Position numbers and translations under genes: made by a program. Of a stretch of DNA of 55,888 nucleotides, positions 1 through 55,888 are shown piece after piece. The DNA is taken from contig NZ_RBZW01000067.1 in the NCBI RefSeq assembly GCF_006543045.1, positions 1 to 55,888 of the forward strand. The letters are read 5' to 3'. The notes beneath the pieces were generated by a model. The model did not search any database. It was not told the DNA's origin and saw nothing but the letters and a program-made list of their open reading frames with translations. The DNA comes from Salinadaptatus halalkaliphilus (GTDB taxonomy: Archaea; Halobacteriota; Halobacteria; Halobacteriales; Natrialbaceae). How positions within the stretch are numbered: the stretch's first letter is position 1; each line of letters starts with the position of its first letter.

Positions 1-179
1 TTGTCGGGTAGATCTACGGAGAACAGATTCGGCTCTGATTCGGCGGCAAATCACACTTCAGCGCCGGTTAGCTGAGGCTGATTTGTGAGGTACTGACTCT
101 GAAATCATCAGTAACGATCCAAGCCTGAAAGTGAGAAGTACTTAGTTCGTCCCACGAGAGACACAACCGTACGTCTTCC

Positions 180-1628
180 ATGCGCCTCGGCCAGACCTCC
201 ATTATATACGTCATTTCGAAGTTCGCTATCTCCGTTATTGGCTTTCTCGCCACGGTGTACTTTACGCGAACGCTGGGAGTGGAAATTTACGGATTCTATG
301 CGATCACACTCGCACTGGTCTCCTGGCTAGGTGTCGTGAAGAGCGTCGGATTCGGCGATGCGATCGTCAAGCGAATGAGCGAGGACGAAGAGCCAGACGC
401 CTACCTTGCTGCAGGAACGACGATCAAAGGGATACTCACCACCGTTGTTGCGGTTGGTGTACTGATTTTTCAGGAGCAAGTAAATTCCTACGTTGGCCAA
501 CCAGTTGCCGAGTTCGTTGTCCTCTTGCTAATTGTTTCAATATTCAGTGGACTGATCAGCTCTGCGCTTAAAGGTACACATCGAGTTCACGTTTATGCAC
601 CACTCAGTACGCTGAAAGAGGCTGGAAGAAGCGTAGCAATGGTTGCGCTCGTTTTTGCCGGCTGGGGGCTTTCCGGAATGCTTTTTGGACACGCTATCGG
701 GACCGCAGTGATGGCTACGATCGGACTCTGGATCGTTCGACCGTCCATCGTTCGTCCCCAGTGGAGACACGTCGTTCGGTTGTTTGATTTCGCAAAATTT
801 TCTTGGCTAGGGAGCATGCGAAAAAAGACGTTCAGTGAAGCGGATATCCTTATCTTGGGACTATTTGTCCCGGCTGGACTTACTGGAATTTATGCCGTTG
901 CGTACTCACTATCGAAATTCCTCGAGATATTTGGAAGTGCAATCCAGAAGACGCTCTTCCCTGAAATGAGCAAACGATCTGCTCAGGATGATCTGGATAT
1001 GATCGCGACTCTTACGAACGACGCACTTACTTTCGCCGGACTTTTCCTCATCCCTGGGATCGTTGGCTCGGCCATTCTTGGTGATCGACTGATGCTGGTC
1101 TATGGCCCAGGTTTTGACATCGGCCATTGGATTCTTGTCATCTTACTTGTTGGATTAACCGTCTATACCTACACGAAACAGCTCTTGAATACCCTCAATG
1201 CGATAGATCGTCCCGATCTCGCATTCCGAGCCAACGGTGCATTTATCGTCACGAACATTGTTCTCAATGTTGTTCTCGTCTACTCAATCGGCTGGTTCGG
1301 TGCTGCAATCGCTACTGCCTCTTCTACAGCTATTGGTTTCGTTCTCTCGCTCTACTACGTCAGGAAATTCATTGACACTCACTTGCCCTATTCTGAAATC
1401 GGTCGTCAGTCGATCGCTGCCATTAGCATGGGTGTAGTCGTCTATGTTGCCCGCCAACTTGGCGAAACAAATCTGGGATGGGTTGACGACTTCAACGTTG
1501 TATTTGTCCTGTTGCTTGTCAGTCTCGGCGCAGCCGTTTACTTCACCATTCTACTGGTTATCTCGAGGCGGTTCCGAACGACGGTCACGAACAATCTCCC
1601 ATTCGACGTTCCGTTCGTGCCGACGTAA
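180..1628 (+). CDS. Polysaccharide/oligosaccharide flippase (Wzx/AglR-like)
   Basis: This 482-residue protein is almost entirely hydrophobic, with about 12 to 14 predicted membrane segments. The N-terminal stretch around residues 10-45, which includes FLATVYFTRTLGVEIYGFY, is typical of the oligosaccharide flippase branch of the MATE/MVF superfamily. Family members move lipid-linked sugars across the cytoplasmic membrane; in haloarchaea, relatives such as AglR serve S-layer N-glycosylation. The length fits the family and the gene looks intact. The ATG at 180 is the first start after stops upstream. Base composition is clearly poorer in G+C than most of the window, with more A/T-ending codons, which suggests acquisition with a variable glycosylation island lying to the left. 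The glycosylation genes at 7931 and 36408 are on the same strand but not adjacent. The substrate cannot be told from sequence. Confidence 0.88.
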   Translation: MRLGQTSIIYVISKFAISVIGFLATVYFTRTLGVEIYGFYAITLALVSWLGVVKSVGFGDAIVKRMSEDEEPDAYLAAGTTIKGILTTVVAVGVLIFQEQVNSYVGQPVAEFVVLLLIVSIFSGLISSALKGTHRVHVYAPLSTLKEAGRSVAMVALVFAGWGLSGMLFGHAIGTAVMATIGLWIVRPSIVRPQWRHVVRLFDFAKFSWLGSMRKKTFSEADILILGLFVPAGLTGIYAVAYSLSKFLEIFGSAIQKTLFPEMSKRSAQDDLDMIATLTNDALTFAGLFLIPGIVGSAILGDRLMLVYGPGFDIGHWILVILLVGLTVYTYTKQLLNTLNAIDRPDLAFRANGAFIVTNIVLNVVLVYSIGWFGAAIATASSTAIGFVLSLYYVRKFIDTHLPYSEIGRQSIAAISMGVVVYVARQLGETNLGWVDDFNVVFVLLLVSLGAAVYFTILLVISRRFRTTVTNNLPFDVPFVPT

Positions 1629-1724
1629 CAGGGCTCACTTAGACTGTAGCCGGATCGAGCCCGTCGCTGTCGGGACTCGAGGCCTGATCGTCCTACCGTT
1701 CGAAAATCGAGACGGCGTCGACAA

Positions 1725-1801
1725 AGACCGCGGCAGAACCCCGGAGCATCTCGCATCGACGTCGTGATCTGATACAGGATGCCGGTGTCGACGAGACAGT
1801 C
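1725..1801 (-). pseudogene. Possible remnant of a VapC PIN-domain toxin start
   Basis: Directly after the antitoxin-like gene on the minus strand, an ATGA overlap begins MTV, and one frame over the sequence reads LVDTGILYQ, which matches the usual start of PIN-domain toxins (a (V/L)VDTG(V/I)L motif carrying the first metal-binding Asp). A single missing base would explain the frame change. Nothing that looks like the rest of a PIN domain follows, so the toxin seems deleted. The match is short, so the call is tentative. Confidence 0.35.
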
Positions 1802-2075
1802 ATCCGTAAAGAATATCGTCGATATCGGCCTCGTCCATCTCGAGGCCCGAACGCATCCGCCCCTGACGCATCGCCGTTTTCTCGTCCGCCGAAAGTGGCA
1901 CCGTCGAGTCACGAAACGAGTCGATGACGTCGGTGCGGGATTCGTACGCGTCGTCGATCAATCGCGTGAGCAGTTCCTGTTGTGTGACGTTCTGGCCCGT
2001 TCGAAGACGGATCTCTGCCTGTAGCTCCTCGAGGTGCGATTTCGCGTCTTCGTCGACTTTTACCGCGGTCGCCAT
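1800..2075 (-). CDS. VapB-like antitoxin, apparently orphaned
   Basis: This 91-residue acidic protein starts MATAVKVDEDAKSHLEELQ and continues through QQELLTRLIDDAYE, the pattern of ribbon-helix-helix (RHH) VapB-type antitoxins of haloarchaea. The N-terminal strand and helices would bind DNA as a dimer, and the acidic C-terminal part (residues about 60-91) would bind a PIN toxin. In intact modules vapC overlaps the vapB stop; here only a short frameshifted PIN-like start is left downstream. The ATG at 2075 is the natural start. If expressed, it may act only as a DNA-binding regulator or neutralise a VapC encoded elsewhere. Family assignment is by pattern, not by search. Confidence 0.7.
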   Translation of the reverse strand: MATAVKVDEDAKSHLEELQAEIRLRTGQNVTQQELLTRLIDDAYESRTDVIDSFRDSTVPLSADEKTAMRQGRMRSGLEMDEADIDDILYG

Positions 2076-2152
2076 ACGTCGCAGTTACACTCGTACCCCG
2101 GAAAACGTTTCCACGGTCCGGATGCGAACCGATTCGATGGTTCGCCCAGCGT

Positions 2153-2431
2153 TCAATCGTCGCCCTCGAGCGAACTCGCATCCAACTCCTCCTCCAGATA
2201 CGCTATCCCCTTCTCGCTAACCTGATAATATCCTGCATCGTCGACTTTCTCGACTAGCCCGTGTTCCTCGAGTACACTCAGCCGCTGGCGCACAGTCGAA
2301 TAGCCAATCTGGTGACCGTGACGATTCAGATTCTGATAGAGTGGCTTCGCAGGAAGCTCGAGGTCGTGTTCCGCGAGGAACTCGAGGATGAGTCCATCTT
2401 TGAGCGACATCCACGCAGGTCGGGGGCGCAT
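2153..2431 (-). CDS. PhiH1 repressor-like winged-helix protein
   Basis: The product (92 residues) begins MRPRPAWMSLKDGLILEFL, the characteristic start of haloarchaeal PhiH1-type repressors, and has a winged-helix region (residues about 10-75) with the recognition-helix segment IGYSTVRQRLSVLEEHGLV. The family is named for the repressor of Halobacterium phage PhiH and is common in integrated elements. A longer reading from a GTG at 2449 is possible, but the MRPRPAWM start matches relatives better. The gene stands alone between the orphan antitoxin and an AT-rich 230-bp stretch (2432-2660) in which I see only promoter-like TA-rich sequence. Its target is unknown. Confidence 0.8.
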   Translation of the reverse strand: MRPRPAWMSLKDGLILEFLAEHDLELPAKPLYQNLNRHGHQIGYSTVRQRLSVLEEHGLVEKVDDAGYYQVSEKGIAYLEEELDASSLEGDD

Positions 2432-2660
2432 TCGAGGCAGTCGTCCCACTGGTGAACATTAATTGTGGCTGGTCCCTCGACTGAACAACTTATTTCGTAC
2501 GTGGAAGCGACGTAGATACGCTAGTCTATAAGTGGATCAAACTTGTTAGATAACTATACGGAAGCAAGAGTACGGACGTACCGCTCACAAGTCCGGAATA
2601 GCGGGCCGATGCCGCCAGCACCGAGCCCGCGAGAAGCTCCCGTAACAAGCCTACGGAAGC

Positions 2661-3158
2661 ATGTCAAATGACGATTCACGGGGTAATGAAAGCCCCGACC
2701 GACGAGACGAACCGACCCCCTCGAGTACCATCCGAACCCACCTCGAGACGCTCGACACACTCACTCACGCGTTACTCGAGGCCCTCCACGATCCACACCT
2801 CGAGATCGATGGCCAGCCGCCCACGGAGTCCGATCGCCGCGAGGCCCGTCGACGGTGTCGCGAGATCAGAGCGGAGACGAGCCAGCTCGGGCTCCGCCTG
2901 TTTGGACCGGACGCGGTGATTCCCTACCGTCCGGAGGGCTCGAGCGACGCCGATGCACAGGGCGGCGTGACGGTCTACTCCGGCCCGGAGTCGGACCGCC
3001 TCGAGCGCGACCGGGACGACGAATCCGACGCGACCGAACTCGAGTCGGCCGACTCCACGGACGGTTCCGAACCCGATCCGAGAACTCACGACGACGGTTC
3101 AGACGAGAGCCGGGCCACCGACGACCGACCGGACGACAGCGAGGGGACCGATGACTGA
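2661..3158 (+). CDS. Unrecognised acidic protein, first gene of a coupled pair
   Basis: I do not recognise a named family. The 165-residue product has a short N-terminal tail, a helical core (residues about 23-95) that includes RREARRRCREIRAE, and a long Asp/Glu/Ser-rich disordered tail (residues about 110-165). It has no signal peptide or membrane segment. Its last 8 bases overlap the start of the next gene (the ATG at 3151 lies inside the stop region), so the two are almost certainly translated together and may form a complex. CTCGAG is very dense here. The function is unknown; placement among repressor and toxin-antitoxin genes suggests a mobile or accessory origin. Confidence 0.65.
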   Translation: MSNDDSRGNESPDRRDEPTPSSTIRTHLETLDTLTHALLEALHDPHLEIDGQPPTESDRREARRRCREIRAETSQLGLRLFGPDAVIPYRPEGSSDADAQGGVTVYSGPESDRLERDRDDESDATELESADSTDGSEPDPRTHDDGSDESRATDDRPDDSEGTDD

Positions 3159-4182
3159 GACCGACGCCGACGCTGCCCCGGATGCCCCCGAAGCCGCCGC
3201 GGCCGATCCATCCCTCGAGACCGTCCTCGAGGAACTCCGCACCCTCCGGGCGGAGACCGAACGCCTCGACACACGAGTCACGGATCTCGAGGACGAACTC
3301 GCCGACCGGACCGAAACGGTCGACACGCTCGAGGCCCGGATCGCCGACCTCGAGTCCCAGCTCCAGGATTCCGACCGACGCCTCGAGAGCTGCGAGTCCG
3401 AGACCGAGCGCCTGGACGCCCTCACCGAAGCCACCCGCAACCGCACGGGGGCCACCAAGGCCCGTCTCGAGGAGCTGCAGGCGCGCGAACTCGAGAAGGG
3501 GGCCCACCTTCGCGCATCCAACGTCGACGTCCACGAGGTCGACGTTCCGGGCGACCGCCTCGAGCGGGTCACCAAGTCCGACGGCGAGCGCTACGTTCGG
3601 CTGCCGAACGACGACGACCCGCTCGAGCGCGAGACGACTGTCGCGCTCGCCCACGCGGATCTCCTCCCGATCCAGCAACTCGCCAGACTGGACGCGGACC
3701 TGCGGCGCTCGAGCACGGACGCCCTGCCGACCAGACTCGCGGCGAGACTCTGGGAAGCCCGCGCCGACCCCGCCGTCGACGACGATCCCTGGACCGAGGG
3801 CTGCAAGTCCGTCCGGGAGTACGTCACGGCCGGCGATCTGAAACACTGGATCCGCAGACAGGAACCCGGAACGAGCGACGCCTACGCGAAGAAACTCGTC
3901 TCCAGGACGATCGACGCCATCCTCGAGCTCTCGAACCACCGCCTCGCGGTCCGCAAGCGTACCCAGCGAAAGAACGGTCTCGAGTACACCGAGCGCCGGC
4001 TGCTCCTCCCGGCCGACGCCGAGATCCCGGGGGAGACGACCGCCTCGAGCAGTACGCCGTCTGACTCGAGCAGTAAACCATCCGCCTCGAGCGGTACCCC
4101 GTCCGACTCGAGCTCGAGCGATCGATCGAACGACCGCGAACCCGACGCCCCGGACCCGGAGACAGCTGACGTCCTCGGCTGA
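3151..4182 (+). CDS. Coiled-coil protein with possible C-terminal DNA-binding domain, second gene of the pair
   Basis: This 343-residue product has a heptad-like coiled coil over residues about 20-95, where Leu alternates with Arg/Glu-rich segments. A central domain follows (residues about 110-215), then a more basic segment (residues about 215-300) containing LKHWIRRQEPGTSDAYAKK and RKRTQRKNGLEY, and a Ser/Asp-rich tail. The basic segment with several helices could be a winged-helix-like nucleic-acid-binding domain, but that is inference. It overlaps the preceding gene by 8 bases. I know of similar pairs in haloarchaeal accessory regions but cannot name a function; partition, replication or regulation roles on an element are all possible. 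No membrane segments are seen. Confidence 0.65.
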   Translation: MTETDADAAPDAPEAAAADPSLETVLEELRTLRAETERLDTRVTDLEDELADRTETVDTLEARIADLESQLQDSDRRLESCESETERLDALTEATRNRTGATKARLEELQARELEKGAHLRASNVDVHEVDVPGDRLERVTKSDGERYVRLPNDDDPLERETTVALAHADLLPIQQLARLDADLRRSSTDALPTRLAARLWEARADPAVDDDPWTEGCKSVREYVTAGDLKHWIRRQEPGTSDAYAKKLVSRTIDAILELSNHRLAVRKRTQRKNGLEYTERRLLLPADAEIPGETTASSSTPSDSSSKPSASSGTPSDSSSSDRSNDREPDAPDPETADVLG

Positions 4183-4306
4183 CCGTGGACGCCCGCGAGT
4201 ACCCCCACCTCGAGCACGCCTCAAGCGAGGTCCCCACGCGCTGACTCACCACGCGACCCCACGCCAGCGGCCGTCTAGCTCGTGTCGGTAGCCGTGGTTG
4301 TCCCGA

Positions 4307-4376
4307 CTCGAGCAGTCTCGGCAGTCCACAGTGGGACGCCCTCGAGGCTTCCGCCGAAGACGACGGTTGTCCACGG
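4307..4376. repeat. 70-bp direct repeat, copy 1 (left of MNT-HEPN module)
   Basis: This 70-bp stretch recurs at 5833-5902 in the same orientation with only two mismatches (68 of 70 identical). It begins CTCGAGCAGTCTCGGCAGTC and ends GGTTGTCCACGG. The two copies are offset by 1,526 bp and bracket the nucleotidyltransferase-HEPN operon exactly. The rest of the 4183-4483 gap holds the promoter described separately and no coding sequence that I can support. Confidence 0.9.
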
Positions 4377-4444
4377 ACATCGATCCGATGACGCACCGAG
4401 ACGATTCGAGACGATGGCGTACTTCGCCAACTCGAGAGACGGCC

Positions 4445-4456
4445 TATATAAAATAT
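4445..4456 (+). promoter_or_regulatory. TATA box for the MNT-HEPN operon
   Basis: An uninterrupted A/T run, TATATAAAATAT, stands out from GC-rich surroundings. Its position predicts transcription starting near 4474, about 10 bases before the ATG at 4484, as is usual for haloarchaeal leaderless or short-leader transcripts. Confidence 0.7.
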
Positions 4457-4483
4457 AAATATGAATAGAATCCATACGCTACC

Positions 4484-5182
4484 ATGGAAGCTGAAGGTGA
4501 AACAGATGGGGGCGGTGAATCCCAGTACGGAATGTCAATCACTGTCCCGATACCGGCCGCTGATAACGACTTGTACAGATACGAAGCGACCGACGGGGTG
4601 CTTCGGATCCTCGCGGACAACCCCTACGAGGAGTTCACGATCCGAGAGCTGAGTCGATTTGTGGGGTACAGTCACCCCGCGATCTCGAACGCAGTCGGCG
4701 TACTCGAGTCGAACGCGCTCGTGACCGTCTCGGCGGAAGGGAATCGAAAGCACGTCTCGATCGACCGCAACAGACTGACGAAACCCGACGATCCGGTGCT
4801 TCGGATTCCGCAGTCCGAATTTCACGCGCCCGTTCGAACGGCACTGGACCGATTACAGGACGAATTGGCCGATGTCGTGGGCATCCTCGTTTTTGGAAGC
4901 GTCGCTCGCGGTGAGGCCGATCGGCAAAGCGACATCGATCTGTGGGTACTCGTCCAGAGCGATCGCGCGACGAACCAGCGGAGAGCGAACGAAATCGGGA
5001 CAGATCTCACAGAGACGCGATTCGCCGGCGATCGATACGAGTTTCAGATCCTCGTGGAATCGGCTCGATCCGCGTTGAACGTCAGCGATCGACTCACGGA
5101 CGTGCTCGCCTCGAGTATTACGCTGTACGAGACGGAGACGCTCCGTCGGTTCAAGCGAGAGGTGCGTAGCGATGCCGAGTGA
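4484..5182 (+). CDS. Winged-helix/nucleotidyltransferase (MNT) antitoxin-like protein
   Basis: The 232-residue product fuses an N-terminal winged-helix domain (residues about 35-100, with FTIRELSRFVGYSHPAISNA as the DNA-binding helices) to a minimal nucleotidyltransferase domain. The catalytic signature GSVARGEADRQSDIDLWV has the Gly-Ser pair at 138-139 and the metal-binding Asp pair at 150 and 152. MNT proteins paired with HEPN partners act as antitoxins, in characterised systems by adenylylating the HEPN toxin. Here the fused DNA-binding domain suggests autoregulation as well. The stop overlaps the next gene by 11 bases. An alternative start at 4532 would drop 16 residues, but the promoter position favours 4484. 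The pair is slightly less GC-rich than the chromosomal genes and lies between two copies of a 70-bp repeat. Confidence 0.85.
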   Translation: MEAEGETDGGGESQYGMSITVPIPAADNDLYRYEATDGVLRILADNPYEEFTIRELSRFVGYSHPAISNAVGVLESNALVTVSAEGNRKHVSIDRNRLTKPDDPVLRIPQSEFHAPVRTALDRLQDELADVVGILVFGSVARGEADRQSDIDLWVLVQSDRATNQRRANEIGTDLTETRFAGDRYEFQILVESARSALNVSDRLTDVLASSITLYETETLRRFKREVRSDAE

Positions 5183-5681
5183 CCCGTCTTCAATCGTCGC
5201 GGCGCTTCGCGATGCCGAGGAGGCGTTCGGAGGATATCGGTCTGGTGCCACGTACGAAGCCGATCTGGAGCCGGACGATCCGGAGATCACACAGCTTCGA
5301 AAAGCGTGTCGGCTACTCGAGGCCAGTCGAACGCTCCGAGCGAACGACGGGTATCATACGAGCGTGATAGAGATGTCCTTCGCGGCGATCGAACGAACGC
5401 TCGAGTGGTACGTCCTCGTTCAGTCCACCGATACTGTCGGGGATTTCCAGTCCCACCGATACGCGTACGATCGGGCGGCAGCACTCGGACTATTCTCACA
5501 GTCGCTTTGCGATGAACTCTATCAGATGCATTCCGACAACCGCTCAGCCGCGTACTATCGGGATACGGTTGCGACTGCAGAACAGGCGGACGCGTTGTTT
5601 CACCTTGCCGTCGAAATCCACGAATATACCGTCCAACACCTGCAGTATTCCCACGAGTGTCGCTGTAGCCAGACACACTAA
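5172..5681 (+). CDS. HEPN-like toxin partner of the MNT protein
   Basis: The 169-residue, largely helical product lies 11 bases inside the end of the nucleotidyltransferase gene, the usual arrangement for MNT-HEPN modules. Residues about 40-160 look like a HEPN four-helix bundle. The likely active-site segment is SDNRSAAYYRD (Arg at 124), which resembles the HEPN Rx(4-6)H motif but has Tyr in place of the usual His. HEPN toxins of this kind are ribonucleases. The missing His may mean a divergent active site or a protein that binds rather than cuts RNA. The end, HECRCSQTH, has two Cys and two His residues. The identification rests on context plus fold pattern. Confidence 0.7.
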   Translation: MPSDPSSIVAALRDAEEAFGGYRSGATYEADLEPDDPEITQLRKACRLLEASRTLRANDGYHTSVIEMSFAAIERTLEWYVLVQSTDTVGDFQSHRYAYDRAAALGLFSQSLCDELYQMHSDNRSAAYYRDTVATAEQADALFHLAVEIHEYTVQHLQYSHECRCSQTH

Positions 5682-5832
5682 CTTCGGGTTATCGGTTGCC
5701 GTCGATCCACTTGAGCCGGGAGCGACCACCGACGCTCGTATTGTTCGCGTCTGATCTGGACCGACAGTCTACAGATACCCACGGCGAGTGTCTCGGTGTC
5801 ATTCGCAGGATCCGGTAACCTGCATCCCTTCT

Positions 5833-5902
5833 CTCGAGCAGTCTCGGCAGTCCACAGCGGGACGCGCTCGAGGCTTCCGCCGAAGACGACGGTTGTCCAC
5901 GG
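5833..5902. repeat. 70-bp direct repeat, copy 2 (right of MNT-HEPN module)
   Basis: This is the second copy of the repeat at 4307-4376, in the same orientation, differing at two positions. It ends 58 bases before the start of the regulator gene at 5961. The remaining part of the gap from 5682 holds nothing else that I can support. Confidence 0.9.
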
Positions 5903-5935
5903 CGGGTCCTGAACCAAGGAGGGAAACAGTTATTG

Positions 5936-5953
5936 CGAATTATCCATAATTCG
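5936..5953. promoter_or_regulatory. Perfect palindrome upstream of the 5961 regulator, likely operator
   Basis: The sequence CGAATTATCCATAATTCG is a perfect 8+2+8 inverted repeat. It lies between a TATA-like GTTATT (about 5929-5934) and the ATG at 5961, over the expected transcription start. This is the usual place for an autorepressor operator, and the adjacent gene encodes a helix-turn-helix protein. Confidence 0.6.
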
Positions 5954-5960
5954 TAATTAG

Positions 5961-6494
5961 ATGTCCCAATCAACGTCGCCCGGGACTCGAGTGCCGATCG
6001 AGCGGCTTCGAACGGCGATCGAGCTCCTGGAGAACACGTCGCTCGCTCGAATCTACGTGTACGTTCTCCGGACCGACGGCGCGACGGTCGACGATATCGT
6101 CACTGACCTCGAGATTCCCCAGGGGACTGCCTACGACTACGTCCGGCGGCTCGAGGCCGCGGACCTCGTGATGAAGACGCGATCGCAACGGCCCTACGAG
6201 TACCGCGCCGAACCGCTGTCCGTGACGATCACGGTCGAGGGAGACCAGCGGACGATCACGGCGGCGCTCGTGGATGCAGTTGCCAGAAGCGAGACGAACG
6301 AGGATATCGCCGTCTATCTCGAGCGTCACGGAATCGACGGACTCGCAATGGCCCTCGAGTACGCTCGCGAATTCGTCGACGGGACGGTCAACGCGAGACT
6401 CGCCGCTCGCGAACTCGACTGTTCGGTGATGGAAGCGGAGATAGTTCTGCAGGCGCTCGAGCCGGTCGTTCTCGACCACCGCGACGACGAATGA
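5961..6494 (+). CDS. Helix-turn-helix transcriptional regulator (TrmB-like, DUF7437-type)
   Basis: This 177-residue protein has an N-terminal winged-helix domain (residues about 15-80). The helix pair DDIVTDLEIPQGTAYDYVRR fits the DNA-recognition unit, and DLVMKTRSQRPYEY the wing. The C-terminal half (residues about 80-177) is helical and probably mediates dimerisation; its segment VNARLAARELDCSVMEAEIV resembles a second small helical unit. Relatives in haloarchaea are often annotated DUF7437 and found near VapBC-like genes. The ATG at 5961 lies 8 bases after a perfect palindrome, which suggests autoregulation. It may also control the RHH-PIN pair downstream, but the 154-bp gap argues for separate promoters. 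Confidence 0.75.
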   Translation: MSQSTSPGTRVPIERLRTAIELLENTSLARIYVYVLRTDGATVDDIVTDLEIPQGTAYDYVRRLEAADLVMKTRSQRPYEYRAEPLSVTITVEGDQRTITAALVDAVARSETNEDIAVYLERHGIDGLAMALEYAREFVDGTVNARLAARELDCSVMEAEIVLQALEPVVLDHRDDE

Positions 6495-6648
6495 CGGCGG
6501 TCCACCTCGCTGATCAGTATCTATCGGGTTCACTGGCATCGCTTCCAGTAACCGACGTCGACGTACCGCGTCGAGTGAACTGACACGATCGCGAGCATGA
6601 CCCGAGGCCACCGACAGAACTACGGTATCGTGCACACAATGTACATGT

Positions 6649-6960
6649 ATGAGTTCGAGTACTCGCGTCCACTTTCGTGCGCCCGAGCGATTGATCGAAC
6701 AGGCGGACGCGCTCGCCATCGCGGAGGACAAGAACCGAACTGACGTCCTCGTCGAGGCGCTCCGGGAGTATCTCGCGAACGCCAGTGACGAAGCGCCCGT
6801 TCAGCAGGCGATCGCGAACGCGTACTACGAGGACCGACTCGAGTACGAGCAGGTGAAAGCGATCGTCGGCGTCGAAACCGCGCAGAACTTCCGCGTGCTC
6901 AAAGGTCAGTTGACCGATGATCAGCTGAGTGACGACCTCGCGGCCGCGCTCGACGAATGA
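6649..6960 (+). CDS. Ribbon-helix-helix antitoxin of an RHH-PIN pair
   Basis: The 103-residue acidic product begins MSSSTRVHFRAPERLIEQ, a short beta-strand and helix start like RHH DNA-binding antitoxins, with the second helix RTDVLVEALREYL at residues about 30-42. The remainder is acidic and helical and would cap the PIN toxin encoded next. The stop overlaps the start of that gene by 4 bases (ATGA), a tight translational coupling typical of vapBC operons. The palindrome TACATGTA (6642-6649) overlaps the start codon and may be part of an autoregulatory operator. No paralogue of this antitoxin is visible elsewhere in the window; the gene at 1800 belongs to a different sequence group. Confidence 0.75.
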   Translation: MSSSTRVHFRAPERLIEQADALAIAEDKNRTDVLVEALREYLANASDEAPVQQAIANAYYEDRLEYEQVKAIVGVETAQNFRVLKGQLTDDQLSDDLAAALDE

Positions 6961-7460
6961 TCCTCGTCGCAGACACGTCCGCACTCGTCAGTATCGCGAG
7001 TACCGACGATGCACGGCACACCGCGCTCCCGATACTCCTGAACGGGTACGACGTCACCGCCCCGGAACACGTGATCGACGAACTCGAGTCGATCGCTGCG
7101 TACGAGGACGAACACGGAACGGCGGCACGAGCTATTCTCGACGAACAGGAGCGACTAACGGTCAGCGCGGTCGACCTCGATTCGGACTTCCCGCTCGACG
7201 ACGGCGAAAACGCGGCGGTACAGTTAGCCGAAGATATCGAAGCGGCGTTCTTCTACTGTGACGAATACAACCAGCTCGCGCTCGTCCACGCGTCGCTCTC
7301 TGACGCTCGACTCGTAACGACGCCTCGGCTCCTGAAGGCGTTCGTCGTCGACGGTGACCTCTCGGCATCGGCGGCCAAAGACCTGCTAGATGGCATTGCA
7401 GAGCGACGGAGTTGGGGCGGTAACGCGTACGTTCATCAGGCGACACGCCTGTTCGAGTGA
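6957..7460 (+). CDS. PIN-domain toxin (VapC-like ribonuclease)
   Basis: The 167-residue product starts MILVADTSALVSIAST, with the first PIN-domain acid at Asp6. Further acidic positions fit the fold: an ELESI segment near residue 44, the DGENAAVQLAEDI helix near residues 81-93, and a CDEYNQ segment near 101. PIN toxins of VapBC systems are Mg-dependent ribonucleases that cleave tRNA or rRNA. The segment SDARLVTTPRLLKAFVVDG replaces the usual late Asp motif and is seen in the DUF3368-like branch. The gene overlaps its RHH partner by 4 bases, and the module looks intact. The specific RNA target cannot be predicted. Confidence 0.82.
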   Translation: MILVADTSALVSIASTDDARHTALPILLNGYDVTAPEHVIDELESIAAYEDEHGTAARAILDEQERLTVSAVDLDSDFPLDDGENAAVQLAEDIEAAFFYCDEYNQLALVHASLSDARLVTTPRLLKAFVVDGDLSASAAKDLLDGIAERRSWGGNAYVHQATRLFE

Positions 7461-7542
7461 TCGATAGTACCGACGAAGCCAGACACGGGAACCGGTCGGT
7501 AGTGTTTAGATAATACCGTGAGTTATCGATACAAGCAACAAA

Positions 7543-7835
7543 CACCACGAAAGCCCCTGGCGCTCTCGGGTCGGTGCGCTCGCTGCGCTCCTCACGTCGT
7601 TGCGGTGCTTACGTCACGCGCCTTCCCCGTGAGCGCCAGCCCCTTTCATTCCCACCCGTGTCGCCTGACCAATCGGCCATCGCGGGGTGGGAATGAAAGG
7701 GGCTGACTCGCCTCGATCCCTCCCGGGCGACGGTGAGCCGAACGACGCGAAGCGAGTCTTTCGGAACAAGCACGCGACGGAGGAGCGCGCGCAGCGAGCC
7801 CCGGTGGGTCGAGCGAGTCAGGGGCTTTCGTGGTG
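7543..7835. repeat. Nested inverted-repeat element in the 7461-7930 intergenic region
   Basis: The ends (7543-7559 and 7819-7835) are a perfect 17-bp inverted repeat starting CACCACGAAAGCCCCTG. Inside, 7637-7657 and 7685-7705 form a perfect 21-bp inverted repeat containing AGCCCCTTTCATTCCCACCC. The sequences between the two pairs are also roughly complementary, rich in GCGCTCGCTGCGCTCCTC-like runs, so the whole element could fold into one long hairpin. It carries no coding sequence. It looks like a non-autonomous palindromic repeat of the kind scattered in haloarchaeal genomes; no target-site duplication is evident. Confidence 0.75.
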
Positions 7836-7896
7836 GTCACAGCCATTTCTGGGAGACAAGGGTGCAAACTAAACACGACCAACCGGTTCGCTCACA

Positions 7897-7905
7897 AAAT
7901 ATATA
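7897..7905 (+). promoter_or_regulatory. TATA box of aglF
   Basis: AAATATATA lies 26 to 34 bases before the ATG at 7931, which predicts a leaderless transcript starting at or next to the start codon. Confidence 0.75.
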
Positions 7906-7930
7906 CGACCACATCCGAACCGTGTAGAGT

Positions 7931-8665
7931 ATGCAAGCAGTCGTGCTGGCCGCGGGCAAGGGCACCCGCCTTCGGCCGCTGACCGACGACAAGCCGAAGG
8001 TCCTCGTCGAGGTCGACGGCACACCCCTCATTGAGGACGTCTTCGACAACCTCCTCGAGATCGGCGCGACCGAGTTTATCGTCGTCGTCGGGTATCAGAA
8101 AGAACAGATCATCGAGCGCTACGGCGACGAGTACGAGGGCGTTCCGATCACGTACGCCCACCAGCGCGAACAACTCGGTCTCGCCCACGCCATCCTTCAG
8201 GCCGAGCCCCACATCGATGATGACTTCATGCTGATGCTCGGCGACAACGTCTTCCGTGGGAACCTCGGGGACGTGATCAACCGCCAACAGGAAGATCGCG
8301 CGGACGCGGCCTTTCTCGTCGAAGAGGTTCCCTACGAGGAGGCCTCACGCTATGGCGTGCTCGACACCAACGAGTACGGCGAGATCGTCGAGGTCGTCGA
8401 AAAACCCGACGAGCCGCCCTCGAACCTGGTCATGACCGGCTTCTACACGTTCACCCCTGCGATCTTCCACGCCTGTCACCTCGTCCAGCCCTCCGACCGC
8501 GGCGAGTACGAACTGCCCGACGCGATCGATCTGCTGATCCAGTCCGGGCGGACGATCGACGCGATCCGGATGGACGGCTGGCGCATCGACGTCGGCTACC
8601 CAGACGATCGCGACCGGGCCGCCGAGCGACTCGAGGACGCCGATACACCGACACCGGCGGAGTAA
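7931..8665 (+). CDS. aglF: Glucose-1-phosphate nucleotidyltransferase (UTP-type, AglF-like)
   Basis: The 244-residue protein opens with MQAVVLAAGKGTRLRPLTDD followed by KPKVLVEV, the nucleotide-binding signature of sugar-phosphate nucleotidyltransferases. LMLGDNVF (residues about 96-103) supplies the metal-binding Asp, and VVEKPDEPPS and a GWRIDVGYPDD segment complete the family pattern. In Haloferax volcanii AglF is a glucose-1-phosphate uridylyltransferase for S-layer N-glycosylation. The length suits the short archaeal form without the beta-helix acyltransferase domain. A strong TATA box upstream supports leaderless expression. The aglJ-like gene at 36408 belongs to the same pathway. Donor nucleotide specificity (UTP or dTTP) is assigned by analogy only. 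Confidence 0.82.
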   Translation: MQAVVLAAGKGTRLRPLTDDKPKVLVEVDGTPLIEDVFDNLLEIGATEFIVVVGYQKEQIIERYGDEYEGVPITYAHQREQLGLAHAILQAEPHIDDDFMLMLGDNVFRGNLGDVINRQQEDRADAAFLVEEVPYEEASRYGVLDTNEYGEIVEVVEKPDEPPSNLVMTGFYTFTPAIFHACHLVQPSDRGEYELPDAIDLLIQSGRTIDAIRMDGWRIDVGYPDDRDRAAERLEDADTPTPAE

Positions 8666-8860
8666 CGCCTCGAGGTGGTCCTCGCGTCGGCGTCGGCCGC
8701 GGACTCCGTGAGTTGCTGGCGGCGCGTGCGGACGACGACCTGGCCGTTCGAAAGCGGATCGGCGACGAGCTGTAAGCGGTGGGGAGTGTCCGTCGATCGG
8801 ACCAGTCGTCCTCACTATGTGTGTCCCACGTTTATGCCCTAGTCCCTATTCACGTAGGGT
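8666..8860. other. Spacer with possible coding remnant and the desaturase promoter
   Basis: One frame ends with a protein-like tail (RELLAARADDDLAVRKRIGD, stop at 8773-8775) that has no start and may be the relic of a deleted gene. Nearer the next gene, GTTTATGC (about 8830-8837) is placed as a TATA box for a start at 8861, and CCCTA (8844-8848) and TAGGG (8855-8859) form a small inverted repeat over the expected transcription start. Confidence 0.45.
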
Positions 8861-10345
8861 ATGCAATCGCTGGCCGGCGAGTCAGTCGTCGTGATCGGGA
8901 GCGGGTTCGGTGGGCTGGCAACGGCCTGTTATCTCGCCGACGCGGGTGCCGATGTCCGCGTTATCGAGAAGAACGACCAACTCGGCGGGCGGGCGAGTCG
9001 CCTCGAGCGCGACGGCTTTCGCTTCGATATGGGGCCGTCGTGGTATCTGATGCCGGACGTCTTCGAGCGGTTTTTCGGCGACTTCGATCGCACGCCGAGT
9101 GACTACTACGAACTGACCCATCTCGACCCACATTACCGCATTTGTTTCAAGGATGGCGATCGGGTCGACGTGACGCCCGATCTCGAGCGAACGAAAGACA
9201 TTTTCGAGGAGTACGAAGCCGGTGCCGGCGACGCCCTGGAGCGCTACCTCCAGAAGTCCCGGGAGAATTACGAGGTCGGGATGGAACACTTCGTCTATGA
9301 GGATCGGACGCAACTGCGGGACTACCTCGATCTCGACGTGGCACGGCAGGCTCGTGGCCTGTCCTTGCTCGGCTCGATGCAGGGTCACGTCGAGGACTAC
9401 TTCGAACATCCGAAGCTCCAACAGATCATGCAGTACACGCTGGTCTTTCTGGGCGGGTCGCCGACGAATACGCCGGCGCTGTACAACCTGATGAGCCACG
9501 TCGATTTCAATCTCGGCGTCTGGTACCCCGAGGGCGGTATCGGCAGCGTCGTCGACGGGATCGCCGATCTCGGTCGCGAACTCGGCGTCACGTACGAGAC
9601 CGGTCGACCGGCGACGGCGATCAAGGGTCGGGAAGGTGCGTTTCTCGTCGAGACGCCGTCGAAACCGCTGCGACCGGATCTGGTGGTCAGCAACGCCGAC
9701 TACGCCCACACGGAACGCGAGTTGTTGGCTCCCCAACAGCGCAGTTACGACGCCGATTACTGGGAGTCTCGGACGTACGCGCCGTCGGCGTTGCTGCTCT
9801 ATCTGGGTGTCGAGGGCGATGTCGCGGAGCTTGCCCACCACACGCTGGTCCTGCCGACCGACTGGAACGAACACTTCGACCAGATCTTCGAGGATCCCCA
9901 GTGGCCCGACGATCCGGCCTACTACGTCTGTGTGCCCTCCGAAACCGACGACAGCGTCGCGCCGGCGGGCCACAGCGCGCTGTTCGTGCTGGTCCCGATC
10001 GCGCCGGGTCTCGAGGACGGCCCCGAGACGCGGGATCGATACCGTGACCGAGTGCTGTCCGATCTCGCGGCGAACACCGGCTGTGACCTGCGGGATCGAA
10101 TCGTCCTCGAGGAGCGCTTTTGCGTCTCGGATTTCGCCCAGCGGTACAACAGTTTCGAGGGGACCGCGCTGGGGCTGGCCCACACCCTTCGCCAGACGGC
10201 GCTCTTTCGCCCGCCTCATCGATCGAAAGCAGTCGACGGGCTCTACTTCGTCGGGGGCGATACCACGCCGGGCATCGGGATGCCGATGTGTCTCATCAGC
10301 GGAGAGCTTACGGCCGAGACGGTGCTCGCGGATCACGGATCGTGA
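8861..10345 (+). CDS. crtD: Carotenoid desaturase (CrtD/CrtI family), bacterioruberin pathway
   Basis: The 494-residue flavoprotein begins with a Rossmann FAD-binding fold (residues about 8-44, including VVIGSGFGGLATACYL and VIEKNDQLGGRAS) and ends with YFVGGDTTPGIGMPMCL, the C-terminal FAD motif of phytoene-desaturase-type enzymes. The order desaturase-lyeJ-cruF matches the Haloarcula japonica bacterioruberin cluster, in which the first gene is the carotenoid 3,4-desaturase CrtD; phytoene desaturase CrtI usually lies elsewhere. I therefore favour CrtD over CrtI, but sequence alone does not separate them here. The stop codon overlaps the GTG of the next gene. A TATA-like element and the TAGGG half-site just before the ATG suggest a leaderless, regulated transcript. 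Confidence 0.85.
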   Translation: MQSLAGESVVVIGSGFGGLATACYLADAGADVRVIEKNDQLGGRASRLERDGFRFDMGPSWYLMPDVFERFFGDFDRTPSDYYELTHLDPHYRICFKDGDRVDVTPDLERTKDIFEEYEAGAGDALERYLQKSRENYEVGMEHFVYEDRTQLRDYLDLDVARQARGLSLLGSMQGHVEDYFEHPKLQQIMQYTLVFLGGSPTNTPALYNLMSHVDFNLGVWYPEGGIGSVVDGIADLGRELGVTYETGRPATAIKGREGAFLVETPSKPLRPDLVVSNADYAHTERELLAPQQRSYDADYWESRTYAPSALLLYLGVEGDVAELAHHTLVLPTDWNEHFDQIFEDPQWPDDPAYYVCVPSETDDSVAPAGHSALFVLVPIAPGLEDGPETRDRYRDRVLSDLAANTGCDLRDRIVLEERFCVSDFAQRYNSFEGTALGLAHTLRQTALFRPPHRSKAVDGLYFVGGDTTPGIGMPMCLISGELTAETVLADHGS

Positions 10346-11280
10346 CTGGGGATTCGGCCGATTCCGCGCGCGGGAGCGACGACGGAACCGGAACCGACGA
10401 GGGGAGAGGAGCCGGTTCCGGGGCCCCTCGAGCAGTCCGGGGATTTCGGTCGCAATGTGGCTATCTGCTGACGCTCTCGCGGCCGCGGTTCTGGTTGTAT
10501 CTGGCGGGGCCGGTCGTCGTCGGGGTCGTCTACGCGGCCGAGACGACTGGGGAACTGTTCGCACCGGCGGCGATCGCCCTGTTTGCGTACTTCCTGGTGC
10601 CGGCGAACGTGTTCCTCTACGGAATCAACGATGTCTTCGACCGGGAGATCGACGCGGCTAATCCGAAAAAGGACGAGCGAGAAGTCCGCTACCGCGGGCA
10701 GCGATCCGTCCCGATCGCCGTCGTCGCGTCGGCAGCGCTCTCGTTGGCGCTCGTCCCGTTGCTCCCGCCGGGAGCGCTGGGTTGGGTCGGCGTCTTCCTC
10801 GTTCTCGGGGCGGCCTACAGCGCGCCGCCCGTTCGGTTCAAGACAACGCCGCTGCTGGACTCGGTTTCGAACGGCCTCTATATCGCCCCGGCCGGCGCGG
10901 CCTACGTCGCTATCGCCGGCTCACAGCCGCCACTTGTGGCCGTCGTCGGCGGATGGCTCTGGGCGATGGGGATGCACACGTTCTCGGCGATTCCGGACAT
11001 CGAACCCGACCGGGAAACCGGGATCCGGACGACGGCGACGGTGCTTGGCCAGCGTCGAACCTACGCCTACTGCGGGGTGTGCTGGCTCGGGAGCGTCCTG
11101 GCCTTCGGCGCGCTCGAGTACCGCCTGGGGGCGGTAATGGCCGTTTATCCGGCCCTCGTCGCCGTCATCGCCGCCACGTCAGTTTCGGTCGATCGCGCCT
11201 ACTGGTGGTTTCCGGCGATCAACACCGTCGTCGGCACCGTACTTTCTCTCGGTGGACTCTGGGTGATTCTGCATGGATGA
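10342..11280 (+). CDS. lyeJ: Lycopene elongase/1,2-hydratase (UbiA family)
   Basis: From the GTG at 10342 the product has 312 residues: a hydrophilic leader of about 40 residues, then about eight membrane helices. The two Asp-rich prenyl-diphosphate motifs of UbiA prenyltransferases are present: NDVFDREIDAANPKKDE near residue 95 and DIEPDRETGIRTT near residue 219. LyeJ adds C5 units and water to lycopene on the way to bacterioruberin. The frame is open far upstream, but inside the desaturase gene, so the overlapping GTG start is preferred. The 3' end overlaps cruF by 8 bases. Other UbiA enzymes (menaquinone or archaeal lipid synthesis) look similar, but the neighbours support LyeJ. Confidence 0.88.
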   Translation: MTGDSADSARGSDDGTGTDEGRGAGSGAPRAVRGFRSQCGYLLTLSRPRFWLYLAGPVVVGVVYAAETTGELFAPAAIALFAYFLVPANVFLYGINDVFDREIDAANPKKDEREVRYRGQRSVPIAVVASAALSLALVPLLPPGALGWVGVFLVLGAAYSAPPVRFKTTPLLDSVSNGLYIAPAGAAYVAIAGSQPPLVAVVGGWLWAMGMHTFSAIPDIEPDRETGIRTTATVLGQRRTYAYCGVCWLGSVLAFGALEYRLGAVMAVYPALVAVIAATSVSVDRAYWWFPAINTVVGTVLSLGGLWVILHG

Positions 11281-12238
11281 ATCCGATTTTGGTGGAGAAT
11301 CGAGCGACGAGTCCCCGACCAGTCACGACCCTCCGACCGGTCGCCCGATCGACGAGCACGCTACTGGGACGGGGTCGACGGTGGCAGCCGATGACGGGTC
11401 GACGACGCGGGCAACGGTACAGCGTCGCCTCGAGAGCGTCATTCGGGAGAATCGGTTCACGATCGCGGTCGTCTTCCCGCTCGTCGGGGCGGTGACGCTG
11501 GTCGCCAGCGCCGAAGGGAGGCTGCCGGCCCCGCTCGCGTACAATCCGCTGTTGATCCTGTTCGGGACGCTGGTGATGCGGTCGCCGCTGCTGGTCGGGC
11601 TTGCACCCCGGATCGGCTGGTGGGCGCTCGGTTCGCTTGGCCTTTTGACGATCTACACCTACGCGATCGAACTCGTCGGCGTGCGAACCGACTGGCCCTA
11701 CGGTGCCTTCGAGTATACGATTCAGCTCGGGCCGATGGTACTGGGCGAGGTGCCACTCGCGCTGCCGGTGTTTTTCATCCCGCTGGTGTTGAACGCCTAC
11801 CTGCTGACGCTGCTCGTCCTGGGATCGTGGCGAAATCGCGCCGTCGTTCGGGTGCCGACGGCGATCGCCGCCGTCGTCGCGATCGATCTCGTCCTCGATC
11901 CGGCCGCCGTCGCCATCGGCTTCTGGGCGTTCGAACCGCCGGGGATCTACTACGGCGTCCCCGTCTCGAACTACGTCGGCTGGCTCATCTCCGGCAGCGT
12001 CGCCGTCGTCCTCGTCGATCTGGCGTTCGATCGAACCGCGCTGCTCGAGCGCGTCCGCGATTGCGAATTCATCCTCGACGATCTGGTGAGTTTCGTGTTG
12101 CTGTGGGGCGGGATCAACCTGCTCTATGGCAACTGGGTCGCCGCCGCCGTCGCCGGTGCGTTCTGTCTCGGCCTCGCGAGGACGGACCGATACGACCTCG
12201 AGATGGTGCGGACGGCCGTCCCCGGCCGCAGCGGGTGA
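11273..12238 (+). CDS. cruF: Bisanhydrobacterioruberin hydratase CruF
   Basis: The 321-residue product has a polar N-terminal tail of about 55 residues and then about seven to eight membrane helices. Segments such as LVGVRTDWPYGAFEYT (around residues 136-151) and NAYLLTLLVLG match the carotenoid-hydratase family CruF. The enzyme adds water to the terminal C5 units to finish bacterioruberin. The start overlaps lyeJ by 8 bases, so the three plus-strand genes form one operon. The unusually long charged tail could mean the true start is a later codon. The gene converges on a small membrane-protein gene with 80 bp between them. Confidence 0.87.
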   Translation: MDESDFGGESSDESPTSHDPPTGRPIDEHATGTGSTVAADDGSTTRATVQRRLESVIRENRFTIAVVFPLVGAVTLVASAEGRLPAPLAYNPLLILFGTLVMRSPLLVGLAPRIGWWALGSLGLLTIYTYAIELVGVRTDWPYGAFEYTIQLGPMVLGEVPLALPVFFIPLVLNAYLLTLLVLGSWRNRAVVRVPTAIAAVVAIDLVLDPAAVAIGFWAFEPPGIYYGVPVSNYVGWLISGSVAVVLVDLAFDRTALLERVRDCEFILDDLVSFVLLWGGINLLYGNWVAAAVAGAFCLGLARTDRYDLEMVRTAVPGRSG

Positions 12239-12318
12239 CGCGACTCGCGATTCCCGAATCCGTCGGCGAGAACCGTCCTCGAGTGGGTTCGGCGAAAACC
12301 GCCGACGACTGGCGCCGG

Positions 12319-12522
12319 TCAGACGAACACACTGCTGATCGGATCCCCGAACACCAGCAAGAGCCCGACCGCGGTAAACGTCAGCGCCAACCAGATGCCG
12401 AGGCCGGCCGCAGCCGTTCGGGCCATCTCTCGGTCGATCGCCACGGCGTCGTGGTCGTCTATCACTACGGGGTCGGCTTCGGGCTGTCTGGTCGCCGTCT
12501 TGTGACCTGATTGCGTACTCAT
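12319..12522 (-). CDS. Small single-pass membrane protein, haloarchaeal
   Basis: The 67-residue product starts MSTQSGHKTATRQPEADPVV, has an acidic stretch (IDDHDAVAIDREMAR) and then one membrane helix (residues about 37-59, including LGIWLALTFTAVGLLLVFGD). It resembles short DUF7550-type haloarchaeal membrane proteins, though I cannot confirm the family. It sits between cruF (convergent) and the end of crtB. No catalytic residue is evident. Its position inside the carotenoid cluster could be chance. Confidence 0.65.
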   Translation of the reverse strand: MSTQSGHKTATRQPEADPVVIDDHDAVAIDREMARTAAAGLGIWLALTFTAVGLLLVFGDPISSVFV

Positions 12523-12650
12523 ACGCCACCGTTGGATCTGCCAACCCACAATTTCGCAGCCATGATATCGAGGGCATTGAAATACTCGTGACTTGCTCGA
12601 ACCGATCTGCATGCACGCAGCAAGTGAATTACCGGGCGATGGCGCGAGCG

Positions 12651-13601
12651 TTATCGGGTCGGGACGCTCCCTTCGTGGCCCGGCCCTCGCCGCTCCGGCT
12701 CGACCGTCGGGATCGCCGAGACGCGCTGAAAGACGGCCTCGGGGTCGCGATTCCAGTGCCAGTGCCATCGGGTCTTCGCGAGACACCACAGCTTCCGGGT
12801 CGTCGATAGCGACGGCTCACTCGAGAGCACGTCGTACTCCTGGTTGCGGATGAGCGCGTGGTGTTCGGCATAGAGGACGGCCGCGAGCAACACCGGCAAC
12901 TGGCAGTCCTCGGGGAGATAGCGGATTCCCGCGACCCCCTCTCGGTAGAGATCCTCAGCGCGCTGGAGTTCGTCGGCTATCGCCGCGGCGAACGCCTCCG
13001 AGTGCTCGAGGCGCTCGATTTGCTCGGTCGAGACGCCATGATTTCGCAGCGTCGACCGGGGAATGTAGATGCGGTCGCGGTCGACGACATCCTCGCGGAC
13101 GTCCCGCAGGAAGTTGGTCAACTGGAAGGCCTCGCCGAGCCGTCTGGCGTGGGGGAGGGCCGTCTCGTTCATCGCCGGTTCCATGATCGCGGTCATCATC
13201 ACGCCGACGGCGGCCGCCGAGCCGCGCATGTACGCCTCGAGGTCGGCGTACGTTTCGTACTGACTGGTCGTAATGTCGGCGGCCATCGCGTCGATAAACT
13301 CGTCGACCGTCTCGTCGGCGATGTCGTAGCGGTCGCGAAGTTCGACGAACGCCTCGAGCACTGGGTCCTCGGCCTCGATTTCGCCGAGTGCCTGTGCCCG
13401 CAGCGACTCGAGTTCGGCGCGCTGTTCGTCCGGGGGAACGCCGGCGGCATCGTCGACGATTTCGTCCGCGATACGAAAGAACGCGTAGAGGACGTGGGTC
13501 GCGTGACGGACTCGCTCGGGGAGGAATCTGGTCGCGAGGTAGAACGTCTTCCCGGTCCGCTTCTGTATCGCCTTGCTCGCGTCGATCTGTCGTTGATGCA
13601 T
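12651..13601 (-). CDS. crtB: Phytoene synthase
   Basis: The 316-residue protein carries both Asp-rich motifs of trans-isoprenyl head-to-head synthases: RIADEIVDD at residues 43-51 and LRDVREDVVDRDRIYIP at 165-181, plus YLATRFLP near the N terminus. CrtB condenses two geranylgeranyl diphosphates to phytoene, the first committed step towards lycopene and bacterioruberin. It lies on the opposite strand from the crtD-lyeJ-cruF operon, immediately downstream of a Bat-like regulator gene. A TATA box (13651-13657) and an upstream site resembling the Bat activating sequence (13664-13678) lie before it, giving a short leader of roughly 27 bases. The length is normal and the gene looks intact. Confidence 0.93.
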   Translation of the reverse strand: MHQRQIDASKAIQKRTGKTFYLATRFLPERVRHATHVLYAFFRIADEIVDDAAGVPPDEQRAELESLRAQALGEIEAEDPVLEAFVELRDRYDIADETVDEFIDAMAADITTSQYETYADLEAYMRGSAAAVGVMMTAIMEPAMNETALPHARRLGEAFQLTNFLRDVREDVVDRDRIYIPRSTLRNHGVSTEQIERLEHSEAFAAAIADELQRAEDLYREGVAGIRYLPEDCQLPVLLAAVLYAEHHALIRNQEYDVLSSEPSLSTTRKLWCLAKTRWHWHWNRDPEAVFQRVSAIPTVEPERRGPGHEGSVPTR

Positions 13602-13650
13602 TATGGCTCCGTTCCGATGGGGTCGGATGCCAATTCTACGACAAATGTCT

Positions 13651-13678
13651 ATAAAATACCTCTCCCCTACTAGTCAGG
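13651..13678 (-). promoter_or_regulatory. crtB promoter: TATA box plus Bat-type upstream activating sequence
   Basis: On the minus strand a TATA box (GGTATTTTATAG, core 13651-13657) is preceded, six bases further upstream, by a site at 13664-13678. Read on the plus strand this site is CCCCTACTAGTCAGG. From memory, the Halobacterium bop-regulon activating sequence bound by Bat is ACCCnACTAGTTnGG; 11 of its 13 fixed positions match here. Around it CCCTAC or its complement occurs at 13665-13670, 13689-13694, 13706-13711 and 13719-13724. Confidence 0.6.
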
Positions 13679-13720
13679 GATTACCGCGGTAGGGAGCCGA
13701 TACTCCCCTACCTGAGGTCC

Positions 13721-15391
13721 CTACTCGAGGGAGTAATCGATGCCACCGTCGAACAGCGCCTCGACGAGCTTGCGCTGTGCCGAGCGGAGGTGCTGGTGGA
13801 ACGTCGACCGCGAGATATCCATCGACGCGGCCAGTTCCTCGCCAGAGACGGCACGCGGCCATGCGAAGTAATCCGCAGCGTAGGCCTTGCGAAGCGCCAG
13901 TTGCTGGCGGTCGGTGAGTTCCGATTCGACGGTCGCGGCGAGATCCCAGGGCGTCCGCGAGGGCTGTTCGGTCTCGTGATAGCTGAGGAGCTCGACGCGG
14001 TCGTAACGCTCCTCGAGAACGTCGTAAATCGACCGAGCGGCCTGCCCGTTTCCGGCCTCGAGAGCGAGGTCGGCGATCCCGTCGGAAACCGTGAGCTGAC
14101 GGATCACCACGCCGTGTTCGCCGAGCGTCGTCACGAGCCCGCTACGGAGTGCGACTTCCAGGAGGAGACTGTCCTCGTAGGCTGCAACCACCGCTGCATC
14201 GACGATGGCGTCGACGGCGGTCGCCGCCTCGGTGACGTCGCCCTCGTGTTCGGCGAAGTCGGCTCGATCGACGTGGACGAACGCAAGCGGCGTTCCCTCG
14301 TCGTAGGCGAGGCCGCGATACTCGAGACTGGTCCCGAGTTCGTCGGCGAGTGCAGTGACGAACAGATCGGGGTCTTCGATCGCGAGTTCGACGTTGACGA
14401 CGCCGTCGCTGGTGACCATTCGCTGGGTTTCGATCGCGTTGATGGCGGTCGAAATCGTCCCGCCGAGGGCGTCGAGGACCGCCAGCTCTCGCTCGGTGAT
14501 TGCCCCAGTGTCGGCGACGTAGAGGACGACGACGCCGTAGGAGACGTCGCCATAGCTGATCGGGACCGCGACGACGGATCGAACGGGAGGGTCGGTTCCG
14601 GCGGGCCACCAATCGACATCCTCGCCCGCGGTCTCGTCTTCGAAGCGTTGGGACTTGCCGGTCTCGATCGCGCGAACGGCGGGATGAGTGGCGTCGCCGT
14701 CGTGGTTGACAGTTGGGAGCGTAATTTCGTCATCGATCGTGGATCCATCGGCACCCTCGAACTCCGTGGCGCCCGCCCACGCTTGCGGGGTGAGCCGTTG
14801 GCTCGTCACGTCGAGACGACCGACCCACGCGCCGACGTAGGGATCGGTCTCGACGAATTGGTCGCAGACGCGCCGTTCGATCGCTTCGCGCGAGGTGGCG
14901 CTGACGGCCGTATCGGTCACGTCCTGGACCAGTCCGTTTAACCGCTCGAGAACGTGCTCGAGCGCCTGGCGTTCAGCCCGGGCGCGCTTGGCCGAGTCCT
15001 CGGCAGCGATCTCGGCCAGCCGCCGGTCGGTGATATCGAGGTGGGCAACGGCAACCCGAACCGCACCATCGACCGTGAACCGAATCGCCCGCATCGTAAA
15101 CCACCGTTTCTCGTCGGGCGAGTGGCACGGATACTCCATCGCGAACTGGTCGCGGTCCCCCTCGAGAACGGCCTCGAGGCCGGTGACCGCACGACTGGCG
15201 TGACTATCATTGTCCTCGCTCATCGCGGCCGTCGCGACGTAGTTTACTCCCACGTAGTCGGTCGAATCGTCCGATCCGAACTCGCGCCAGGCTCGGTTGG
15301 TTAGTACGATTTTGCCGTCGCTATCGATGACGGCGACCGAAAACGGGAGCGTCTCGAGGGTCGCTGCAGCGAGCTCGTTCCCAGCGGACAT
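13721..15391 (-). CDS. Bat-like regulator (PAS-GAF-HTH_10)
   Basis: The 556-residue product starts MSAGNELAAATLETLPFSVA. An N-terminal PAS domain (residues about 12-125, with GAVRVAVAHLDITDRRLAE at its end) is followed by a coiled linker, a GAF domain (about 155-310) and a central bacterio-opsin-activator-type region. The C-terminal HTH_10 domain (last 60 residues) contains LTDRQQLALRKAYAADYFAW and MDISRSTFHQHLRSAQRKLV. This is the layout of Bat, the oxygen- and light-responsive activator of the bacterio-opsin and carotenoid genes in Halobacterium. It is 119 bp upstream of crtB on the same strand, with a Bat-site-like sequence in between. A start 8 residues earlier (15415) is possible. Many Bat paralogues exist, so the target assignment rests on location. 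Confidence 0.85.
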   Translation of the reverse strand: MSAGNELAAATLETLPFSVAVIDSDGKIVLTNRAWREFGSDDSTDYVGVNYVATAAMSEDNDSHASRAVTGLEAVLEGDRDQFAMEYPCHSPDEKRWFTMRAIRFTVDGAVRVAVAHLDITDRRLAEIAAEDSAKRARAERQALEHVLERLNGLVQDVTDTAVSATSREAIERRVCDQFVETDPYVGAWVGRLDVTSQRLTPQAWAGATEFEGADGSTIDDEITLPTVNHDGDATHPAVRAIETGKSQRFEDETAGEDVDWWPAGTDPPVRSVVAVPISYGDVSYGVVVLYVADTGAITERELAVLDALGGTISTAINAIETQRMVTSDGVVNVELAIEDPDLFVTALADELGTSLEYRGLAYDEGTPLAFVHVDRADFAEHEGDVTEAATAVDAIVDAAVVAAYEDSLLLEVALRSGLVTTLGEHGVVIRQLTVSDGIADLALEAGNGQAARSIYDVLEERYDRVELLSYHETEQPSRTPWDLAATVESELTDRQQLALRKAYAADYFAWPRAVSGEELAASMDISRSTFHQHLRSAQRKLVEALFDGGIDYSLE

Positions 15392-15460
15392 CACTCGACA
15401 GTACGAAGAGAGCAACCTTAACGCACGCGGATATCGACCGATGAACCAGTCATCCGGCTG

Positions 15461-16702
15461 TTAATTTGGGTGCTCGAGTAGCTCGTCGCGCAGCATCGGC
15501 AGAAATGTGCCGATGTCCGTAACCATCCCGACGGCTTGTGCGCTGCCGCGATCGAGCAACTGGGTGACGGTTGCCGGATTGATATCGACGCAGACGGTTT
15601 TGGTGGTCGACGGAAGGCAGTTGCCGACGGCGACGGCGTGAAGCAGCGTCGAGAGCATGAGTACGAGGTCGGCCTCGCGAGCCTGCTCGCGGATCGCGTC
15701 CTGGGCCTCGACCGCGTCGGTGATCGTATCGGGAAGCGGCCCGTCGTCGCGGATCGACCCCGCGAGAACGTAGGAGACATCGTTGTCGACACACTCGTAC
15801 ATCACGCCCTCCTCGACGACGCCCTCGGCGACCGCCGCCGGAATGCCGCCGAGGCGGACGATTTCACTGATCGTGTAGATGTGGTGTTTGTGGCCCGATC
15901 GCGGATGCTCGAGCGATTCCGTATCGACCCCCAACGAGGTGCCATAGAGGTCGCGCTCGAGGTCGTGGACGGCAAAGCCGTTGCCGGCGCTCAGGCTGTC
16001 GACGTAGCCCGCACGGACGAGATCGGCCAGCGCGTTTCGGCCGCCCGCGTGGACGATCGCCGGGCCACAGACGGCGAGAACGCTGCCGTCGTCGTCCCGA
16101 ACCGACCGCATCTCGTCGGCGATCTCCTCGATCAGCGATGTCGAGGGGCGCTCGCTCGAGACGCCACCCTGCATGAAGCCGAACGATCCGTCGGCCTCCC
16201 GAGGCCGCTCGGGCGGCTCGACCCGGATGCCGGTTTCACCGGTGACGACGAGGTCGCCTGCCTCGATAGCGTTCAGGACGGTGGTATGGACGCGAGGCGT
16301 TCCGTCGTCGTCAGCTCGGTCGACGACGAGCGCACAGTCCATCTCGGCGTTCTCGACGGCGAGCCACTCGCCGTCGACGCGGACGAACGTCGGATGATTC
16401 GTCGTCGAGTAGAAATCGACGGGAACGACCTGGTCGGCCGGTGCGGGCTCGAGGACCGCGTCGCGGGGGTCGGCGACGGTCGCGCCCTGCTGGTTGAGTT
16501 CGTGGAGGATCGCCCGGAGATCGGCCTCGCTGTCCGCCAGGACGCGCATGCGACAGTAGGTTTCCTCGTGTTTGTGGCGGCCGACCTCGAACGCGTCGAC
16601 ATCGAACTCGCCGCCCATGTCCATCACGATGGCAAAGCAGGCACCCATCGTCCCCGAGTCGATGATGTGACCCTCGAGTTCGACGGTCTGTGAGACGGTC
16701 AT
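15461..16702 (-). CDS. TIGR00300 family protein (LOR/SDH-type, putative ornithine cyclodeaminase)
   Basis: From the ATG at 16702 the product has 413 residues. Its N-terminal domain (MTVSQTVELEGHIIDSGTMG, then EETYCRMRVLADSEADLRAI) matches the LOR/SDH bifunctional-enzyme domain. The C-terminal half (residues about 180-413) looks like a Rossmann-type nucleotide-binding region with VCGPAIVHAGGRNALADLVR and CVDINPATVTQLLDRGS. TIGR00300 proteins of archaea have been linked to ornithine cyclodeaminase activity, which makes proline from ornithine; I rely on memory for that. The frame is open 45 codons further upstream, but those residues look non-coding. It is divergent from the regulator at 16850. 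Confidence 0.8.
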   Translation of the reverse strand: MTVSQTVELEGHIIDSGTMGACFAIVMDMGGEFDVDAFEVGRHKHEETYCRMRVLADSEADLRAILHELNQQGATVADPRDAVLEPAPADQVVPVDFYSTTNHPTFVRVDGEWLAVENAEMDCALVVDRADDDGTPRVHTTVLNAIEAGDLVVTGETGIRVEPPERPREADGSFGFMQGGVSSERPSTSLIEEIADEMRSVRDDDGSVLAVCGPAIVHAGGRNALADLVRAGYVDSLSAGNGFAVHDLERDLYGTSLGVDTESLEHPRSGHKHHIYTISEIVRLGGIPAAVAEGVVEEGVMYECVDNDVSYVLAGSIRDDGPLPDTITDAVEAQDAIREQAREADLVLMLSTLLHAVAVGNCLPSTTKTVCVDINPATVTQLLDRGSAQAVGMVTDIGTFLPMLRDELLEHPN

Positions 16703-16849
16703 TGGTTGCCATTCGTTGCCACAGTCCGTCAATCTGTGCGTTCGATCAGTGCCGGCTGAAACTGGTCTCCGAGCCGGCCGTTCACGCCCGTTGAGAGGTC
16801 GACCAATACTTTTGTACAGGGTCGTCGATGCCCACACCAGCGATCAATC

Positions 16850-17437
16850 GTGACTACTGACCACCCAGCGTCGCGGACCGTCGAACTGTGGATCCGGGGA
16901 TGTACGTCGCCAGCCCCCGATTCGAACCAGGAACGGGCGCTCGATACGCTCGAGCAACTCGACGAACGTGGTGTCGTCGAGGGAGTGACAGTGGGTGTCT
17001 GGGGCGACACGTTCGAATCCTCGTCGCTCTCCGAGCAGGTCTCACAACTCGAGCGCATCCAGTCTCGCCTCGAGGCTTTCGAGGCGTGGGCCGCCGAGAA
17101 CGATCGTCGGCTCGAACCCTGCTTTCGACGGCGACAAACCCACTCGCAGCTGACAGGAGCGAACCGCGAGGTCTGGCGGCTCCCGGCGGTTGCACTCGCC
17201 GAGTTCGACGGCGACGACCTCGTCCACGTTGCGCCCTGCCGGGACGGCGATCGAACGGTGGACATCTTCGACCGACTCGAAGTCCTCGAGTCGGGTACCG
17301 GTTCGGAGACTGTCGTCCGATTCGACGGCAACCGCGGGAACCCGCGGGAGACGGGCGACGGTGACCGAACCGAACCACGCACGGAGCGTGACGAGTTCGC
17401 TGGTCCACGGGTGGGCAACCCATATGGGACTCGATAA
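16850..17437 (+). CDS. HTH_63-type small regulator, haloarchaeal
   Basis: The 195-residue product (GTG start at 16850) begins TTDHPASRTVELWIRGCTSP, followed by QERALDTLEQLDERGVVEGV and VTVGVWGD. This alpha/beta pattern is typical of the haloarchaeal HTH_63 proteins that occur in many copies per genome. The C-terminal part contains an RLPAVALAEFDGDDLVHVAP segment usual for the family, then a disordered tail rich in Arg/Glu/Gly. Function is unknown; a regulatory role is inferred from the family name only. The end of the gene overlaps an optional upstream start of the next gene. Confidence 0.7.
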   Translation: MTTDHPASRTVELWIRGCTSPAPDSNQERALDTLEQLDERGVVEGVTVGVWGDTFESSSLSEQVSQLERIQSRLEAFEAWAAENDRRLEPCFRRRQTHSQLTGANREVWRLPAVALAEFDGDDLVHVAPCRDGDRTVDIFDRLEVLESGTGSETVVRFDGNRGNPRETGDGDRTEPRTERDEFAGPRVGNPYGTR

Positions 17438-17450
17438 CATAGTGGTGCGT

Positions 17451-17612
17451 ATGTCCGGCGATTCAACCACAGCCCGACTCTCACGGTGTCGAAACTGCGG
17501 CTTCGAGGCTCCCGGCGGCGGCGAGGAATGGCTACGACTCGAGGTACCGAAGCTCGGCCGGATGACCCAGTGTCCGAACTGCGAGAGTACCGACGTTATC
17601 ACACACCGATAA
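17451..17612 (+). CDS. Small zinc-ribbon protein (two CxxC motifs)
   Basis: The 53-residue product has two CxxC pairs, CRNC (residues 13-16) and CPNC (41-44), separated by 24 residues, which is a classic zinc ribbon. Haloarchaea encode many such very small zinc-finger proteins, some affecting motility and biofilm formation. The ATG at 17451 follows the previous stop by 13 bases; an in-frame ATG at 17424 would add 9 residues and overlap that gene. No partner can be named. Confidence 0.75.
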
Positions 17613-17694
17613 CGTCGCGAGCGCTGCACTCGATTTCCACGCGGTCGCCTCGTGCGTGGACAGACTCTTCAACGTCACGCGCCAAGGGAGACGT

Positions 17695-18099
17695 ATGAGC
17701 CAGGAGTCGACCCCGGACCTTCCAGAAACCGACGAACAGTGGCGCGAGGAACTCGACGAGGAGGCCTATCGCATCCTTCGCGAGGCCGGCACCGAGCCGA
17801 AGTTCAGCGGCGAGTACGTCGATCACAAGGCCGACGGAAGCTACGCCTGTGCCGGTTGTGGCACCGAACTGTTCGACTCAGAGACGAAGTTCGACTCCGG
17901 CAGCGGCTGGCCGAGCTTCTACGACGCCGCCGGCGACCGCATCGAGACTCGATTGGATACCAGCCATGGCATGCGCCGCACCGAAGTGCTGTGTGGCACC
18001 TGCGGTGGTCACCTCGGGCACGTCTTCGACGACGGCCCCGAACCGACCGGCAAACGCTACTGCATCAACTCCGCCGCCCTCGAGTTCGACGAGGTGTAG
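17695..18099 (+). CDS. msrB: Peptide-methionine (R)-S-oxide reductase
   Basis: The 134-residue product contains all MsrB landmarks: zinc-binding CAGC (Cys52, Cys55) and CGTC (Cys100, Cys103), the [14 protein letters not shown] substrate loop (residues 68-81), and the catalytic RYCINSAAL with Cys123. MsrB reduces methionine-R-sulfoxide in proteins using thioredoxin-like donors. The frame extends 13 codons upstream, but the ATG at 17695 gives the normal length. It precedes hisI by 50 bp on the same strand; the two have no obvious functional link. Confidence 0.95.
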
Positions 18100-18149
18100 G
18101 ACCCGCAAGCAGCAAAAGACCTATCGCCACGTCGTCCAACCACTCGAGC

Positions 18150-18572
18150 ATGGAGGACGACGTGACGGTCGATTTCGGCGCGGACGGACTCGTTCCCGCC
18201 GTCGCACAGGACGCCGAGACCGGCGAGGTACTCATGCTCGCGTACGTCTCGGCCGAAGCGCTCGAGCGAACCCACGAGACGGGTCGAGCCCACTACTACT
18301 CGCGAAGCCGCGACGAACTCTGGGAGAAAGGCAAGACCAGTGGCCACGTCCAGCGCGTCGAGGAGATACGGGTCGACTGTGACGCCGATACGCTGCTGTA
18401 CGTCGTCGAGCAGGACGGCGGGGCCTGTCACACCGGGCATCGCTCCTGTTTCTACCGGGCGATCGACGGCGTCTCCGTGGGCGACACGAACGGCGACTCG
18501 TCGGGCACGATGGTCGATGTCGAGAACGTCGGCGAACAGGTGTTCGATCCCGACGCGGTCTACGAGGCGTAA
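18150..18572 (+). CDS. hisI: Phosphoribosyl-AMP cyclohydrolase
   Basis: The 140-residue protein shows the HisI pattern: [20 protein letters not shown], a [13 protein letters not shown] segment (residues 58-70), the metal site DCDAD (76-80) and [11 protein letters not shown] (93-103). It opens the adenine ring of phosphoribosyl-AMP, the third step of histidine biosynthesis. It lacks the HisE domain, so the pyrophosphohydrolase must be encoded elsewhere, as is usual in haloarchaea. The ATG at 18150 is the only sensible start. The next gene begins 5 bases after the stop. Confidence 0.95.
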
Positions 18573-18577
18573 CCACG

Positions 18578-19729
18578 ATGTCCGAACGTCTCCGCCGCCC
18601 CGAGACCGAGGAGGAGACGCCCCTCGAGGCCCTCGAGGCGGCTCGCGAACGCTACGCCGAGGCCGAACGCGAGATCGAAACCCACGGCGGCGACGCCGTC
18701 GAACACGCCGCCCGCGCCTACCGCAACGCGACGGAGTTGCTCGAGAACTACGTCGACCGGGCCACCGGTACCGGCCGCGACAACTTCAAAGCCTACGTCC
18801 AACTCGAGGGCCAGTTCGCCGCGCTCGTCGAGAATCTTCCCGACGACCTGCGCGGACGCGAGGCATTCGAGCAGTCCCTCGAGGCGATCGACAAACGTCG
18901 ACTCAGCGAGTCCGATTTCGAACGCGCTCACGACGAACTCGAGCCGGCGGCGCGGTATTCGGACCTGCTGGAGGAACGCGAGGCCGCCCGCGGGGCCGTC
19001 GACGAGGCCCGAACCGCGGCCGCGAAACGGCTGCGGGAGATCGACGACGAGATCGACGACCGAGAGCGTCTGCTCGAACTCGCCACCGCCGATTTGGACG
19101 CTCCAGTCGAACGCCTGCGGGAGCCGATCGAGAGCTACAACGAGGCGATCCGCGAGGCGTTCGCCGACTACCGACTCGAGGCCTCCGCACGCGATATCTT
19201 TTCCCTCCTCGATCGCAGTCGCTGGTATCCCTTCGTCGACTACGACCAGCCCCCGTCTGATCTGTGCGAGTACGTCGAGACGAGCCCCGACGGCGAACAC
19301 ACCATCCCCGAGTTGCTCGAGTACGCCGACCAGTCCCGCTCGAAGCTCGCCCACTACGTCGCGGACGCGGACCGGCTCAAGCGACGGGTGGCGACCCAGC
19401 AAACCTATCTCGACGGGATCGACGCCGAACCGCTGACGATCGCGTGGCCGCCGGGACCGGCCGGAGAGCTTCGACGGCGAACGCGGGAGTACCGGCCGTT
19501 CGTCGAGCGCGTCGGCGACTCCGAGACCGTCTCGCTGCTCCGTGACGTCCGGCGACTGACCTACGACGACGAGTACGATCGGCTCCAGACCGCCGCCCAG
19601 GCCGTCGCCCAGCTCTCGCCCACAGAGCGCGACCGGCTGACCGACGGCGACATCGACGACGAACTCGAGGCACTGCGGGCCGAACGGGCCGCCCTCGAGG
19701 ACGCACTCGAGGTCGACGATCCCGTCTAA
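18578..19729 (+). CDS. Conserved haloarchaeal coiled-coil protein (DUF7118-like)
   Basis: The 383-residue product is rich in charged heptads: EALEAARERYAEAEREIET near residues 17-40, a second coil at about 145-175 and a third near the C terminus. The middle has a small globular segment with ARDIFSLLDRSRWYPFVDY (residues about 206-224) and later LTIAWPPGPAGELRRR. I recall proteins of this kind, annotated DUF7118, next to hisI in haloarchaea. No membrane segment or catalytic motif is visible. It is 5 bases from hisI and probably in one transcript with it. Function is unknown. Confidence 0.75.
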   Translation: MSERLRRPETEEETPLEALEAARERYAEAEREIETHGGDAVEHAARAYRNATELLENYVDRATGTGRDNFKAYVQLEGQFAALVENLPDDLRGREAFEQSLEAIDKRRLSESDFERAHDELEPAARYSDLLEEREAARGAVDEARTAAAKRLREIDDEIDDRERLLELATADLDAPVERLREPIESYNEAIREAFADYRLEASARDIFSLLDRSRWYPFVDYDQPPSDLCEYVETSPDGEHTIPELLEYADQSRSKLAHYVADADRLKRRVATQQTYLDGIDAEPLTIAWPPGPAGELRRRTREYRPFVERVGDSETVSLLRDVRRLTYDDEYDRLQTAAQAVAQLSPTERDRLTDGDIDDELEALRAERAALEDALEVDDPV

Positions 19730-19757
19730 ACGATCCGTCGAATCGCCCCACACTATC

Positions 19758-21473
19758 TTACGATGCGGAGTCGAACATCTGTGTGAGAAGTTTCCGTTCG
19801 GCTGCGCGGAGATGCTGGGTAAACGTCGCCCGGGAGACGCCGAGCTTCGAGGCTATCTCCGTGGTGTTGTGCTCGCGCGGTCGCTCGAAGTATCCCGCAT
19901 AGAAGGCGAGCTCGATCGCCTGCAGTTGTTTTTCCGTCATCGAGTCCAGTAGCTCGTCGAGGGTCTGCTCCCGTTCAGGATGGGGCCTCGAGCGGATCGA
20001 GCCGACAGTCGCCACCGGATATCGCTCCTGGAGCGCAGCGGTGAGCTCCTGAATGGCCGCGTCGGTCGGACAGACGACGGTCACGGTTACCCGTCCCCGT
20101 CGGACGACCGTCTCGAGGACACGTGCTCCGTGTGTGGCGAGGACGCCTTCGGGAGTCGGACGGGAGACGAACAGCTCACACCGACGCTTGGTATCCTCGA
20201 CCGCGACGGACGTGACCCCCTCGACCATCTCGGCAGCAGCGCGAATCGCCGACGCTGAACCCGAGTCGACGCGGATGATGTAGCACAAGTCGTCCTCGAG
20301 CGGGATGGCAGTCAGTATCTCAATCGATGTCCCATCCGGTAGGCACGTGGCGAACGCGCTCAGCGTCGTCCGTTCATCGCCGAACTCGTACTCGACGGCG
20401 ACCGGTGTCGTCGAGACGAGCGACCGTTTCCACTCGGCCGTCCGCAACGCGTAGCCGATCGTCCGGCCGTACGCCTGGAGCACGCTGACTTCGCGGTCGT
20501 CGACTTCGCCGCCGTCGGCAGCGTACACGGTGAGAGCACCGACGACGGTTCCGTCGTGTTCGATCGGGACTGCCACACCCGAAACGTCGTGGGCGTGATC
20601 GATTTCGTGCCACTCGGACCGCCTCGTGGCTGTGTCGATGTCCGTCCCGTCTCGAGCGTGGTGGTCGTCCGCCGATTCCCCTCGAGCGGTCGAGCACGTT
20701 GGTGGGAGAACGACCGGTTCCCGGCGTTCGAGCACAGCCTGCGCCGGATCGGGCTCTCGAGCCGATCCCTCCGCGCCGAGCACCGCCTCGAGAACGTCGT
20801 CGTCACCGGCAATGGACTGGACGAGAAGTTCGTTCGTCCCGTCACGAGTGGCGATCCACGCACAAGCGTAGTCACGCTCGTCGACGAGGTGTTGGCAGAA
20901 TTTGCGCGTGAGTCCGTCACGGGACGTCGTCGCGGTGACGATCTCGAGCATCGTCTCCTTGCTTCGGCGCTCACGGGCGAGTGCCCGCTCGGTTCGATAT
21001 GAGCGGACCGTCGCCTCGATCCGACGTGCCAGCACGTCGTCGCGGCCGGCAAGCGATCGTTTCGGGAGGTAGTCGGTGACCTGTCGACCGATGGCGTCGC
21101 TGGCTATCCCTTCGCTTCCGGCCCCGGTCACGAGCAAGAACGGGCGCTTCGGATCGATCTCGCGGACCTCGGCTAACAGCTCGAGGCCGGTGCCGTGTTC
21201 GAGCTGGTAGTCACAGACCACACAGTCCGGATCGGTCGACGCGAAGCGGTCCGCCGCTGCCGTGAGCGTGGTCGCCGTCGTAACGGAAAACCCCTCGCGC
21301 TGGTACTCGAGCACCGTTCCGGTCGAGTCGACCCACGCGTCGTCGTCGTCGACGAGTAACACGTCGATCTCGTCGACATCGTCCCGTCGGTCGCCGAGTG
21401 CATCCTGTGGGTCGTCCAATTGATCCTGTCGTTTACCGCACGGGTTCGGGCTCGTTTCGTCACCGCCTGTCAT
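19758..21473 (-). CDS. Receiver-GAF-HTH_10 response regulator
   Basis: From the ATG at 21473 the protein has 571 residues. The receiver domain (residues about 36-150) keeps all key residues: the acidic cluster VDDDD (41-45), phospho-acceptor Asp88 in CDYQ, Thr116 in LVTGAG and Lys138 in YLPKRS. A coiled linker and a GAF domain (about 175-340) follow, then a bacterio-opsin-activator region and a C-terminal HTH_10 domain containing EIASKLGVSRATFTQHLRAA. It is therefore a DNA-binding output of a two-component pathway, unlike PAS-only Bat proteins. A GTG start at 21533 would add 20 residues. The divergently transcribed kinase at 21705 is the likely partner. Confidence 0.87.
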   Translation of the reverse strand: MTGGDETSPNPCGKRQDQLDDPQDALGDRRDDVDEIDVLLVDDDDAWVDSTGTVLEYQREGFSVTTATTLTAAADRFASTDPDCVVCDYQLEHGTGLELLAEVREIDPKRPFLLVTGAGSEGIASDAIGRQVTDYLPKRSLAGRDDVLARRIEATVRSYRTERALARERRSKETMLEIVTATTSRDGLTRKFCQHLVDERDYACAWIATRDGTNELLVQSIAGDDDVLEAVLGAEGSAREPDPAQAVLERREPVVLPPTCSTARGESADDHHARDGTDIDTATRRSEWHEIDHAHDVSGVAVPIEHDGTVVGALTVYAADGGEVDDREVSVLQAYGRTIGYALRTAEWKRSLVSTTPVAVEYEFGDERTTLSAFATCLPDGTSIEILTAIPLEDDLCYIIRVDSGSASAIRAAAEMVEGVTSVAVEDTKRRCELFVSRPTPEGVLATHGARVLETVVRRGRVTVTVVCPTDAAIQELTAALQERYPVATVGSIRSRPHPEREQTLDELLDSMTEKQLQAIELAFYAGYFERPREHNTTEIASKLGVSRATFTQHLRAAERKLLTQMFDSAS

Positions 21474-21704
21474 GTTCGCTCGGGGGCAGCGTGTGGCGTT
21501 CGTGTTGTGACCGGCGACGAACGAATCCTCCACCAGGGGTGTTCGGTGAGTCTACGACGGTGGATCATTTTTCTGTGTTTTCCGGCCATCATAATAAATA
21601 CGATACCTTCGCATGGTGGTAGTATCTGTTCGAATTGTCGGTTCCGTACGCGTGACAGTCGTGTCGATGGAAAGTTATAGACAAGTGGCGTGTGTGGGTC
21701 AGCC

Positions 21705-23534
21705 ATGGCATGGCAGTGGACCGTGTTTACGCTGCCGCTCGTGCTCACGTTCGGGCTGCTCTGTGTCGTCTACATCTTTCTCTTCGCTCGCTGGCGGCGG
21801 GGCGACAGCGTTCCCGGTACCGCCCTCGCGACCGGGCTGGTCGGTTGTATCGGAATAACACTTGGCTGGTACGTCCTCGAACTGTCCGCTGTCCCGCTCG
21901 AGACGAAGCTGCTGTTTAACCAACTCCAGTATCTTGGGCTCGCACCGCTGACGGCATGCATGTTGGCTTACGTTCTCGTCTACATCGGCCGGGGTGAGAT
22001 CCTGACGGCCCGGACATACGCACTGCTGTTTGCCCCGCCACTCGCGACGATTCTCGCGGTATTCACCTACGACCTGCACTGGCAGTTCTGGACCGCCGTC
22101 GCCGTCGACGACAGCGGCGCGTACGCGATGGCGGTAAACGACCACGGGCCGGCTTATTTCGCGTTCTTCGCGTACACCGCCGCCTACGCGATCGTGAGCC
22201 TCGGACTGTTGGCGCGGAAGGCGATCGATGTCCGTGGCGTCCATCGCTGGCAGATCGGGGCCATGGTCGTGGGTATCCTCGCGCCGCTGACCGGCGGCAT
22301 CGTCTACGTTCTCGAGGTCGTCCCACCGCAGTATCCGACGCCCACCTACGTCGGGTTCGTCGTGACGGCCGTCGCCTTTTCCTGGCCCGTTTTCCGTCTC
22401 GATCTGTTCGGGCTCGTTCCGATCGCACGACGGACGGTGCTCGAGCAGATGGACGACGGCGTCGTCGCCTGCGACGAGAACGGGGTTATCGTCACCGCCA
22501 ACGAGGGTGCTGGGAGGGTGCTCGGGTCGAGCCAGGCGGCGATGATCGACGCACACGTCGAGGACGTGTTGGCCCCCCTCCTCGATGAGCGGACGCGTTT
22601 CGAATTCGAAGCCGAGACCGCGACTACTGGCGAGGCCAAACTCGACGGAATTTCGAGCCCCGAAGCCGCGATCGAGGATGGGGACGGCGAGTGGACCGCG
22701 ACGGTCGAAGGCCAGGTCATCGACGTTTCGGTCACGCGGCTCAAACAGTCCGGCCAGCCGGTCGGGCGACTCGTCACGCTGACGGACGTCACCGAGCGAC
22801 ACACGCGAGCACAACAGCTCCAACGGCAGAACACGTACTTAGACGAGTTCGCAGAGGTGGTCTCCCACGATATCGCCACGCCGCTCGGCGTCATCGAGAA
22901 CCGAGCGCAGTTGATCGAGCTGACGAACGACCCCGAGCACGTCGACGATATCTTCGACTCGACCGAGCGCATTCAGCGACTAATGGACGATCTGTTGGAA
23001 CTGGCTCGCCAGGGTAGAGCGATCGACGAGACCGAACCGATCGCGCTCGACTCGCTCGCAGTGGAGGCCTGGGACGGGATCGAGTCCGGTGGAATCACGT
23101 TGACGGCCGACTCCTCGATGCGCGTTCTCGCGAGCCGGGGTCGACTCAGACAGCTGCTCGAGAACCTCCTTCAGAACGTGGTGTCCCACGGTTCGCCCGC
23201 CGAAACGGCCGAGTCGGCTCGAGCCTCGTCGGACTCGACGAGTGTCGCGGCTATCAACGGTACGACCCTGACAATCCGCGTCGGTGCGCTCCCCGGCGGC
23301 TTTTACCTCGAAGACGACGGCGTCGGGATTCCCGAATCGGACCGACCGCAAGTGTTCGAACAGGGGTTTACCTCGAAGCCTGCGGGGACGGGTCTGGGAC
23401 TGGCGATCGTCGCCCGAATCGTCGACGCCCACGGATGGGCGATAACGGTTACCGAGAGCGAGGCAGGCGGCGCACGATTCGAGGTGACGGGCGTCGAGAT
23501 CGACGAATCGGGGGTACGCGGAGCCGGCGAGTGA
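21705..23534 (+). CDS. Sensor histidine kinase with N-terminal 7TM domain
   Basis: The 609-residue protein begins with seven hydrophobic helices (residues about 1-225), the histidine-kinase 7TM sensor module. A PAS domain (about 230-365, ending RLVTLTDVTERHTRAQQLQR) and a HisKA domain with VVSHDIATPLGVIENRAQ (phospho-acceptor His388) follow. The catalytic domain has an N-box LLENLLQNVVSHG, G1 DDGVGIPESDR and GTGLGLAIVARIVDAHGW. All motifs for autophosphorylation are present. The ATG at 21705 follows a TATA-like AGTTATAG at about 21672, which supports a leaderless start; a GTG at 21690 is the alternative. It is divergent from a receiver-HTH_10 gene. The signal is unknown. Confidence 0.9.
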   Translation: MAWQWTVFTLPLVLTFGLLCVVYIFLFARWRRGDSVPGTALATGLVGCIGITLGWYVLELSAVPLETKLLFNQLQYLGLAPLTACMLAYVLVYIGRGEILTARTYALLFAPPLATILAVFTYDLHWQFWTAVAVDDSGAYAMAVNDHGPAYFAFFAYTAAYAIVSLGLLARKAIDVRGVHRWQIGAMVVGILAPLTGGIVYVLEVVPPQYPTPTYVGFVVTAVAFSWPVFRLDLFGLVPIARRTVLEQMDDGVVACDENGVIVTANEGAGRVLGSSQAAMIDAHVEDVLAPLLDERTRFEFEAETATTGEAKLDGISSPEAAIEDGDGEWTATVEGQVIDVSVTRLKQSGQPVGRLVTLTDVTERHTRAQQLQRQNTYLDEFAEVVSHDIATPLGVIENRAQLIELTNDPEHVDDIFDSTERIQRLMDDLLELARQGRAIDETEPIALDSLAVEAWDGIESGGITLTADSSMRVLASRGRLRQLLENLLQNVVSHGSPAETAESARASSDSTSVAAINGTTLTIRVGALPGGFYLEDDGVGIPESDRPQVFEQGFTSKPAGTGLGLAIVARIVDAHGWAITVTESEAGGARFEVTGVEIDESGVRGAGE

Positions 23535-23886
23535 TCGTCGAGACGAGAGAGTACGGTCGGGGAAACCGGACACAGCTGCGAGCGAGACGTGATCGGTGAC
23601 TCGTCACCGTCCACGTCCGCCTGACGACCCACCACCACCACCACTCGCTGGTATCTCCTTCATGGAAGGGCGGTGTGACAGTTCACGTAACAGATATGAG
23701 CGGCGACGTCACGAGCCGAGATGTCCAATCGACAGGGAGGGGTACTGGGGATCGATCAGTCAGTGGCCAGCACAGCGCATCGAGTCGTACTGACGGCGCG
23801 GCGTCCCGAGGCGGATTCGGGATCGGCGGCGCGTTCGAACCGACTCGGCCGAAATCGGTTCCCCACCACAATATCGGAGGGCAGCG
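23535..23886. other. Intergenic region with Shine-Dalgarno before the giant surface-protein gene
   Basis: These 352 bases carry no gene that I can support. A short (CCA)n run lies near 23629-23645. A full GGAGG ribosome-binding site (23876-23880) precedes the ATG at 23887 by six bases. Together with the long leader, this suggests the surface protein is translated from a 5' untranslated region and not from a leaderless mRNA. Confidence 0.6.
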
Positions 23887-26800
23887 ATGAGGGACAGGCG
23901 GACGGCTCTGCGGACAGTCTTCTTCGTGGCCGTGGCGCTGGTCGCGCTCGGCGTCTCCGGCGTTGCGGCTGCGGATGGGCCGGCGGGGATGGACGGGGAC
24001 GGAACCGAAAGCGAGCCCTACGAGATCACGAACGCGACGCAGCTACAGGCGATGGAGGAGGACCTCGGGGCGCACTACGTGCTCGTTGAGAACGTCGACG
24101 CGGACAGAGATGCCTTCGTTCCCATCGGCAATTCGACCTCGCAGTTTACTGGTTCCTTCGACGGACAGGGCCACACTGTGGAACGACTCTTCATCGACGA
24201 CAGCCGGGATTCCATCCCCAGCGAGGACGTGGGTCTGTTCGGCAACACGTCCGGGGCGACCATCGAGAACGTCGGTATCGAGGACGCAAACATTGTGGGC
24301 GAGTCCGGCGTCGGTGCGCTGATCGGCGTCGCAGACGACACAGACGTTTCAAACGTCTACGTCGGAGAGAAAGTGGTGGTCAGCGGCGACACCCGCTTCG
24401 GAGGCCTGATCGGGGTTCACGAGGGCTCGGGCACCGTCTCAGATAGTCTGGCTATCTGCGATTTGGGTTGCCGGTTCGACGACCCAGACACGAGCGGGCG
24501 TCTCGTCGGTACCGGAAGCGGGACGGTGACGGATTCGTACTACCGGTCCGGTTCCGACGACCACGAGATGATCGGTGAAGGGTACGATGGAGACGCACTG
24601 ACCGGCTCTGACTCGGTCGAAACGCTCCCCTTCGACTTCGACGACACGTGGATCGCGACCGACTACTATCCGATTCTCCAGGGGAGCGTCGACGACTACT
24701 CTCTCGAGGTTACCGACGAGGTCCTCACCGTCGGCGACACCACCAATGTAATCGTCGAATTGCGTCGACCCGTGATCGGGTCACAATCGGCGACCGAACC
24801 AGCCTCGATTACGACGAACGAGTACGTCTCGATCGACGGCCAAACGCTGACCGCCGAGCGCGGCGGAACAGGCACCGTGACGGCCTCGGCGTCGGGGTAC
24901 AGCGACGAGGCGTCCGTGACGATCACCGGGCCGCCGACGTTCGAGATCAGCGAGGCGGTGTTCTCCGACACCGTCGACGCGGGGGAGAACGTGACCGTCT
25001 CGGCGACCATCGAGAACGTCGGCACCGAGGCGGGCGAGACCGACGTGGAACTGGCCGTGGCTGACGAGACCGAAACCACCACCGTCGCCCTCGCCGACGG
25101 CGAGAGCGAGTCGGTCGAACTCGAGTACGAACTGCCGCCGGACATCGAAACCGGGTCGGTCGACGCGACTCTCTCGACAGCCGACGACAGCCTCGAGCAG
25201 TCAGTCGACGTGAACGGCAACGAGACGGTTTCGGGGACGCTCACCGACGGCGCGACCGGCGAGACCCTCTCGGGCGTCGACGTGCTGGTCGACGGGAGCG
25301 TCGCGGACACCACCGACGCGAACGGCGAGTACGAACTCGAGGTGCTGAATGCCTCCGCGGTCTCGGTCTCGGCGACGAAGACCGTCGGGGACGAGCACTC
25401 ACTCGAGATCTCGGCGGCGAACGCGACGACCGTCGACGGCGCGACGACGCTCGACCTGGCGCTGCACCCCGAACTGGCCGGGTCGGGAACCGAGAGCGAC
25501 CCCTACGAGATTTCCAACGCCCGCGAGTTGCAAGCGATGAACCAGGATCTCTCGGGTCACTACGTGCTCGTGGACGACGTGAACGCGAGCGGGACTGCTG
25601 AGTGGAACGACGGGAAGGGGTTCGACCCGGTCGGGACGGCCGACGATGATAGTGGTCCGGATCCAGCGATGTTCTCGGGCTCTCTCGACGGCCGGAACCA
25701 TTCGATAACGGGACTCTCGATCAACCGCTCGGACGAACCGTTCGTCGGTCTTTTCGGTGCCGCCGATACGACGACGATACGGGATCTCTCGCTCACGAAC
25801 GTAGATATCCGTGGTGCATCCGAGGAAGACGTAGGAGAGAGTACGGCAACCGGTGGGCTCGTCGGGCTATCCGGAAACCTCACTGTATCTTCAGTCCACG
25901 TCTCAGGGGCTATCAAAACGGGATACTCCGCTGGTGGTGTCGTCGGGAGCAATTACGGGGGGTATTACTCAGACGGTCCGATCCTCGACCTCAACGATGT
26001 CACGTCGGAAGTTAGCGTCACTACCTCCACCGACGATCTCGGTTCTGCCAGTGGCGGCGTCATCGGATTCTGGGGTGGGCCAGTGACGATTTCGAACTCA
26101 CGTACATCCGGAGACGTCCTCGCTAGAGGTGATCATGTCGGTGGGTTCGCCGGATGGATCGGTACTACGTGGGACGAAGTGGAACTGTCTACAATATCGA
26201 ACGTCTCCGCGACGGGGAACGTCACACCATCGGGCAGTGGGTCTATTGGATATGCTGGGGGGCTGGTAGGAACAGTATACAATGCCGCCATCGACAATGC
26301 CTCTGTGACCGGTGACGTAAAGTCCGGTGGTGGTGATCGTGCTGGAGGATTAATCGCTCGACCCCAATCAGAAACTCGTATCAATAACTCGTATACGACA
26401 GGCGAGGTCACTGGTGCGGATAATGTCGGCGGTCTGGTTGGACATAGCGCGGATGAGATCACTGACTCGTACGCCGCAGGCTCCATTAGTGGGGGAACCG
26501 TCGCCGGGATTGCCATCCTCTCGGTCGGAGAGATGGATAATGTCTACTGGAACGAGAGCACAACTGATGATGCAGTCACTTCCGGTGAAGACGCCGGAGC
26601 TATTGGCCTCACGCCCGATGAAATGACCGGTCCAGACGCAGTCGACAACATGGACGCTCTGGACTACGACGAGACGTGGCTCGCCGTCGACGACGACTAC
26701 CCACTGCTCGCGTGGCAGGTCGACAGCTACGACCTCGCGCTCGCGGACGACGAAATCGACGTGGGCGACACCACCGAGGCGACGGTCGACGTCACGCTCG

Positions 26801-29800
26801 AGGACGGCACGCAGACCAGCGCAACTGAGGCCTCGAGCTACACCACCGAGGGCAACGTCTCCGTCCAGGCGGGGACGGTCACGGGCGAGAGTTACGGCAC
26901 CGACACCGTGACCGCCACCGGCGGCGGCCACGCTGACGAGGCCTCGATCACCGCCTTCGGTTCGGACTACCGGATCGAGAGCGTCGACGCGCCGGAAATC
27001 GTCACTGCCGAGGGGTCCGTCACCGTCGACGCAACGATCGAAAACCGCGGCAACGCGGACGATACGGTCGACGTGATCCTCGCGTTCGACGGTCACGAAC
27101 TCGCGAGCGAACCGACGACGGTCGCGGCCGGCGGGGAAACGACGGCGACGGTAACCGGAATCATCCCCACGACCGCCGAAACCGGTGCGGGACGAAACCT
27201 CACCGTCACTGCGGCCGACGACGAGCTCAACGTATCCGTCGAGGTTCGCACCGCAGAACCCGTCTCGGGGACCGTGACCGACGGCGCGACCGGCGAGCCC
27301 GTTTCTGATCTCGAACTCGAGATAGACGGTGACCGCCCAACCGACGAGCCCGTCCTCACGGACGGGAACGGCTCGTACGCCTTCGATGCGGTCAACGGCA
27401 CGTCGCTCGAGGTCGCTGCAACCGACACCGTCGAGGGAGTCGACCTCGAGACGAACGACTCCGTGGACGTCGACGGCGAGACGTCGCTCGACCTCGAGCT
27501 GTGGCCCGCTCTCGCCGGCAACGGCACGGCGGAGCAGCCGTTCGAAATTTCGAACGCCCACGAACTGCAGGCGGTCGATCGGAACCTCTCGGCGCACTAC
27601 GTGCTCGTCGAGAACGTCAGCGCAAGTGAGACCGTCGAGTGGAACGCCGACGGCGACGATCCGCGGGGCTTCGATCCGATCGGCAGCGACGACGCCTTTG
27701 CGGGAACGTTCGACGGAGACGGTCACACCGTTTCCGGACTGTCCGTCGATCGGTCGGACCGAGGCGGGCTGTTCCACGAGATCGACGGGAGCGCCACTGT
27801 CGAACGCGTGACGCTCGAGGATGTCGACGTCGAGGGTTCGGTATGGACGGGGGCACTCGCCGGCCAAAACAACGGCGAGATCAGAAACGTCACCGCGACG
27901 GGCGATGTCGACGGCGGCGGATCCAATACGGGCGGACTGGTCGGATACAACGACGGCGGACGGATCGTCGACTCGTCGGCGAACGTCTCCGTGACCGGCA
28001 GTCATCACACGCCGAATGTTGGCGGACTGGTCGGCCGAAACAGCGGCGACATCGATCGCTCCGCCGCGAGCGGATTGACCATAACCTCGGGCAGTGTCGA
28101 TGGCAACGTCGGCGGACTGGTCGGGAGGCACGACGCCCTCTCCAGTATCGACGACTCATACGCCACGACGACCGTCAGCGGCAGTCAGGACACGACCGGC
28201 GGCCTCGTCGGGCAAAGCAATGGACCGATCACCGGCTCGTTCGCAGCCGGCCCCGTCGACGAGTCCGGGCTCGCAAACCGGGCCGGCGGGCTCGTCGGCG
28301 AAAACGGCCACGACCTCGAGCGCAGCTACTGGGAGACCAACGCGACGACCCAATCGGCTGCTTTCGGTGAGGACGGGGCCGACCCTGGCCTCACCGACGT
28401 CGCGGGCGTCACGACCGAGAACGCGACCGGCTTGACTGTGGTCACCGAACTCGAGGGCCTCGCGTTTACCGGCCCCTGGCAGGCCACCGAGGGCTATCCG
28501 CGACTCGAGTGGGAGCGTGTCGACGCCATCGAGGGCGTGCGAATAACGGGACTCGACGCCCCCGAGACCGTCGAGATCGGCGAGCAACTCACCGTCGAGG
28601 CGACCGTGATCAACGTCGACGAGGAGTCTCCCGGTGACCTCACGCTCTCGATCGCCAACGGCGAGGACACCACCGACGCGTCGTCGCTCGAGTCGCTCGC
28701 GCCCGGCGAGACCGAGACCGTCGCGTTTTCCTGGGAACCGGAGACGGGGGCGGACGGCACCTACACGATAACGGCCGCAACTGCGGACGACGTGGCGAAT
28801 CGAACGGTCGACGTCGGCGACATCGGCCTCGCGGAGCCTCGAGAGATCGATACGCCCGGAACGTACGAACTCGAGGACGATATCACGAGCACCGAGACGG
28901 TGTTCGAGATCACGGCGGACAACGTGGTCCTCGATGGCATTGGTCACACGGTCACTGGCGGCTCCGAGAACGCCACCGCGGCCGAAGACGAGGCCGGTAT
29001 TCGGGTTACCGGTGACAACGTCAGCGTTACGAACCTCACCGTTCGAGGGTGGGGAAGCGACGACGATCCGTTCAGTGACGGTGGCTACGGGATCCAGTAT
29101 GTCGGGACGGACGACGGAACCATCGCCGAGGTTACGGCGACCGAAAACGAATACGGCATCGGGGTTACCGAAGAACAGCCAGGACCGGAGGCCGCCGTCC
29201 CGTCGAACACCGTCGTCCACAATACCACCGCGACCGATAACGAGGTCGGTGTGGTGATCCGCGGGGCCGTCGGAAACGAAGCCGACAACACGACCGTTGC
29301 TGACAATACCATCGCTACCGCCGAATCGGCCGGAATTCAACTCGGACGGACGACCGATAGCACCATTGCTGGAAACACGGTGACCGAAACCGGATCCCAG
29401 GATTCCGGCTCGGCGGTGGGAATCTATGTCGACGACTCGGTCGACGCCGCCCTGGAACACAACACGGTTACGGAGTCTTCCCTAGGGATCCTGGTGGCCG
29501 GTTCGGATGGGACCGACCTGGTGAACAATACCGCACGGGACAATTTCGGCGGTGCGATCGGCATTCAGAACGCTCAGCAGACGACCGTCGACTATCTCGA
29601 CGTTGGCGCGTCGACCGCACCGAACACGACGGTCAGCTTCGAGGGCGAGAACGTGCTCGTCGCGGCGGTCGACGACCCCGACAAGAACCCGAACGCTGCG
29701 TCGATCGACCGATACCTGTCCGCCGAGTTCGCGACCGAGGACGGAACGGTTCGCAATCTCACCGTTCGCTACGACGACGACGATATCAGCCAGGTCGAGG

Positions 29801-32484
29801 AGGAGGATCTCCGTCTCTGGACGAACGCGAGCGGCTCGTGGACCGATCTCGAGAACTCGACGGTCGATCCCGACGCGGCAGTCGTCACCGTCGAGACGAT
29901 CGACGAAGGCGGTACCGTCGGTGCGTTCGCACCGCTCGACCCCTCCGCGCTCGCAATCGACGCGCTGGCGACGAACTCGCCGGTAGGCGAGGGCGACACG
30001 CTTTCTGTCGAAGCAACCGTGACGAACGTCGGCGAACGCGAGGCAGACCGGCCGATAACGCTCGAGATCGACGGCACAGCGGTCGACAGTCGACCCCTGT
30101 CGCTCGCGGGCGGTGACACTGACTCGATCGTCCTCGAGTGGGACACCGACGGCGCGGATCCTGGCGAGTACGAGGCCACCGTCGACGTCGACGACGAAAC
30201 GGCCACCACCACGGCGACCATCGAGGACGTGTCCGAACCGGCCGAATTCACGCTCGGTGTCGACGACGACCACGCCGTCACGGCGGGCGAGACCGCGACG
30301 ATTACCGCGACCGTCACGAACGAGGGCGACGAAGCGGGAACCCACCCCGTGGTGCTGTCGGACGGCGACGACGTACTCGACGAGACGCTCGTCTCGGTTC
30401 AGGGCGGCGGACACGAAACGGTCGATCTCGAGTGGGAGACCGACGAAACCGACATCGGCGAGCACGAGCTGACAGTTTCCGCCGCCGAGGACGCGGTGAC
30501 GACGGTGGTCTCGGTTGCCGAACCGACCGAACCGGCGGTTGTCGCGGTCGAACTCACCACTGTCACGGACACGGTGGACGCAGGCGACGACATCACCGTC
30601 GAGTACACGCTCGAGAACACGGGCACCGAAACGGCCACCCAGGAGATCGACCTACTCGTCGATGGGACGGTCGAAAACAGGTCGACGGTGTCGCTCGAGC
30701 CCGGCGAAATGCGGACGGAAACCAGGACCTACACGACGAGCGCGGACGACGCTCCTGCCCTCGTCGTCGCCCTCGAGAGCGCGGACGACAGCGACGACGC
30801 GACGGTTTCGGTCGAGACGCCAGCCGTCGATCCCTCGTTCCACGTCGAAATCGTCGACCTCGAGACCGAACTCACGGAAGGCGACGAGGTAGCAGTGACG
30901 GCGACCGTGACGAACACGGGCGACGAGGTCGACACGCAGGTCGTCTCGCTCGTCGATACCGGCTTCGCCGAGGAAGTTCGCGACACGGAATCGATTTCGC
31001 TCGAGCCCGGCGACTCGAGCGAGACGACACTGCAGTGGCAGACCGACCACGGCGACACGGGATCGGGAACCGTGACGGTCTCGAGCGATACCGAGACCGA
31101 CGCCGCGTTCGTGACGGTCGATCCCGACCGTGAGGTCGAGGGCGGCCGGGAACTCGAGCACGGTGGCACCTACGATCTCGGCGACGACATCGACGGCGAG
31201 AACGCGACAGTCGAGATCACTGGAAACGATATCGTCCTCGATGGAAACGGTAACACTATCGAGGCCAGTGGCTCCGACACCAGCACCATCCGCGTCGACG
31301 ATATCGAGAACGTCACCGTTCGAAACCTGACCGTCGTCCACGACGTCGACGAGTCGGCGCTCGAGATCGGCACGGCGTCGAACGTCACCGTCGAGGCGCT
31401 CACGGTCGGCGACATGAACGCCACGACCGCAAACACGACGCTTTCGTTCGGCGGCGAGCGCGTACGGGTCGGTGCGGCCGAGCTGCCGCCAGACGGCCCC
31501 GGTGATCGGGTGTCCCTCGAGCGGTACTTCGAGGCGACCGCCCCCGACGGCGGACAGCTGACCGATGTCGAACTCGGCTACGCGGGCCAAGAGACCGACG
31601 AGTTCGACGCAGCGACGATTACTCTCTGGAAGTTCGACGCCGAGACGGAGACCTGGACCGAACTCGAGGACTCGGCCGTGGATACAGCCGCCGGCGTCGT
31701 TTCGGTGGCTTCGATCACCGAATTCTCTACCTTCGGCGCGTACGCCCTCGAGGAGTCCGACTCGGATTCGGGTGGGAGAAGCGGTGGCGGCGGTGGCGGT
31801 GGCGGCTCCAGTGGTTCCGACGACACTGTGGCCCTCGAACTGTCGGACGTTCAGCTATCCACAGCTGCCCTCGAAGACGGAACGATCGAGCTGACGATTC
31901 CCGTAGACGCCGTTACCGGCGACGACCGCGTTACCGACCTCGAACTTCGGATCGGTACCGAGACGGTCGCAACGGCCGCTGACGTTGCACTCGAGAGCGA
32001 CGAAACGGATGCGATCACGTTCACCGACGTGGATCTCGCCGCCCTCGAGCCCGGCGAGTACGAGTTCGCCGTCGTGGGCGATGCGGACGCCGGCGGTATC
32101 CTGACGATCTCGGCGGCCGAGACGCGAACGCTGACGGTGACGGTCGTCGACTCGACGGACGACTCGCCCCTCGAGGGCGCGACCGTCGCGGTCGACGAAA
32201 CGTCTGTCGTGACCGACGCCGATGGGATCGCGACCGTCGCTGGTCTCGAGGACGGCTCGCATACGGTGACCGGTTCGGCCGACGACTACGAAGATGCCAC
32301 TACGACGGTCGAACTCGACGGCGAGGACGGCGATGCCTCGCTCGAACTCGAGTCCGAAACGGCGGCTACTACAGACGATAGCACGGCAGCCGACGCCGAC
32401 GCCGTTGCCGGTTTCGGGCCCGTCGCTGCGCTGGTGGGTGTGATACTTCTGCTGTCGGTTGCACTCAAGCGCCGCTACCGATAG
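23887..32484 (+). CDS. Giant modular secreted surface protein (GLUG, CARDB-like, NosD-type repeats; PGF-CTERM-like anchor)
   Basis: The 2,865-residue acidic protein has a Sec-type signal peptide (residues 1-29, hydrophobic core FFVAVALVALGVSGVAA). Three large units each start with a (D/G)GT-E-PYEI-NA-LQAM-type segment (near residues 38, 533 and 1211) followed by GLUG-type repeats. Carboxypeptidase-regulatory-like folds beginning VSGT(L/V)TDGATGE occur near 448 and 1126. CARDB-like Ig segments recur near 354, 1032, 1552, 2022, 2118, 2218 and 2318, and NosD-like beta-helix regions lie at about 1655-1930 and 2422-2520. A Gly-rich linker (about 2628-2642) precedes a last Ig pair and the C-terminal helix GFGPVAALVGVILLLSVALK with a basic end. 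That end resembles the archaeosortase PGF-CTERM signal but has Ala before Gly-Phe. Many N-x-S/T sequons are present. It is probably an adhesin or cell-surface structural protein. Confidence 0.88.
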   Translation: MRDRRTALRTVFFVAVALVALGVSGVAAADGPAGMDGDGTESEPYEITNATQLQAMEEDLGAHYVLVENVDADRDAFVPIGNSTSQFTGSFDGQGHTVERLFIDDSRDSIPSEDVGLFGNTSGATIENVGIEDANIVGESGVGALIGVADDTDVSNVYVGEKVVVSGDTRFGGLIGVHEGSGTVSDSLAICDLGCRFDDPDTSGRLVGTGSGTVTDSYYRSGSDDHEMIGEGYDGDALTGSDSVETLPFDFDDTWIATDYYPILQGSVDDYSLEVTDEVLTVGDTTNVIVELRRPVIGSQSATEPASITTNEYVSIDGQTLTAERGGTGTVTASASGYSDEASVTITGPPTFEISEAVFSDTVDAGENVTVSATIENVGTEAGETDVELAVADETETTTVALADGESESVELEYELPPDIETGSVDATLSTADDSLEQSVDVNGNETVSGTLTDGATGETLSGVDVLVDGSVADTTDANGEYELEVLNASAVSVSATKTVGDEHSLEISAANATTVDGATTLDLALHPELAGSGTESDPYEISNARELQAMNQDLSGHYVLVDDVNASGTAEWNDGKGFDPVGTADDDSGPDPAMFSGSLDGRNHSITGLSINRSDEPFVGLFGAADTTTIRDLSLTNVDIRGASEEDVGESTATGGLVGLSGNLTVSSVHVSGAIKTGYSAGGVVGSNYGGYYSDGPILDLNDVTSEVSVTTSTDDLGSASGGVIGFWGGPVTISNSRTSGDVLARGDHVGGFAGWIGTTWDEVELSTISNVSATGNVTPSGSGSIGYAGGLVGTVYNAAIDNASVTGDVKSGGGDRAGGLIARPQSETRINNSYTTGEVTGADNVGGLVGHSADEITDSYAAGSISGGTVAGIAILSVGEMDNVYWNESTTDDAVTSGEDAGAIGLTPDEMTGPDAVDNMDALDYDETWLAVDDDYPLLAWQVDSYDLALADDEIDVGDTTEATVDVTLEDGTQTSATEASSYTTEGNVSVQAGTVTGESYGTDTVTATGGGHADEASITAFGSDYRIESVDAPEIVTAEGSVTVDATIENRGNADDTVDVILAFDGHELASEPTTVAAGGETTATVTGIIPTTAETGAGRNLTVTAADDELNVSVEVRTAEPVSGTVTDGATGEPVSDLELEIDGDRPTDEPVLTDGNGSYAFDAVNGTSLEVAATDTVEGVDLETNDSVDVDGETSLDLELWPALAGNGTAEQPFEISNAHELQAVDRNLSAHYVLVENVSASETVEWNADGDDPRGFDPIGSDDAFAGTFDGDGHTVSGLSVDRSDRGGLFHEIDGSATVERVTLEDVDVEGSVWTGALAGQNNGEIRNVTATGDVDGGGSNTGGLVGYNDGGRIVDSSANVSVTGSHHTPNVGGLVGRNSGDIDRSAASGLTITSGSVDGNVGGLVGRHDALSSIDDSYATTTVSGSQDTTGGLVGQSNGPITGSFAAGPVDESGLANRAGGLVGENGHDLERSYWETNATTQSAAFGEDGADPGLTDVAGVTTENATGLTVVTELEGLAFTGPWQATEGYPRLEWERVDAIEGVRITGLDAPETVEIGEQLTVEATVINVDEESPGDLTLSIANGEDTTDASSLESLAPGETETVAFSWEPETGADGTYTITAATADDVANRTVDVGDIGLAEPREIDTPGTYELEDDITSTETVFEITADNVVLDGIGHTVTGGSENATAAEDEAGIRVTGDNVSVTNLTVRGWGSDDDPFSDGGYGIQYVGTDDGTIAEVTATENEYGIGVTEEQPGPEAAVPSNTVVHNTTATDNEVGVVIRGAVGNEADNTTVADNTIATAESAGIQLGRTTDSTIAGNTVTETGSQDSGSAVGIYVDDSVDAALEHNTVTESSLGILVAGSDGTDLVNNTARDNFGGAIGIQNAQQTTVDYLDVGASTAPNTTVSFEGENVLVAAVDDPDKNPNAASIDRYLSAEFATEDGTVRNLTVRYDDDDISQVEEEDLRLWTNASGSWTDLENSTVDPDAAVVTVETIDEGGTVGAFAPLDPSALAIDALATNSPVGEGDTLSVEATVTNVGEREADRPITLEIDGTAVDSRPLSLAGGDTDSIVLEWDTDGADPGEYEATVDVDDETATTTATIEDVSEPAEFTLGVDDDHAVTAGETATITATVTNEGDEAGTHPVVLSDGDDVLDETLVSVQGGGHETVDLEWETDETDIGEHELTVSAAEDAVTTVVSVAEPTEPAVVAVELTTVTDTVDAGDDITVEYTLENTGTETATQEIDLLVDGTVENRSTVSLEPGEMRTETRTYTTSADDAPALVVALESADDSDDATVSVETPAVDPSFHVEIVDLETELTEGDEVAVTATVTNTGDEVDTQVVSLVDTGFAEEVRDTESISLEPGDSSETTLQWQTDHGDTGSGTVTVSSDTETDAAFVTVDPDREVEGGRELEHGGTYDLGDDIDGENATVEITGNDIVLDGNGNTIEASGSDTSTIRVDDIENVTVRNLTVVHDVDESALEIGTASNVTVEALTVGDMNATTANTTLSFGGERVRVGAAELPPDGPGDRVSLERYFEATAPDGGQLTDVELGYAGQETDEFDAATITLWKFDAETETWTELEDSAVDTAAGVVSVASITEFSTFGAYALEESDSDSGGRSGGGGGGGGSSGSDDTVALELSDVQLSTAALEDGTIELTIPVDAVTGDDRVTDLELRIGTETVATAADVALESDETDAITFTDVDLAALEPGEYEFAVVGDADAGGILTISAAETRTLTVTVVDSTDDSPLEGATVAVDETSVVTDADGIATVAGLEDGSHTVTGSADDYEDATTTVELDGEDGDASLELESETAATTDDSTAADADAVAGFGPVAALVGVILLLSVALKRRYR

Positions 32485-32544
32485 TGGCCCCTCGAACTCG
32501 AATCGATCGCCAGACAGTAGCGTCTCGAGCCCGTCTCGGCCGAT

Positions 32545-32725
32545 ATGTCACACCAGCTACTCGTGCCGATGGACGACTCCGAGGCCGCACGTGGCGCCCT
32601 CGAGTACGCGCTCTCGCGGTTTCCCGACGACGAGATAACGGCGTCCACGTGGTCGACGACCTCGAGGCGTTCGAAGAAGGTCCGCGAGGAGGAGAGCGGA
32701 GAGGACCCGCCGATCGCCGTCGAGG
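32545..32725 (+). pseudogene. UspA universal stress protein, 5' fragment with frameshift
   Basis: The start MSHQLLVPMDDSEAARGALE followed by YALSRFPDDEIT is a typical UspA N terminus. Just after GACGAGATAACG the continuation VHVVDDLEAFEEG appears in the next frame, as expected for beta-2 of UspA, so a single-base frameshift has occurred. The sequence ends about 60 codons in, where a palindromic element begins, so the ATP-binding C-terminal part is missing. Confidence 0.75.
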
Positions 32726-32734
32726 CATACCCAA

Positions 32735-32820
32735 TGATACGGTTTACTGTAAGTCGTTTCCGGTGCAACCGCGTCCCGTCTTGCGGTTGCACCGGTAAAC
32801 CGTTACAGCAATCCGTATGA
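32735..32820. repeat. 86-bp palindromic element
   Basis: Two 38-bp arms (32735-32772 and 32783-32820) are inverted copies with 30 of 38 positions matching, around a 10-base loop. The inner 13 bases, CCGGTGCAACCGC, match perfectly, and CTGTAA and ATACGG are shared further out. It interrupts the region after the UspA fragment. The rest of the 32485-33101 gap holds no gene that I can support. Confidence 0.8.
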
Positions 32821-33101
32821 AAGACGTCGTCGAGGGCCGTTCCCTGGCCGACGAGAGGATCCGGCTGGGACGCCTGTACGTCGTCCTCGTCGTCGGAATC
32901 GATCATCTGATCCGCCACCTCTCGAATCCGATCTGTCATCTCTCGATCCGGTGTTTCGAACCGGGAACCACACTCGTGTCAGCGGTGGGCACGATAGCAT
33001 ATCGACCCACCAGAGCCAGCCTGAACGCGTTGCTGCTGGCAGTTCCGTCGCTCCGCGGGACGTCGATCCGGACCGATCACGCCACTCCACGGAACGGATC
33101 G

Positions 33102-34466
33102 TCAAACGTCGTCCTTCGCGTCGGTAAGCGTCTCGAACAGCTCGCGGGCGAGTTCGGTCGCGCGGTCTTCGTCGCGGGCTTCGGCGTAGATCCGGACGAG
33201 CGGCTCGGTACCCGAGGGTCGTGCGAGCACCCAGGCGTCGCCGTAGTCCAGTCGATAGCCATCCCGCGTGTTGAGTTCGGCGTCGGCGGCGTGGGCGTGA
33301 TTGGCCGCCGCGTCGAGCATGGCGTCGCGTTCGGCCGTCGACTCGTAGTCGACGTTGCGCCGAACGTTGGCGTAGCCGTCGTAGGGGGCGACGATCTCGC
33401 TGACCGGTCGCTCGGCGACGAGTTCGAGGAATCTGGCGGCTGTAAATGCGCCGTCGCGCGAGAGTCGGTAGCTCGGGAAGAAGATACCGCCGTTGCCCTC
33501 GCCGGCGATTGGGACCCGTCGGCCGTCGGCCTCGAGTTCCTCGATCCGGGTAATGATGTTCGTCGAGCCGATCGGCGTCAACTCGAGGGTGGCGTCGACC
33601 TCGCTCGCCACGTCGACCAGTCGCTGGGAGACGTTGACCGCCGAGACGGCCGTGTCGCCGGCCTCGAGTTCGGCCGCGGCGAGTGCCGCGAGGGTGGCAT
33701 CGCCGGAGACGTACTCGCCCGTCTCGTCGAAGAAGATGGCTCGATCGGCGTCGCCGTCGTGGGCGATCCCGACATCGGCGTCGGTCGCCCGGACGAGCCG
33801 ACCCAGATCCACGAGGTTGTCGGGGACGGGTTCGGGATCGCGACCGGGGAAGTGGCCGTCGGGCTGGCCATTGACGGTGACGACGCGACAGCCCAGTTCC
33901 CGGAAGAAATCCGGGCTGGTGAGCGAGCCGGCGCTGTGACCGGGATCGAGTGCGACGGTGAGCTCGGCGTCGGCGATACGCTCGCGGTCGACCGCCGCCA
34001 GCAGTGCGTCGATATAGTCTCGGCGGAGTCCCTCGACCGTCCGAACGCAGCCGGTCTCGTCCCACGGGGCGACGCCGAACGATTCCGCGAGCAGGACATC
34101 CTCGATTTTCTCGAGGTCGGTGACGGCGAGTTCGACGCCGTCGGCACCGACGAGTTTGATCCCGTTGTACCGCGGCGGATTGTGCGAGGCCGTCACGACG
34201 ATGACTGGCACACCCTCGCGTTCGGCGTAAAACTGTGCGCCCGGCGTCGGCACGATCCCGAGTCGATCGACATCGGTCCCCGTACTCGCGAGCCCGCTCG
34301 CGGCCGCATCGGCCAGCATTCGCCCCGTCGCCCGTGTATCGCGAGCGATCGCCACTCGATCGACCCCCCAGGCCGTTCCCGCCGCTTTCGCGACGCGCAG
34401 GACGAACGCCGGGGTCAGCTCCTCGTTGGCGACCCCGCGTGTCCCACTGGATCCGAACACTTCCAT
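33102..34466 (-). CDS. glmM: Phosphoglucosamine mutase / phosphohexomutase
   Basis: The 454-residue enzyme has every alpha-D-phosphohexomutase landmark: VVTASHNPPRYNGIK with the phosphoserine at Ser94, the metal loop DGDADR (237-242), the sugar-binding EGNGGIFFP (about 311-319) and the phosphate-binding RPSGTEPLVRIYAEA near the C terminus. It interconverts hexose 6- and 1-phosphates; archaeal members act mainly on glucosamine or mannose phosphates, feeding glycan precursors. GTG at 34469 gives one extra residue; the ATG at 34466 is chosen. It is divergent from the propeller-protein gene at 34550. Substrate choice between glucosamine, mannose and glucose phosphate is not certain. Confidence 0.88.
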   Translation of the reverse strand: MEVFGSSGTRGVANEELTPAFVLRVAKAAGTAWGVDRVAIARDTRATGRMLADAAASGLASTGTDVDRLGIVPTPGAQFYAEREGVPVIVVTASHNPPRYNGIKLVGADGVELAVTDLEKIEDVLLAESFGVAPWDETGCVRTVEGLRRDYIDALLAAVDRERIADAELTVALDPGHSAGSLTSPDFFRELGCRVVTVNGQPDGHFPGRDPEPVPDNLVDLGRLVRATDADVGIAHDGDADRAIFFDETGEYVSGDATLAALAAAELEAGDTAVSAVNVSQRLVDVASEVDATLELTPIGSTNIITRIEELEADGRRVPIAGEGNGGIFFPSYRLSRDGAFTAARFLELVAERPVSEIVAPYDGYANVRRNVDYESTAERDAMLDAAANHAHAADAELNTRDGYRLDYGDAWVLARPSGTEPLVRIYAEARDEDRATELARELFETLTDAKDDV

Positions 34467-34549
34467 CACTGCCTAGTCCGGGCGGCCGCCTCAAAGACAT
34501 TCCGAAGCGCAGACGGAACGCTTTCGGTTCGGGACGCCCGAGCTATCGC

Positions 34550-35440
34550 ATGGCTACGATCGAGGAAAAACGCGTCTACGGCGACCGCGAAGGGGCGATC
34601 GATGCCTACGTCGCGAGCGCGATGGGCGTGGTTCGGGTTCGAGTCGCCGGCGCGACCGTCGGCGAGTTTTCCCTCCAGCACCGGTGTAGCGCTCGAGATA
34701 TCACGGTGACCGACGTCGGTATCGCGGTCGCTACCGACGAGAACCTGTGCATACTCGAGACCGACGCCGCGACGGACACAGACCGAAACGGCGACGACCC
34801 GCCCGTCGTCGACACCGAATTCGGTCCGGCGGTCGCTGTCGGCTCGACCGGTCCCGATCTCGTCGCCGCCGACGCCGATGGTCGAGTCGCACGCCGACGC
34901 GACGACGGCAGTTGGGAGTCGCTCGTGCCGGAGCCGATCGACGCCATCAAAGCGATCGACGGCGACCTCGTCGGGACGGACAGCGGCGTCTACCGCATCC
35001 ACGGCGATACGCTCGACCACGCCGGGTTGACCGACGTCCGCGACGTCGCGGCCGCAGCCGGCGTCCCGCTTGCGGCTACCGTCGACGGCCTGTACAAACT
35101 CGGCAACGGTTGGCTGCCTATCCGCGAGGGGAACGTCGACGTCGTGACGGCCGATTTGCAGGCCGATCCCGGCCGGCTGACCCGAGCCCACGCCGTCTCG
35201 GGCGAGACGATCTACGAGTACGCCGGCGACGACGAGTGGGAACGCCTCGAGACGCCGCCTGTCGACGGCTCGATCGTCGACGTCGGCTACGGCGAGACGG
35301 TCTATGCCGTCACCGACGACGGCACATTCTGTGCGGCGACGCTCGAGGACGGCGTCCGCGGGTGGCGAACACGAGCGCTTGGGATCACCGACGTTCGGGG
35401 ACTGGCGATCGAGCCGTCCCGAGCGCCCGCGGCGGAGTGA
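34550..35440 (+). CDS. HVO_0234-like beta-propeller protein
   Basis: The 296-residue product starts MATIEEKRVYGDREGAIDAY and consists of short repeated beta segments, for example DGRVARRRDDGSWESLVPEP, TDSGVYRIHGD and TVDGLYKLGNGWLPIREG. These repeated 'value then label' units fit a beta-propeller, and the protein resembles the haloarchaeal HVO_0234 family. It is soluble, with no signal peptide. It is followed by prs after 46 bp, an arrangement I recall as conserved in haloarchaea. The molecular role is unknown; the frame is open further upstream, but that part overlaps glmM on the other strand. Confidence 0.8.
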   Translation: MATIEEKRVYGDREGAIDAYVASAMGVVRVRVAGATVGEFSLQHRCSARDITVTDVGIAVATDENLCILETDAATDTDRNGDDPPVVDTEFGPAVAVGSTGPDLVAADADGRVARRRDDGSWESLVPEPIDAIKAIDGDLVGTDSGVYRIHGDTLDHAGLTDVRDVAAAAGVPLAATVDGLYKLGNGWLPIREGNVDVVTADLQADPGRLTRAHAVSGETIYEYAGDDEWERLETPPVDGSIVDVGYGETVYAVTDDGTFCAATLEDGVRGWRTRALGITDVRGLAIEPSRAPAAE

Positions 35441-35486
35441 GCGCGAAAACGGAAACGGGTTTACCCCCCGGACAGTGGGGACGCAT

Positions 35487-36338
35487 ATGATCGTCAGCGG
35501 ATCTACGTCGCAGGCCCTCGCCGGGGCGCTCGCTCGCGAACTCGAGGAACCACTCGCAACGACCAGCTACGACCGCTTTCCCGACGGCGAACTGCTCACA
35601 GCCGCCCCCGATCTCGACGGGGCCGACCGAGCGGTGATCGTCGCCTCGACGGTCTCGAGCGATGCCCACCTCGAGGTGTTGCAGTTACAGGACGCCGCCC
35701 GCGAAGCCGGGGTCGAGGAAGTCGTTACGATCTTGCCGTACATGGGCTATGGCCGACAGGACGAAGCCTTTGAGACGGGCCAGCCGGTCTCTTCGCGGGC
35801 GGTCGCTCGCGCCATCTCGACGGGTACGGATCGTGTACTGACCGTCAACCCTCACGAAACGGGTGTCTGTGCGTTCTTCGAGCCGACGGCAACGGCCGTC
35901 GACGCGGCCGGTCGGCTGGCCGAACCGCTGCCGGGAGGGCTGACCGACCCAATCTTTCTCTCGCCCGACGCGGGCGCGATCGAGCTGGCTGAAACCGTTC
36001 GCGACGCCTACGGGACCGGCGAGACGGACTACTTCGAGAAGACGCGCCACTCGGGCACCGAGGTCGACGTTTCGCCCAGCGACGTCAATGTCACCGACCG
36101 CGACGTCGTCGTCTGTGACGACATCGTCGCCACGGGCTCGACAATGAGCGAAGCCGTCGGCGTCCTCACGGACCGCGGTGTCGGCCGGGTATACGTCACC
36201 TGCGTCCACCCGCTGCTCGTTCGCAACGCCTACACGAAACTCGCTCGCGCCGGCGTCGAAGCTGTCTTCGGTACCGACACCATCGAGGGCACCTCGAGTG
36301 CGGTGTCGGTCGCGCCCGCACTCGAGAGTCACCTGTAG
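35487..36338 (+). CDS. prs: Ribose-phosphate diphosphokinase
   Basis: The 283-residue protein makes PRPP from ribose 5-phosphate and ATP, for nucleotide, histidine and tryptophan synthesis. Family motifs include SYDRFPDGEL (residues about 27-36), YMGYGRQDEAF for ATP binding, and the PRPP loop VVVCDDIVATGSTMSEA (about 209-225). The size is that of the short archaeal class. The ATG at 35487 follows a TATA-like GGTTTACC (about 35458) by about 25 bases, which supports a leaderless start. The neighbours glmM and the propeller protein are typical. Confidence 0.94.
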   Translation: MIVSGSTSQALAGALARELEEPLATTSYDRFPDGELLTAAPDLDGADRAVIVASTVSSDAHLEVLQLQDAAREAGVEEVVTILPYMGYGRQDEAFETGQPVSSRAVARAISTGTDRVLTVNPHETGVCAFFEPTATAVDAAGRLAEPLPGGLTDPIFLSPDAGAIELAETVRDAYGTGETDYFEKTRHSGTEVDVSPSDVNVTDRDVVVCDDIVATGSTMSEAVGVLTDRGVGRVYVTCVHPLLVRNAYTKLARAGVEAVFGTDTIEGTSSAVSVAPALESHL

Positions 36339-36407
36339 CGTCTGGGTGCTGTCGGGGCGTGAGGTCGATCAGTACTCTTTTGCGCCCCGATACACGAGTG
36401 AGTGGCG

Positions 36408-37418
36408 ATGGAGCATGACGGGGTCCGTGCCGACTCGGCCGACACCGACGACGAGGTCTTCGCGATGAGCGAGTCGACGCGCGAGATTTCGGCCGAGGAG
36501 GTCTGCGTTCTCATTCCCACGCTCGAGGAGGCGGCGACGATCGGCGGCGTCATCGACGGCTTCTACGCCGAAGGCTACTCGAACGTCGTCGTCGCCGACG
36601 GTGGCTCGGACGACGATACCCGCGAGATCGCCAGCGAGCGCGGCGCCGAGGTGTTCGTCCAATCCGGGGACGGCAAGGGTCAGGCCGTCCGCGAGGCCCT
36701 CGAGTATATCGAAGTACCGTACGTGTTGATGCTCGACGGCGACGGAACCTACGATCCAGCCGACGCCGACCGGATGGTAGAACCGCTCTCGCGGGGGTAC
36801 GAACACGTCATCGGCAACCGGTTCGCGGACATGGACGAGGACGCAATGAAGGCGTTAAACGGCGTCGGCAACCGGCTGATCAACCGCTCGTTTCGGTTCG
36901 TTCACGGGGCCGACTACGAGGATATTCTCTCGGGCTACCGGGCCTTTACCGTCGACTCGTTCGAACGGCTCTCGCTCGATTCGGACGGCTTTACGATCGA
37001 GACCGAACTCGCCGTCGAGTGTGTCAAACACGGCGTCGACACGACCGTCGTTCCGATCAGTTACAGCGCACGGCCCGAAGACTCCGAAACGAACCTGCAC
37101 CCGATCAAAGACGGCGGCACGATCCTCCTCGCGCTGTACTCACTGGCAAAGACCAACAACCCGCTGTTTTACTTCGGCAGCCTCGGCGTCTCCTCGATCC
37201 TCGCCGGCGGCGTCATCGCGAGCTACGTGCTCTGGCGGTGGCTCCAGTACCAGCAAGGCCACGAGATTCTGGCGCTTGCATCCGCGGCGGCGATCTTACT
37301 CGGCGTGCAGTTACTGATGTTCGGCGTCCTCTCGGATATGCTCGTCACGCTGCATCGCGAACAGCGACGCCGCCTCGAGCAGATCACCCGAGACGCACGA
37401 GAGCGCGACGAAAAGTAG
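36408..37418 (+). CDS. aglJ: Dolichol-phosphate glycosyltransferase, S-layer N-glycosylation (AglJ-like)
   Basis: From the ATG at 36408 the product has 336 residues. A GT-A family 2 domain is present (VCVLIPTLEEAATIGGVI, VVADGGSDDDT and the metal-binding DGDGTYDPAD). At the C terminus two membrane helices follow (residues about 255-315) and a basic Arg-rich tail. AglJ of Haloferax adds the first hexose to dolichol phosphate in N-glycan assembly. Segments FVHGADYEDILSGYRAF and TNLHPIKDGGTIL are typical of it. Alternatives are a GTG at 36402 or an ATG at 36465. It shares the pathway with aglF at 7931. Related DPM1-type enzymes cannot be fully excluded. Confidence 0.82.
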   Translation: MEHDGVRADSADTDDEVFAMSESTREISAEEVCVLIPTLEEAATIGGVIDGFYAEGYSNVVVADGGSDDDTREIASERGAEVFVQSGDGKGQAVREALEYIEVPYVLMLDGDGTYDPADADRMVEPLSRGYEHVIGNRFADMDEDAMKALNGVGNRLINRSFRFVHGADYEDILSGYRAFTVDSFERLSLDSDGFTIETELAVECVKHGVDTTVVPISYSARPEDSETNLHPIKDGGTILLALYSLAKTNNPLFYFGSLGVSSILAGGVIASYVLWRWLQYQQGHEILALASAAAILLGVQLLMFGVLSDMLVTLHREQRRRLEQITRDARERDEK

Positions 37419-37428
37419 GCTCACTCGC

Positions 37429-37758
37429 TCAGAACGGCAACATCGAACGGAACTGCTGGAAGACACCCCCGGAGTTCTCCCGCCGGTACGTCTCGAAGGG
37501 TTCGTGCAATTCGTTCAGCAGTTCCTGGCGCGAGCGAAACTCCGTCGTTGTGACCTCCGCGAGCATCTCGCCGAGTGCGACGTCGTTGCCGTGGACATCG
37601 TAGGGGATGCGCTCGTGGCCGAGTGCAGCCTGCACGTCGTCGGTCGTCGCCGGAAAGGAGAGATCGGACTCTCGCAGTTTGGCGTCGACGGCGGCGATAC
37701 CGAACTCGATGCTCTCTGGCTCGTCGTCGTCCCCACTCGATGGTGGCCGGACTCCCAT
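37429..37758 (-). CDS. Small conserved haloarchaeal protein (DUF5789-like)
   Basis: The 109-residue product contains VDAKLRESDLSFPATTDDVQ, ALGHERIPYDVHGNDVALGE and RSRQELLNELHEPFETYRRE, which I associate with the DUF5789 family found across haloarchaea. It has no membrane segment or cysteine. It faces aglJ end to end with 10 bases between them and is divergent from the RHH gene at 37903. The function is unknown; family members are usually single, stand-alone genes. Confidence 0.75.
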   Translation of the reverse strand: MGVRPPSSGDDDEPESIEFGIAAVDAKLRESDLSFPATTDDVQAALGHERIPYDVHGNDVALGEMLAEVTTTEFRSRQELLNELHEPFETYRRENSGGVFQQFRSMLPF

Positions 37759-37902
37759 ACCCCCGATTTCTCGCGGGCAGGCAAAACCGCTACGGAGACG
37801 ACCAGGGCATCGCTACATCGCTGCCGAAACCAGCCGCCTCGAGTGAGGGCCGGTCGATCGCCTCGTCGACACGCCTTTGGGGACCGATGCGGAGTATCGT
37901 GT

Positions 37903-38112
37903 ATGACCGAGTACACCACGGTCTCGATCCCGAAAGACCTCGCCGAGCGCGTCGACGAGACGATCGAGGGCACGAGCTTTCAGTCGACGAGCGATCTCGT
38001 TCGTTTCCTGCTTCGAAGCATCGTTATCCAGCACCAGAAGCAAGGCGAACTGACCGAAGCCGAGTTCGAGGAGATCACCGAACAACTCCGCGGGCTCGGC
38101 TATCTGGAGTGA
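37903..38112 (+). CDS. CopG/RHH-type transcriptional regulator
   Basis: The 69-residue product, MTEYTTVSIPKDLAERVDET followed by STSDLVRFLLRSIVIQHQKQ, is a minimal ribbon-helix-helix protein: a beta strand (TTVSIP) for DNA contact and two helices for dimerisation. The short acidic tail ends ITEQLRGLGYLE. No toxin gene is adjacent, so a simple regulator role is more likely than an antitoxin. The ATG at 37903 is preferred; the long open frame upstream is an artefact of GC-rich sequence. Confidence 0.85.
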   Translation: MTEYTTVSIPKDLAERVDETIEGTSFQSTSDLVRFLLRSIVIQHQKQGELTEAEFEEITEQLRGLGYLE

Positions 38113-38190
38113 CGACAGGGTCGGGACGGACACCCTCGACGCAGCTACGTTTTGTCTCGAGCACGGAGTCCCGACTGGAGGGGGATCGGC

Positions 38191-38307
38191 ATGCCAGTAG
38201 TCCCGGACTTCCCGACGGAAGACCGTGACGAGGACGAGAGCCGACCGAGTCGTAGCATCATCGATCAGATAATCGACGGCGGCTTCCCCACGCCGTCACG
38301 CGGCTGA
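38191..38307 (+). CDS. Possible very small acidic protein (38 residues)
   Basis: An ATG at 38191 opens a 38-codon frame, MPVVPDFPTEDRDEDESRPS then RSIIDQIIDGGFPTPSRG, preceded by a GGAGGGGG run about 8 to 14 bases upstream that could serve as a ribosome-binding site. The composition is haloarchaeal and not random-looking, but no family is recognised. Confidence 0.3.
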   Translation: MPVVPDFPTEDRDEDESRPSRSIIDQIIDGGFPTPSRG

Positions 38308-38389
38308 GCGGCGATACTCCCGTCTTTACACCGATCAGGCACCAGAGGGCGCTTTCGAGTGGTCGGCAGCTCGGCGAGTGGCCCATCGG

Positions 38390-38821
38390 TCACACCGCCC
38401 CGTCGGAGAGCGACCGTTCGGGGGGTGCGGCCTCGATGATCTCGAGGGGCTGGCGCTCGCCGGTTCGGTCGAAGGCGCCGAACGTCTCCTCGACGGCGTC
38501 CCACGGCGGCACGGCGACGAAGATCACTTCCGCCAAGTCGTCGCGTTTGGTCACCTCGAGTTCCCGGACGGGATGGGAGACGAACTGTCCCTGCGCCGAC
38601 CGGGCTGGCGTCGAGAGGTTGACGCCGAAGACGGCGTTGACGGCGTTGCCCGGATCGGGGAGGTAGAAGTCGGTAAAGACCGGCGCGTCGGGCGGCAGCG
38701 TCTCGGCGCCCTCGAGTTCGGCCGCTGGCGTAATCGAGACGCCGGTCGTCACGCGGTCGGGATCGGCGTCGCTGGCGAGATCGAGCAAGACGTCGACGAG
38801 TGCGCGCGTGATGTAGACCAC
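38390..38821 (-). CDS. Conserved haloarchaeal protein of unknown function
   Basis: From the GTG at 38821 the product has 143 residues and starts VYITRALVDVLLDLASDADP. It continues with alternating strands, including VFTDFYLPDPGNAVNAVFGV and VTKRDDLAEVIFVAVPPW. I recall similar proteins starting MVYITR in haloarchaea but cannot give a name. The frame stays open far upstream, but that part is Arg-rich and non-coding in character, so the later start is chosen. It lies 89 bp downstream of the gene at 38911 on the same strand. No catalytic motif is seen. Confidence 0.65.
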   Translation of the reverse strand: MVYITRALVDVLLDLASDADPDRVTTGVSITPAAELEGAETLPPDAPVFTDFYLPDPGNAVNAVFGVNLSTPARSAQGQFVSHPVRELEVTKRDDLAEVIFVAVPPWDAVEETFGAFDRTGERQPLEIIEAAPPERSLSDGAV

Positions 38822-38910
38822 GGTTCGGTTGCCCCTACGCAGGCCACGCAGATATAGTGTGTCCTCGCAACCGCTGCGGGTGGCCGCTATCCGGTCGCCG
38901 GGACGATCGA

Positions 38911-39594
38911 TCAGAACGGCCCGAGCGCCCACGCCGTTTCGGCGTAGAGCCGCGGTGCGCGCCGTCTGGCCGTTCGAAGCGCTTCCTCGAGGACCGCAGT
39001 CGCATCCTCGGTGATACCGGCGCCGTGACCGACGAGTATCCGCTCGGGCCCGGCCCGGCCGAGTTGTCGCCGCGGCGGGACGAACCGGCGCATCGGATGG
39101 ACGCCGAGTCGCTCGCTGCCAGCACAAAAGTAGCCGACGGTGCCGACGGATTCGGGAACGAGCAGCGTGCCGGCTTCGCGATCGAACAGGGCGACTTCCT
39201 GCCAGAATCGGTTGGTGACGATCGGGTAGGCTTCGATGCCCGTCTCCGCGAGTTCGTCCTGGAAGCGGACGACCGGCGCGCCGAGCTCTTTCGTCACGCC
39301 CTCGAAGTGCTCGGGCAGATAGACCGGCACGTCGTGGCGATTCGCGATCGTTGCGGCGTCGCGTTTGTGGCGATCGAGGAGGACGGCAACGCCCGCGACC
39401 TCGCCGAACTCGGCCAACAGCTCGTCGAGACCATCGGCGTCGACGGGATCGACCACCCAGACCTCGCCGTCGACCTCGAGGGCGTGGCTCGCTCGCTGCA
39501 TCCGCTCGTCGGGATGTGCGATCCAGCCGACGCCCCTGTCGTATCGGTCGATCTCCTGAAAGTCACTCGCTCGCTCGTCGACGCGAAAGTCCAT
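38911..39594 (-). CDS. Metallo-beta-lactamase-fold-like protein lacking the metal motif
   Basis: From the ATG at 39594 the product has 227 residues. Its pattern follows the MBL fold: GVGWIAHPDERMQRASHALE, GEVWVVDPVDADGLDELL, VAGVAVLLDRHKRDAATIAN, VYLPEHFEGV and ILVGHGAGI. The canonical HxHxDH zinc motif is replaced by LLDRHKRDA, keeping only one His, so hydrolase activity is doubtful. A TATA-like GTTTATGA (about 39615) on the minus strand suits a leaderless start. The upstream region to 39720 is very AT-rich. The protein is probably a degenerate MBL relative; the function is unknown. Confidence 0.65.
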   Translation of the reverse strand: MDFRVDERASDFQEIDRYDRGVGWIAHPDERMQRASHALEVDGEVWVVDPVDADGLDELLAEFGEVAGVAVLLDRHKRDAATIANRHDVPVYLPEHFEGVTKELGAPVVRFQDELAETGIEAYPIVTNRFWQEVALFDREAGTLLVPESVGTVGYFCAGSERLGVHPMRRFVPPRRQLGRAGPERILVGHGAGITEDATAVLEEALRTARRRAPRLYAETAWALGPF

Positions 39595-39782
39595 ACCGAC
39601 GCTACTGGCGCCAACGTCATAAACGGGACGAAGTAGAATATGGTTGTTTGCTCTATATAGATTGTTAAAATACACATATAACTGTATGTTTGCACAGTTA
39701 TTATGTATGACAGATGTGATTGTACAGATATGTTGGAGCTTCGCCTCGGGAACGCTGGTCGGTATCCGGGCTGGAGATCGGC

Positions 39783-40829
39783 GTGACGGCCGGCGCAGTC
39801 ATGCTGTGGCTGTGGTTGCTCCGGTGGACACACGCCACACACCTGCCGAGAGCACAGCTCACGCTCGGATTCGTCGGCGGTTTGCTCGCCGTCTACGCGC
39901 TCGCCGAGGCACGGTCGGCCTTCGCTCGCGGTGACCGACTCGGTGTCGCCACGACAGCCGGCGCTGCAGTCGCGATCGCCCTCGCGACCGTCGGCTACTA
40001 CCTGCGTTTTCGTCGCCTCTACGTGGACCAGTCGCTGACGACCGTCGATCTCGCGCTCGGCCTCGGCCTCGTACTCGCGGTTACCGCGCTCGCGTGGAAC
40101 GAATTCAGCGAGACGATCCGCGGCTGTCGGCTCGCGGTCTCGGCGTTCGCGCCGGTGCTCCTCGTGACCGTCGCCGTCGCCGGCGCGTTCGATCTCCTGA
40201 TGACGATCGATGTCCTGTCCGGCGTCGGTGCGGTGCTTGGCGACCTCGGGATCGTCGGCCCCGTCCTCGCGGTGGCACTCGCGCTCGTCGTCGCCGCCCT
40301 CGTCACCGCCGGTCTGCCCACGATCGCGGCCGTCGCGATCGTCTCGTTCCCGCTCGGCACTGCCCTCAGTACCGAGTTCGGCTTCGACGCCGTCACCGCC
40401 CACTACGCGATGCTGTACGCCGCGGTCGTGGTCGGCGTTCTTCCGCGACCGATGACGGCTGTCGGCGAGACTGCGGCCGGCATCGCCACCGACGGTTCCA
40501 GTCGGGCGGTCGCCGGCGTTGCCGTGGCGCTGCTCGGACCGATGTTTGTCTTCCCGTTCGCGTTCCTCGCCCACCCAGAACTGGTCTCGGCGTCGCCGGA
40601 TCTCGAGGCCGTCCGCGCCTGGGTATTCGCCCTCGTCGGCGCGCTCGCGCTCACCTACAGTACGACCGCACCGCTTGCCCGCAAAGCCACGTTCGGTCGC
40701 TCGCCACGGTGGATTCGCGCCGGGCTGGGAACCCTCGGCGTGCTCGCGATGGCGGCGCCGTTGATCCCACTACAGACCCTCGCCGCCGTCGGCGCGATGG
40801 TGGTCGTCGGCCTCGTTTCACGCAGTTGA
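39783..40829 (+). CDS. Multi-pass membrane protein, TRAP-permease-like C-terminal half, start uncertain
   Basis: The frame is open from 39720, where it follows a stop codon. Candidate starts are a TTG at 39720, the GTG at 39783 used here (348 residues) and an ATG at 39801. About ten hydrophobic helices are visible. Segments such as VTAGLPTIAAVAIVSFPLG, YAMLYAAVVVGVLPRPMTA and ATDGSSRAVAGVAVALLGPM recall the large permease subunit of TRAP transporters (DctM or 4TM/12TM fusions), but the protein is about half the usual fused length and has no periplasmic partner gene nearby. It may be a distinct family or a 5'-truncated relic. Confidence 0.55.
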   Translation: MTAGAVMLWLWLLRWTHATHLPRAQLTLGFVGGLLAVYALAEARSAFARGDRLGVATTAGAAVAIALATVGYYLRFRRLYVDQSLTTVDLALGLGLVLAVTALAWNEFSETIRGCRLAVSAFAPVLLVTVAVAGAFDLLMTIDVLSGVGAVLGDLGIVGPVLAVALALVVAALVTAGLPTIAAVAIVSFPLGTALSTEFGFDAVTAHYAMLYAAVVVGVLPRPMTAVGETAAGIATDGSSRAVAGVAVALLGPMFVFPFAFLAHPELVSASPDLEAVRAWVFALVGALALTYSTTAPLARKATFGRSPRWIRAGLGTLGVLAMAAPLIPLQTLAAVGAMVVVGLVSRS

Positions 40830-40933
40830 TCGATAGTTTCACCATCTCCGACCGGTGATCGACCGCAGTCGCTCGGTGTGTCAACCTGCGAACCAGCGAC
40901 GCTTCTTTCAGCACGCTCCGCGAACGTCGGGAC

Positions 40934-41623
40934 ATGCTCACTGGGCTTTCCTGGCTCGCACTCGAGGTCAAATATCTCGAGCGCGCACGCGAATTTTACG
41001 AGGAGACGCTGGGGATGTCGGTTCGCACGCGACGCGACGATCCGTCGGAAGTCGTGGTTGTCGCTGGCGACACCGACCTCGTGCTCCGCCGACCCGACGG
41101 ATTCCCGCGGGGTGGCGTCCACACTCACTACGCGTTCTCGATTCCCGACGACGAGTACGACGAGTGGTGGGATCGCCTCTCTGCCGACTACGATCTCGAG
41201 GAAGCCCAGTTTGGCGACGCACGCTCGCTGTATCTCTACGATCCCGACGGCAACTGCGTCGAACTCGGCCAGCAGGGCGTCGACGGCCCCGGGATCGACG
41301 GTCTCTTCGAGGTCGTCCTCGAGGTCGAGGATCTCGAGCGCTCGCAGGCGTTCTACACCGATCTCGGCTTCGAGACGGTCAACGTCGGCGACGATCGCAA
41401 ACGCGTCCGGATGCAGGGACCGATGGCACTGGAACTCTGGGAACCCCACCTGGGCATCGCCGACGCCCGCGGCGGCGTCCACGTCGACATGGGCTTCGAG
41501 ACTAGCGAACCGGTCCAGGCGCTCGAGGCGGTCTCGAATCGGATCCAGCGCGTCGATCGCATCGACGACGAGACGGTCGTCGTCCGCGATCCGGACGGAC
41601 ACGTGCTAACGTTTGCGATCTGA
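40934..41623 (+). CDS. VOC-superfamily protein (glyoxalase/extradiol dioxygenase type)
   Basis: The 229-residue protein consists of two VOC modules. The first (residues about 1-113) includes GLSWLALEVKYLERAREFYE and YLYDPDGNCVEL; the second (about 121-229) includes LFEVVLEVEDLERSQAFYTD and VVRDPDGHVLTFAI. Paired modules of this sort form one metal site; probable ligands are the His in GGVHTHYAF and the Glu in DGNCVEL. The substrate is unknown: family members are glyoxalases, dioxygenases or resistance proteins. The N terminus GLSWLALEV lacks the His that usually starts the first strand, so one ligand may differ. The gene stands alone. Confidence 0.82.
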   Translation: MLTGLSWLALEVKYLERAREFYEETLGMSVRTRRDDPSEVVVVAGDTDLVLRRPDGFPRGGVHTHYAFSIPDDEYDEWWDRLSADYDLEEAQFGDARSLYLYDPDGNCVELGQQGVDGPGIDGLFEVVLEVEDLERSQAFYTDLGFETVNVGDDRKRVRMQGPMALELWEPHLGIADARGGVHVDMGFETSEPVQALEAVSNRIQRVDRIDDETVVVRDPDGHVLTFAI

Positions 41624-41639
41624 CGCCGTTCCCGCTGGA

Positions 41640-42177
41640 GCACGGTTTTCGCCCTCTCACGACCAGTGCGGGGGCGCGTTCGAACGAATAACCCTGGGTG
41701 TCGATCCGCGAGTACTCGAGCAGTGCGTCGATCATGTCACGCATCCGACCGGCACCGTCGACGGCGAACTCGAGGAATTCTTCGGCCTCTTCGTCGAACG
41801 ACTCACCGTACCGATGCTCGAGTAGCTGGAGTAGCTGGTGACCATTCGAAGCGGCTCCTGCAGGTCGTGAGAGGCGACGTAGGCGAACTGCTCGAGTCGC
41901 TCGTTCTCTCGGAGAGCGGCAGTTGGGCGCCGGGCTCGAGGTGGTCGTGGTCGGCGCTGATCGCTTCGATTTCAAAGGTGTTACCTGCCGGATCAATAAT
42001 CGCCAGTCCGCCCAACTCGAGGTCGAATCGGTCACAGCCCAGTTCGAAAAGCGACTGTAGTTTCTCGTCGAACGACCGGTCGGGATCCGCCGCGATTTCG
42101 GTCTGGCGCTCGAGATGCTGCTGGTAATCCCGGAGTTCGAGTCGGGCTCTCGTTCGGTCGAGTAACGTCCCCATCAT
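41640..42177 (-). pseudogene. Broken GAF/HisKA sensor histidine kinase gene
   Basis: From 42177 on the minus strand the frame encodes a coil (TRARLELRDYQQHLERQTEI) and the first part of a GAF domain (LFELGCDRFDLELGGLAIID). After ADHDHLEPGAQLPL the next frame continues with ENERLEQFAYVASHDLQEPL, the phospho-acceptor His region, so about two thirds of the GAF domain is deleted. A further frameshift leads into LLEHRYGESFDEEAEEFLEF and MIDALLEYSRIDTQGY. The catalytic ATP-binding domain is absent. The gene is therefore inactive, with at least two frame changes and a missing 3' end. Confidence 0.8.
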
Positions 42178-42314
42178 GCGGTCGATCTAACACGGGGACG
42201 AAACACGCATCGCTCGCGGCGAGGGCTCGATTACGACGACCTCGAGGCTTGCAGCACGGCCGGCCGTCGCTTGTAGCCTTCGTGTATCGACACCATCACC
42301 GCGAACAGTCGCCG

Positions 42315-42605
42315 CTACAGCCGCTCGGTGCTGACGTCGACGCCCGGCGGCGTCACCAGCAAAAATCCCCGAAAGTGGACGAGATTCCCGCCGGACTCTT
42401 TGACATCCCGGGCAAACCCCGACGCCAGATCGTTGACATCACCCTCGACATCGAGGACGAGCACGTTGCCCTTCGAGATCGCCTCGAGCCACTCCTCGTC
42501 GCCCGTCTCGCCGTCGAGAACGCCCAGCACGATACTGCCGTCGATCTCGAGTTCCTCGTCGATGTGTTCCTCGACGGTCCGCAAGTCGAGGTCGAAGTCG
42601 CTCAT
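42315..42605 (-). CDS. Small conserved haloarchaeal protein (DUF5779-like)
   Basis: The 96-residue product starts MSDFDLDLRTVEEHIDEELE and contains IDGSIVLGVLDGETGDEEWL, VLVLDVEGDVNDLASGFARD and GNLVHFRGFLLVTPPGVDVS. I associate this pattern with the haloarchaeal DUF5779 family. The alternating strand-helix order suggests a small alpha/beta fold. The ATG at 42605 is chosen over an upstream start that would run into repeat sequence. It stands alone; no partner or function can be given. Confidence 0.78.
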   Translation of the reverse strand: MSDFDLDLRTVEEHIDEELEIDGSIVLGVLDGETGDEEWLEAISKGNVLVLDVEGDVNDLASGFARDVKESGGNLVHFRGFLLVTPPGVDVSTERL

Positions 42606-42644
42606 ACCGGGTGGGTCGAACCGGGACGAGAAAAACGTTCGCCT

Positions 42645-42830
42645 CCGACCTTTTGCTCTGCGGTCTGCCGTGCTGGTGGCTCGCCACACAGTACGGCGTC
42701 CCTCGGCAAAAGGTTGATCAAAAGCACAGCGTCACCCCCTCAACCGCGCCGACGGCGCGGCATCGAGGGTTCCTCGGCCCCTCGTTCACTTCGTTCACTC
42801 GCGGCTGCTATCACTTCGCGACAGCGTCGC
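42645..42830. repeat. Palindrome-containing intergenic repeat
   Basis: CCTTTTGC (42649-42656) and GCAAAAGG (42706-42713) form an inverted repeat enclosing a GC-rich hairpin-like segment (GTGCTGGTGGCTCGCCACAC). Downstream come CCGCGCC-type and CGTTCACTTCGTTCACTCGCGG runs. This resembles non-coding repeats scattered in Natrialbaceae-type genomes. No gene is seen here. Confidence 0.55.
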
Positions 42831-43285
42831 TAATCCTGCGGGAACTCCTTCTGGAACCCGCGGAACTCCGTGTGGTGGGCTTCCTCGTCGGCGAGGATCG
42901 TCACCGCGACATCTTCGGTGACGGGATCGTTCGCCTCCGAAGCGGCCTCGTGGAGCGCGCGATAGGTCTCGATTGCGTCGTCTTCGGCCTCGAGGACGCC
43001 CTCGATGACCGACTGGACGTCAGTCGTGTCCTCGGGCGGCTGGAGACTGTGCTGGTTGGCCTCGAACGACTCGGAGCCGGGCGGCGCCTCGTCGAGTTGC
43101 TTGAGGCGTTCGCCGAGCATGCGCGCGTGCTCGAGTTCCTCTTGGACGTCCGCCTCGAGGCTCGTCTTGACCTCCTCGGCGTGAACACCGTCGAGGACGA
43201 TGGCGTTCGTGAGGTAGTTCATCACGGTCTCGAGTTCGTCGACGTAGGCCTCCGTCAGGAGGTCGGTGATTTCGTTGGTCGTCAT
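42830..43285 (-). CDS. Ferritin-like (rubrerythrin/DPS-type) four-helix protein
   Basis: The 151-residue protein has the four-helix di-iron pattern: YVDELETVMNYLTNAIVLDG (helix 1, Glu), ADVQEELEHARMLGERLKQL (helix 2, ExxH), EAEDDAIETYRALHEAA (helix 3, Glu) and ILADEEAHHTEFRGFQKEFP (helix 4, ExxH). These Glu/His pairs can bind two iron atoms, as in ferritin-like proteins of the bacterioferritin/DPS type common in haloarchaea. The ATG at 43285 follows a TATA-like GACTATACG on the minus strand at about 43306. Whether it stores iron or detoxifies peroxide is not known. The gene is divergent from leuA. Confidence 0.85.
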   Translation of the reverse strand: MTTNEITDLLTEAYVDELETVMNYLTNAIVLDGVHAEEVKTSLEADVQEELEHARMLGERLKQLDEAPPGSESFEANQHSLQPPEDTTDVQSVIEGVLEAEDDAIETYRALHEAASEANDPVTEDVAVTILADEEAHHTEFRGFQKEFPQD

Positions 43286-43689
43286 TGCGGGACGTGCTCC
43301 CACACCGAGGCGTATAGTCCTGACACGCGCGAGTAACCCAACACGCGGCGCGAGTAGCCACTCGACGGACGGCGTGGCTGGGCCGTTCGCCACCGAGACG
43401 ACTGTGCTATTGGTCAGTTTTGCCGGTCGAGAACGCGCAGTGGTGACTGTTCGTCCATCCCCTCGGTGCGCGCGACCAGGTTCGAACCCATTCGAACGGC
43501 CAATTCCAGAAAGAAACCGACCGCAGGGGATGGTAGAACATATGGTAATAGGGCATATATATAGTAATAGGACGTTGATGTACGGTGGTTTTCTGCTGCC
43601 TATGGTTTGGTACTGAATCACACAGTTTCGATTCCGGACCGGTACAGCGTCAGGTTTATATACATCGTCGCACCTCGGATACTGATACA
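43286..43689. other. 404-bp intergenic region upstream of leuA
   Basis: No gene is supported here. It contains the ferritin-like gene promoter at its left end. Between about 43537 and 43575 an AT-rich stretch carries GGTAATAGGG and AGTAATAGGA as near-repeats around a CATATATATAG core, which may be a second promoter or regulator site. The leuA TATA box lies at 43655. Confidence 0.5.
43655..43662 (+). promoter_or_regulatory. TATA box of leuA
   Basis: TTTATATA in the context CAGGTTTATATACATCG lies 28 to 35 bases before the ATG at 43690, the ideal distance for a leaderless transcript beginning at or just before that ATG. Confidence 0.75.
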
Positions 43690-44923
43690 ATGTCTGCACA
43701 AGACAACCCGTCCTCTGACACCAGTCAGGGGGGTCGAGTTCTTCCAGGGCACGTTAGATTCCACTGACGAAATAGAGTCAGCACGTGTCTTCGACACCAC
43801 CCTCCGGGATGGTGAACAGTCACCCGGTACTTCGTTCTCGTACGACGATAAACGCCAGATCGCCGCGGTTCTGGACGACATGGGTACCCACGTTATCGAA
43901 GCTGGGTTTCCCGTCAACTCCGACGCGGAGTTCGAGGCCGTTCGTGATATCGCTTCTTCGACATCGACGACCACCTGCGGGTTAGCCCGCGTCGTCGACG
44001 AGGACATCGAGGCTGCCCTCGAGTCCGGCGTCGAGATGGTTCACGTCTTCGTGAGCACCAGCGACGTCCAGATCGAGGATTCGATGCACGCGACGCGAGA
44101 GGAAGTGACCGAACGCGCAGTCCAGTCGGTCGAACGCGTCAAAGAGGCGGACGTGACCTGCATGTTCTCGCCGATGGACGCGACGCGAACCGACGAGCAA
44201 TACCTGATGGACATCATCGAGGCCACATCGGCGGCCGGTGCCGACTGGATCAACATTCCAGACACCTGTGGCGTCGCGACGCCGACGCGGTTCAAGGCAT
44301 TGATCGAGAAGGTTTGTGCCCACACCGACGCCCGCGTCGACGTCCACACCCACGACGACTTCGGACTGGCCACCGCCAACGCGCTGGCCGGCATCGAAGC
44401 GGGTGCCGATCAGGCCCAGGTCTCGGTCAACTCCATTGGCGAGCGCGCGGGCAACGCCGCCTACGAGGAGTTCGTGATGGCCGTCGAATCGCTGTACCAG
44501 ACCGACACCGGGATCGATACGACCCGCATCGCCGAGCTGTCGGATATCGTCGAGGACAAAAGCGGCATGCCAACGCCGGGCAACAAGCCCGTCGTCGGCG
44601 ACAACGCCTTCTCCCACGAAAGTGGGATCCACGCCGCCGGCGTCATCGAAAACTCCGACACCTTCGAACCCGGCGTCATGACGCCCGAGATGGTCGGCGC
44701 CGAACGCAAGCTGGTCATGGGCAAACACACCGGCACCCACTCGGTTCGGGAACGCCTGCACGAACTGGGCTACGAGCCGACGACGGACCAGGTGCGTGCG
44801 ATTACCCGCCGCGTCAAAGACTACGGCGCCGAAAAGCGCCGGGTCACGGTCGACGACTTAGAGCGCTTCGCATCGGAAGTCGGCCTCGAGCGCGAATCGG
44901 AGGAAGAGGAGGTGCGCGTCTAA
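43690..44923 (+). CDS. leuA: 2-isopropylmalate synthase family protein (LeuA/CimA), with apparent 5' frameshift
   Basis: The body is a complete LeuA-type synthase: ARVFDTTLRDGEQSPG (acetyl-CoA enolising active site), HTHDDFGLATANALAGIEAG (metal His-x-His) and NAFSHESGIHAAG. It condenses acetyl-CoA with 2-ketoisovalerate; short haloarchaeal homologues may instead act as citramalate synthases. The ATG at 43690, which fits the TATA box, gives MSAQDNPSSDTSQ and then runs out of frame after a run of six G at 43728-43733. With five G it continues as GVEFFQGTLDSTDEIESARV in frame. No ATG, GTG or TTG in the body frame lies between the promoter and the conserved core. The C-terminal allosteric domain is absent. 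The shift may be a sequencing or assembly error or a true mutation. Confidence 0.85.
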
Positions 44924-44993
44924 GGGATGTCCTCCCTGTTTGCCACCGTTGGCGAGCCCCGGCTATCGCGTCCGGGCGCGACGACTCGCAAGG

Positions 44994-45000
44994 GTTATGT
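44994..45000 (+). promoter_or_regulatory. TATA-like box upstream of the ilvB leader frame
   Basis: GTTATGT, within GCAAGGGTTATGTGGG, is centred about 29 bases before the ATG at 45027. It predicts an mRNA starting at that small frame, about 200 bases before ilvB. Confidence 0.45.
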
Positions 45001-45026
45001 GGGTAGCGCAAGTTACCCTGTAACTG

Positions 45027-45113
45027 ATGACACGTCGCGTCTGGCTGTCGGACCGCACTCGCACGGTCGGCAACAGCGCGCTCGCTCCGATTCCTATTGT
45101 AGGGGCGGCCTAG
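45027..45113 (+). CDS. Possible leader peptide (28 residues) upstream of ilvB
   Basis: The ATG at 45027 sits where the predicted transcript begins, and the frame runs 28 codons to a TAG. The peptide starts MTRRVWLSDRTRTVGNSALA and ends PIPIVGAA, with a cluster of Ile, Val and Ala before the stop. The stop codon lies inside a GGGGC/GCCCC hairpin (45101-45117). A leader peptide that senses branched-chain aminoacyl-tRNA is the obvious analogy, but the content of these residues is not far above the proteome average. The remaining 44924-45228 sequence holds a GGGAG ribosome-binding site (45217-45221) for ilvB. Confidence 0.4.
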   Translation: MTRRVWLSDRTRTVGNSALAPIPIVGAA

Positions 45114-45228
45114 CCCCCCATTCAGTACTTCACGCCGTTTCGACGCTCGCACCGGCTTCACAGCGCACCGCAATCCAGCAGATGACACACTGTACACACA
45201 ATCGCCCCACGACGGCGGGAGCATATCG

Positions 45229-47055
45229 ATGAGCGAACGCGCAGCATCGGTTACACCCACAGAAGCGGACGAACAGGACGATGACCAGGAACAGATCACC
45301 GACAGCGCTGCCCCGGACGCAGCCGCGGATACCGGACCTGCCGAGACGACAGACAGCGAGTCTGCACCGGTCACGACGGGCGCCGAAGCCGTCATTCGCG
45401 CCCTCGAGAACGCGGGCGTGGAGTACGCCTTCGGCGTCCAGGGCGGGGCGATCATGCCCGTCTACGACGCGCTGTACGACTCGGAGATCTACCACGTGAC
45501 GATGGCCCACGAACAAGGCGCGGCCCACGCGGCCGACGCCTACGGCATCGTCTCGGGGGAGCCCGGCATCTGTCTCGCGACCTCCGGACCCGGAGCGACG
45601 AACCTCGTCACGGGGATCGCAGACGCCGACATGGACTCGGACCCGATGGTCGCACTGACCGGACAGGTCCCGACGGAGTTCGTCGGCAACGACGCGTTCC
45701 AGGAGACCGACACGACGGGCGTCACGACGCCGGTAACGAAGGACAACACCTTCGCTTCCGACTCCGACCGCGTCGGCACCGATGTCAGCGAAGCTTTCGC
45801 ACTCGCTCGGGAGGGCCGTCCCGGGCCGACGCTCGTGGACCTGCCCAAAGACATCACCAACGGCGAGACCGACGCCGAACCAGACGCGCCGACGACGCCC
45901 GACACCTACCAGGTGCAAGAACGGGCCGATCCCGAGATCGTCGCCGAGGCCGCCGAGCGAATCGAGAACTCGGCGCGACCGGCGCTACTGCTCGGTGGCG
46001 GCGTCATCAAGGGCGAAGCCAGCGAGGTCTGTCGCGAGTTCGCGATCGAACACGAGATTCCGGTCGTCACGACGATGCCCGGCCTCGGAGCGTTCCCCGA
46101 GGATCACGAGCTCTCGATGGAGATGGCGGGCATGCACGGCACCGGCTACGCCAACATGGCGATCACGCACTGCGATACGCTGATCGCCGTCGGCACCCGG
46201 TTCGACGACCGCCTCACCGGCGGTATCGAGACCTTCGCGCCCGACGCGGAGGTCATCCACGTCGATATCGATCCCGCCGAAATCTCGAAGAACATCCACG
46301 CGGACTATCCGTTGGTCGGCGACGCCGACACGGCCGTCTCGCAACTGGCCGAGGCGGTCGACTCCTCGCCGGAGGCGACGAAGTGGCGCGCCCAGTGCCA
46401 GCAGTGGAAGTCCGACTATTCGATGGCCTACGACGCACCCGACGACGCGCCGGTCCAACCGGAGTTCGTCGTCGAGGCGTTAGACGAGGCTACCAGCGAC
46501 GAGGCGATCGTCACGACTGGTGTCGGCCAACACCAGATGTGGGCCTGCCAGTACTGGACGTTCACCGAACCCAGAACCTGGGTCTCGAGTCACGGGCTCG
46601 GCGCGATGGGCTATGGACTCCCCTCGGCGATCGGCGCGCGACTCGCGGCCGACGACGATCAGGAAGTGATCTGCGTCGACGGCGACGGCTCGTTCCTGAT
46701 GACCTTACAGGGGCTGTCCGTGGCCGTCCGCGAGGAGCTGGACATCACGGTCGCCGTGCTCAACAACGAGTACATCGGGATGGTCCGTCAGTGGCAAGAC
46801 GCCTTCTTCGAGGGCCGTCACGCCGCCTCCGATTACGGCTGGATGCCCGAATTCGACAAGCTCGCCGAAGCCTTCGGCGCACAGGGCTTCCGAATCGACG
46901 ACTACGACGAGGTCGCCGACACCATAGAGGCCGCCGTCGACTATGACGGCCCGTCGGTGATCGACGTCCACATCGATCCCGAAGCGAACGTCTACCCGAT
47001 GGTGCCAAGCGGCGGCGACAACGGGCAGTTCGCGCTGACGGAGGACCAGCTATGA
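45229..47055 (+). CDS. ilvB: Acetolactate synthase, large subunit
   Basis: The 608-residue enzyme has a 45-residue acidic haloarchaeal extension. Then come the TPP-dependent fold with the catalytic Glu95 in MAHEQGAAHAADAYG, FAD-domain segments such as ALLLGGGVIKGE, and the TPP/Mg motif GDGSF (from residue 485) with its NNEY partner near 511. It condenses pyruvate molecules, or pyruvate plus 2-ketobutyrate, in valine and isoleucine synthesis. Its stop overlaps the ilvN start by 4 bases. It is preceded by a 305-base leader with a small reading frame, and a GGGAG ribosome-binding site lies 7 bases before the ATG. Confidence 0.95.
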   Translation: MSERAASVTPTEADEQDDDQEQITDSAAPDAAADTGPAETTDSESAPVTTGAEAVIRALENAGVEYAFGVQGGAIMPVYDALYDSEIYHVTMAHEQGAAHAADAYGIVSGEPGICLATSGPGATNLVTGIADADMDSDPMVALTGQVPTEFVGNDAFQETDTTGVTTPVTKDNTFASDSDRVGTDVSEAFALAREGRPGPTLVDLPKDITNGETDAEPDAPTTPDTYQVQERADPEIVAEAAERIENSARPALLLGGGVIKGEASEVCREFAIEHEIPVVTTMPGLGAFPEDHELSMEMAGMHGTGYANMAITHCDTLIAVGTRFDDRLTGGIETFAPDAEVIHVDIDPAEISKNIHADYPLVGDADTAVSQLAEAVDSSPEATKWRAQCQQWKSDYSMAYDAPDDAPVQPEFVVEALDEATSDEAIVTTGVGQHQMWACQYWTFTEPRTWVSSHGLGAMGYGLPSAIGARLAADDDQEVICVDGDGSFLMTLQGLSVAVREELDITVAVLNNEYIGMVRQWQDAFFEGRHAASDYGWMPEFDKLAEAFGAQGFRIDDYDEVADTIEAAVDYDGPSVIDVHIDPEANVYPMVPSGGDNGQFALTEDQL

Positions 47056-47717
47056 AACGCGGATTGGACGGTCCAGCGCCCGAGGAGCGACCGACGCCCG
47101 CGGGTCGGCGCAACAAACAGGGCATCCGCATCGACCCCGAGGTCGAAGCGACCCACCAGCCGCGCCGTACCGTCATCTCGGCGCTGGTCGAACACGAACC
47201 CGGCGTGCTCTCTGATGTCTCGGGGCTGTTCTCGAGGCGCCAGTTCAACATCGAGAGTCTCACCGTCGGCCCGACCGACGACGCGGAGTTAGCGCGGATT
47301 ACCCTCGTCGTCGAGGAGACCGATCCCGGGATTGACCAGGTCAAAAAGCAGCTGCGAAAACTGGTGCCGGTCATCTCCGTGCGTGAACTCGCACCCGACG
47401 CGATGCGACGCGAACTCGCGCTGATCAAGGTCGACGCCGAACGCCCGGATCAGGTCGCGGCCGTCGCGGATATGTACGGCGCGACGACCGTCGACTCGAG
47501 TCCGGAGACGGCGACCTTCGAGGTGACGGGAGCACGCCAGAAGATCGACGCGGCGATCGACACCTTCAGCCAGTTTGGCATCCGCGAGATTTCCCGGACC
47601 GGCATGACGGCACTCGCACGCGGTACCGACGAGACGACGGGTCCGTCACCCGCCGACGCGAGCGTATCGGCCGCCGACGAGGCGAATCAATACACGGAGA
47701 CAGCAGACGATGACTGA
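47052..47717 (+). CDS. ilvN: Acetolactate synthase, regulatory small subunit
   Basis: The 221-residue protein has the N-terminal ACT domain (residues about 35-110; ISALVEHEPGVLSDVSGLFS, then RRQFNIESLTVGPTDD) that binds valine for feedback control, and the C-terminal domain with ELALIKVDAE and FEVTGARQKIDAAIDTFSQFG. A basic N-terminal extension and an acidic tail are added. The start overlaps ilvB by 4 bases, with a GGAGG site (47040-47044) 7 bases upstream, and the end overlaps ilvC by 8 bases. Confidence 0.94.
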   Translation: MKRGLDGPAPEERPTPAGRRNKQGIRIDPEVEATHQPRRTVISALVEHEPGVLSDVSGLFSRRQFNIESLTVGPTDDAELARITLVVEETDPGIDQVKKQLRKLVPVISVRELAPDAMRRELALIKVDAERPDQVAAVADMYGATTVDSSPETATFEVTGARQKIDAAIDTFSQFGIREISRTGMTALARGTDETTGPSPADASVSAADEANQYTETADDD

Positions 47718-48768
47718 CGAATTCACTACCCCGATCTACTACGACGACGATGCGGACGTATCGACGCTCGACGACGACACTGTAGCCGTGCTGGGCTACG
47801 GGAGCCAGGGCCACGCCCACGCGCTGAACCTCCACGAAAGCGGGGTCGACGTGGTCGTCGGCCTGCGCGAGGACTCGGCCTCGCGCTCGGCCGCCGAAGC
47901 CGACGGACTCACGGTGACGACGCCGGCAGATGCCGTTTCACAGGCTAACTACGTCTCGGTGCTCGTTCCCGACACCGTCCAGGCGGCGGTCTACGAAAAC
48001 GCGATCGAACCGAACTTGGAGGCCGGCGACACGCTGCAGTTCGCCCACGGGCTGAACATTCACTATGAGCAGATCGAGCCGCCGGCAGACGTCGACGTGA
48101 CGATGGTCGCCCCGAAGAGTCCGGGCCACCTCGTCCGGCGTAACTACGAGAACGACGAGGGAACGCCGGGGCTGCTTGCGGTCTATCAGGACACCACGGG
48201 CGACGCTCACGAGCGCGGGCTGGCCTACGCGAAGGCGATCGGCTGTGCCCGTGCCGGCGTCATCGAGACGTCGTTCCAAGAGGAGGTCGAATCCGACCTC
48301 TTCGGCGAGCAGGCAGTGCTGTGTGGCGGCGTCACCTCGCTGGTCAAACACGGCTACGAGACGCTGGTCGATGCGGGTTACTCGCCCGAGATCGCCTACT
48401 TCGAGTGTCTCAACGAACTCAAGTTGATCGTCGATCTGATGTACGAAGGCGGTCACGCCGAGATGTGGGATTCGGTGTCGGACACCGCTGAGTACGGCGG
48501 CCTCTCGCGAGGCGACCGGATCGTCGACGAAAACGTCCGCGAGAACATGGAAGAGACCCTCGAGGAGATCCAAAACGGCGAGTTCACGCGCGAGTGGATC
48601 CTCGAGAACCAGGCCGGGCGACCGAGCTACACGCAGCTGCGCCAGGCCGAGAAGAACCACGAGATCGAAGCGGTCGGCGAACGACTGCGCGACCTCTTTG
48701 CGTGGGCCGAAGAGCAAGAAGACGACCAGAGCGAAGACGACTCCGTTCAGGTACAGGCAGACGACTAA
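47710..48768 (+). CDS. ilvC: Ketol-acid reductoisomerase
   Basis: The 352-residue class I enzyme has the dinucleotide fold [16 protein letters not shown] (residues 26-41), the substrate segment [16 protein letters not shown] and the all-helical C-terminal domain with [20 protein letters not shown] and [17 protein letters not shown] holding the metal-binding acids. It converts acetohydroxy acids to dihydroxy acids with isomerisation and reduction. The C terminus has an added acidic tail ([17 protein letters not shown]) typical of salt adaptation. The start lies 8 bases inside ilvN. Confidence 0.96.
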
Positions 48769-48785
48769 CCGGACACCAGAATACA

Positions 48786-49052
48786 ATGACCGACAACGAC
48801 ACGACAGATCGGATGGCCGACATCAGCCACACCAACCCCGTCACCGGGGAGAGGGCTGGCCGGCTGTTCGAACGCGGACCGACCGTCGTAGCGGACGGCG
48901 GAGAGGAAGCCACGACGGACGCTGCGGGGCGTACAGAGACGACACAGACCGAGACAATGGCCGACATCGACCACACGCCACCCCAGGCGGCCGACGACGC
49001 CAACCGCGTCTTCGAACGCGGCCGAAACTACCCCGTAGAGGAAGACGAATGA
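48786..49052 (+). CDS. Small protein with two internal repeats inside the ilv-leu operon, function unknown
   Basis: The 88-residue acidic product contains two similar units. The first is [20 protein letters not shown] followed by RGPTVVADG (residues 10-38); the second is [20 protein letters not shown] followed by RGRNYPVEE (about 58-86). The shared pattern is MADI-x-HT-x-P, an eight- to nine-residue spacer, R-(L/V)-FERG. It starts 17 bases after ilvC and overlaps leuC by 4 bases (ATGA), so it is co-translated with the operon. I do not recognise the family. Its place suggests a partner or assembly factor for the isopropylmalate isomerase, but that is inference. Confidence 0.75.
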
Positions 49053-50470
49053 GCGAGGGAACGCTCTACGACAAGGTCTGGGACCGACACACGGTGACGA
49101 CGCTGCCGACCGGACAGGACCAGCTGTTCGTCGGCCTCCACCTCATCCACGAGGTCACGAGTCCACAGGCCTTCGGCATGCTTCGCGAGCGCGAGCTCGA
49201 GGTCGCCTTCCCGGAACTCACCCACGCGACGGTCGATCACATCGTCCCGACGGCCGACCAGTCCCGGCCCTACGAGGAAGACGCGGCAGAAGAGATGATG
49301 GCCGAACTCGAGGACAACGTCCGCGAGGCGGGCATCGAGTTTTCCGACCCCGACTCCGGCGATCAGGGGATCGTCCACGTCATCGGCCCGGAGCAGGGGA
49401 TCACCCAGCCCGGCAAGACGATCGTCTGTGGCGACAGCCACACCTCGACCCACGGCGCCTTCGGCGCGCTCGCGTTCGGGATCGGCACCAGCCAGATTCG
49501 CGACGTGCTCGCGACCGGGACGCTTGCCTTCGAGAAACAGCAGGTTCGCAAGATCCAGGTCGACGGCGAACTCGGCGACGGGGTCGAAGCGAAAGACATC
49601 ATCCTCGAGATCATCCGTCGACTCGGCACCGAGGGCGGCGTCGGCTACGTCTACGAGTACGCGGGCGAGGCCATCGAGAACCTCGGGATGGAAGGCCGGA
49701 TGTCGATCTGCAACATGTCCATCGAGGGCGGTGCTCGAGCGGGCTACGTCAACCCCGACGAGACCACCTACGAGTGGCTCGCAGACACCGACTTCTTCCA
49801 GGAGAACCCCGAGAAGTTCGACGAGCTCAAACCCTACTGGGAGTCGATTCGATCCGACGACGACGCCGAGTACGACGACGTCGTCCACATCGACGCCGAC
49901 GACTTAGAGCCGGTCGTCACCTGGGGAACCACGCCCGGACAGGGGATCGGTATCAGCGAGGAGATCCCAGCGCCGGAGGACCTGCCCGCGGACAAGGAAG
50001 ACACCGCGCGACGCGCACAGGAACACATGCGTGTCGAGCCCGGCGAGACGATGGAGGGCTACGAGATCGACGTTACCTTCCTGGGATCGTGTACGAACGC
50101 CCGTCTGCCCGACCTGCGCCGCGCGGCCGAGATCGTCGAGGGCCGCGAGGTCGACGACGACGTCCGCGCGATGGTCGTCCCCGGCAGCCAGCGCGTCCAA
50201 AAAACCGCCGAGCAGGAAGGCCTGAAAGATACCTTCGAGGAAGCCGGCTTCGAGTGGCGCAACGCCGGCTGTTCGATGTGTCTCGGCATGAACGAGGACC
50301 AACTCGAGGGCGACGAGGCCTGTGCCTCCTCCTCGAACCGGAACTTCGTCGGCCGCCAGGGTAGCAAGGACGGTCGTACGGTCCTGATGAACCCCCAGAT
50401 GGTCGCCGCGGCGGCGATCGAAGGGGAGGTCACTGACGTGCGCGAACTCAAGGAGGTGACCACGGCATGA
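49049..50470 (+). CDS. leuC: 3-isopropylmalate dehydratase, large subunit
   Basis: The 473-residue protein has aconitase-family features: [19 protein letters not shown] (residues about 126-144) and the iron-sulfur ligands at about Cys348 (GSCTNARL), Cys408 and Cys411 ([12 protein letters not shown]). With LeuD it isomerises 2- to 3-isopropylmalate, or citramalate in the isoleucine route. The ATG overlaps the stop of the 88-residue gene. The end overlaps leuD by 4 bases. The length and all cluster cysteines are normal. Confidence 0.95.
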
Positions 50471-51108
50471 CTGGCGACGACGAGGTCGAGATTCCGGAAG
50501 TCGACTACGTCTCCGGCTCGGGCATTCCGGTCCGAGGGAACGACATCGACACCGACCAGATCATCCCGGCGCGGTTCATGAAGGTCGTCACTTTCGACGG
50601 CCTCGGCGAGTTCGCGTTCTTCGACGTGCGCTTCGACGAGGACGACGATCAGAAGGACCACCCGTTCAACGAGGACCAGTTCCAGGACTCCTCGGTGATG
50701 GTCGTCAACAACAACTTCGGCTGTGGCTCCTCGCGCGAGCACGCCCCCCAGGCCCTGATGCGCTGGGGGATCGACGCGATCATCGGCGAGAGCTTCGCCG
50801 AGATTTTCGCGGGCAACTGCCTCGCGCTTGGCATCCCGACGGTGACGGCAGACACGGAGACCATCGAGGAACTGCAGGCCTGGGTCGACGACAACCCCGA
50901 CGCGGAGATCGAGATCGACGTCGAAGCCGAAACCGTCACGTACGGTGGCGAAACGATCGACGTCACCGTCGACGACGCCCAGCGTAAGGCCCTCGTCGAG
51001 GGCGTCTGGGACACGACGGCGCTGATGAAGTCGAACGCGAGCGAAGTCCGCAAGAAGGCCGAAGAGCTACCCTACGTCACGGACTCGGCGATCCCGGAAG
51101 CCGAATAG
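50467..51108 (+). CDS. leuD: 3-isopropylmalate dehydratase, small subunit
   Basis: The 213-residue swivel-domain protein includes [16 protein letters not shown] (residues about 24-39) and [20 protein letters not shown] (about 81-100), the substrate-binding loop of aconitase-like small subunits. It forms the active site together with LeuC. A full AGGAGGTGA ribosome-binding site (50451-50459) precedes the start, which overlaps leuC by 4 bases. It is the last gene of the overlapping operon; the following gene is on the other strand. Confidence 0.95.
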
Positions 51109-51142
51109 CCACTCCCGTTCGACCTCGATTCTCGGTACACTG

Positions 51143-51523
51143 CTAGGAGAGCTGTGCGGTTACGTCCGTCGAGGAGATCATCCCGACGTACTCGTCATCG
51201 CTGTCGACGACCGGAAGGTGTTTGATACCGAAGTTCGTCATCATCGCGGCGACCTCCTCGATATAGATATCCGGCGGGACGATCTCGACGGAATCGGTCA
51301 TCACCTCGGTGACGGGGACGTCTCCGGAACGTCGGCCCTCGGCAGCGACTGCAAGCACGTCAGTGCTAGTGACGATCGACGGTGGATCGGTGGTCACGAC
51401 CAGCGCGCTGATCTCGCCGTCGCGCATCCGCTCGGCGGCGTCCTGTACCGTCGCCGCTTTCGAGATCGTCTCGAGGGGTGTCGACATCACGTCTCGTACC
51501 TGAACTCTGTTATCAGCGTTCAT
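51143..51523 (-). CDS. Two-CBS-domain protein
   Basis: The 126-residue product is essentially two CBS motifs: [20 protein letters not shown] to [12 protein letters not shown] (residues about 8-60) and [20 protein letters not shown] to [14 protein letters not shown] (about 72-126). Such stand-alone CBS pairs bind adenine nucleotides and act as energy sensors. It lies on the opposite strand between leuD and leuB, with 34 bp to leuD and a shared divergent 111-bp region with leuB. A regulatory link to leucine synthesis is possible but unproven. Confidence 0.88.
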
Positions 51524-51634
51524 GACTCGTGGTACGGATGCTCGTCCTATTGGTGTTGTGCTCTCGGCGTGTTCGAACGGAGCGCTCGGTCCCGAACCGA
51601 ATCACTTTCCCACCCACACTGTGACCGCCACAGT

Positions 51635-52615
51635 ATGACTCACGAAATCGTCGTCATCCCGGGCGATGGCATCGGACAGGAAGTCACTCCAGCGGCCGTC
51701 GAGGTCCTCGAGGCGACAGACGTCGACCTCGAGTTCGTCGAGGCCGAGGCGGGCGACGCGGTACAGGAAGCGACCGGCGAAGCGCTGCCACAGGAGACCT
51801 ACGACCTCGCCGCCGAGGCGGAGGCGACGCTGTTCGGTGCGGTCGGCGAGACGGCCGCGGACGTGATTCTTCCGCTGCGTGATGCGGTCGACTCGTTCGT
51901 CAACGTCCGACCGGCGAAAGCCTACCCCGGCGTCGACGCCGTCCGTCCCGAGACGGACATGGTCTTCCTGCGAGAGAACACCGAGGGCGTCTACGCGGGC
52001 CACGAAGACCGACTGACCGACGACGTGTCGACGCTGACCCGCGTCGTCACGGAATCGGCCTCGAGAGAACTTGCCGAGTTCGCCTGCGAGTACGTCGCGG
52101 GCGACGACCACGACGGCGTTACGATCGCGCACAAGGCGAACGTCATGCGCGAGACCGACGGGCTCTTCCGGGACACCGTCGTCGATGTCGCCGACGACAA
52201 CGGCGTCGAAACCGACGAAGTGCTGATGGACGCTTTCGCGACGCGGGTCTGTCTCGACCCGACGCAGTTCGACGTCGTTGTCTGTCCGAACCTCGCGGGC
52301 GATGTCCTCTCGGATCTCGCCGCGGGACTGGTCGGCGGACTCGGCCTGCTTCCGAGCGCGAACATCGGCCACGAACGCGCGCTGTTCGAACCCGTCCACG
52401 GTTCGGCCCCCGACATCGCCGGTGAGGGTATCTCGAACCCGGCGGCGACGATCATCTCCGCCGCCATGCTACTCGAGTATCTCGGATACGACGACCAGGC
52501 CGCGGCCATCCACACCGCCGTCGAAGAAACGCTCGAGGACGGCCCGCGGACGCCGGATCTGGGCGGCGACGCCGCGACCGAAGACGTGACCGAAGCGGTC
52601 ATCGACCGGCTGTAA
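51635..52615 (+). CDS. leuB: 3-isopropylmalate dehydrogenase
   Basis: The 326-residue protein is a beta-decarboxylating dehydrogenase: [20 protein letters not shown] at the start, [14 protein letters not shown], the catalytic Lys in [13 protein letters not shown], and the metal-binding motifs MDAFATRV and [19 protein letters not shown]. It oxidises 3-isopropylmalate to 2-ketoisocaproate precursors; in the citramalate route it also serves isoleucine. Archaeal isocitrate and homoisocitrate dehydrogenases look alike, but the leu context supports LeuB. The frame is open upstream, but the ATG at 51635 gives the normal start. Confidence 0.92.
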
Positions 52616-52791
52616 GGCTGTCTGGGATCCGCACCGAGTTGGTTGATCGAGCGTCGCGTCAGCGGGTGGTTGGTTTCGCGGTATAGATTCAAGTGTGTGA
52701 ACTCGGTACAGAGGGTCGTGACAGACGAGTTGGATTGCCCGCAGCGTCCGGCCGTGCGTTCGGTGGGACCTGAAACGGACGGTGAGTGCCG

Positions 52792-53295
52792 ATGAACGTC
52801 GCCAACGTCGGCCAGATCGGCGACGAACCGGTTTTCGGCGCCTGTCGACCGGGTCACTTCGGCGCCGACCTCGAGGAGTGGACCGCCCTGCTGGCCGACC
52901 GGGACGTGACCGGCGTCCTCTGCCTGCTCTCGGAGCGAGAAGCGGGCCGCTGGGGCGTGCCGTCGGCCTACGAGGAGACGTTCGAAACCGCCCACGTCCC
53001 GATTCGGGATCGTCACCTCCCCGATGTCGATCGACTCGTTCGAGCCGTCGATCACGTCGAGTGGTTGCGGGCCGACGGCGGCCACGTTGCGCTTCACTGC
53101 AATGCAGGCCTCGGACGGACCGGCGTCGTCGCAGCCGGCTGGCTCGTTCGCGAGCGCGATCACACGCCACAGTCAGCCATCGACACGGTCGAGACGAGGC
53201 CTTGGCCACGGTCGCCGACGGAGGCGATCAGGGACGGTAACGCGACCGACGCCGAGCTGACCGAGTTACTCGAGGCCGTCGCGAATCGCGGTTGA
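52792..53295 (+). CDS. Dual-specificity-type protein phosphatase
   Basis: The 167-residue protein contains the cysteine-phosphatase P-loop HCNAGLGRTG with Cys103 and Arg109, and a probable general acid Asp73 in IRDRHLPD. The N-terminal strand MNVANVGQIGDEPVFGACRP and the segment GVLCLLSEREAGRWG are typical of haloarchaeal PTP/DSP members. It would remove phosphate from protein Tyr/Ser/Thr or from a small molecule. A GTG two codons upstream (52786) is an alternative start. The upstream 176 bases hold a TATA-like GGTATAGA near 52680 and no gene. Confidence 0.85.
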   Translation: MNVANVGQIGDEPVFGACRPGHFGADLEEWTALLADRDVTGVLCLLSEREAGRWGVPSAYEETFETAHVPIRDRHLPDVDRLVRAVDHVEWLRADGGHVALHCNAGLGRTGVVAAGWLVRERDHTPQSAIDTVETRPWPRSPTEAIRDGNATDAELTELLEAVANRG

Positions 53296-53390
53296 GGCGG
53301 TCTGCTGTCGTCAGTTCCGCGGACGATGGCGTGACAGACGACCGTCGATCGGTCCAAAGTGACTTCGCAGGGGAGCCCCAATCGCCGAGC

Positions 53391-53918
53391 ATGGACGAGG
53401 ACGCGAACGAGGACGGGGACGCCGCGTCGACGCTGTCGGTCGCGGAGTTCGTGACGTACTGTCGGACCCAGGCCGGGCTCCTCTCCGGACAGGTCCAGAC
53501 GATGGGCGACGAGGCCAACAAACTGCTCGCAGACGTCGACGAACAGGTGACCGAGATTCGCAGTCGCCTCGAGCAACACCGAGAGGGCGGGCCGGGGACG
53601 GCGAGTCCGTCGTCGACGGCCGGACCAAACAGCGACGTACTTGACGTCGACGAACTCGAGGCCTTGCAGGACGACCTCGAGAAGAAACAGTCGCTCGTCG
53701 AGGCCAAACAGGCCCGGATGGAAGCCTTCCAGGAACTGGCGGCGGGCTACACCGATCTCGCCGAGGAACTCGAGACCGCCGTCGACGACGGGGCCACGGC
53801 CTTCGAACGGGTGGTCCAGTTCGAAGCCGACGCCGACGCTCCGGCGTACTTTCCGGAGCGAAAGACGCTCGTCGAAGCCGCGGCCGAATCCGACGACGAC
53901 CCATCCACGCCAGAGTGA
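53391..53918 (+). CDS. Acidic coiled-coil protein, function unknown
   Basis: From the ATG at 53391 the product has 175 residues. It begins with an acidic stretch, then TLSVAEFVTYCRTQAGLLSG and long amphipathic helices such as ANKLLADVDEQVTEIRSRLE and EALQDDLEKKQSLVEAKQAR, broken by a Ser/Pro/Gly linker (about residues 66-78). It has no membrane segment. Such proteins are seen in haloarchaea without known function. It lies 95 bases after the phosphatase on the same strand and could share a transcript. An earlier in-frame start at 53292 overlaps the phosphatase end and is less likely. Confidence 0.65.
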   Translation: MDEDANEDGDAASTLSVAEFVTYCRTQAGLLSGQVQTMGDEANKLLADVDEQVTEIRSRLEQHREGGPGTASPSSTAGPNSDVLDVDELEALQDDLEKKQSLVEAKQARMEAFQELAAGYTDLAEELETAVDDGATAFERVVQFEADADAPAYFPERKTLVEAAAESDDDPSTPE

Positions 53919-53984
53919 GAGTCGGCGTTTCCCTCGCTACCGCGTTACGCCTCGAGCGTCGTGTCGACGCCCGATCGCGGTGTT

Positions 53985-55091
53985 CTATAGCGCCTCGAGA
54001 ACCGCGTCGATGTCGCGTTCGGTATTGAGCGCGTGCACCGAGACCCGGATCGCGTCGGGAGAGGGGAGGTCTCGGACGGCGATCCCGTCCGCGGCGAGTC
54101 GGTCGACGGTGGCGTCGGGATCGTCGACATCGATCGTCACGAGGCCGGATTCGAACGCCCGCGGGCTCAGCAGTCGCTCGTCGGCGATACCATCCTTCAG
54201 TCGGTCCGTCAAGGTCTCGATCCGTCCGCAGATGCGGTCGATACCGATCTCCTCGACCAGGTCGATCGCCGCGACGAGACCGGCGTGTGGCGCAGGACTC
54301 GCGGAGCCAATTTCGAACCGCTTGGCACCGGTGGCGTAGCTGTACCGGTCGGCGTCCGGTTCGGCGACGCTCCGGTAGCCGATCGCGGCCGGTGTGCGGT
54401 CCCGTTCGGCGCCGTCCCGGACGTAGAGAAATCCGGAGCCGAACGGACCACAGAGCCACTTGTGACCGGCAGCGACGACGAAGTCGGCCCCCCACGTCTT
54501 GACATCGATCGGGACGTGACCTGGCGCCTGCACCGCGTCGACCAGGACGTGTCCGCCGGCGTCGTTGACGATGTCGACGATATCCGCGATCGGCAATCGC
54601 GTTCCGTGCGTCCACGTCAGCGAGCTTATACAACACAGCGTCGCATCCGTCGCGGCCGTTTTCACGTCCTCGAGATCGAGTCGACCGTCCTCGGTCTCGA
54701 GTACCCGAACGTCGACGCCGTACTCACGTTCTAGCCGCTGCCAGGGGAGGATACCGGCTGCGTGCTCGAGATCGGTGCGGACGAGGACGTCCGTGTCGTC
54801 CCAGTCGAACGCGCCCGCGACGCGATTGATGCCGTCGGCCGTACTCTCGGTCAGTGCGATCTCGCTCGCCGTGGCCCCCAGTAGGTCGGCGATCCGCTCT
54901 CGGGCGTCCTCGTAACCGTCGAACGCCGCGGCGTACATTCCCTCGTTCGTCGGCGCCTCGTACTCGTGGTACTCGAGTGTATCCTCAGTTGCCTCGACGA
55001 CGCGGCGGGGACTCGGTCCACCCGCACCCCAGTTGCAGTAGACGCCGGTCTCGAGCGCGGGAACGGTTTCGCGAAGCGATAACGGATCCAT
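53985..55091 (-). CDS. Class V aminotransferase (cysteine desulfurase-like, PLP-dependent)
   Basis: From the ATG at 55091 the product has 368 residues. It shows the class V fold: YCNWGAGGPSPRRVVEA near the start, ALTESTADGINRVAGA (cofactor phosphate site), HVLVDAVQAPGHVPIDVKTW with Asp185 for the pyridine nitrogen, and AAGHKWLCGPFGSGFLYVRD with the PLP lysine Lys211. Known members are cysteine desulfurases, selenocysteine lyases and isopenicillin-N-epimerase-like enzymes. No clear mobile catalytic Cys of the SufS type is seen in the C-terminal third, so an aminotransferase or epimerase-like role is possible. Upstream (55092-55272) lies the left end of an IS607-type element. Confidence 0.82.
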   Translation of the reverse strand: MDPLSLRETVPALETGVYCNWGAGGPSPRRVVEATEDTLEYHEYEAPTNEGMYAAAFDGYEDARERIADLLGATASEIALTESTADGINRVAGAFDWDDTDVLVRTDLEHAAGILPWQRLEREYGVDVRVLETEDGRLDLEDVKTAATDATLCCISSLTWTHGTRLPIADIVDIVNDAGGHVLVDAVQAPGHVPIDVKTWGADFVVAAGHKWLCGPFGSGFLYVRDGAERDRTPAAIGYRSVAEPDADRYSYATGAKRFEIGSASPAPHAGLVAAIDLVEEIGIDRICGRIETLTDRLKDGIADERLLSPRAFESGLVTIDVDDPDATVDRLAADGIAVRDLPSPDAIRVSVHALNTERDIDAVLEAL

Positions 55092-55241
55092 TACCCGGTC
55101 GTTCGCAGGCCCCGGTGTTCGCTCTGACGGTTGCGGCAGGTCCCGGCCGAGATCCGCGTTGACGAATCGTCCCACACTGTTCGTATCGCAAGACGGTCAT
55201 AATTGGGGTAGTGTAACTGTTACAGAATCCAGTATCTATAC

Positions 55242-55260
55242 GTTTCTACTAGTAGTAAAC
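55242..55260. promoter_or_regulatory. Palindrome near the IS607 recombinase start, possible TnpA binding site
   Basis: GTTTCTACTAGTAGTAAAC has a perfect CTACTAGTAG core with GTTT and AAAC outside, offset by one base. It lies between a TATA-like TCTATACG (55234) and the ATG at 55273. A second palindrome, GTAACTGTTAC, lies at 55213-55223. IS607 recombinases bind their element ends through an N-terminal MerR-like domain. Confidence 0.4.
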
Positions 55261-55272
55261 AGTAACATCAGG

Positions 55273-55888
55273 ATGCCACGGTCGTTCTCGATTGGTGAGT
55301 TCGCGGACGAACTCGGTGTTCACGTCCAAACCGTCAAACGCTGGTGTCGCAATGACGACCTCGATTACACCCGAACACCGGGCGGTGAACGTCGGATTCC
55401 ACACCGAGAACTCCGCCGACTCGCAGGCGATACTCGTCCGACAGACCGTGTTGTACTCTACGCTCGCGTCTCCAGTCACGGCCAGAAAGACAACGGCGAT
55501 CTCGACCGACAACTCGACCGACTCACAGACTACGCTCACGACCACGGCTGGAGCGTTGAAAACACCTACACCGACGTTGGCAGCGGCCGCAACGAAGACC
55601 GCCGTGGCCTCAACTCCCTCCTCGATAACATACAGGAAGCCGACTACGGGCGCGTCCTCGTCACCTACGAAGATAGACTCACTCGTTTTGGCTTCTCGTA
55701 TCTCAAACGGTACTTTGACTGTTACGGCGTTACAGTCACCGTCATCGAAGACGAGACGGACAAATCTGCACAGGAAGAACTCGTTGACGATTTCATCAAG
55801 CTCGTCGCCAGCTTCAGCGGCAAACGCTACGGCATGCGCTCATCGAAAAAACAACAGGTCGTCAATACCGTCGAATCAGCGGTGAAAC
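55273..55888 (+). mobile_element. tnpA: IS607-family serine recombinase (TnpA), 3' end outside the window
   Basis: The frame from the ATG at 55273 stays open to the end of the window (205 codons). It begins MPRSFSIGEFADELGVHVQT with KRWCRNDD, a MerR-like helix-turn-helix, then TPGGERRIPHREL. The serine-resolvase catalytic domain follows with VVLYARVSSHGQKDNGDLDR (the YARVS motif with nucleophilic Ser), TYTDVGSGRNEDRRGLNSLL and VTYEDRLTRFG. This order is diagnostic for IS607-type TnpA. Such elements usually carry a tnpB (RNA-guided nuclease) gene downstream, which would lie outside the window. A TATA-like TCTATACG (55234) suits the start. The left boundary lies between 55092 and 55273 but cannot be fixed, since IS607 elements have no inverted terminal repeats. 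Confidence 0.9.

Follow-up and report, generated by a model that had tools for sequence, protein, structure and literature searches.

A conserved bop-type UAS-like element at the crtB promoter of Salinadaptatus halalkaliphilus and its relatives in the Natrialbaceae

The carotenoid locus and the sequence ahead of crtB

The locus described here raises the question of whether an apparent activating sequence of the bacteriorhodopsin (bop) regulon, found in front of a carotenoid gene, is a sign of bacteriorhodopsin or belongs to carotenoid synthesis in its own right. The window, by which we mean the whole stretch of 55,888 nt that was analysed, is contig 6 of the 4.52 Mb genome of Salinadaptatus halalkaliphilus. 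It contains a bacterioruberin-type gene set, crtD–UbiA–CruF on the forward strand, which faces crtB on the reverse strand; a bat-like gene lies in tandem upstream of crtB, and the 119 bp that separate the two contain the crtB promoter (Table 1). The original prediction had noted that no bacteriorhodopsin gene lies nearby, and a search of the whole genome revealed no bacteriorhodopsin match at an E-value of 1e-60 or better. It yielded only two rhodopsin genes; among solved structures, the one on C48 is matched best by halorhodopsin and the one on C66 by sensory rhodopsin II. One Brp-type β-carotene cleavage gene was also identified, beside the halorhodopsin gene and on the opposite strand (L188, G000:C48). 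Elsewhere in the window, positions 6649–7460 hold two short overlapping genes that by eye resemble an antitoxin of the ribbon-helix-helix type with its PIN-domain partner, and positions 23887–32484 encode a putative surface protein of 2865 aa in which segments are repeated.

Table 1. Features of the carotenoid locus and its promoters (positions within the window)
Feature	Position	Strand	Remarks
crtD promoter	8809..8835	+	Place of the conserved element diverged, TCCTCACTATGTGTG; TATA-like TTTAT at 8831-8835
CCCTAT/GTAGGG pair	8844..8859	+	Between TATA-like box and crtD start
crtD/crtI-type carotenoid desaturase	8861..10345	+	Amino_oxidase PF01593; crtD by gene neighbourhood
UbiA prenyltransferase	10342..11280	+	PF01040; LyeJ-like by neighbourhood
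Carotenoid biosynthesis protein (CruF-like)	11273..12238	+	PF04240
crtB, phytoene synthase	12651..13601	-	SQS_PSY PF00494, E 7.7e-71
Promoter-proximal TTGTCGTA, downstream of crtB TATA box	13637..13644	-	Conserved in orthologous promoters
crtB TATA box TATTTTATA	13650..13658	-	Reads TATAAAATA on the + strand; five bases from the 15-mer
UAS-like element CCCTGACTAGTAGGGG (coding strand)	13664..13679	-	In register with the crtB promoters of orthologs
Palindromic core ACTAGT in the UAS-like element	13669-13674		Where orthologs have ACTAGT
Four CCCTAC/GTAGGG hexamers	13665..13724	.	Starts 13665, 13689, 13706, 13719
bat-like regulator, PAS_4 / GAF_2 / BAT / HTH_10	13721..15391	-	Domain matches; tandem, upstream of crtB

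Read in the direction of crtB, positions 13650–13679 consist of CCCTGACTAGTAGGGG, then AGAGG and then the TATA box TATTTTATA. It had been proposed that a 15-mer at this place matches 11 of the 13 fixed positions of the upstream activating sequence (UAS) of the bop regulon. Scoring against ACCCNACTAGTTNGG / ACCnnACTagTTnGG, which we take to be the consensus of that UAS, we recovered the 15-mer, CCCCTACTAGTCAGG, at 13664–13678 of the forward strand with two mismatches, and the TATA box was found where it had been placed; as crtB lies on the minus strand, however, the spelling originally given, although correct in sequence, was that of the strand opposite to the gene. In the crtB direction the best register is CCCTGACTAGTAGGG, which agrees with the same consensus at 10 of 13 fixed positions. 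When up to two mismatches were allowed, the 15-mer consensus had two sites in the window, compared with about 0.33 expected.

A cluster of CCCTAC hexamers had likewise been reported ahead of crtB. All four copies are present, the last of them (13719–13724) covering the bat stop codon, and four CCCTAC/GTAGGG within 62 bp were reached in none of 300 Markov-1 sequences (maximum 2); 19 other, commoner 6-mers also cluster at least four times somewhere in the G+C-rich window. Only the copy at 13665 belongs to the conserved element and recurs in the crtB promoters of relatives, where the extra copies were not seen, and the cluster was rejected as a conserved multi-site array.

Upstream of crtD, the CCCTA/TAGGG pair noted at the gene start does exist, but it lies downstream of the TATA-like box and off the conserved place, and was rejected as a site on its position. 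Among 39 crtD loci of relatives scored by script, 21 have CCC(T/C)A(C/T) at a distance of exactly 22 nt from the TTTA of their own TATA-like box, which it precedes; in four further loci (L010, L084, L032, L040) CCCTAC is followed by a CTTA box, which the pattern of the script missed. For 10 of 47 crtB promoters the same script found CCC(T/C)AC, here at 23 nt. Joint control of crtB and crtD is weakly suggested by promoter sequence of this kind. The conserved crtD promoter element of the Natrialbaceae, CCCTACNTANGTATGACNTACGTTTAT, occurs in genomes with and without bat and has diverged in the window genome.

Conservation and genomic occurrence of the crtB element

The family set comprised 125 whole genomes (Natrialbaceae by named relatives), in 121 of which the crtB promoter was read; a separate sample held 80 named crtB loci. 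Left out of the promoter table were G048 and G124, which had no crtB match at an E-value of 1e-70 or better, and G068 and G087, for which the only match was not crtB and crtB was not searched; where Natrialba-type genomes have crtB in duplicate, we took the copy next to bat. Far from being absent from orthologous crtB promoters, the element was present in 102 of the 121, with (A)CCCCACTAGTGAGGG as its consensus, and in 99 of these 102 it stands 5 nt from the TATA box. The mean in-register match to ACTAGTGAGGG was 9.42 of 11, compared with 1.6–3.9 at the 11 other offsets printed, and only 7 of 5100 mononucleotide-shuffled promoters passed the element threshold. Among the 19 promoters below that threshold are those of G022, which has ACTGGTGAGGG farther from crtB than the 135-nt cut, and G120, which has GTGAGGG before a weaker TATA box and was scored as having no element.

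Counted from the start of the TATA box, GGG at −8 to −6 is 96–100 % conserved, and in the left half T at −14 reaches 89 % and A at −13 reaches 78 %. The family consensus, ACCCCACTAGTGAGG, is one fixed position off the consensus assumed for the UAS. In the 26 named loci with bat upstream, (A)CCCCACTAGTGAGGG, or CATAGTGAGGG in Natrinema, stands directly before TATTTTATA. The right half in the window genome, AGTAGGGG, departs from the GTGAGGG of the family at two columns, whose conservation is 85 % and 92 %. On the other side of the TATA box, TTGTCGTA is a possible promoter-proximal element; of the 102 element-bearing promoters, 53 contain exact TGTCGTA close to the TATA box, and single columns are 76–98 % conserved.

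The element occurs near-exclusively at crtB. With up to three mismatches, ACTAGTGAGGG-N5-TNTTTTATA matched in 93 of the 125 genomes, with 17 matches outside crtB against 31 (manual count) for the reversed control, and crtB was its only match in the window genome, where CCCNACTAGTNAGGG with up to two mismatches gave 23 matches (reversed control 116), the sole exact one at crtB, and CCCTACTAGTCAGGG with up to three gave 26 (reversed control 163); in the own-genome and 125-genome scans alike the reversed controls contain GATC, possibly common here, and so overstate chance. The genome scan suggested with the original prediction as a way of listing the genes under the motif thus revealed no regulon in this genome, as no excess over the reversed control was seen. 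Nor was any such element seen in the inspected stretches of the rhodopsin and brp promoters of the same genome.

Likeness to the bop regulon

Two Halobacterium-type genomes, located via the bop gene, were used for comparison: G204 (bop 100 % identical), with ATACCCCACTAGCTTGGGTC before brp and CACCCAAACTGATGGGGTG before crtB1, and G211 (bop 92 %), with ACCATACTGATTGGG before bop and CTCCAAACTGGTGGGG before crtB1. Judged by its sequence, the crtB site is a bop-type UAS, because the family consensus (ACCCCACTAGTGAGGG) and the brp site of G204 (ACCCCACTAGCTTGGG) share their first ten bases. The two kinds of site also have in common a palindrome-like ACTAGT/ACTGRT core between ACC and GGG, as well as a position directly upstream of the TATA region. 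In the literature on Halobacterium, bop, brp and crtB1 form the Bat regulon (PMC1502140, PMC1447603, PMC1885257), so that a crtB gene is itself a member, and binding of Bat to the UAS is stated in some sources and left open in others. In Halobacterium, bop and crtB1 are in addition under the control of the small zinc-finger protein Brz (PMC2253796), which acts on the same kind of target, crtB. The crtB site nevertheless differs from the UAS of the bop regulon in that its right half is GTGAGGG in the family, or AGGGG in the window genome, rather than TT-GGG; that the family element is held at a rigid 5 nt from a strong TATTTTATA; and that it is found in a genome with no detected bacteriorhodopsin and is kept in 40 of the 59 genomes that have no ortholog of the linked bat.

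Outside the family, bop adjoins a Bat homologue in two Haloarchaeobius-type genomes (L261, L263), with the site ACTAGTTCGG. The crtB promoter carries CCCAACTGGTTTTGC in four of six members of Haloarchaeobius, and CCCAACTGGTTT in Haladaptatus, Haloarchaeobius and one MAG (L058, L060, L066, L077); in most other crtB promoters outside the family no such site was found.

The gene next to crtB was confirmed as encoding the PAS-GAF-HTH_10 Bat-like protein that had been predicted, with the architecture of the Bat family, namely PAS/GAF sensor domains, BAT and a C-terminal HTH_10. Its HTH recognition segment, RSTFHQHLRSAQRKL, resembles that of Halobacterium Bat, PSTYHQHLQAAKQKL, with HQHL shared, and the corresponding segments of the seven other paralogues printed for this genome differ. 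Unlike the bop-linked Bats, to which it is 33–36 % identical over the aligned part, it is linked to crtB rather than bop, and in the tree its clade (support 100/100) is separate from the Halobacterium/bop Bat clade.

Taken together, we consider it probable that the bop-type UAS module at crtB represents an old switch of carotenoid synthesis, shared with the bop, brp and crtB1 regulon, rather than a sign of bacteriorhodopsin.

Possible readers of the element and meaning for carotenoid control

The question of which protein would read the element turns first on the neighbouring Bat-like protein, which may be dedicated to crtB and activate it directly through the element. Its ortholog was identified in 62 of the 125 family genomes, the window genome included (E-value 2.6e-173 or better, next best 3.4e-92), in a sharply bimodal distribution; all 62 carry the element, and bat lies directly upstream of crtB, in tandem, in 26 of the 80 named loci. 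Furthermore, the left half ACTAG is commoner where bat is present (35/62 vs 9/59; Fisher p 3.7e-6), and ACTRGT-type sites also occur in distant bat–crtB tandems. In disagreement with a dedicated role, however, 40 of the 59 genomes without an ortholog keep the element (G039, scored as bat-less, carries a 71 % identical C-terminal bat piece beside crtB), and six bat-less genomes of genus g16 share CATAGTGAGGG with their bat-bearing sisters. On the tree of crtB, which alone served as species tree, 11 bat changes are needed among element-bearing genomes, and in five well-supported independent pairs differing in bat about four were unchanged in either half of the element, such that the left-half association vanishes (median p 1). 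We therefore regard a dedicated role as unlikely, and the claim that Bat acts at the site survives only in part, as the element accompanies every ortholog but is found in many genomes without one. Because so many bat-less genomes keep the element, and bat changes mostly leave it unchanged, the distribution indicates that it persists after bat loss and that another factor must be able to use the site. The Bat-like protein would then be at most one of the factors acting there, and the reader in bat-less genomes may be another HTH_10 protein or something else, e.g. Brz.

Two sets of related genes were observed alongside these. At 19758–21533 of the window, 6 kb from the first, another HTH_10 regulator is encoded, which combines a receiver domain of the response-regulator type with GAF and BAT. 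A second and far more distant bat–crtB tandem exists in L251, L252 and L258 (G029, G030 and G033) and in L254 and L255 (G103 and G106), where crtB is 53–59 % identical and is preceded by ACTAGTTAGG or ACTGGTAAGG, the former in G029, G030 and G033.

It is also conceivable, although we think it quite unlikely, that in most of the family GTGAGGG is read either by a zinc-finger protein like Brz or by an HTH_10 paralogue of about 650 aa whose recognition segment is SRPTFHEHLRTAEAKL, and that in the window genome the paralogue was lost and the right half drifted, with Bat left on ACTAGT. The nearest HTH_10 domain in bat-less genomes has SRPTFHEHLRTAEAKL where Bat has RSTFHQHLR, and this HEHL-type paralogue, which forms its own clade (98/100), was strongly matched in 99 of the 125 genomes and is absent from the window genome. 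TGAGGG was found in 80 of 98 genomes with the paralogue and in 2 of 23 without it (p 6e-11), whilst bat shows no right-half association (44/62 vs 38/59, p 0.56) and the paralogue none with the left half; the reported effect of Brz on crtB1 points the same way. Most of the 23 paralogue-less genomes, however, sit in lineages without the whole module, the crtB tree has only four paralogue changes among module-bearing genomes, with two well-supported pairs, and G011 and G103 keep TGAGGG without the paralogue. All such associations between half-sites and regulators are genome counts resting on few independent events, and we did not rely on them. Although the HEHL-type paralogue is common in the family, it is not among the 46 HTH_10 matches of the window genome (G000).

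The genome of the window, like others, may have several TFBs, and GTGAGGG could be a BRE-like extension of the core promoter that serves one particular TFB/TBP pair, with no gene-specific regulator involved. The near-complete conservation of GGG and the rigid spacing are in keeping with this; the UAS–TATA module was not above control at other genes, however, unlike the expectation for a general core element, and the left half is conserved as well, making this reading improbable. Chance resemblance in a G+C-rich genome, where about 0.3 sites per window are expected for the bare 15-mer consensus when two mismatches are allowed, is refuted by the recurrence of the element at a fixed spacing in so large a part of the family promoters and retains next to no probability.

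For the preferred reading, that of an old carotenoid switch shared with the bop regulon, we propose a module made up of the element, 5 nt, TATTTTATA and then the proximal TTGTCGTA, in which a bop-type UAS would be joined with the crtB TATA box. Bound to the element, and so immediately ahead of the TATA box, a regulator would help to recruit TBP/TFB, and would in this way set the amount of phytoene synthase and hence that of bacterioruberin. An HTH_10 protein of the Bat family is the most likely regulator, with the tandem Bat-like protein as the best candidate in the window genome; the element itself would be independent of the tandem Bat, because many relatives keep it without bat. More tentatively, the bop-type UAS might have been an ancestral crtB carotenoid switch first, with matching sites at crtD, and have been taken over later by bop and brp; it would have two parts, ACTAGT read by Bat and GTGAGGG by a second HTH_10 paralogue, the two readers being exchangeable. 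If so, lineages would lose one reader and keep the switch.

Little is known of how bacterioruberin synthesis is controlled outside Halobacterium, and our searches of the open-licence literature listed no work on promoter elements of crtB in Natrialbaceae. The footprint described here narrows the target to an exact stretch of 30 bp, in which essential bases can be predicted and which is not tied to bacteriorhodopsin, and the natural losses of bat within the family offer a test of Bat as a reader of the UAS.

Follow-up and report, generated by a model that had tools for sequence, protein, structure and literature searches.

A putative leader peptide with Ile-Val control codons and a stop-containing hairpin precedes ilvB across haloarchaea

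The analyzed window, a 55,888-nt stretch of Salinadaptatus halalkaliphilus DNA, carries a branched-chain amino acid operon with the gene order ilvB-ilvN-ilvC-(small gene)-leuC-leuD-leuB. The region in front of ilvB contains the following elements, all on the forward strand:

44990–44998, + strand: BRE/TATA promoter element AAGGGTTAT; its TTAT (44995–44998) begins 32 nt 5′ of the uORF1 ATG
45027–45113, + strand: uORF1, a predicted leaderless leader peptide of 28 codons (MTRRVWLSDRTRTVGNSALAPIPIVGAA, then stop), with the frame kept in relatives
45096–45106, + strand: core ATT GTA GGG GC (Ile-Val-Gly-Ala), conserved across relatives
45102–45117, + strand: hairpin GGGGC-GGCCTA-GCCCC, with arms at 45102–45106 and 45113–45117 and the loop at 45107–45112
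45111–45113, + strand: TAG stop codon of uORF1, reaching from the hairpin loop into the 3′ arm by one base
45118–45137, + strand: G-poor, pyrimidine-rich tract immediately 3′ of the hairpin, defined by composition over the leaders
45182–45232, + strand: uORF2 (MTHCTHNRPTTAGAYR, then stop), whose TGA overlaps the ilvB ATG (ATGA)
45217–45221, + strand: Shine-Dalgarno-like GGGAG sequence of ilvB, located within uORF2
45229–47055, + strand: ilvB, acetolactate synthase large subunit, first gene of the operon, taken from the ORF list and used as the query for homologue searches

The earlier note on this DNA described a 28-codon frame, a TATA-like box, and a hairpin before ilvB; re-reading gave the same coordinates, and the observation therefore stands. 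The TAG is indeed placed in the GGGGC/GCCCC hairpin, ilvB has its own GGGAG site as claimed, and the distance between the TATA box and the ATG at position 45027 supports a transcript that begins with this ATG and is thus leaderless. The second short frame, uORF2, had been overlooked.

The search with the window ilvB against public genomes produced a set of loci selected by this gene and not by the motif; the set is enriched in Natrialbaceae. All 79 haloarchaeal loci whose upstream DNA was long enough carried the core ATH-GTA-GGG-G and a nearby stop before ilvB. Of 392 genomes of the order, 362 matched a DNA pattern for the core and the 3′ arm, ATHGTAGGGGYN{1,12}CCCC, mostly once per genome; the genome to which the window belongs has a single match. 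The reversed pattern, used as a control, gave about 0.1 matches per genome of the order. Extra matches of the pattern (e.g., L191, L193, L198, and L207) were located in long frames far from ilvB and look like chance occurrences. No IlvB match at a strict cut-off was present in 12 of 25 pattern-negative genomes, and several are incomplete MAGs. Variant leaders were recovered from IlvB-bearing pattern-negative genomes (L144, L158, L246, L247, L248, L249, L251, and L252), one more of which carries a divergent variant (L156). About ten ilvB-bearing genomes among the pattern-negative ones examined had no leader within 480 nt upstream. The leader was also absent in the deep-branching families f9 and f11 of the order, and nothing comparable was found in 20 loci of methanogens and other members of the phylum where the start could be assigned; leuA abuts ilvB in several of these loci. 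Judging from its absence in methanogen relatives, f9, and f11, the leader probably arose within haloarchaea. In one methanogen-side relative (L300), a short frame, MRKCSRLAELCNLFLSVVVC followed by a stop, terminates 26 nt before ilvB and has a Val-rich end; this is a single case, perhaps due to chance.

For promoter and frame statistics, 167 leaders were collected. TTAT was located at exactly −32 from the ATG in 100 of the 138 leaders with a clear box, and the TATA-to-ATG spacing was 32 in 93/133. When the ATG closest downstream of the nearest BRE/TATA element was taken without regard to frame, it shared the reading frame of the core in 129 of 133 leaders, compared with the one third expected by chance. 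On inspection, L059 and L167 appear to use a GTG start. The length of uORF1 ranges from about 18 to more than 40 codons, with the frame maintained throughout. The start, frame, stop position, and final Ile-Val codons, whose conservation the earlier note had proposed to check, are conserved across the order. An attenuator should have a short ORF between the promoter and the first gene, and uORF1 meets this criterion, its translation being inferred. Outside the end of uORF1, variation is equal at the three codon positions (0.19, 0.21, and 0.21), and codon-position variation revealed no protein-level selection on the N-terminal part of uORF1 or on uORF2. Therefore, the peptide itself is under no selection, which for the N-terminal part is as expected because the leader would be cis-acting. 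The broad conservation of uORF1 and the presence of its own promoter could also indicate that it encodes a functional micropeptide, but this is hardly credible for a sequence that is unconstrained except in its last codons.

These last codons are the most distinctive part of the frame, which typically ends with Ile, Leu, or Val followed by Val (GTA), Gly (GGG), and Ala or Val. Codons for Ile, Leu, and Val account for 13% at positions −16 to −8 of the leaders and for 40% at positions −6 to −1; over the latter stretch, the two alternative frames reach 23% and 5%. The two core codons encoded branched-chain residues in 100% of the collected leaders; in the set chosen by the pattern, they were Ile and Val without exception. 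Among the variants, the first core codon is Leu in L158 and Val in L144, L247, L248, and L252, while Phe or Ser was seen only in the low-GC family f2 (L249 and L156). Since the non-Ile codons of the former five leaders are Val or Leu, the identity of the amino acid is kept, beyond the nucleotides alone. Across the order, the first core codon stays branched-chain (Ile, rarely Val or Leu) despite nucleotide differences. The residue bias, previously called modest, is indeed modest in the single window sequence but clear across relatives. The core Val codon is GTA in 100% of the collected leaders vs 0.7% of Val codons in the adjoining ilvB, and the core Ile codon is ATT in 77% of leaders vs 9% of Ile codons in ilvB. 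GTA-GGG was built into the pattern that defined the larger set, and the unbiased evidence consists of the 79 loci and the variants. The core is preceded by T in 136/165 leaders. An attenuator should carry codons for the pathway end products beside its hairpin, and the leader does so.

The nucleotides UAUUGUAGGGG (uORF1 codons 0 to +2) are conserved beyond the needs of pairing and coding, with GTA being invariant. Because GUA-GGG is more invariant than these needs would impose, an additional contact by a rare tRNA, a protein, or rRNA may matter. Our preferred guess is that sensing of a rare tRNA at GTA explains the conservation of GUA before the stem.

The end I-V-G-A/V, nearly invariant beside the stop, could also sense a metabolite or amino acid in the exit tunnel and stall the ribosome at the stop. 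Such nascent-peptide arrest at a stop codon occurs in TnaC with tryptophan. However, there are no conserved residues further up the peptide and no codon-position bias, IVGA is followed by a tail of anywhere between 0 and 5 residues, 11 leaders run beyond the hairpin, and the Gly codon is accounted for by the hairpin itself. We consider peptide arrest improbable.

Taken alone, the window hairpin (−12.2 kcal/mol, z = −1.43) is unremarkable, and its weight is therefore comparative. The GGGG and CCCC arms are invariant in the main set and consequently provide no covariation signal. The next, inner pair was C-G in 128 leaders, U-G in 10, and U-A in 9, and C-A was never observed (Fisher p 1.3e-9, uncorrected for phylogeny). 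Inspection of L156 from family f2 revealed a stem altered to GGUGC/GCGCC. The stop codon of uORF1 was located in the loop in 144 of 165 leaders, in the stem in 10, and beyond the 3′ arm in 11. The conserved hairpin adjoins the control codons, and with the stop in its loop and a covarying inner pair, its dependence on the ribosome is a geometric inference. Eleven leaders (L008, L009, L014, L017, L019, L021, L029, L032, L033, L155, and L217) read through the hairpin and stop 15–21 nt beyond the first base of the GGGG arm (e.g., IVGASSPHL before the stop), with an otherwise retained stem.

The GTAGGGGC-N-GCCCC palindrome might alternatively be a binding site of a DNA or RNA regulator, in which case the reading frame would be a by-product. 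Such a site would account for the invariance of GTAGGGG beyond pairing and coding needs, including the 5′ GUA that is conserved even where it is unable to pair. On the contrary, the gap between the arms, and hence the spacing of the presumed half-sites, differs between genomes, and this is more easily reconciled with an RNA hairpin than with a DNA palindrome recognized by a protein. A binding site also leaves unexplained the frame kept in 129/133 leaders, the stop located in the hairpin, the fixed spacing of the leaderless promoter, and the variation of codon 0 only among Ile, Val, and Leu outside family f2, and we regard it as very unlikely.

The first 20 nt after the hairpin of the leaders contained 3.9% and then 11.8% G, with 27%–29% T; further downstream, T made up 7%–12%. 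The C content was 41%–46%, and no U-run followed the hairpin, so that the U-run criterion of an intrinsic terminator is not met. Likewise, RNAalifold analysis of 52 Natrialbaceae leaders identified only this hairpin and no conserved competing structure, and the terminator/anti-terminator criterion is not met. Rfam 15 provided no credible covariance-model match in the window region or in 28 related loci. An RNA motif named ‘leuA-Halobacteria’ is known, and we did not find it in the open-access literature.

In 130 of 155 leaders, uORF2 has a counterpart, a frame that begins with ATG and overlaps the ilvB start through its TGA. When the 100 nt immediately upstream of ilvB were counted by frame, the uORF2 frame contained 3 stops, compared to 88 and 111 in the other two, and 151 ATGs, compared to 17 and 4. 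A Shine-Dalgarno-like motif was present before uORF2 in only 5/130 leaders and before ilvB in 120/155. Codons for Ile, Leu, and Val are depleted in uORF2 (5.3% vs 10% in the other frames). The distance from the hairpin to uORF2 ranges from 46 to 341 nt, with a median of 68. The two frames fit an ATGA termination–reinitiation pair, in which the upstream stop overlaps the downstream start, and translational coupling of such gene pairs has been experimentally established in Hfx. volcanii (PMC6728339).

A second copy of the leader was found in five genomes of family f17 (L113, L116, L117, L118, and L121), where it precedes a gene for a small protein (MADVDHTPP...NRVFERG) of the kind present between ilvC and leuC in the window. 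There, at about 48900–49052, a small conserved protein (MADIDHTPP...ANRVFERG) occurs in two tandem versions; it had no Pfam match. In L117 and L121, inspection revealed an in-frame ATG before the small gene and not an ATGA overlap. The presence of a portable leader copy on a gene otherwise belonging to this operon argues for a regulatory cassette. A search for a tryptophan analogue before trpC in 30 loci revealed no conserved W-containing leaderless uORF.

The overlap of uORF2 with ilvB makes a translational output the main rival to control of transcription. The position of the ribosome on uORF1 would then govern ribosome access to uORF2 and, via ATGA, to ilvB, with the hairpin acting as a barrier or setting the efficiency of reinitiation; sensing of Ile/Val-tRNA would be identical, and only the output would differ. 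This is supported by the known coupling, by the frame of uORF2, kept open and ending on the ilvB start in most leaders, and by the Shine-Dalgarno-like motif being absent before uORF2 and present before ilvB. However, the highly variable hairpin–uORF2 distance and the second copies in L117 and L121 without the ATGA overlap indicate that coupling is not universal, and we consider translational output possible but rather unlikely.

The neighboring leuA gene (ORF 43607–44923) has no ATG or GTG in its own frame near the conserved start; within the window, its frame offers no start codon other than a TTG located 186 nt upstream, on the 5′ side of the TATA box. In the other frame, a leaderless reading frame that opens with ATG (MSAQDNPSSDTSQGGRVLPGHVRFH, then stop; window positions 43690–43767) overlaps leuA. 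The phase of the motif CGAGTTCTTC(C/G)(A/G)GG is identical in 84 of the 84 leuA loci holding it, and a TATA box was found in 80. These observations suggest that a programmed +1 frameshift takes place at Val-Leu codons (GTT CTT), perhaps under the control of leucine. Previous work (PMC8305020) has already pointed out that the start codon of HVO_1510 is problematic and has raised slippage as an idea; the order-wide conservation of the phase of the slippage motif is a new addition.

Comparison of genomes established the frame, core codons, hairpin, promoter spacing, and uORF2 frame of the predicted leader, as well as its association with the operon. Our preferred reading is ribosome-mediated attenuation of transcription. 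The leaderless mRNA would begin at the uORF1 ATG, with a ribosome closely trailing the polymerase. A shortage of charged Ile- or Val-tRNA would make the ribosome pause at the final Ile/Val codons, and its footprint, covering GUAGGGGC, would hold the hairpin open and allow transcription to proceed into uORF2 and ilvB. The 11 nt of the core roughly equal the stretch of mRNA that a ribosome occupies 3′ of its A site. When the tRNAs are charged, the ribosome would reach the stop in the hairpin loop and depart, and the closed hairpin, together with the exposed untranslated G-poor, pyrimidine-rich RNA, would favor premature termination of the hairpin or FttA type. ilvB would be translated through termination–reinitiation from uORF2, which avoids branched-chain codons and could be read during starvation. 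If the closed hairpin favors termination, expression would be low when the amino acids are plentiful and high under starvation.

A translation-dependent, branched-chain-responsive cis leader, stated this broadly, is highly probable. Sensing of Ile/Val-tRNA charging through ribosome-mediated attenuation, with the model taken as written, is a proposition we accept with only slightly more confidence than doubt. Sensing by translation is well supported, while control at termination or at reinitiation is inferred, as are the starvation response, the direction of control, and the termination step. In Hfx. volcanii, one tested hairpin terminated 59% of transcripts in vivo; the U-run is the main haloarchaeal termination signal, and archaeal termination need not take the bacterial form (PMC7237163). 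FttA, proposed to police uncoupled transcription, prefers U-rich RNA (PMC11616081), whereas the tract behind the hairpin is richer in C than in U, which speaks against the attenuation model, as do the missing U-run, the lack of a conserved competing structure, and the roughly ten ilvB-bearing genomes without a leader.

The attenuation-type leader of the earlier note is thus supported by position, frame, codons, and hairpin, but its anatomy is unlike that of bacterial attenuators, and a starvation response is not shown by the sequence. We regard as reasonably probable that haloarchaea possess a lineage-wide attenuation of their own design, in which a leaderless uORF senses Ile/Val-tRNA, a single hairpin holds the stop in its loop, and control is handed over to a branched-chain-poor uORF2 coupled to ilvB. 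If true, this would be the first leader-peptide attenuator in archaea, operating without a competing hairpin or a U-run, and archaea would sense amino acids via the translating ribosome, gating an operon. With this leader, a simple reporter in Haloferax volcanii, whose ilvB1 gene is HVO_1508, allows a direct test of whether transcription and translation are functionally coupled in archaea, a question still open. We found no description of leader-peptide attenuation in archaea in the open-access literature, which is not proof of absence.

Leader-peptide attenuators of branched-chain amino acid operons are known in bacteria, such as ivbL and ilvL of E. coli. Among uORFs already recorded in archaea, a study of Haloferax start sites listed 16, and that of ilvB was not among them (PMC4983044). 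The arrangement at ilvB resembles the ATGA coupling of Haloferax in the uORF2 stop lying over the ilvB start and the Shine-Dalgarno-like site inside uORF2, but in Haloferax the upstream partner is a protein gene, and here it is a short leader frame without a conserved sequence (PMC6728339). Actinobacterial leader elements are likewise reported to be RNA regulators of amino acid genes, including leader peptides; the present element belongs to another domain and has a hairpin with an embedded stop (PMC1262725). Bacterial branched-chain attenuators (including the Corynebacterium ilvB-II motif and ilvB-OMG) also combine a short ORF rich in branched-chain codons before ilvB with an RNA structure (PMC10272879). 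In contrast to them, the haloarchaeal element is predicted to be leaderless, relies on one conserved hairpin whose loop contains the stop, lacks a conserved anti-terminator and a U-run, keeps GTA-GGG invariant, carries a second, overlapping uORF before ilvB, and spans nearly the whole order.
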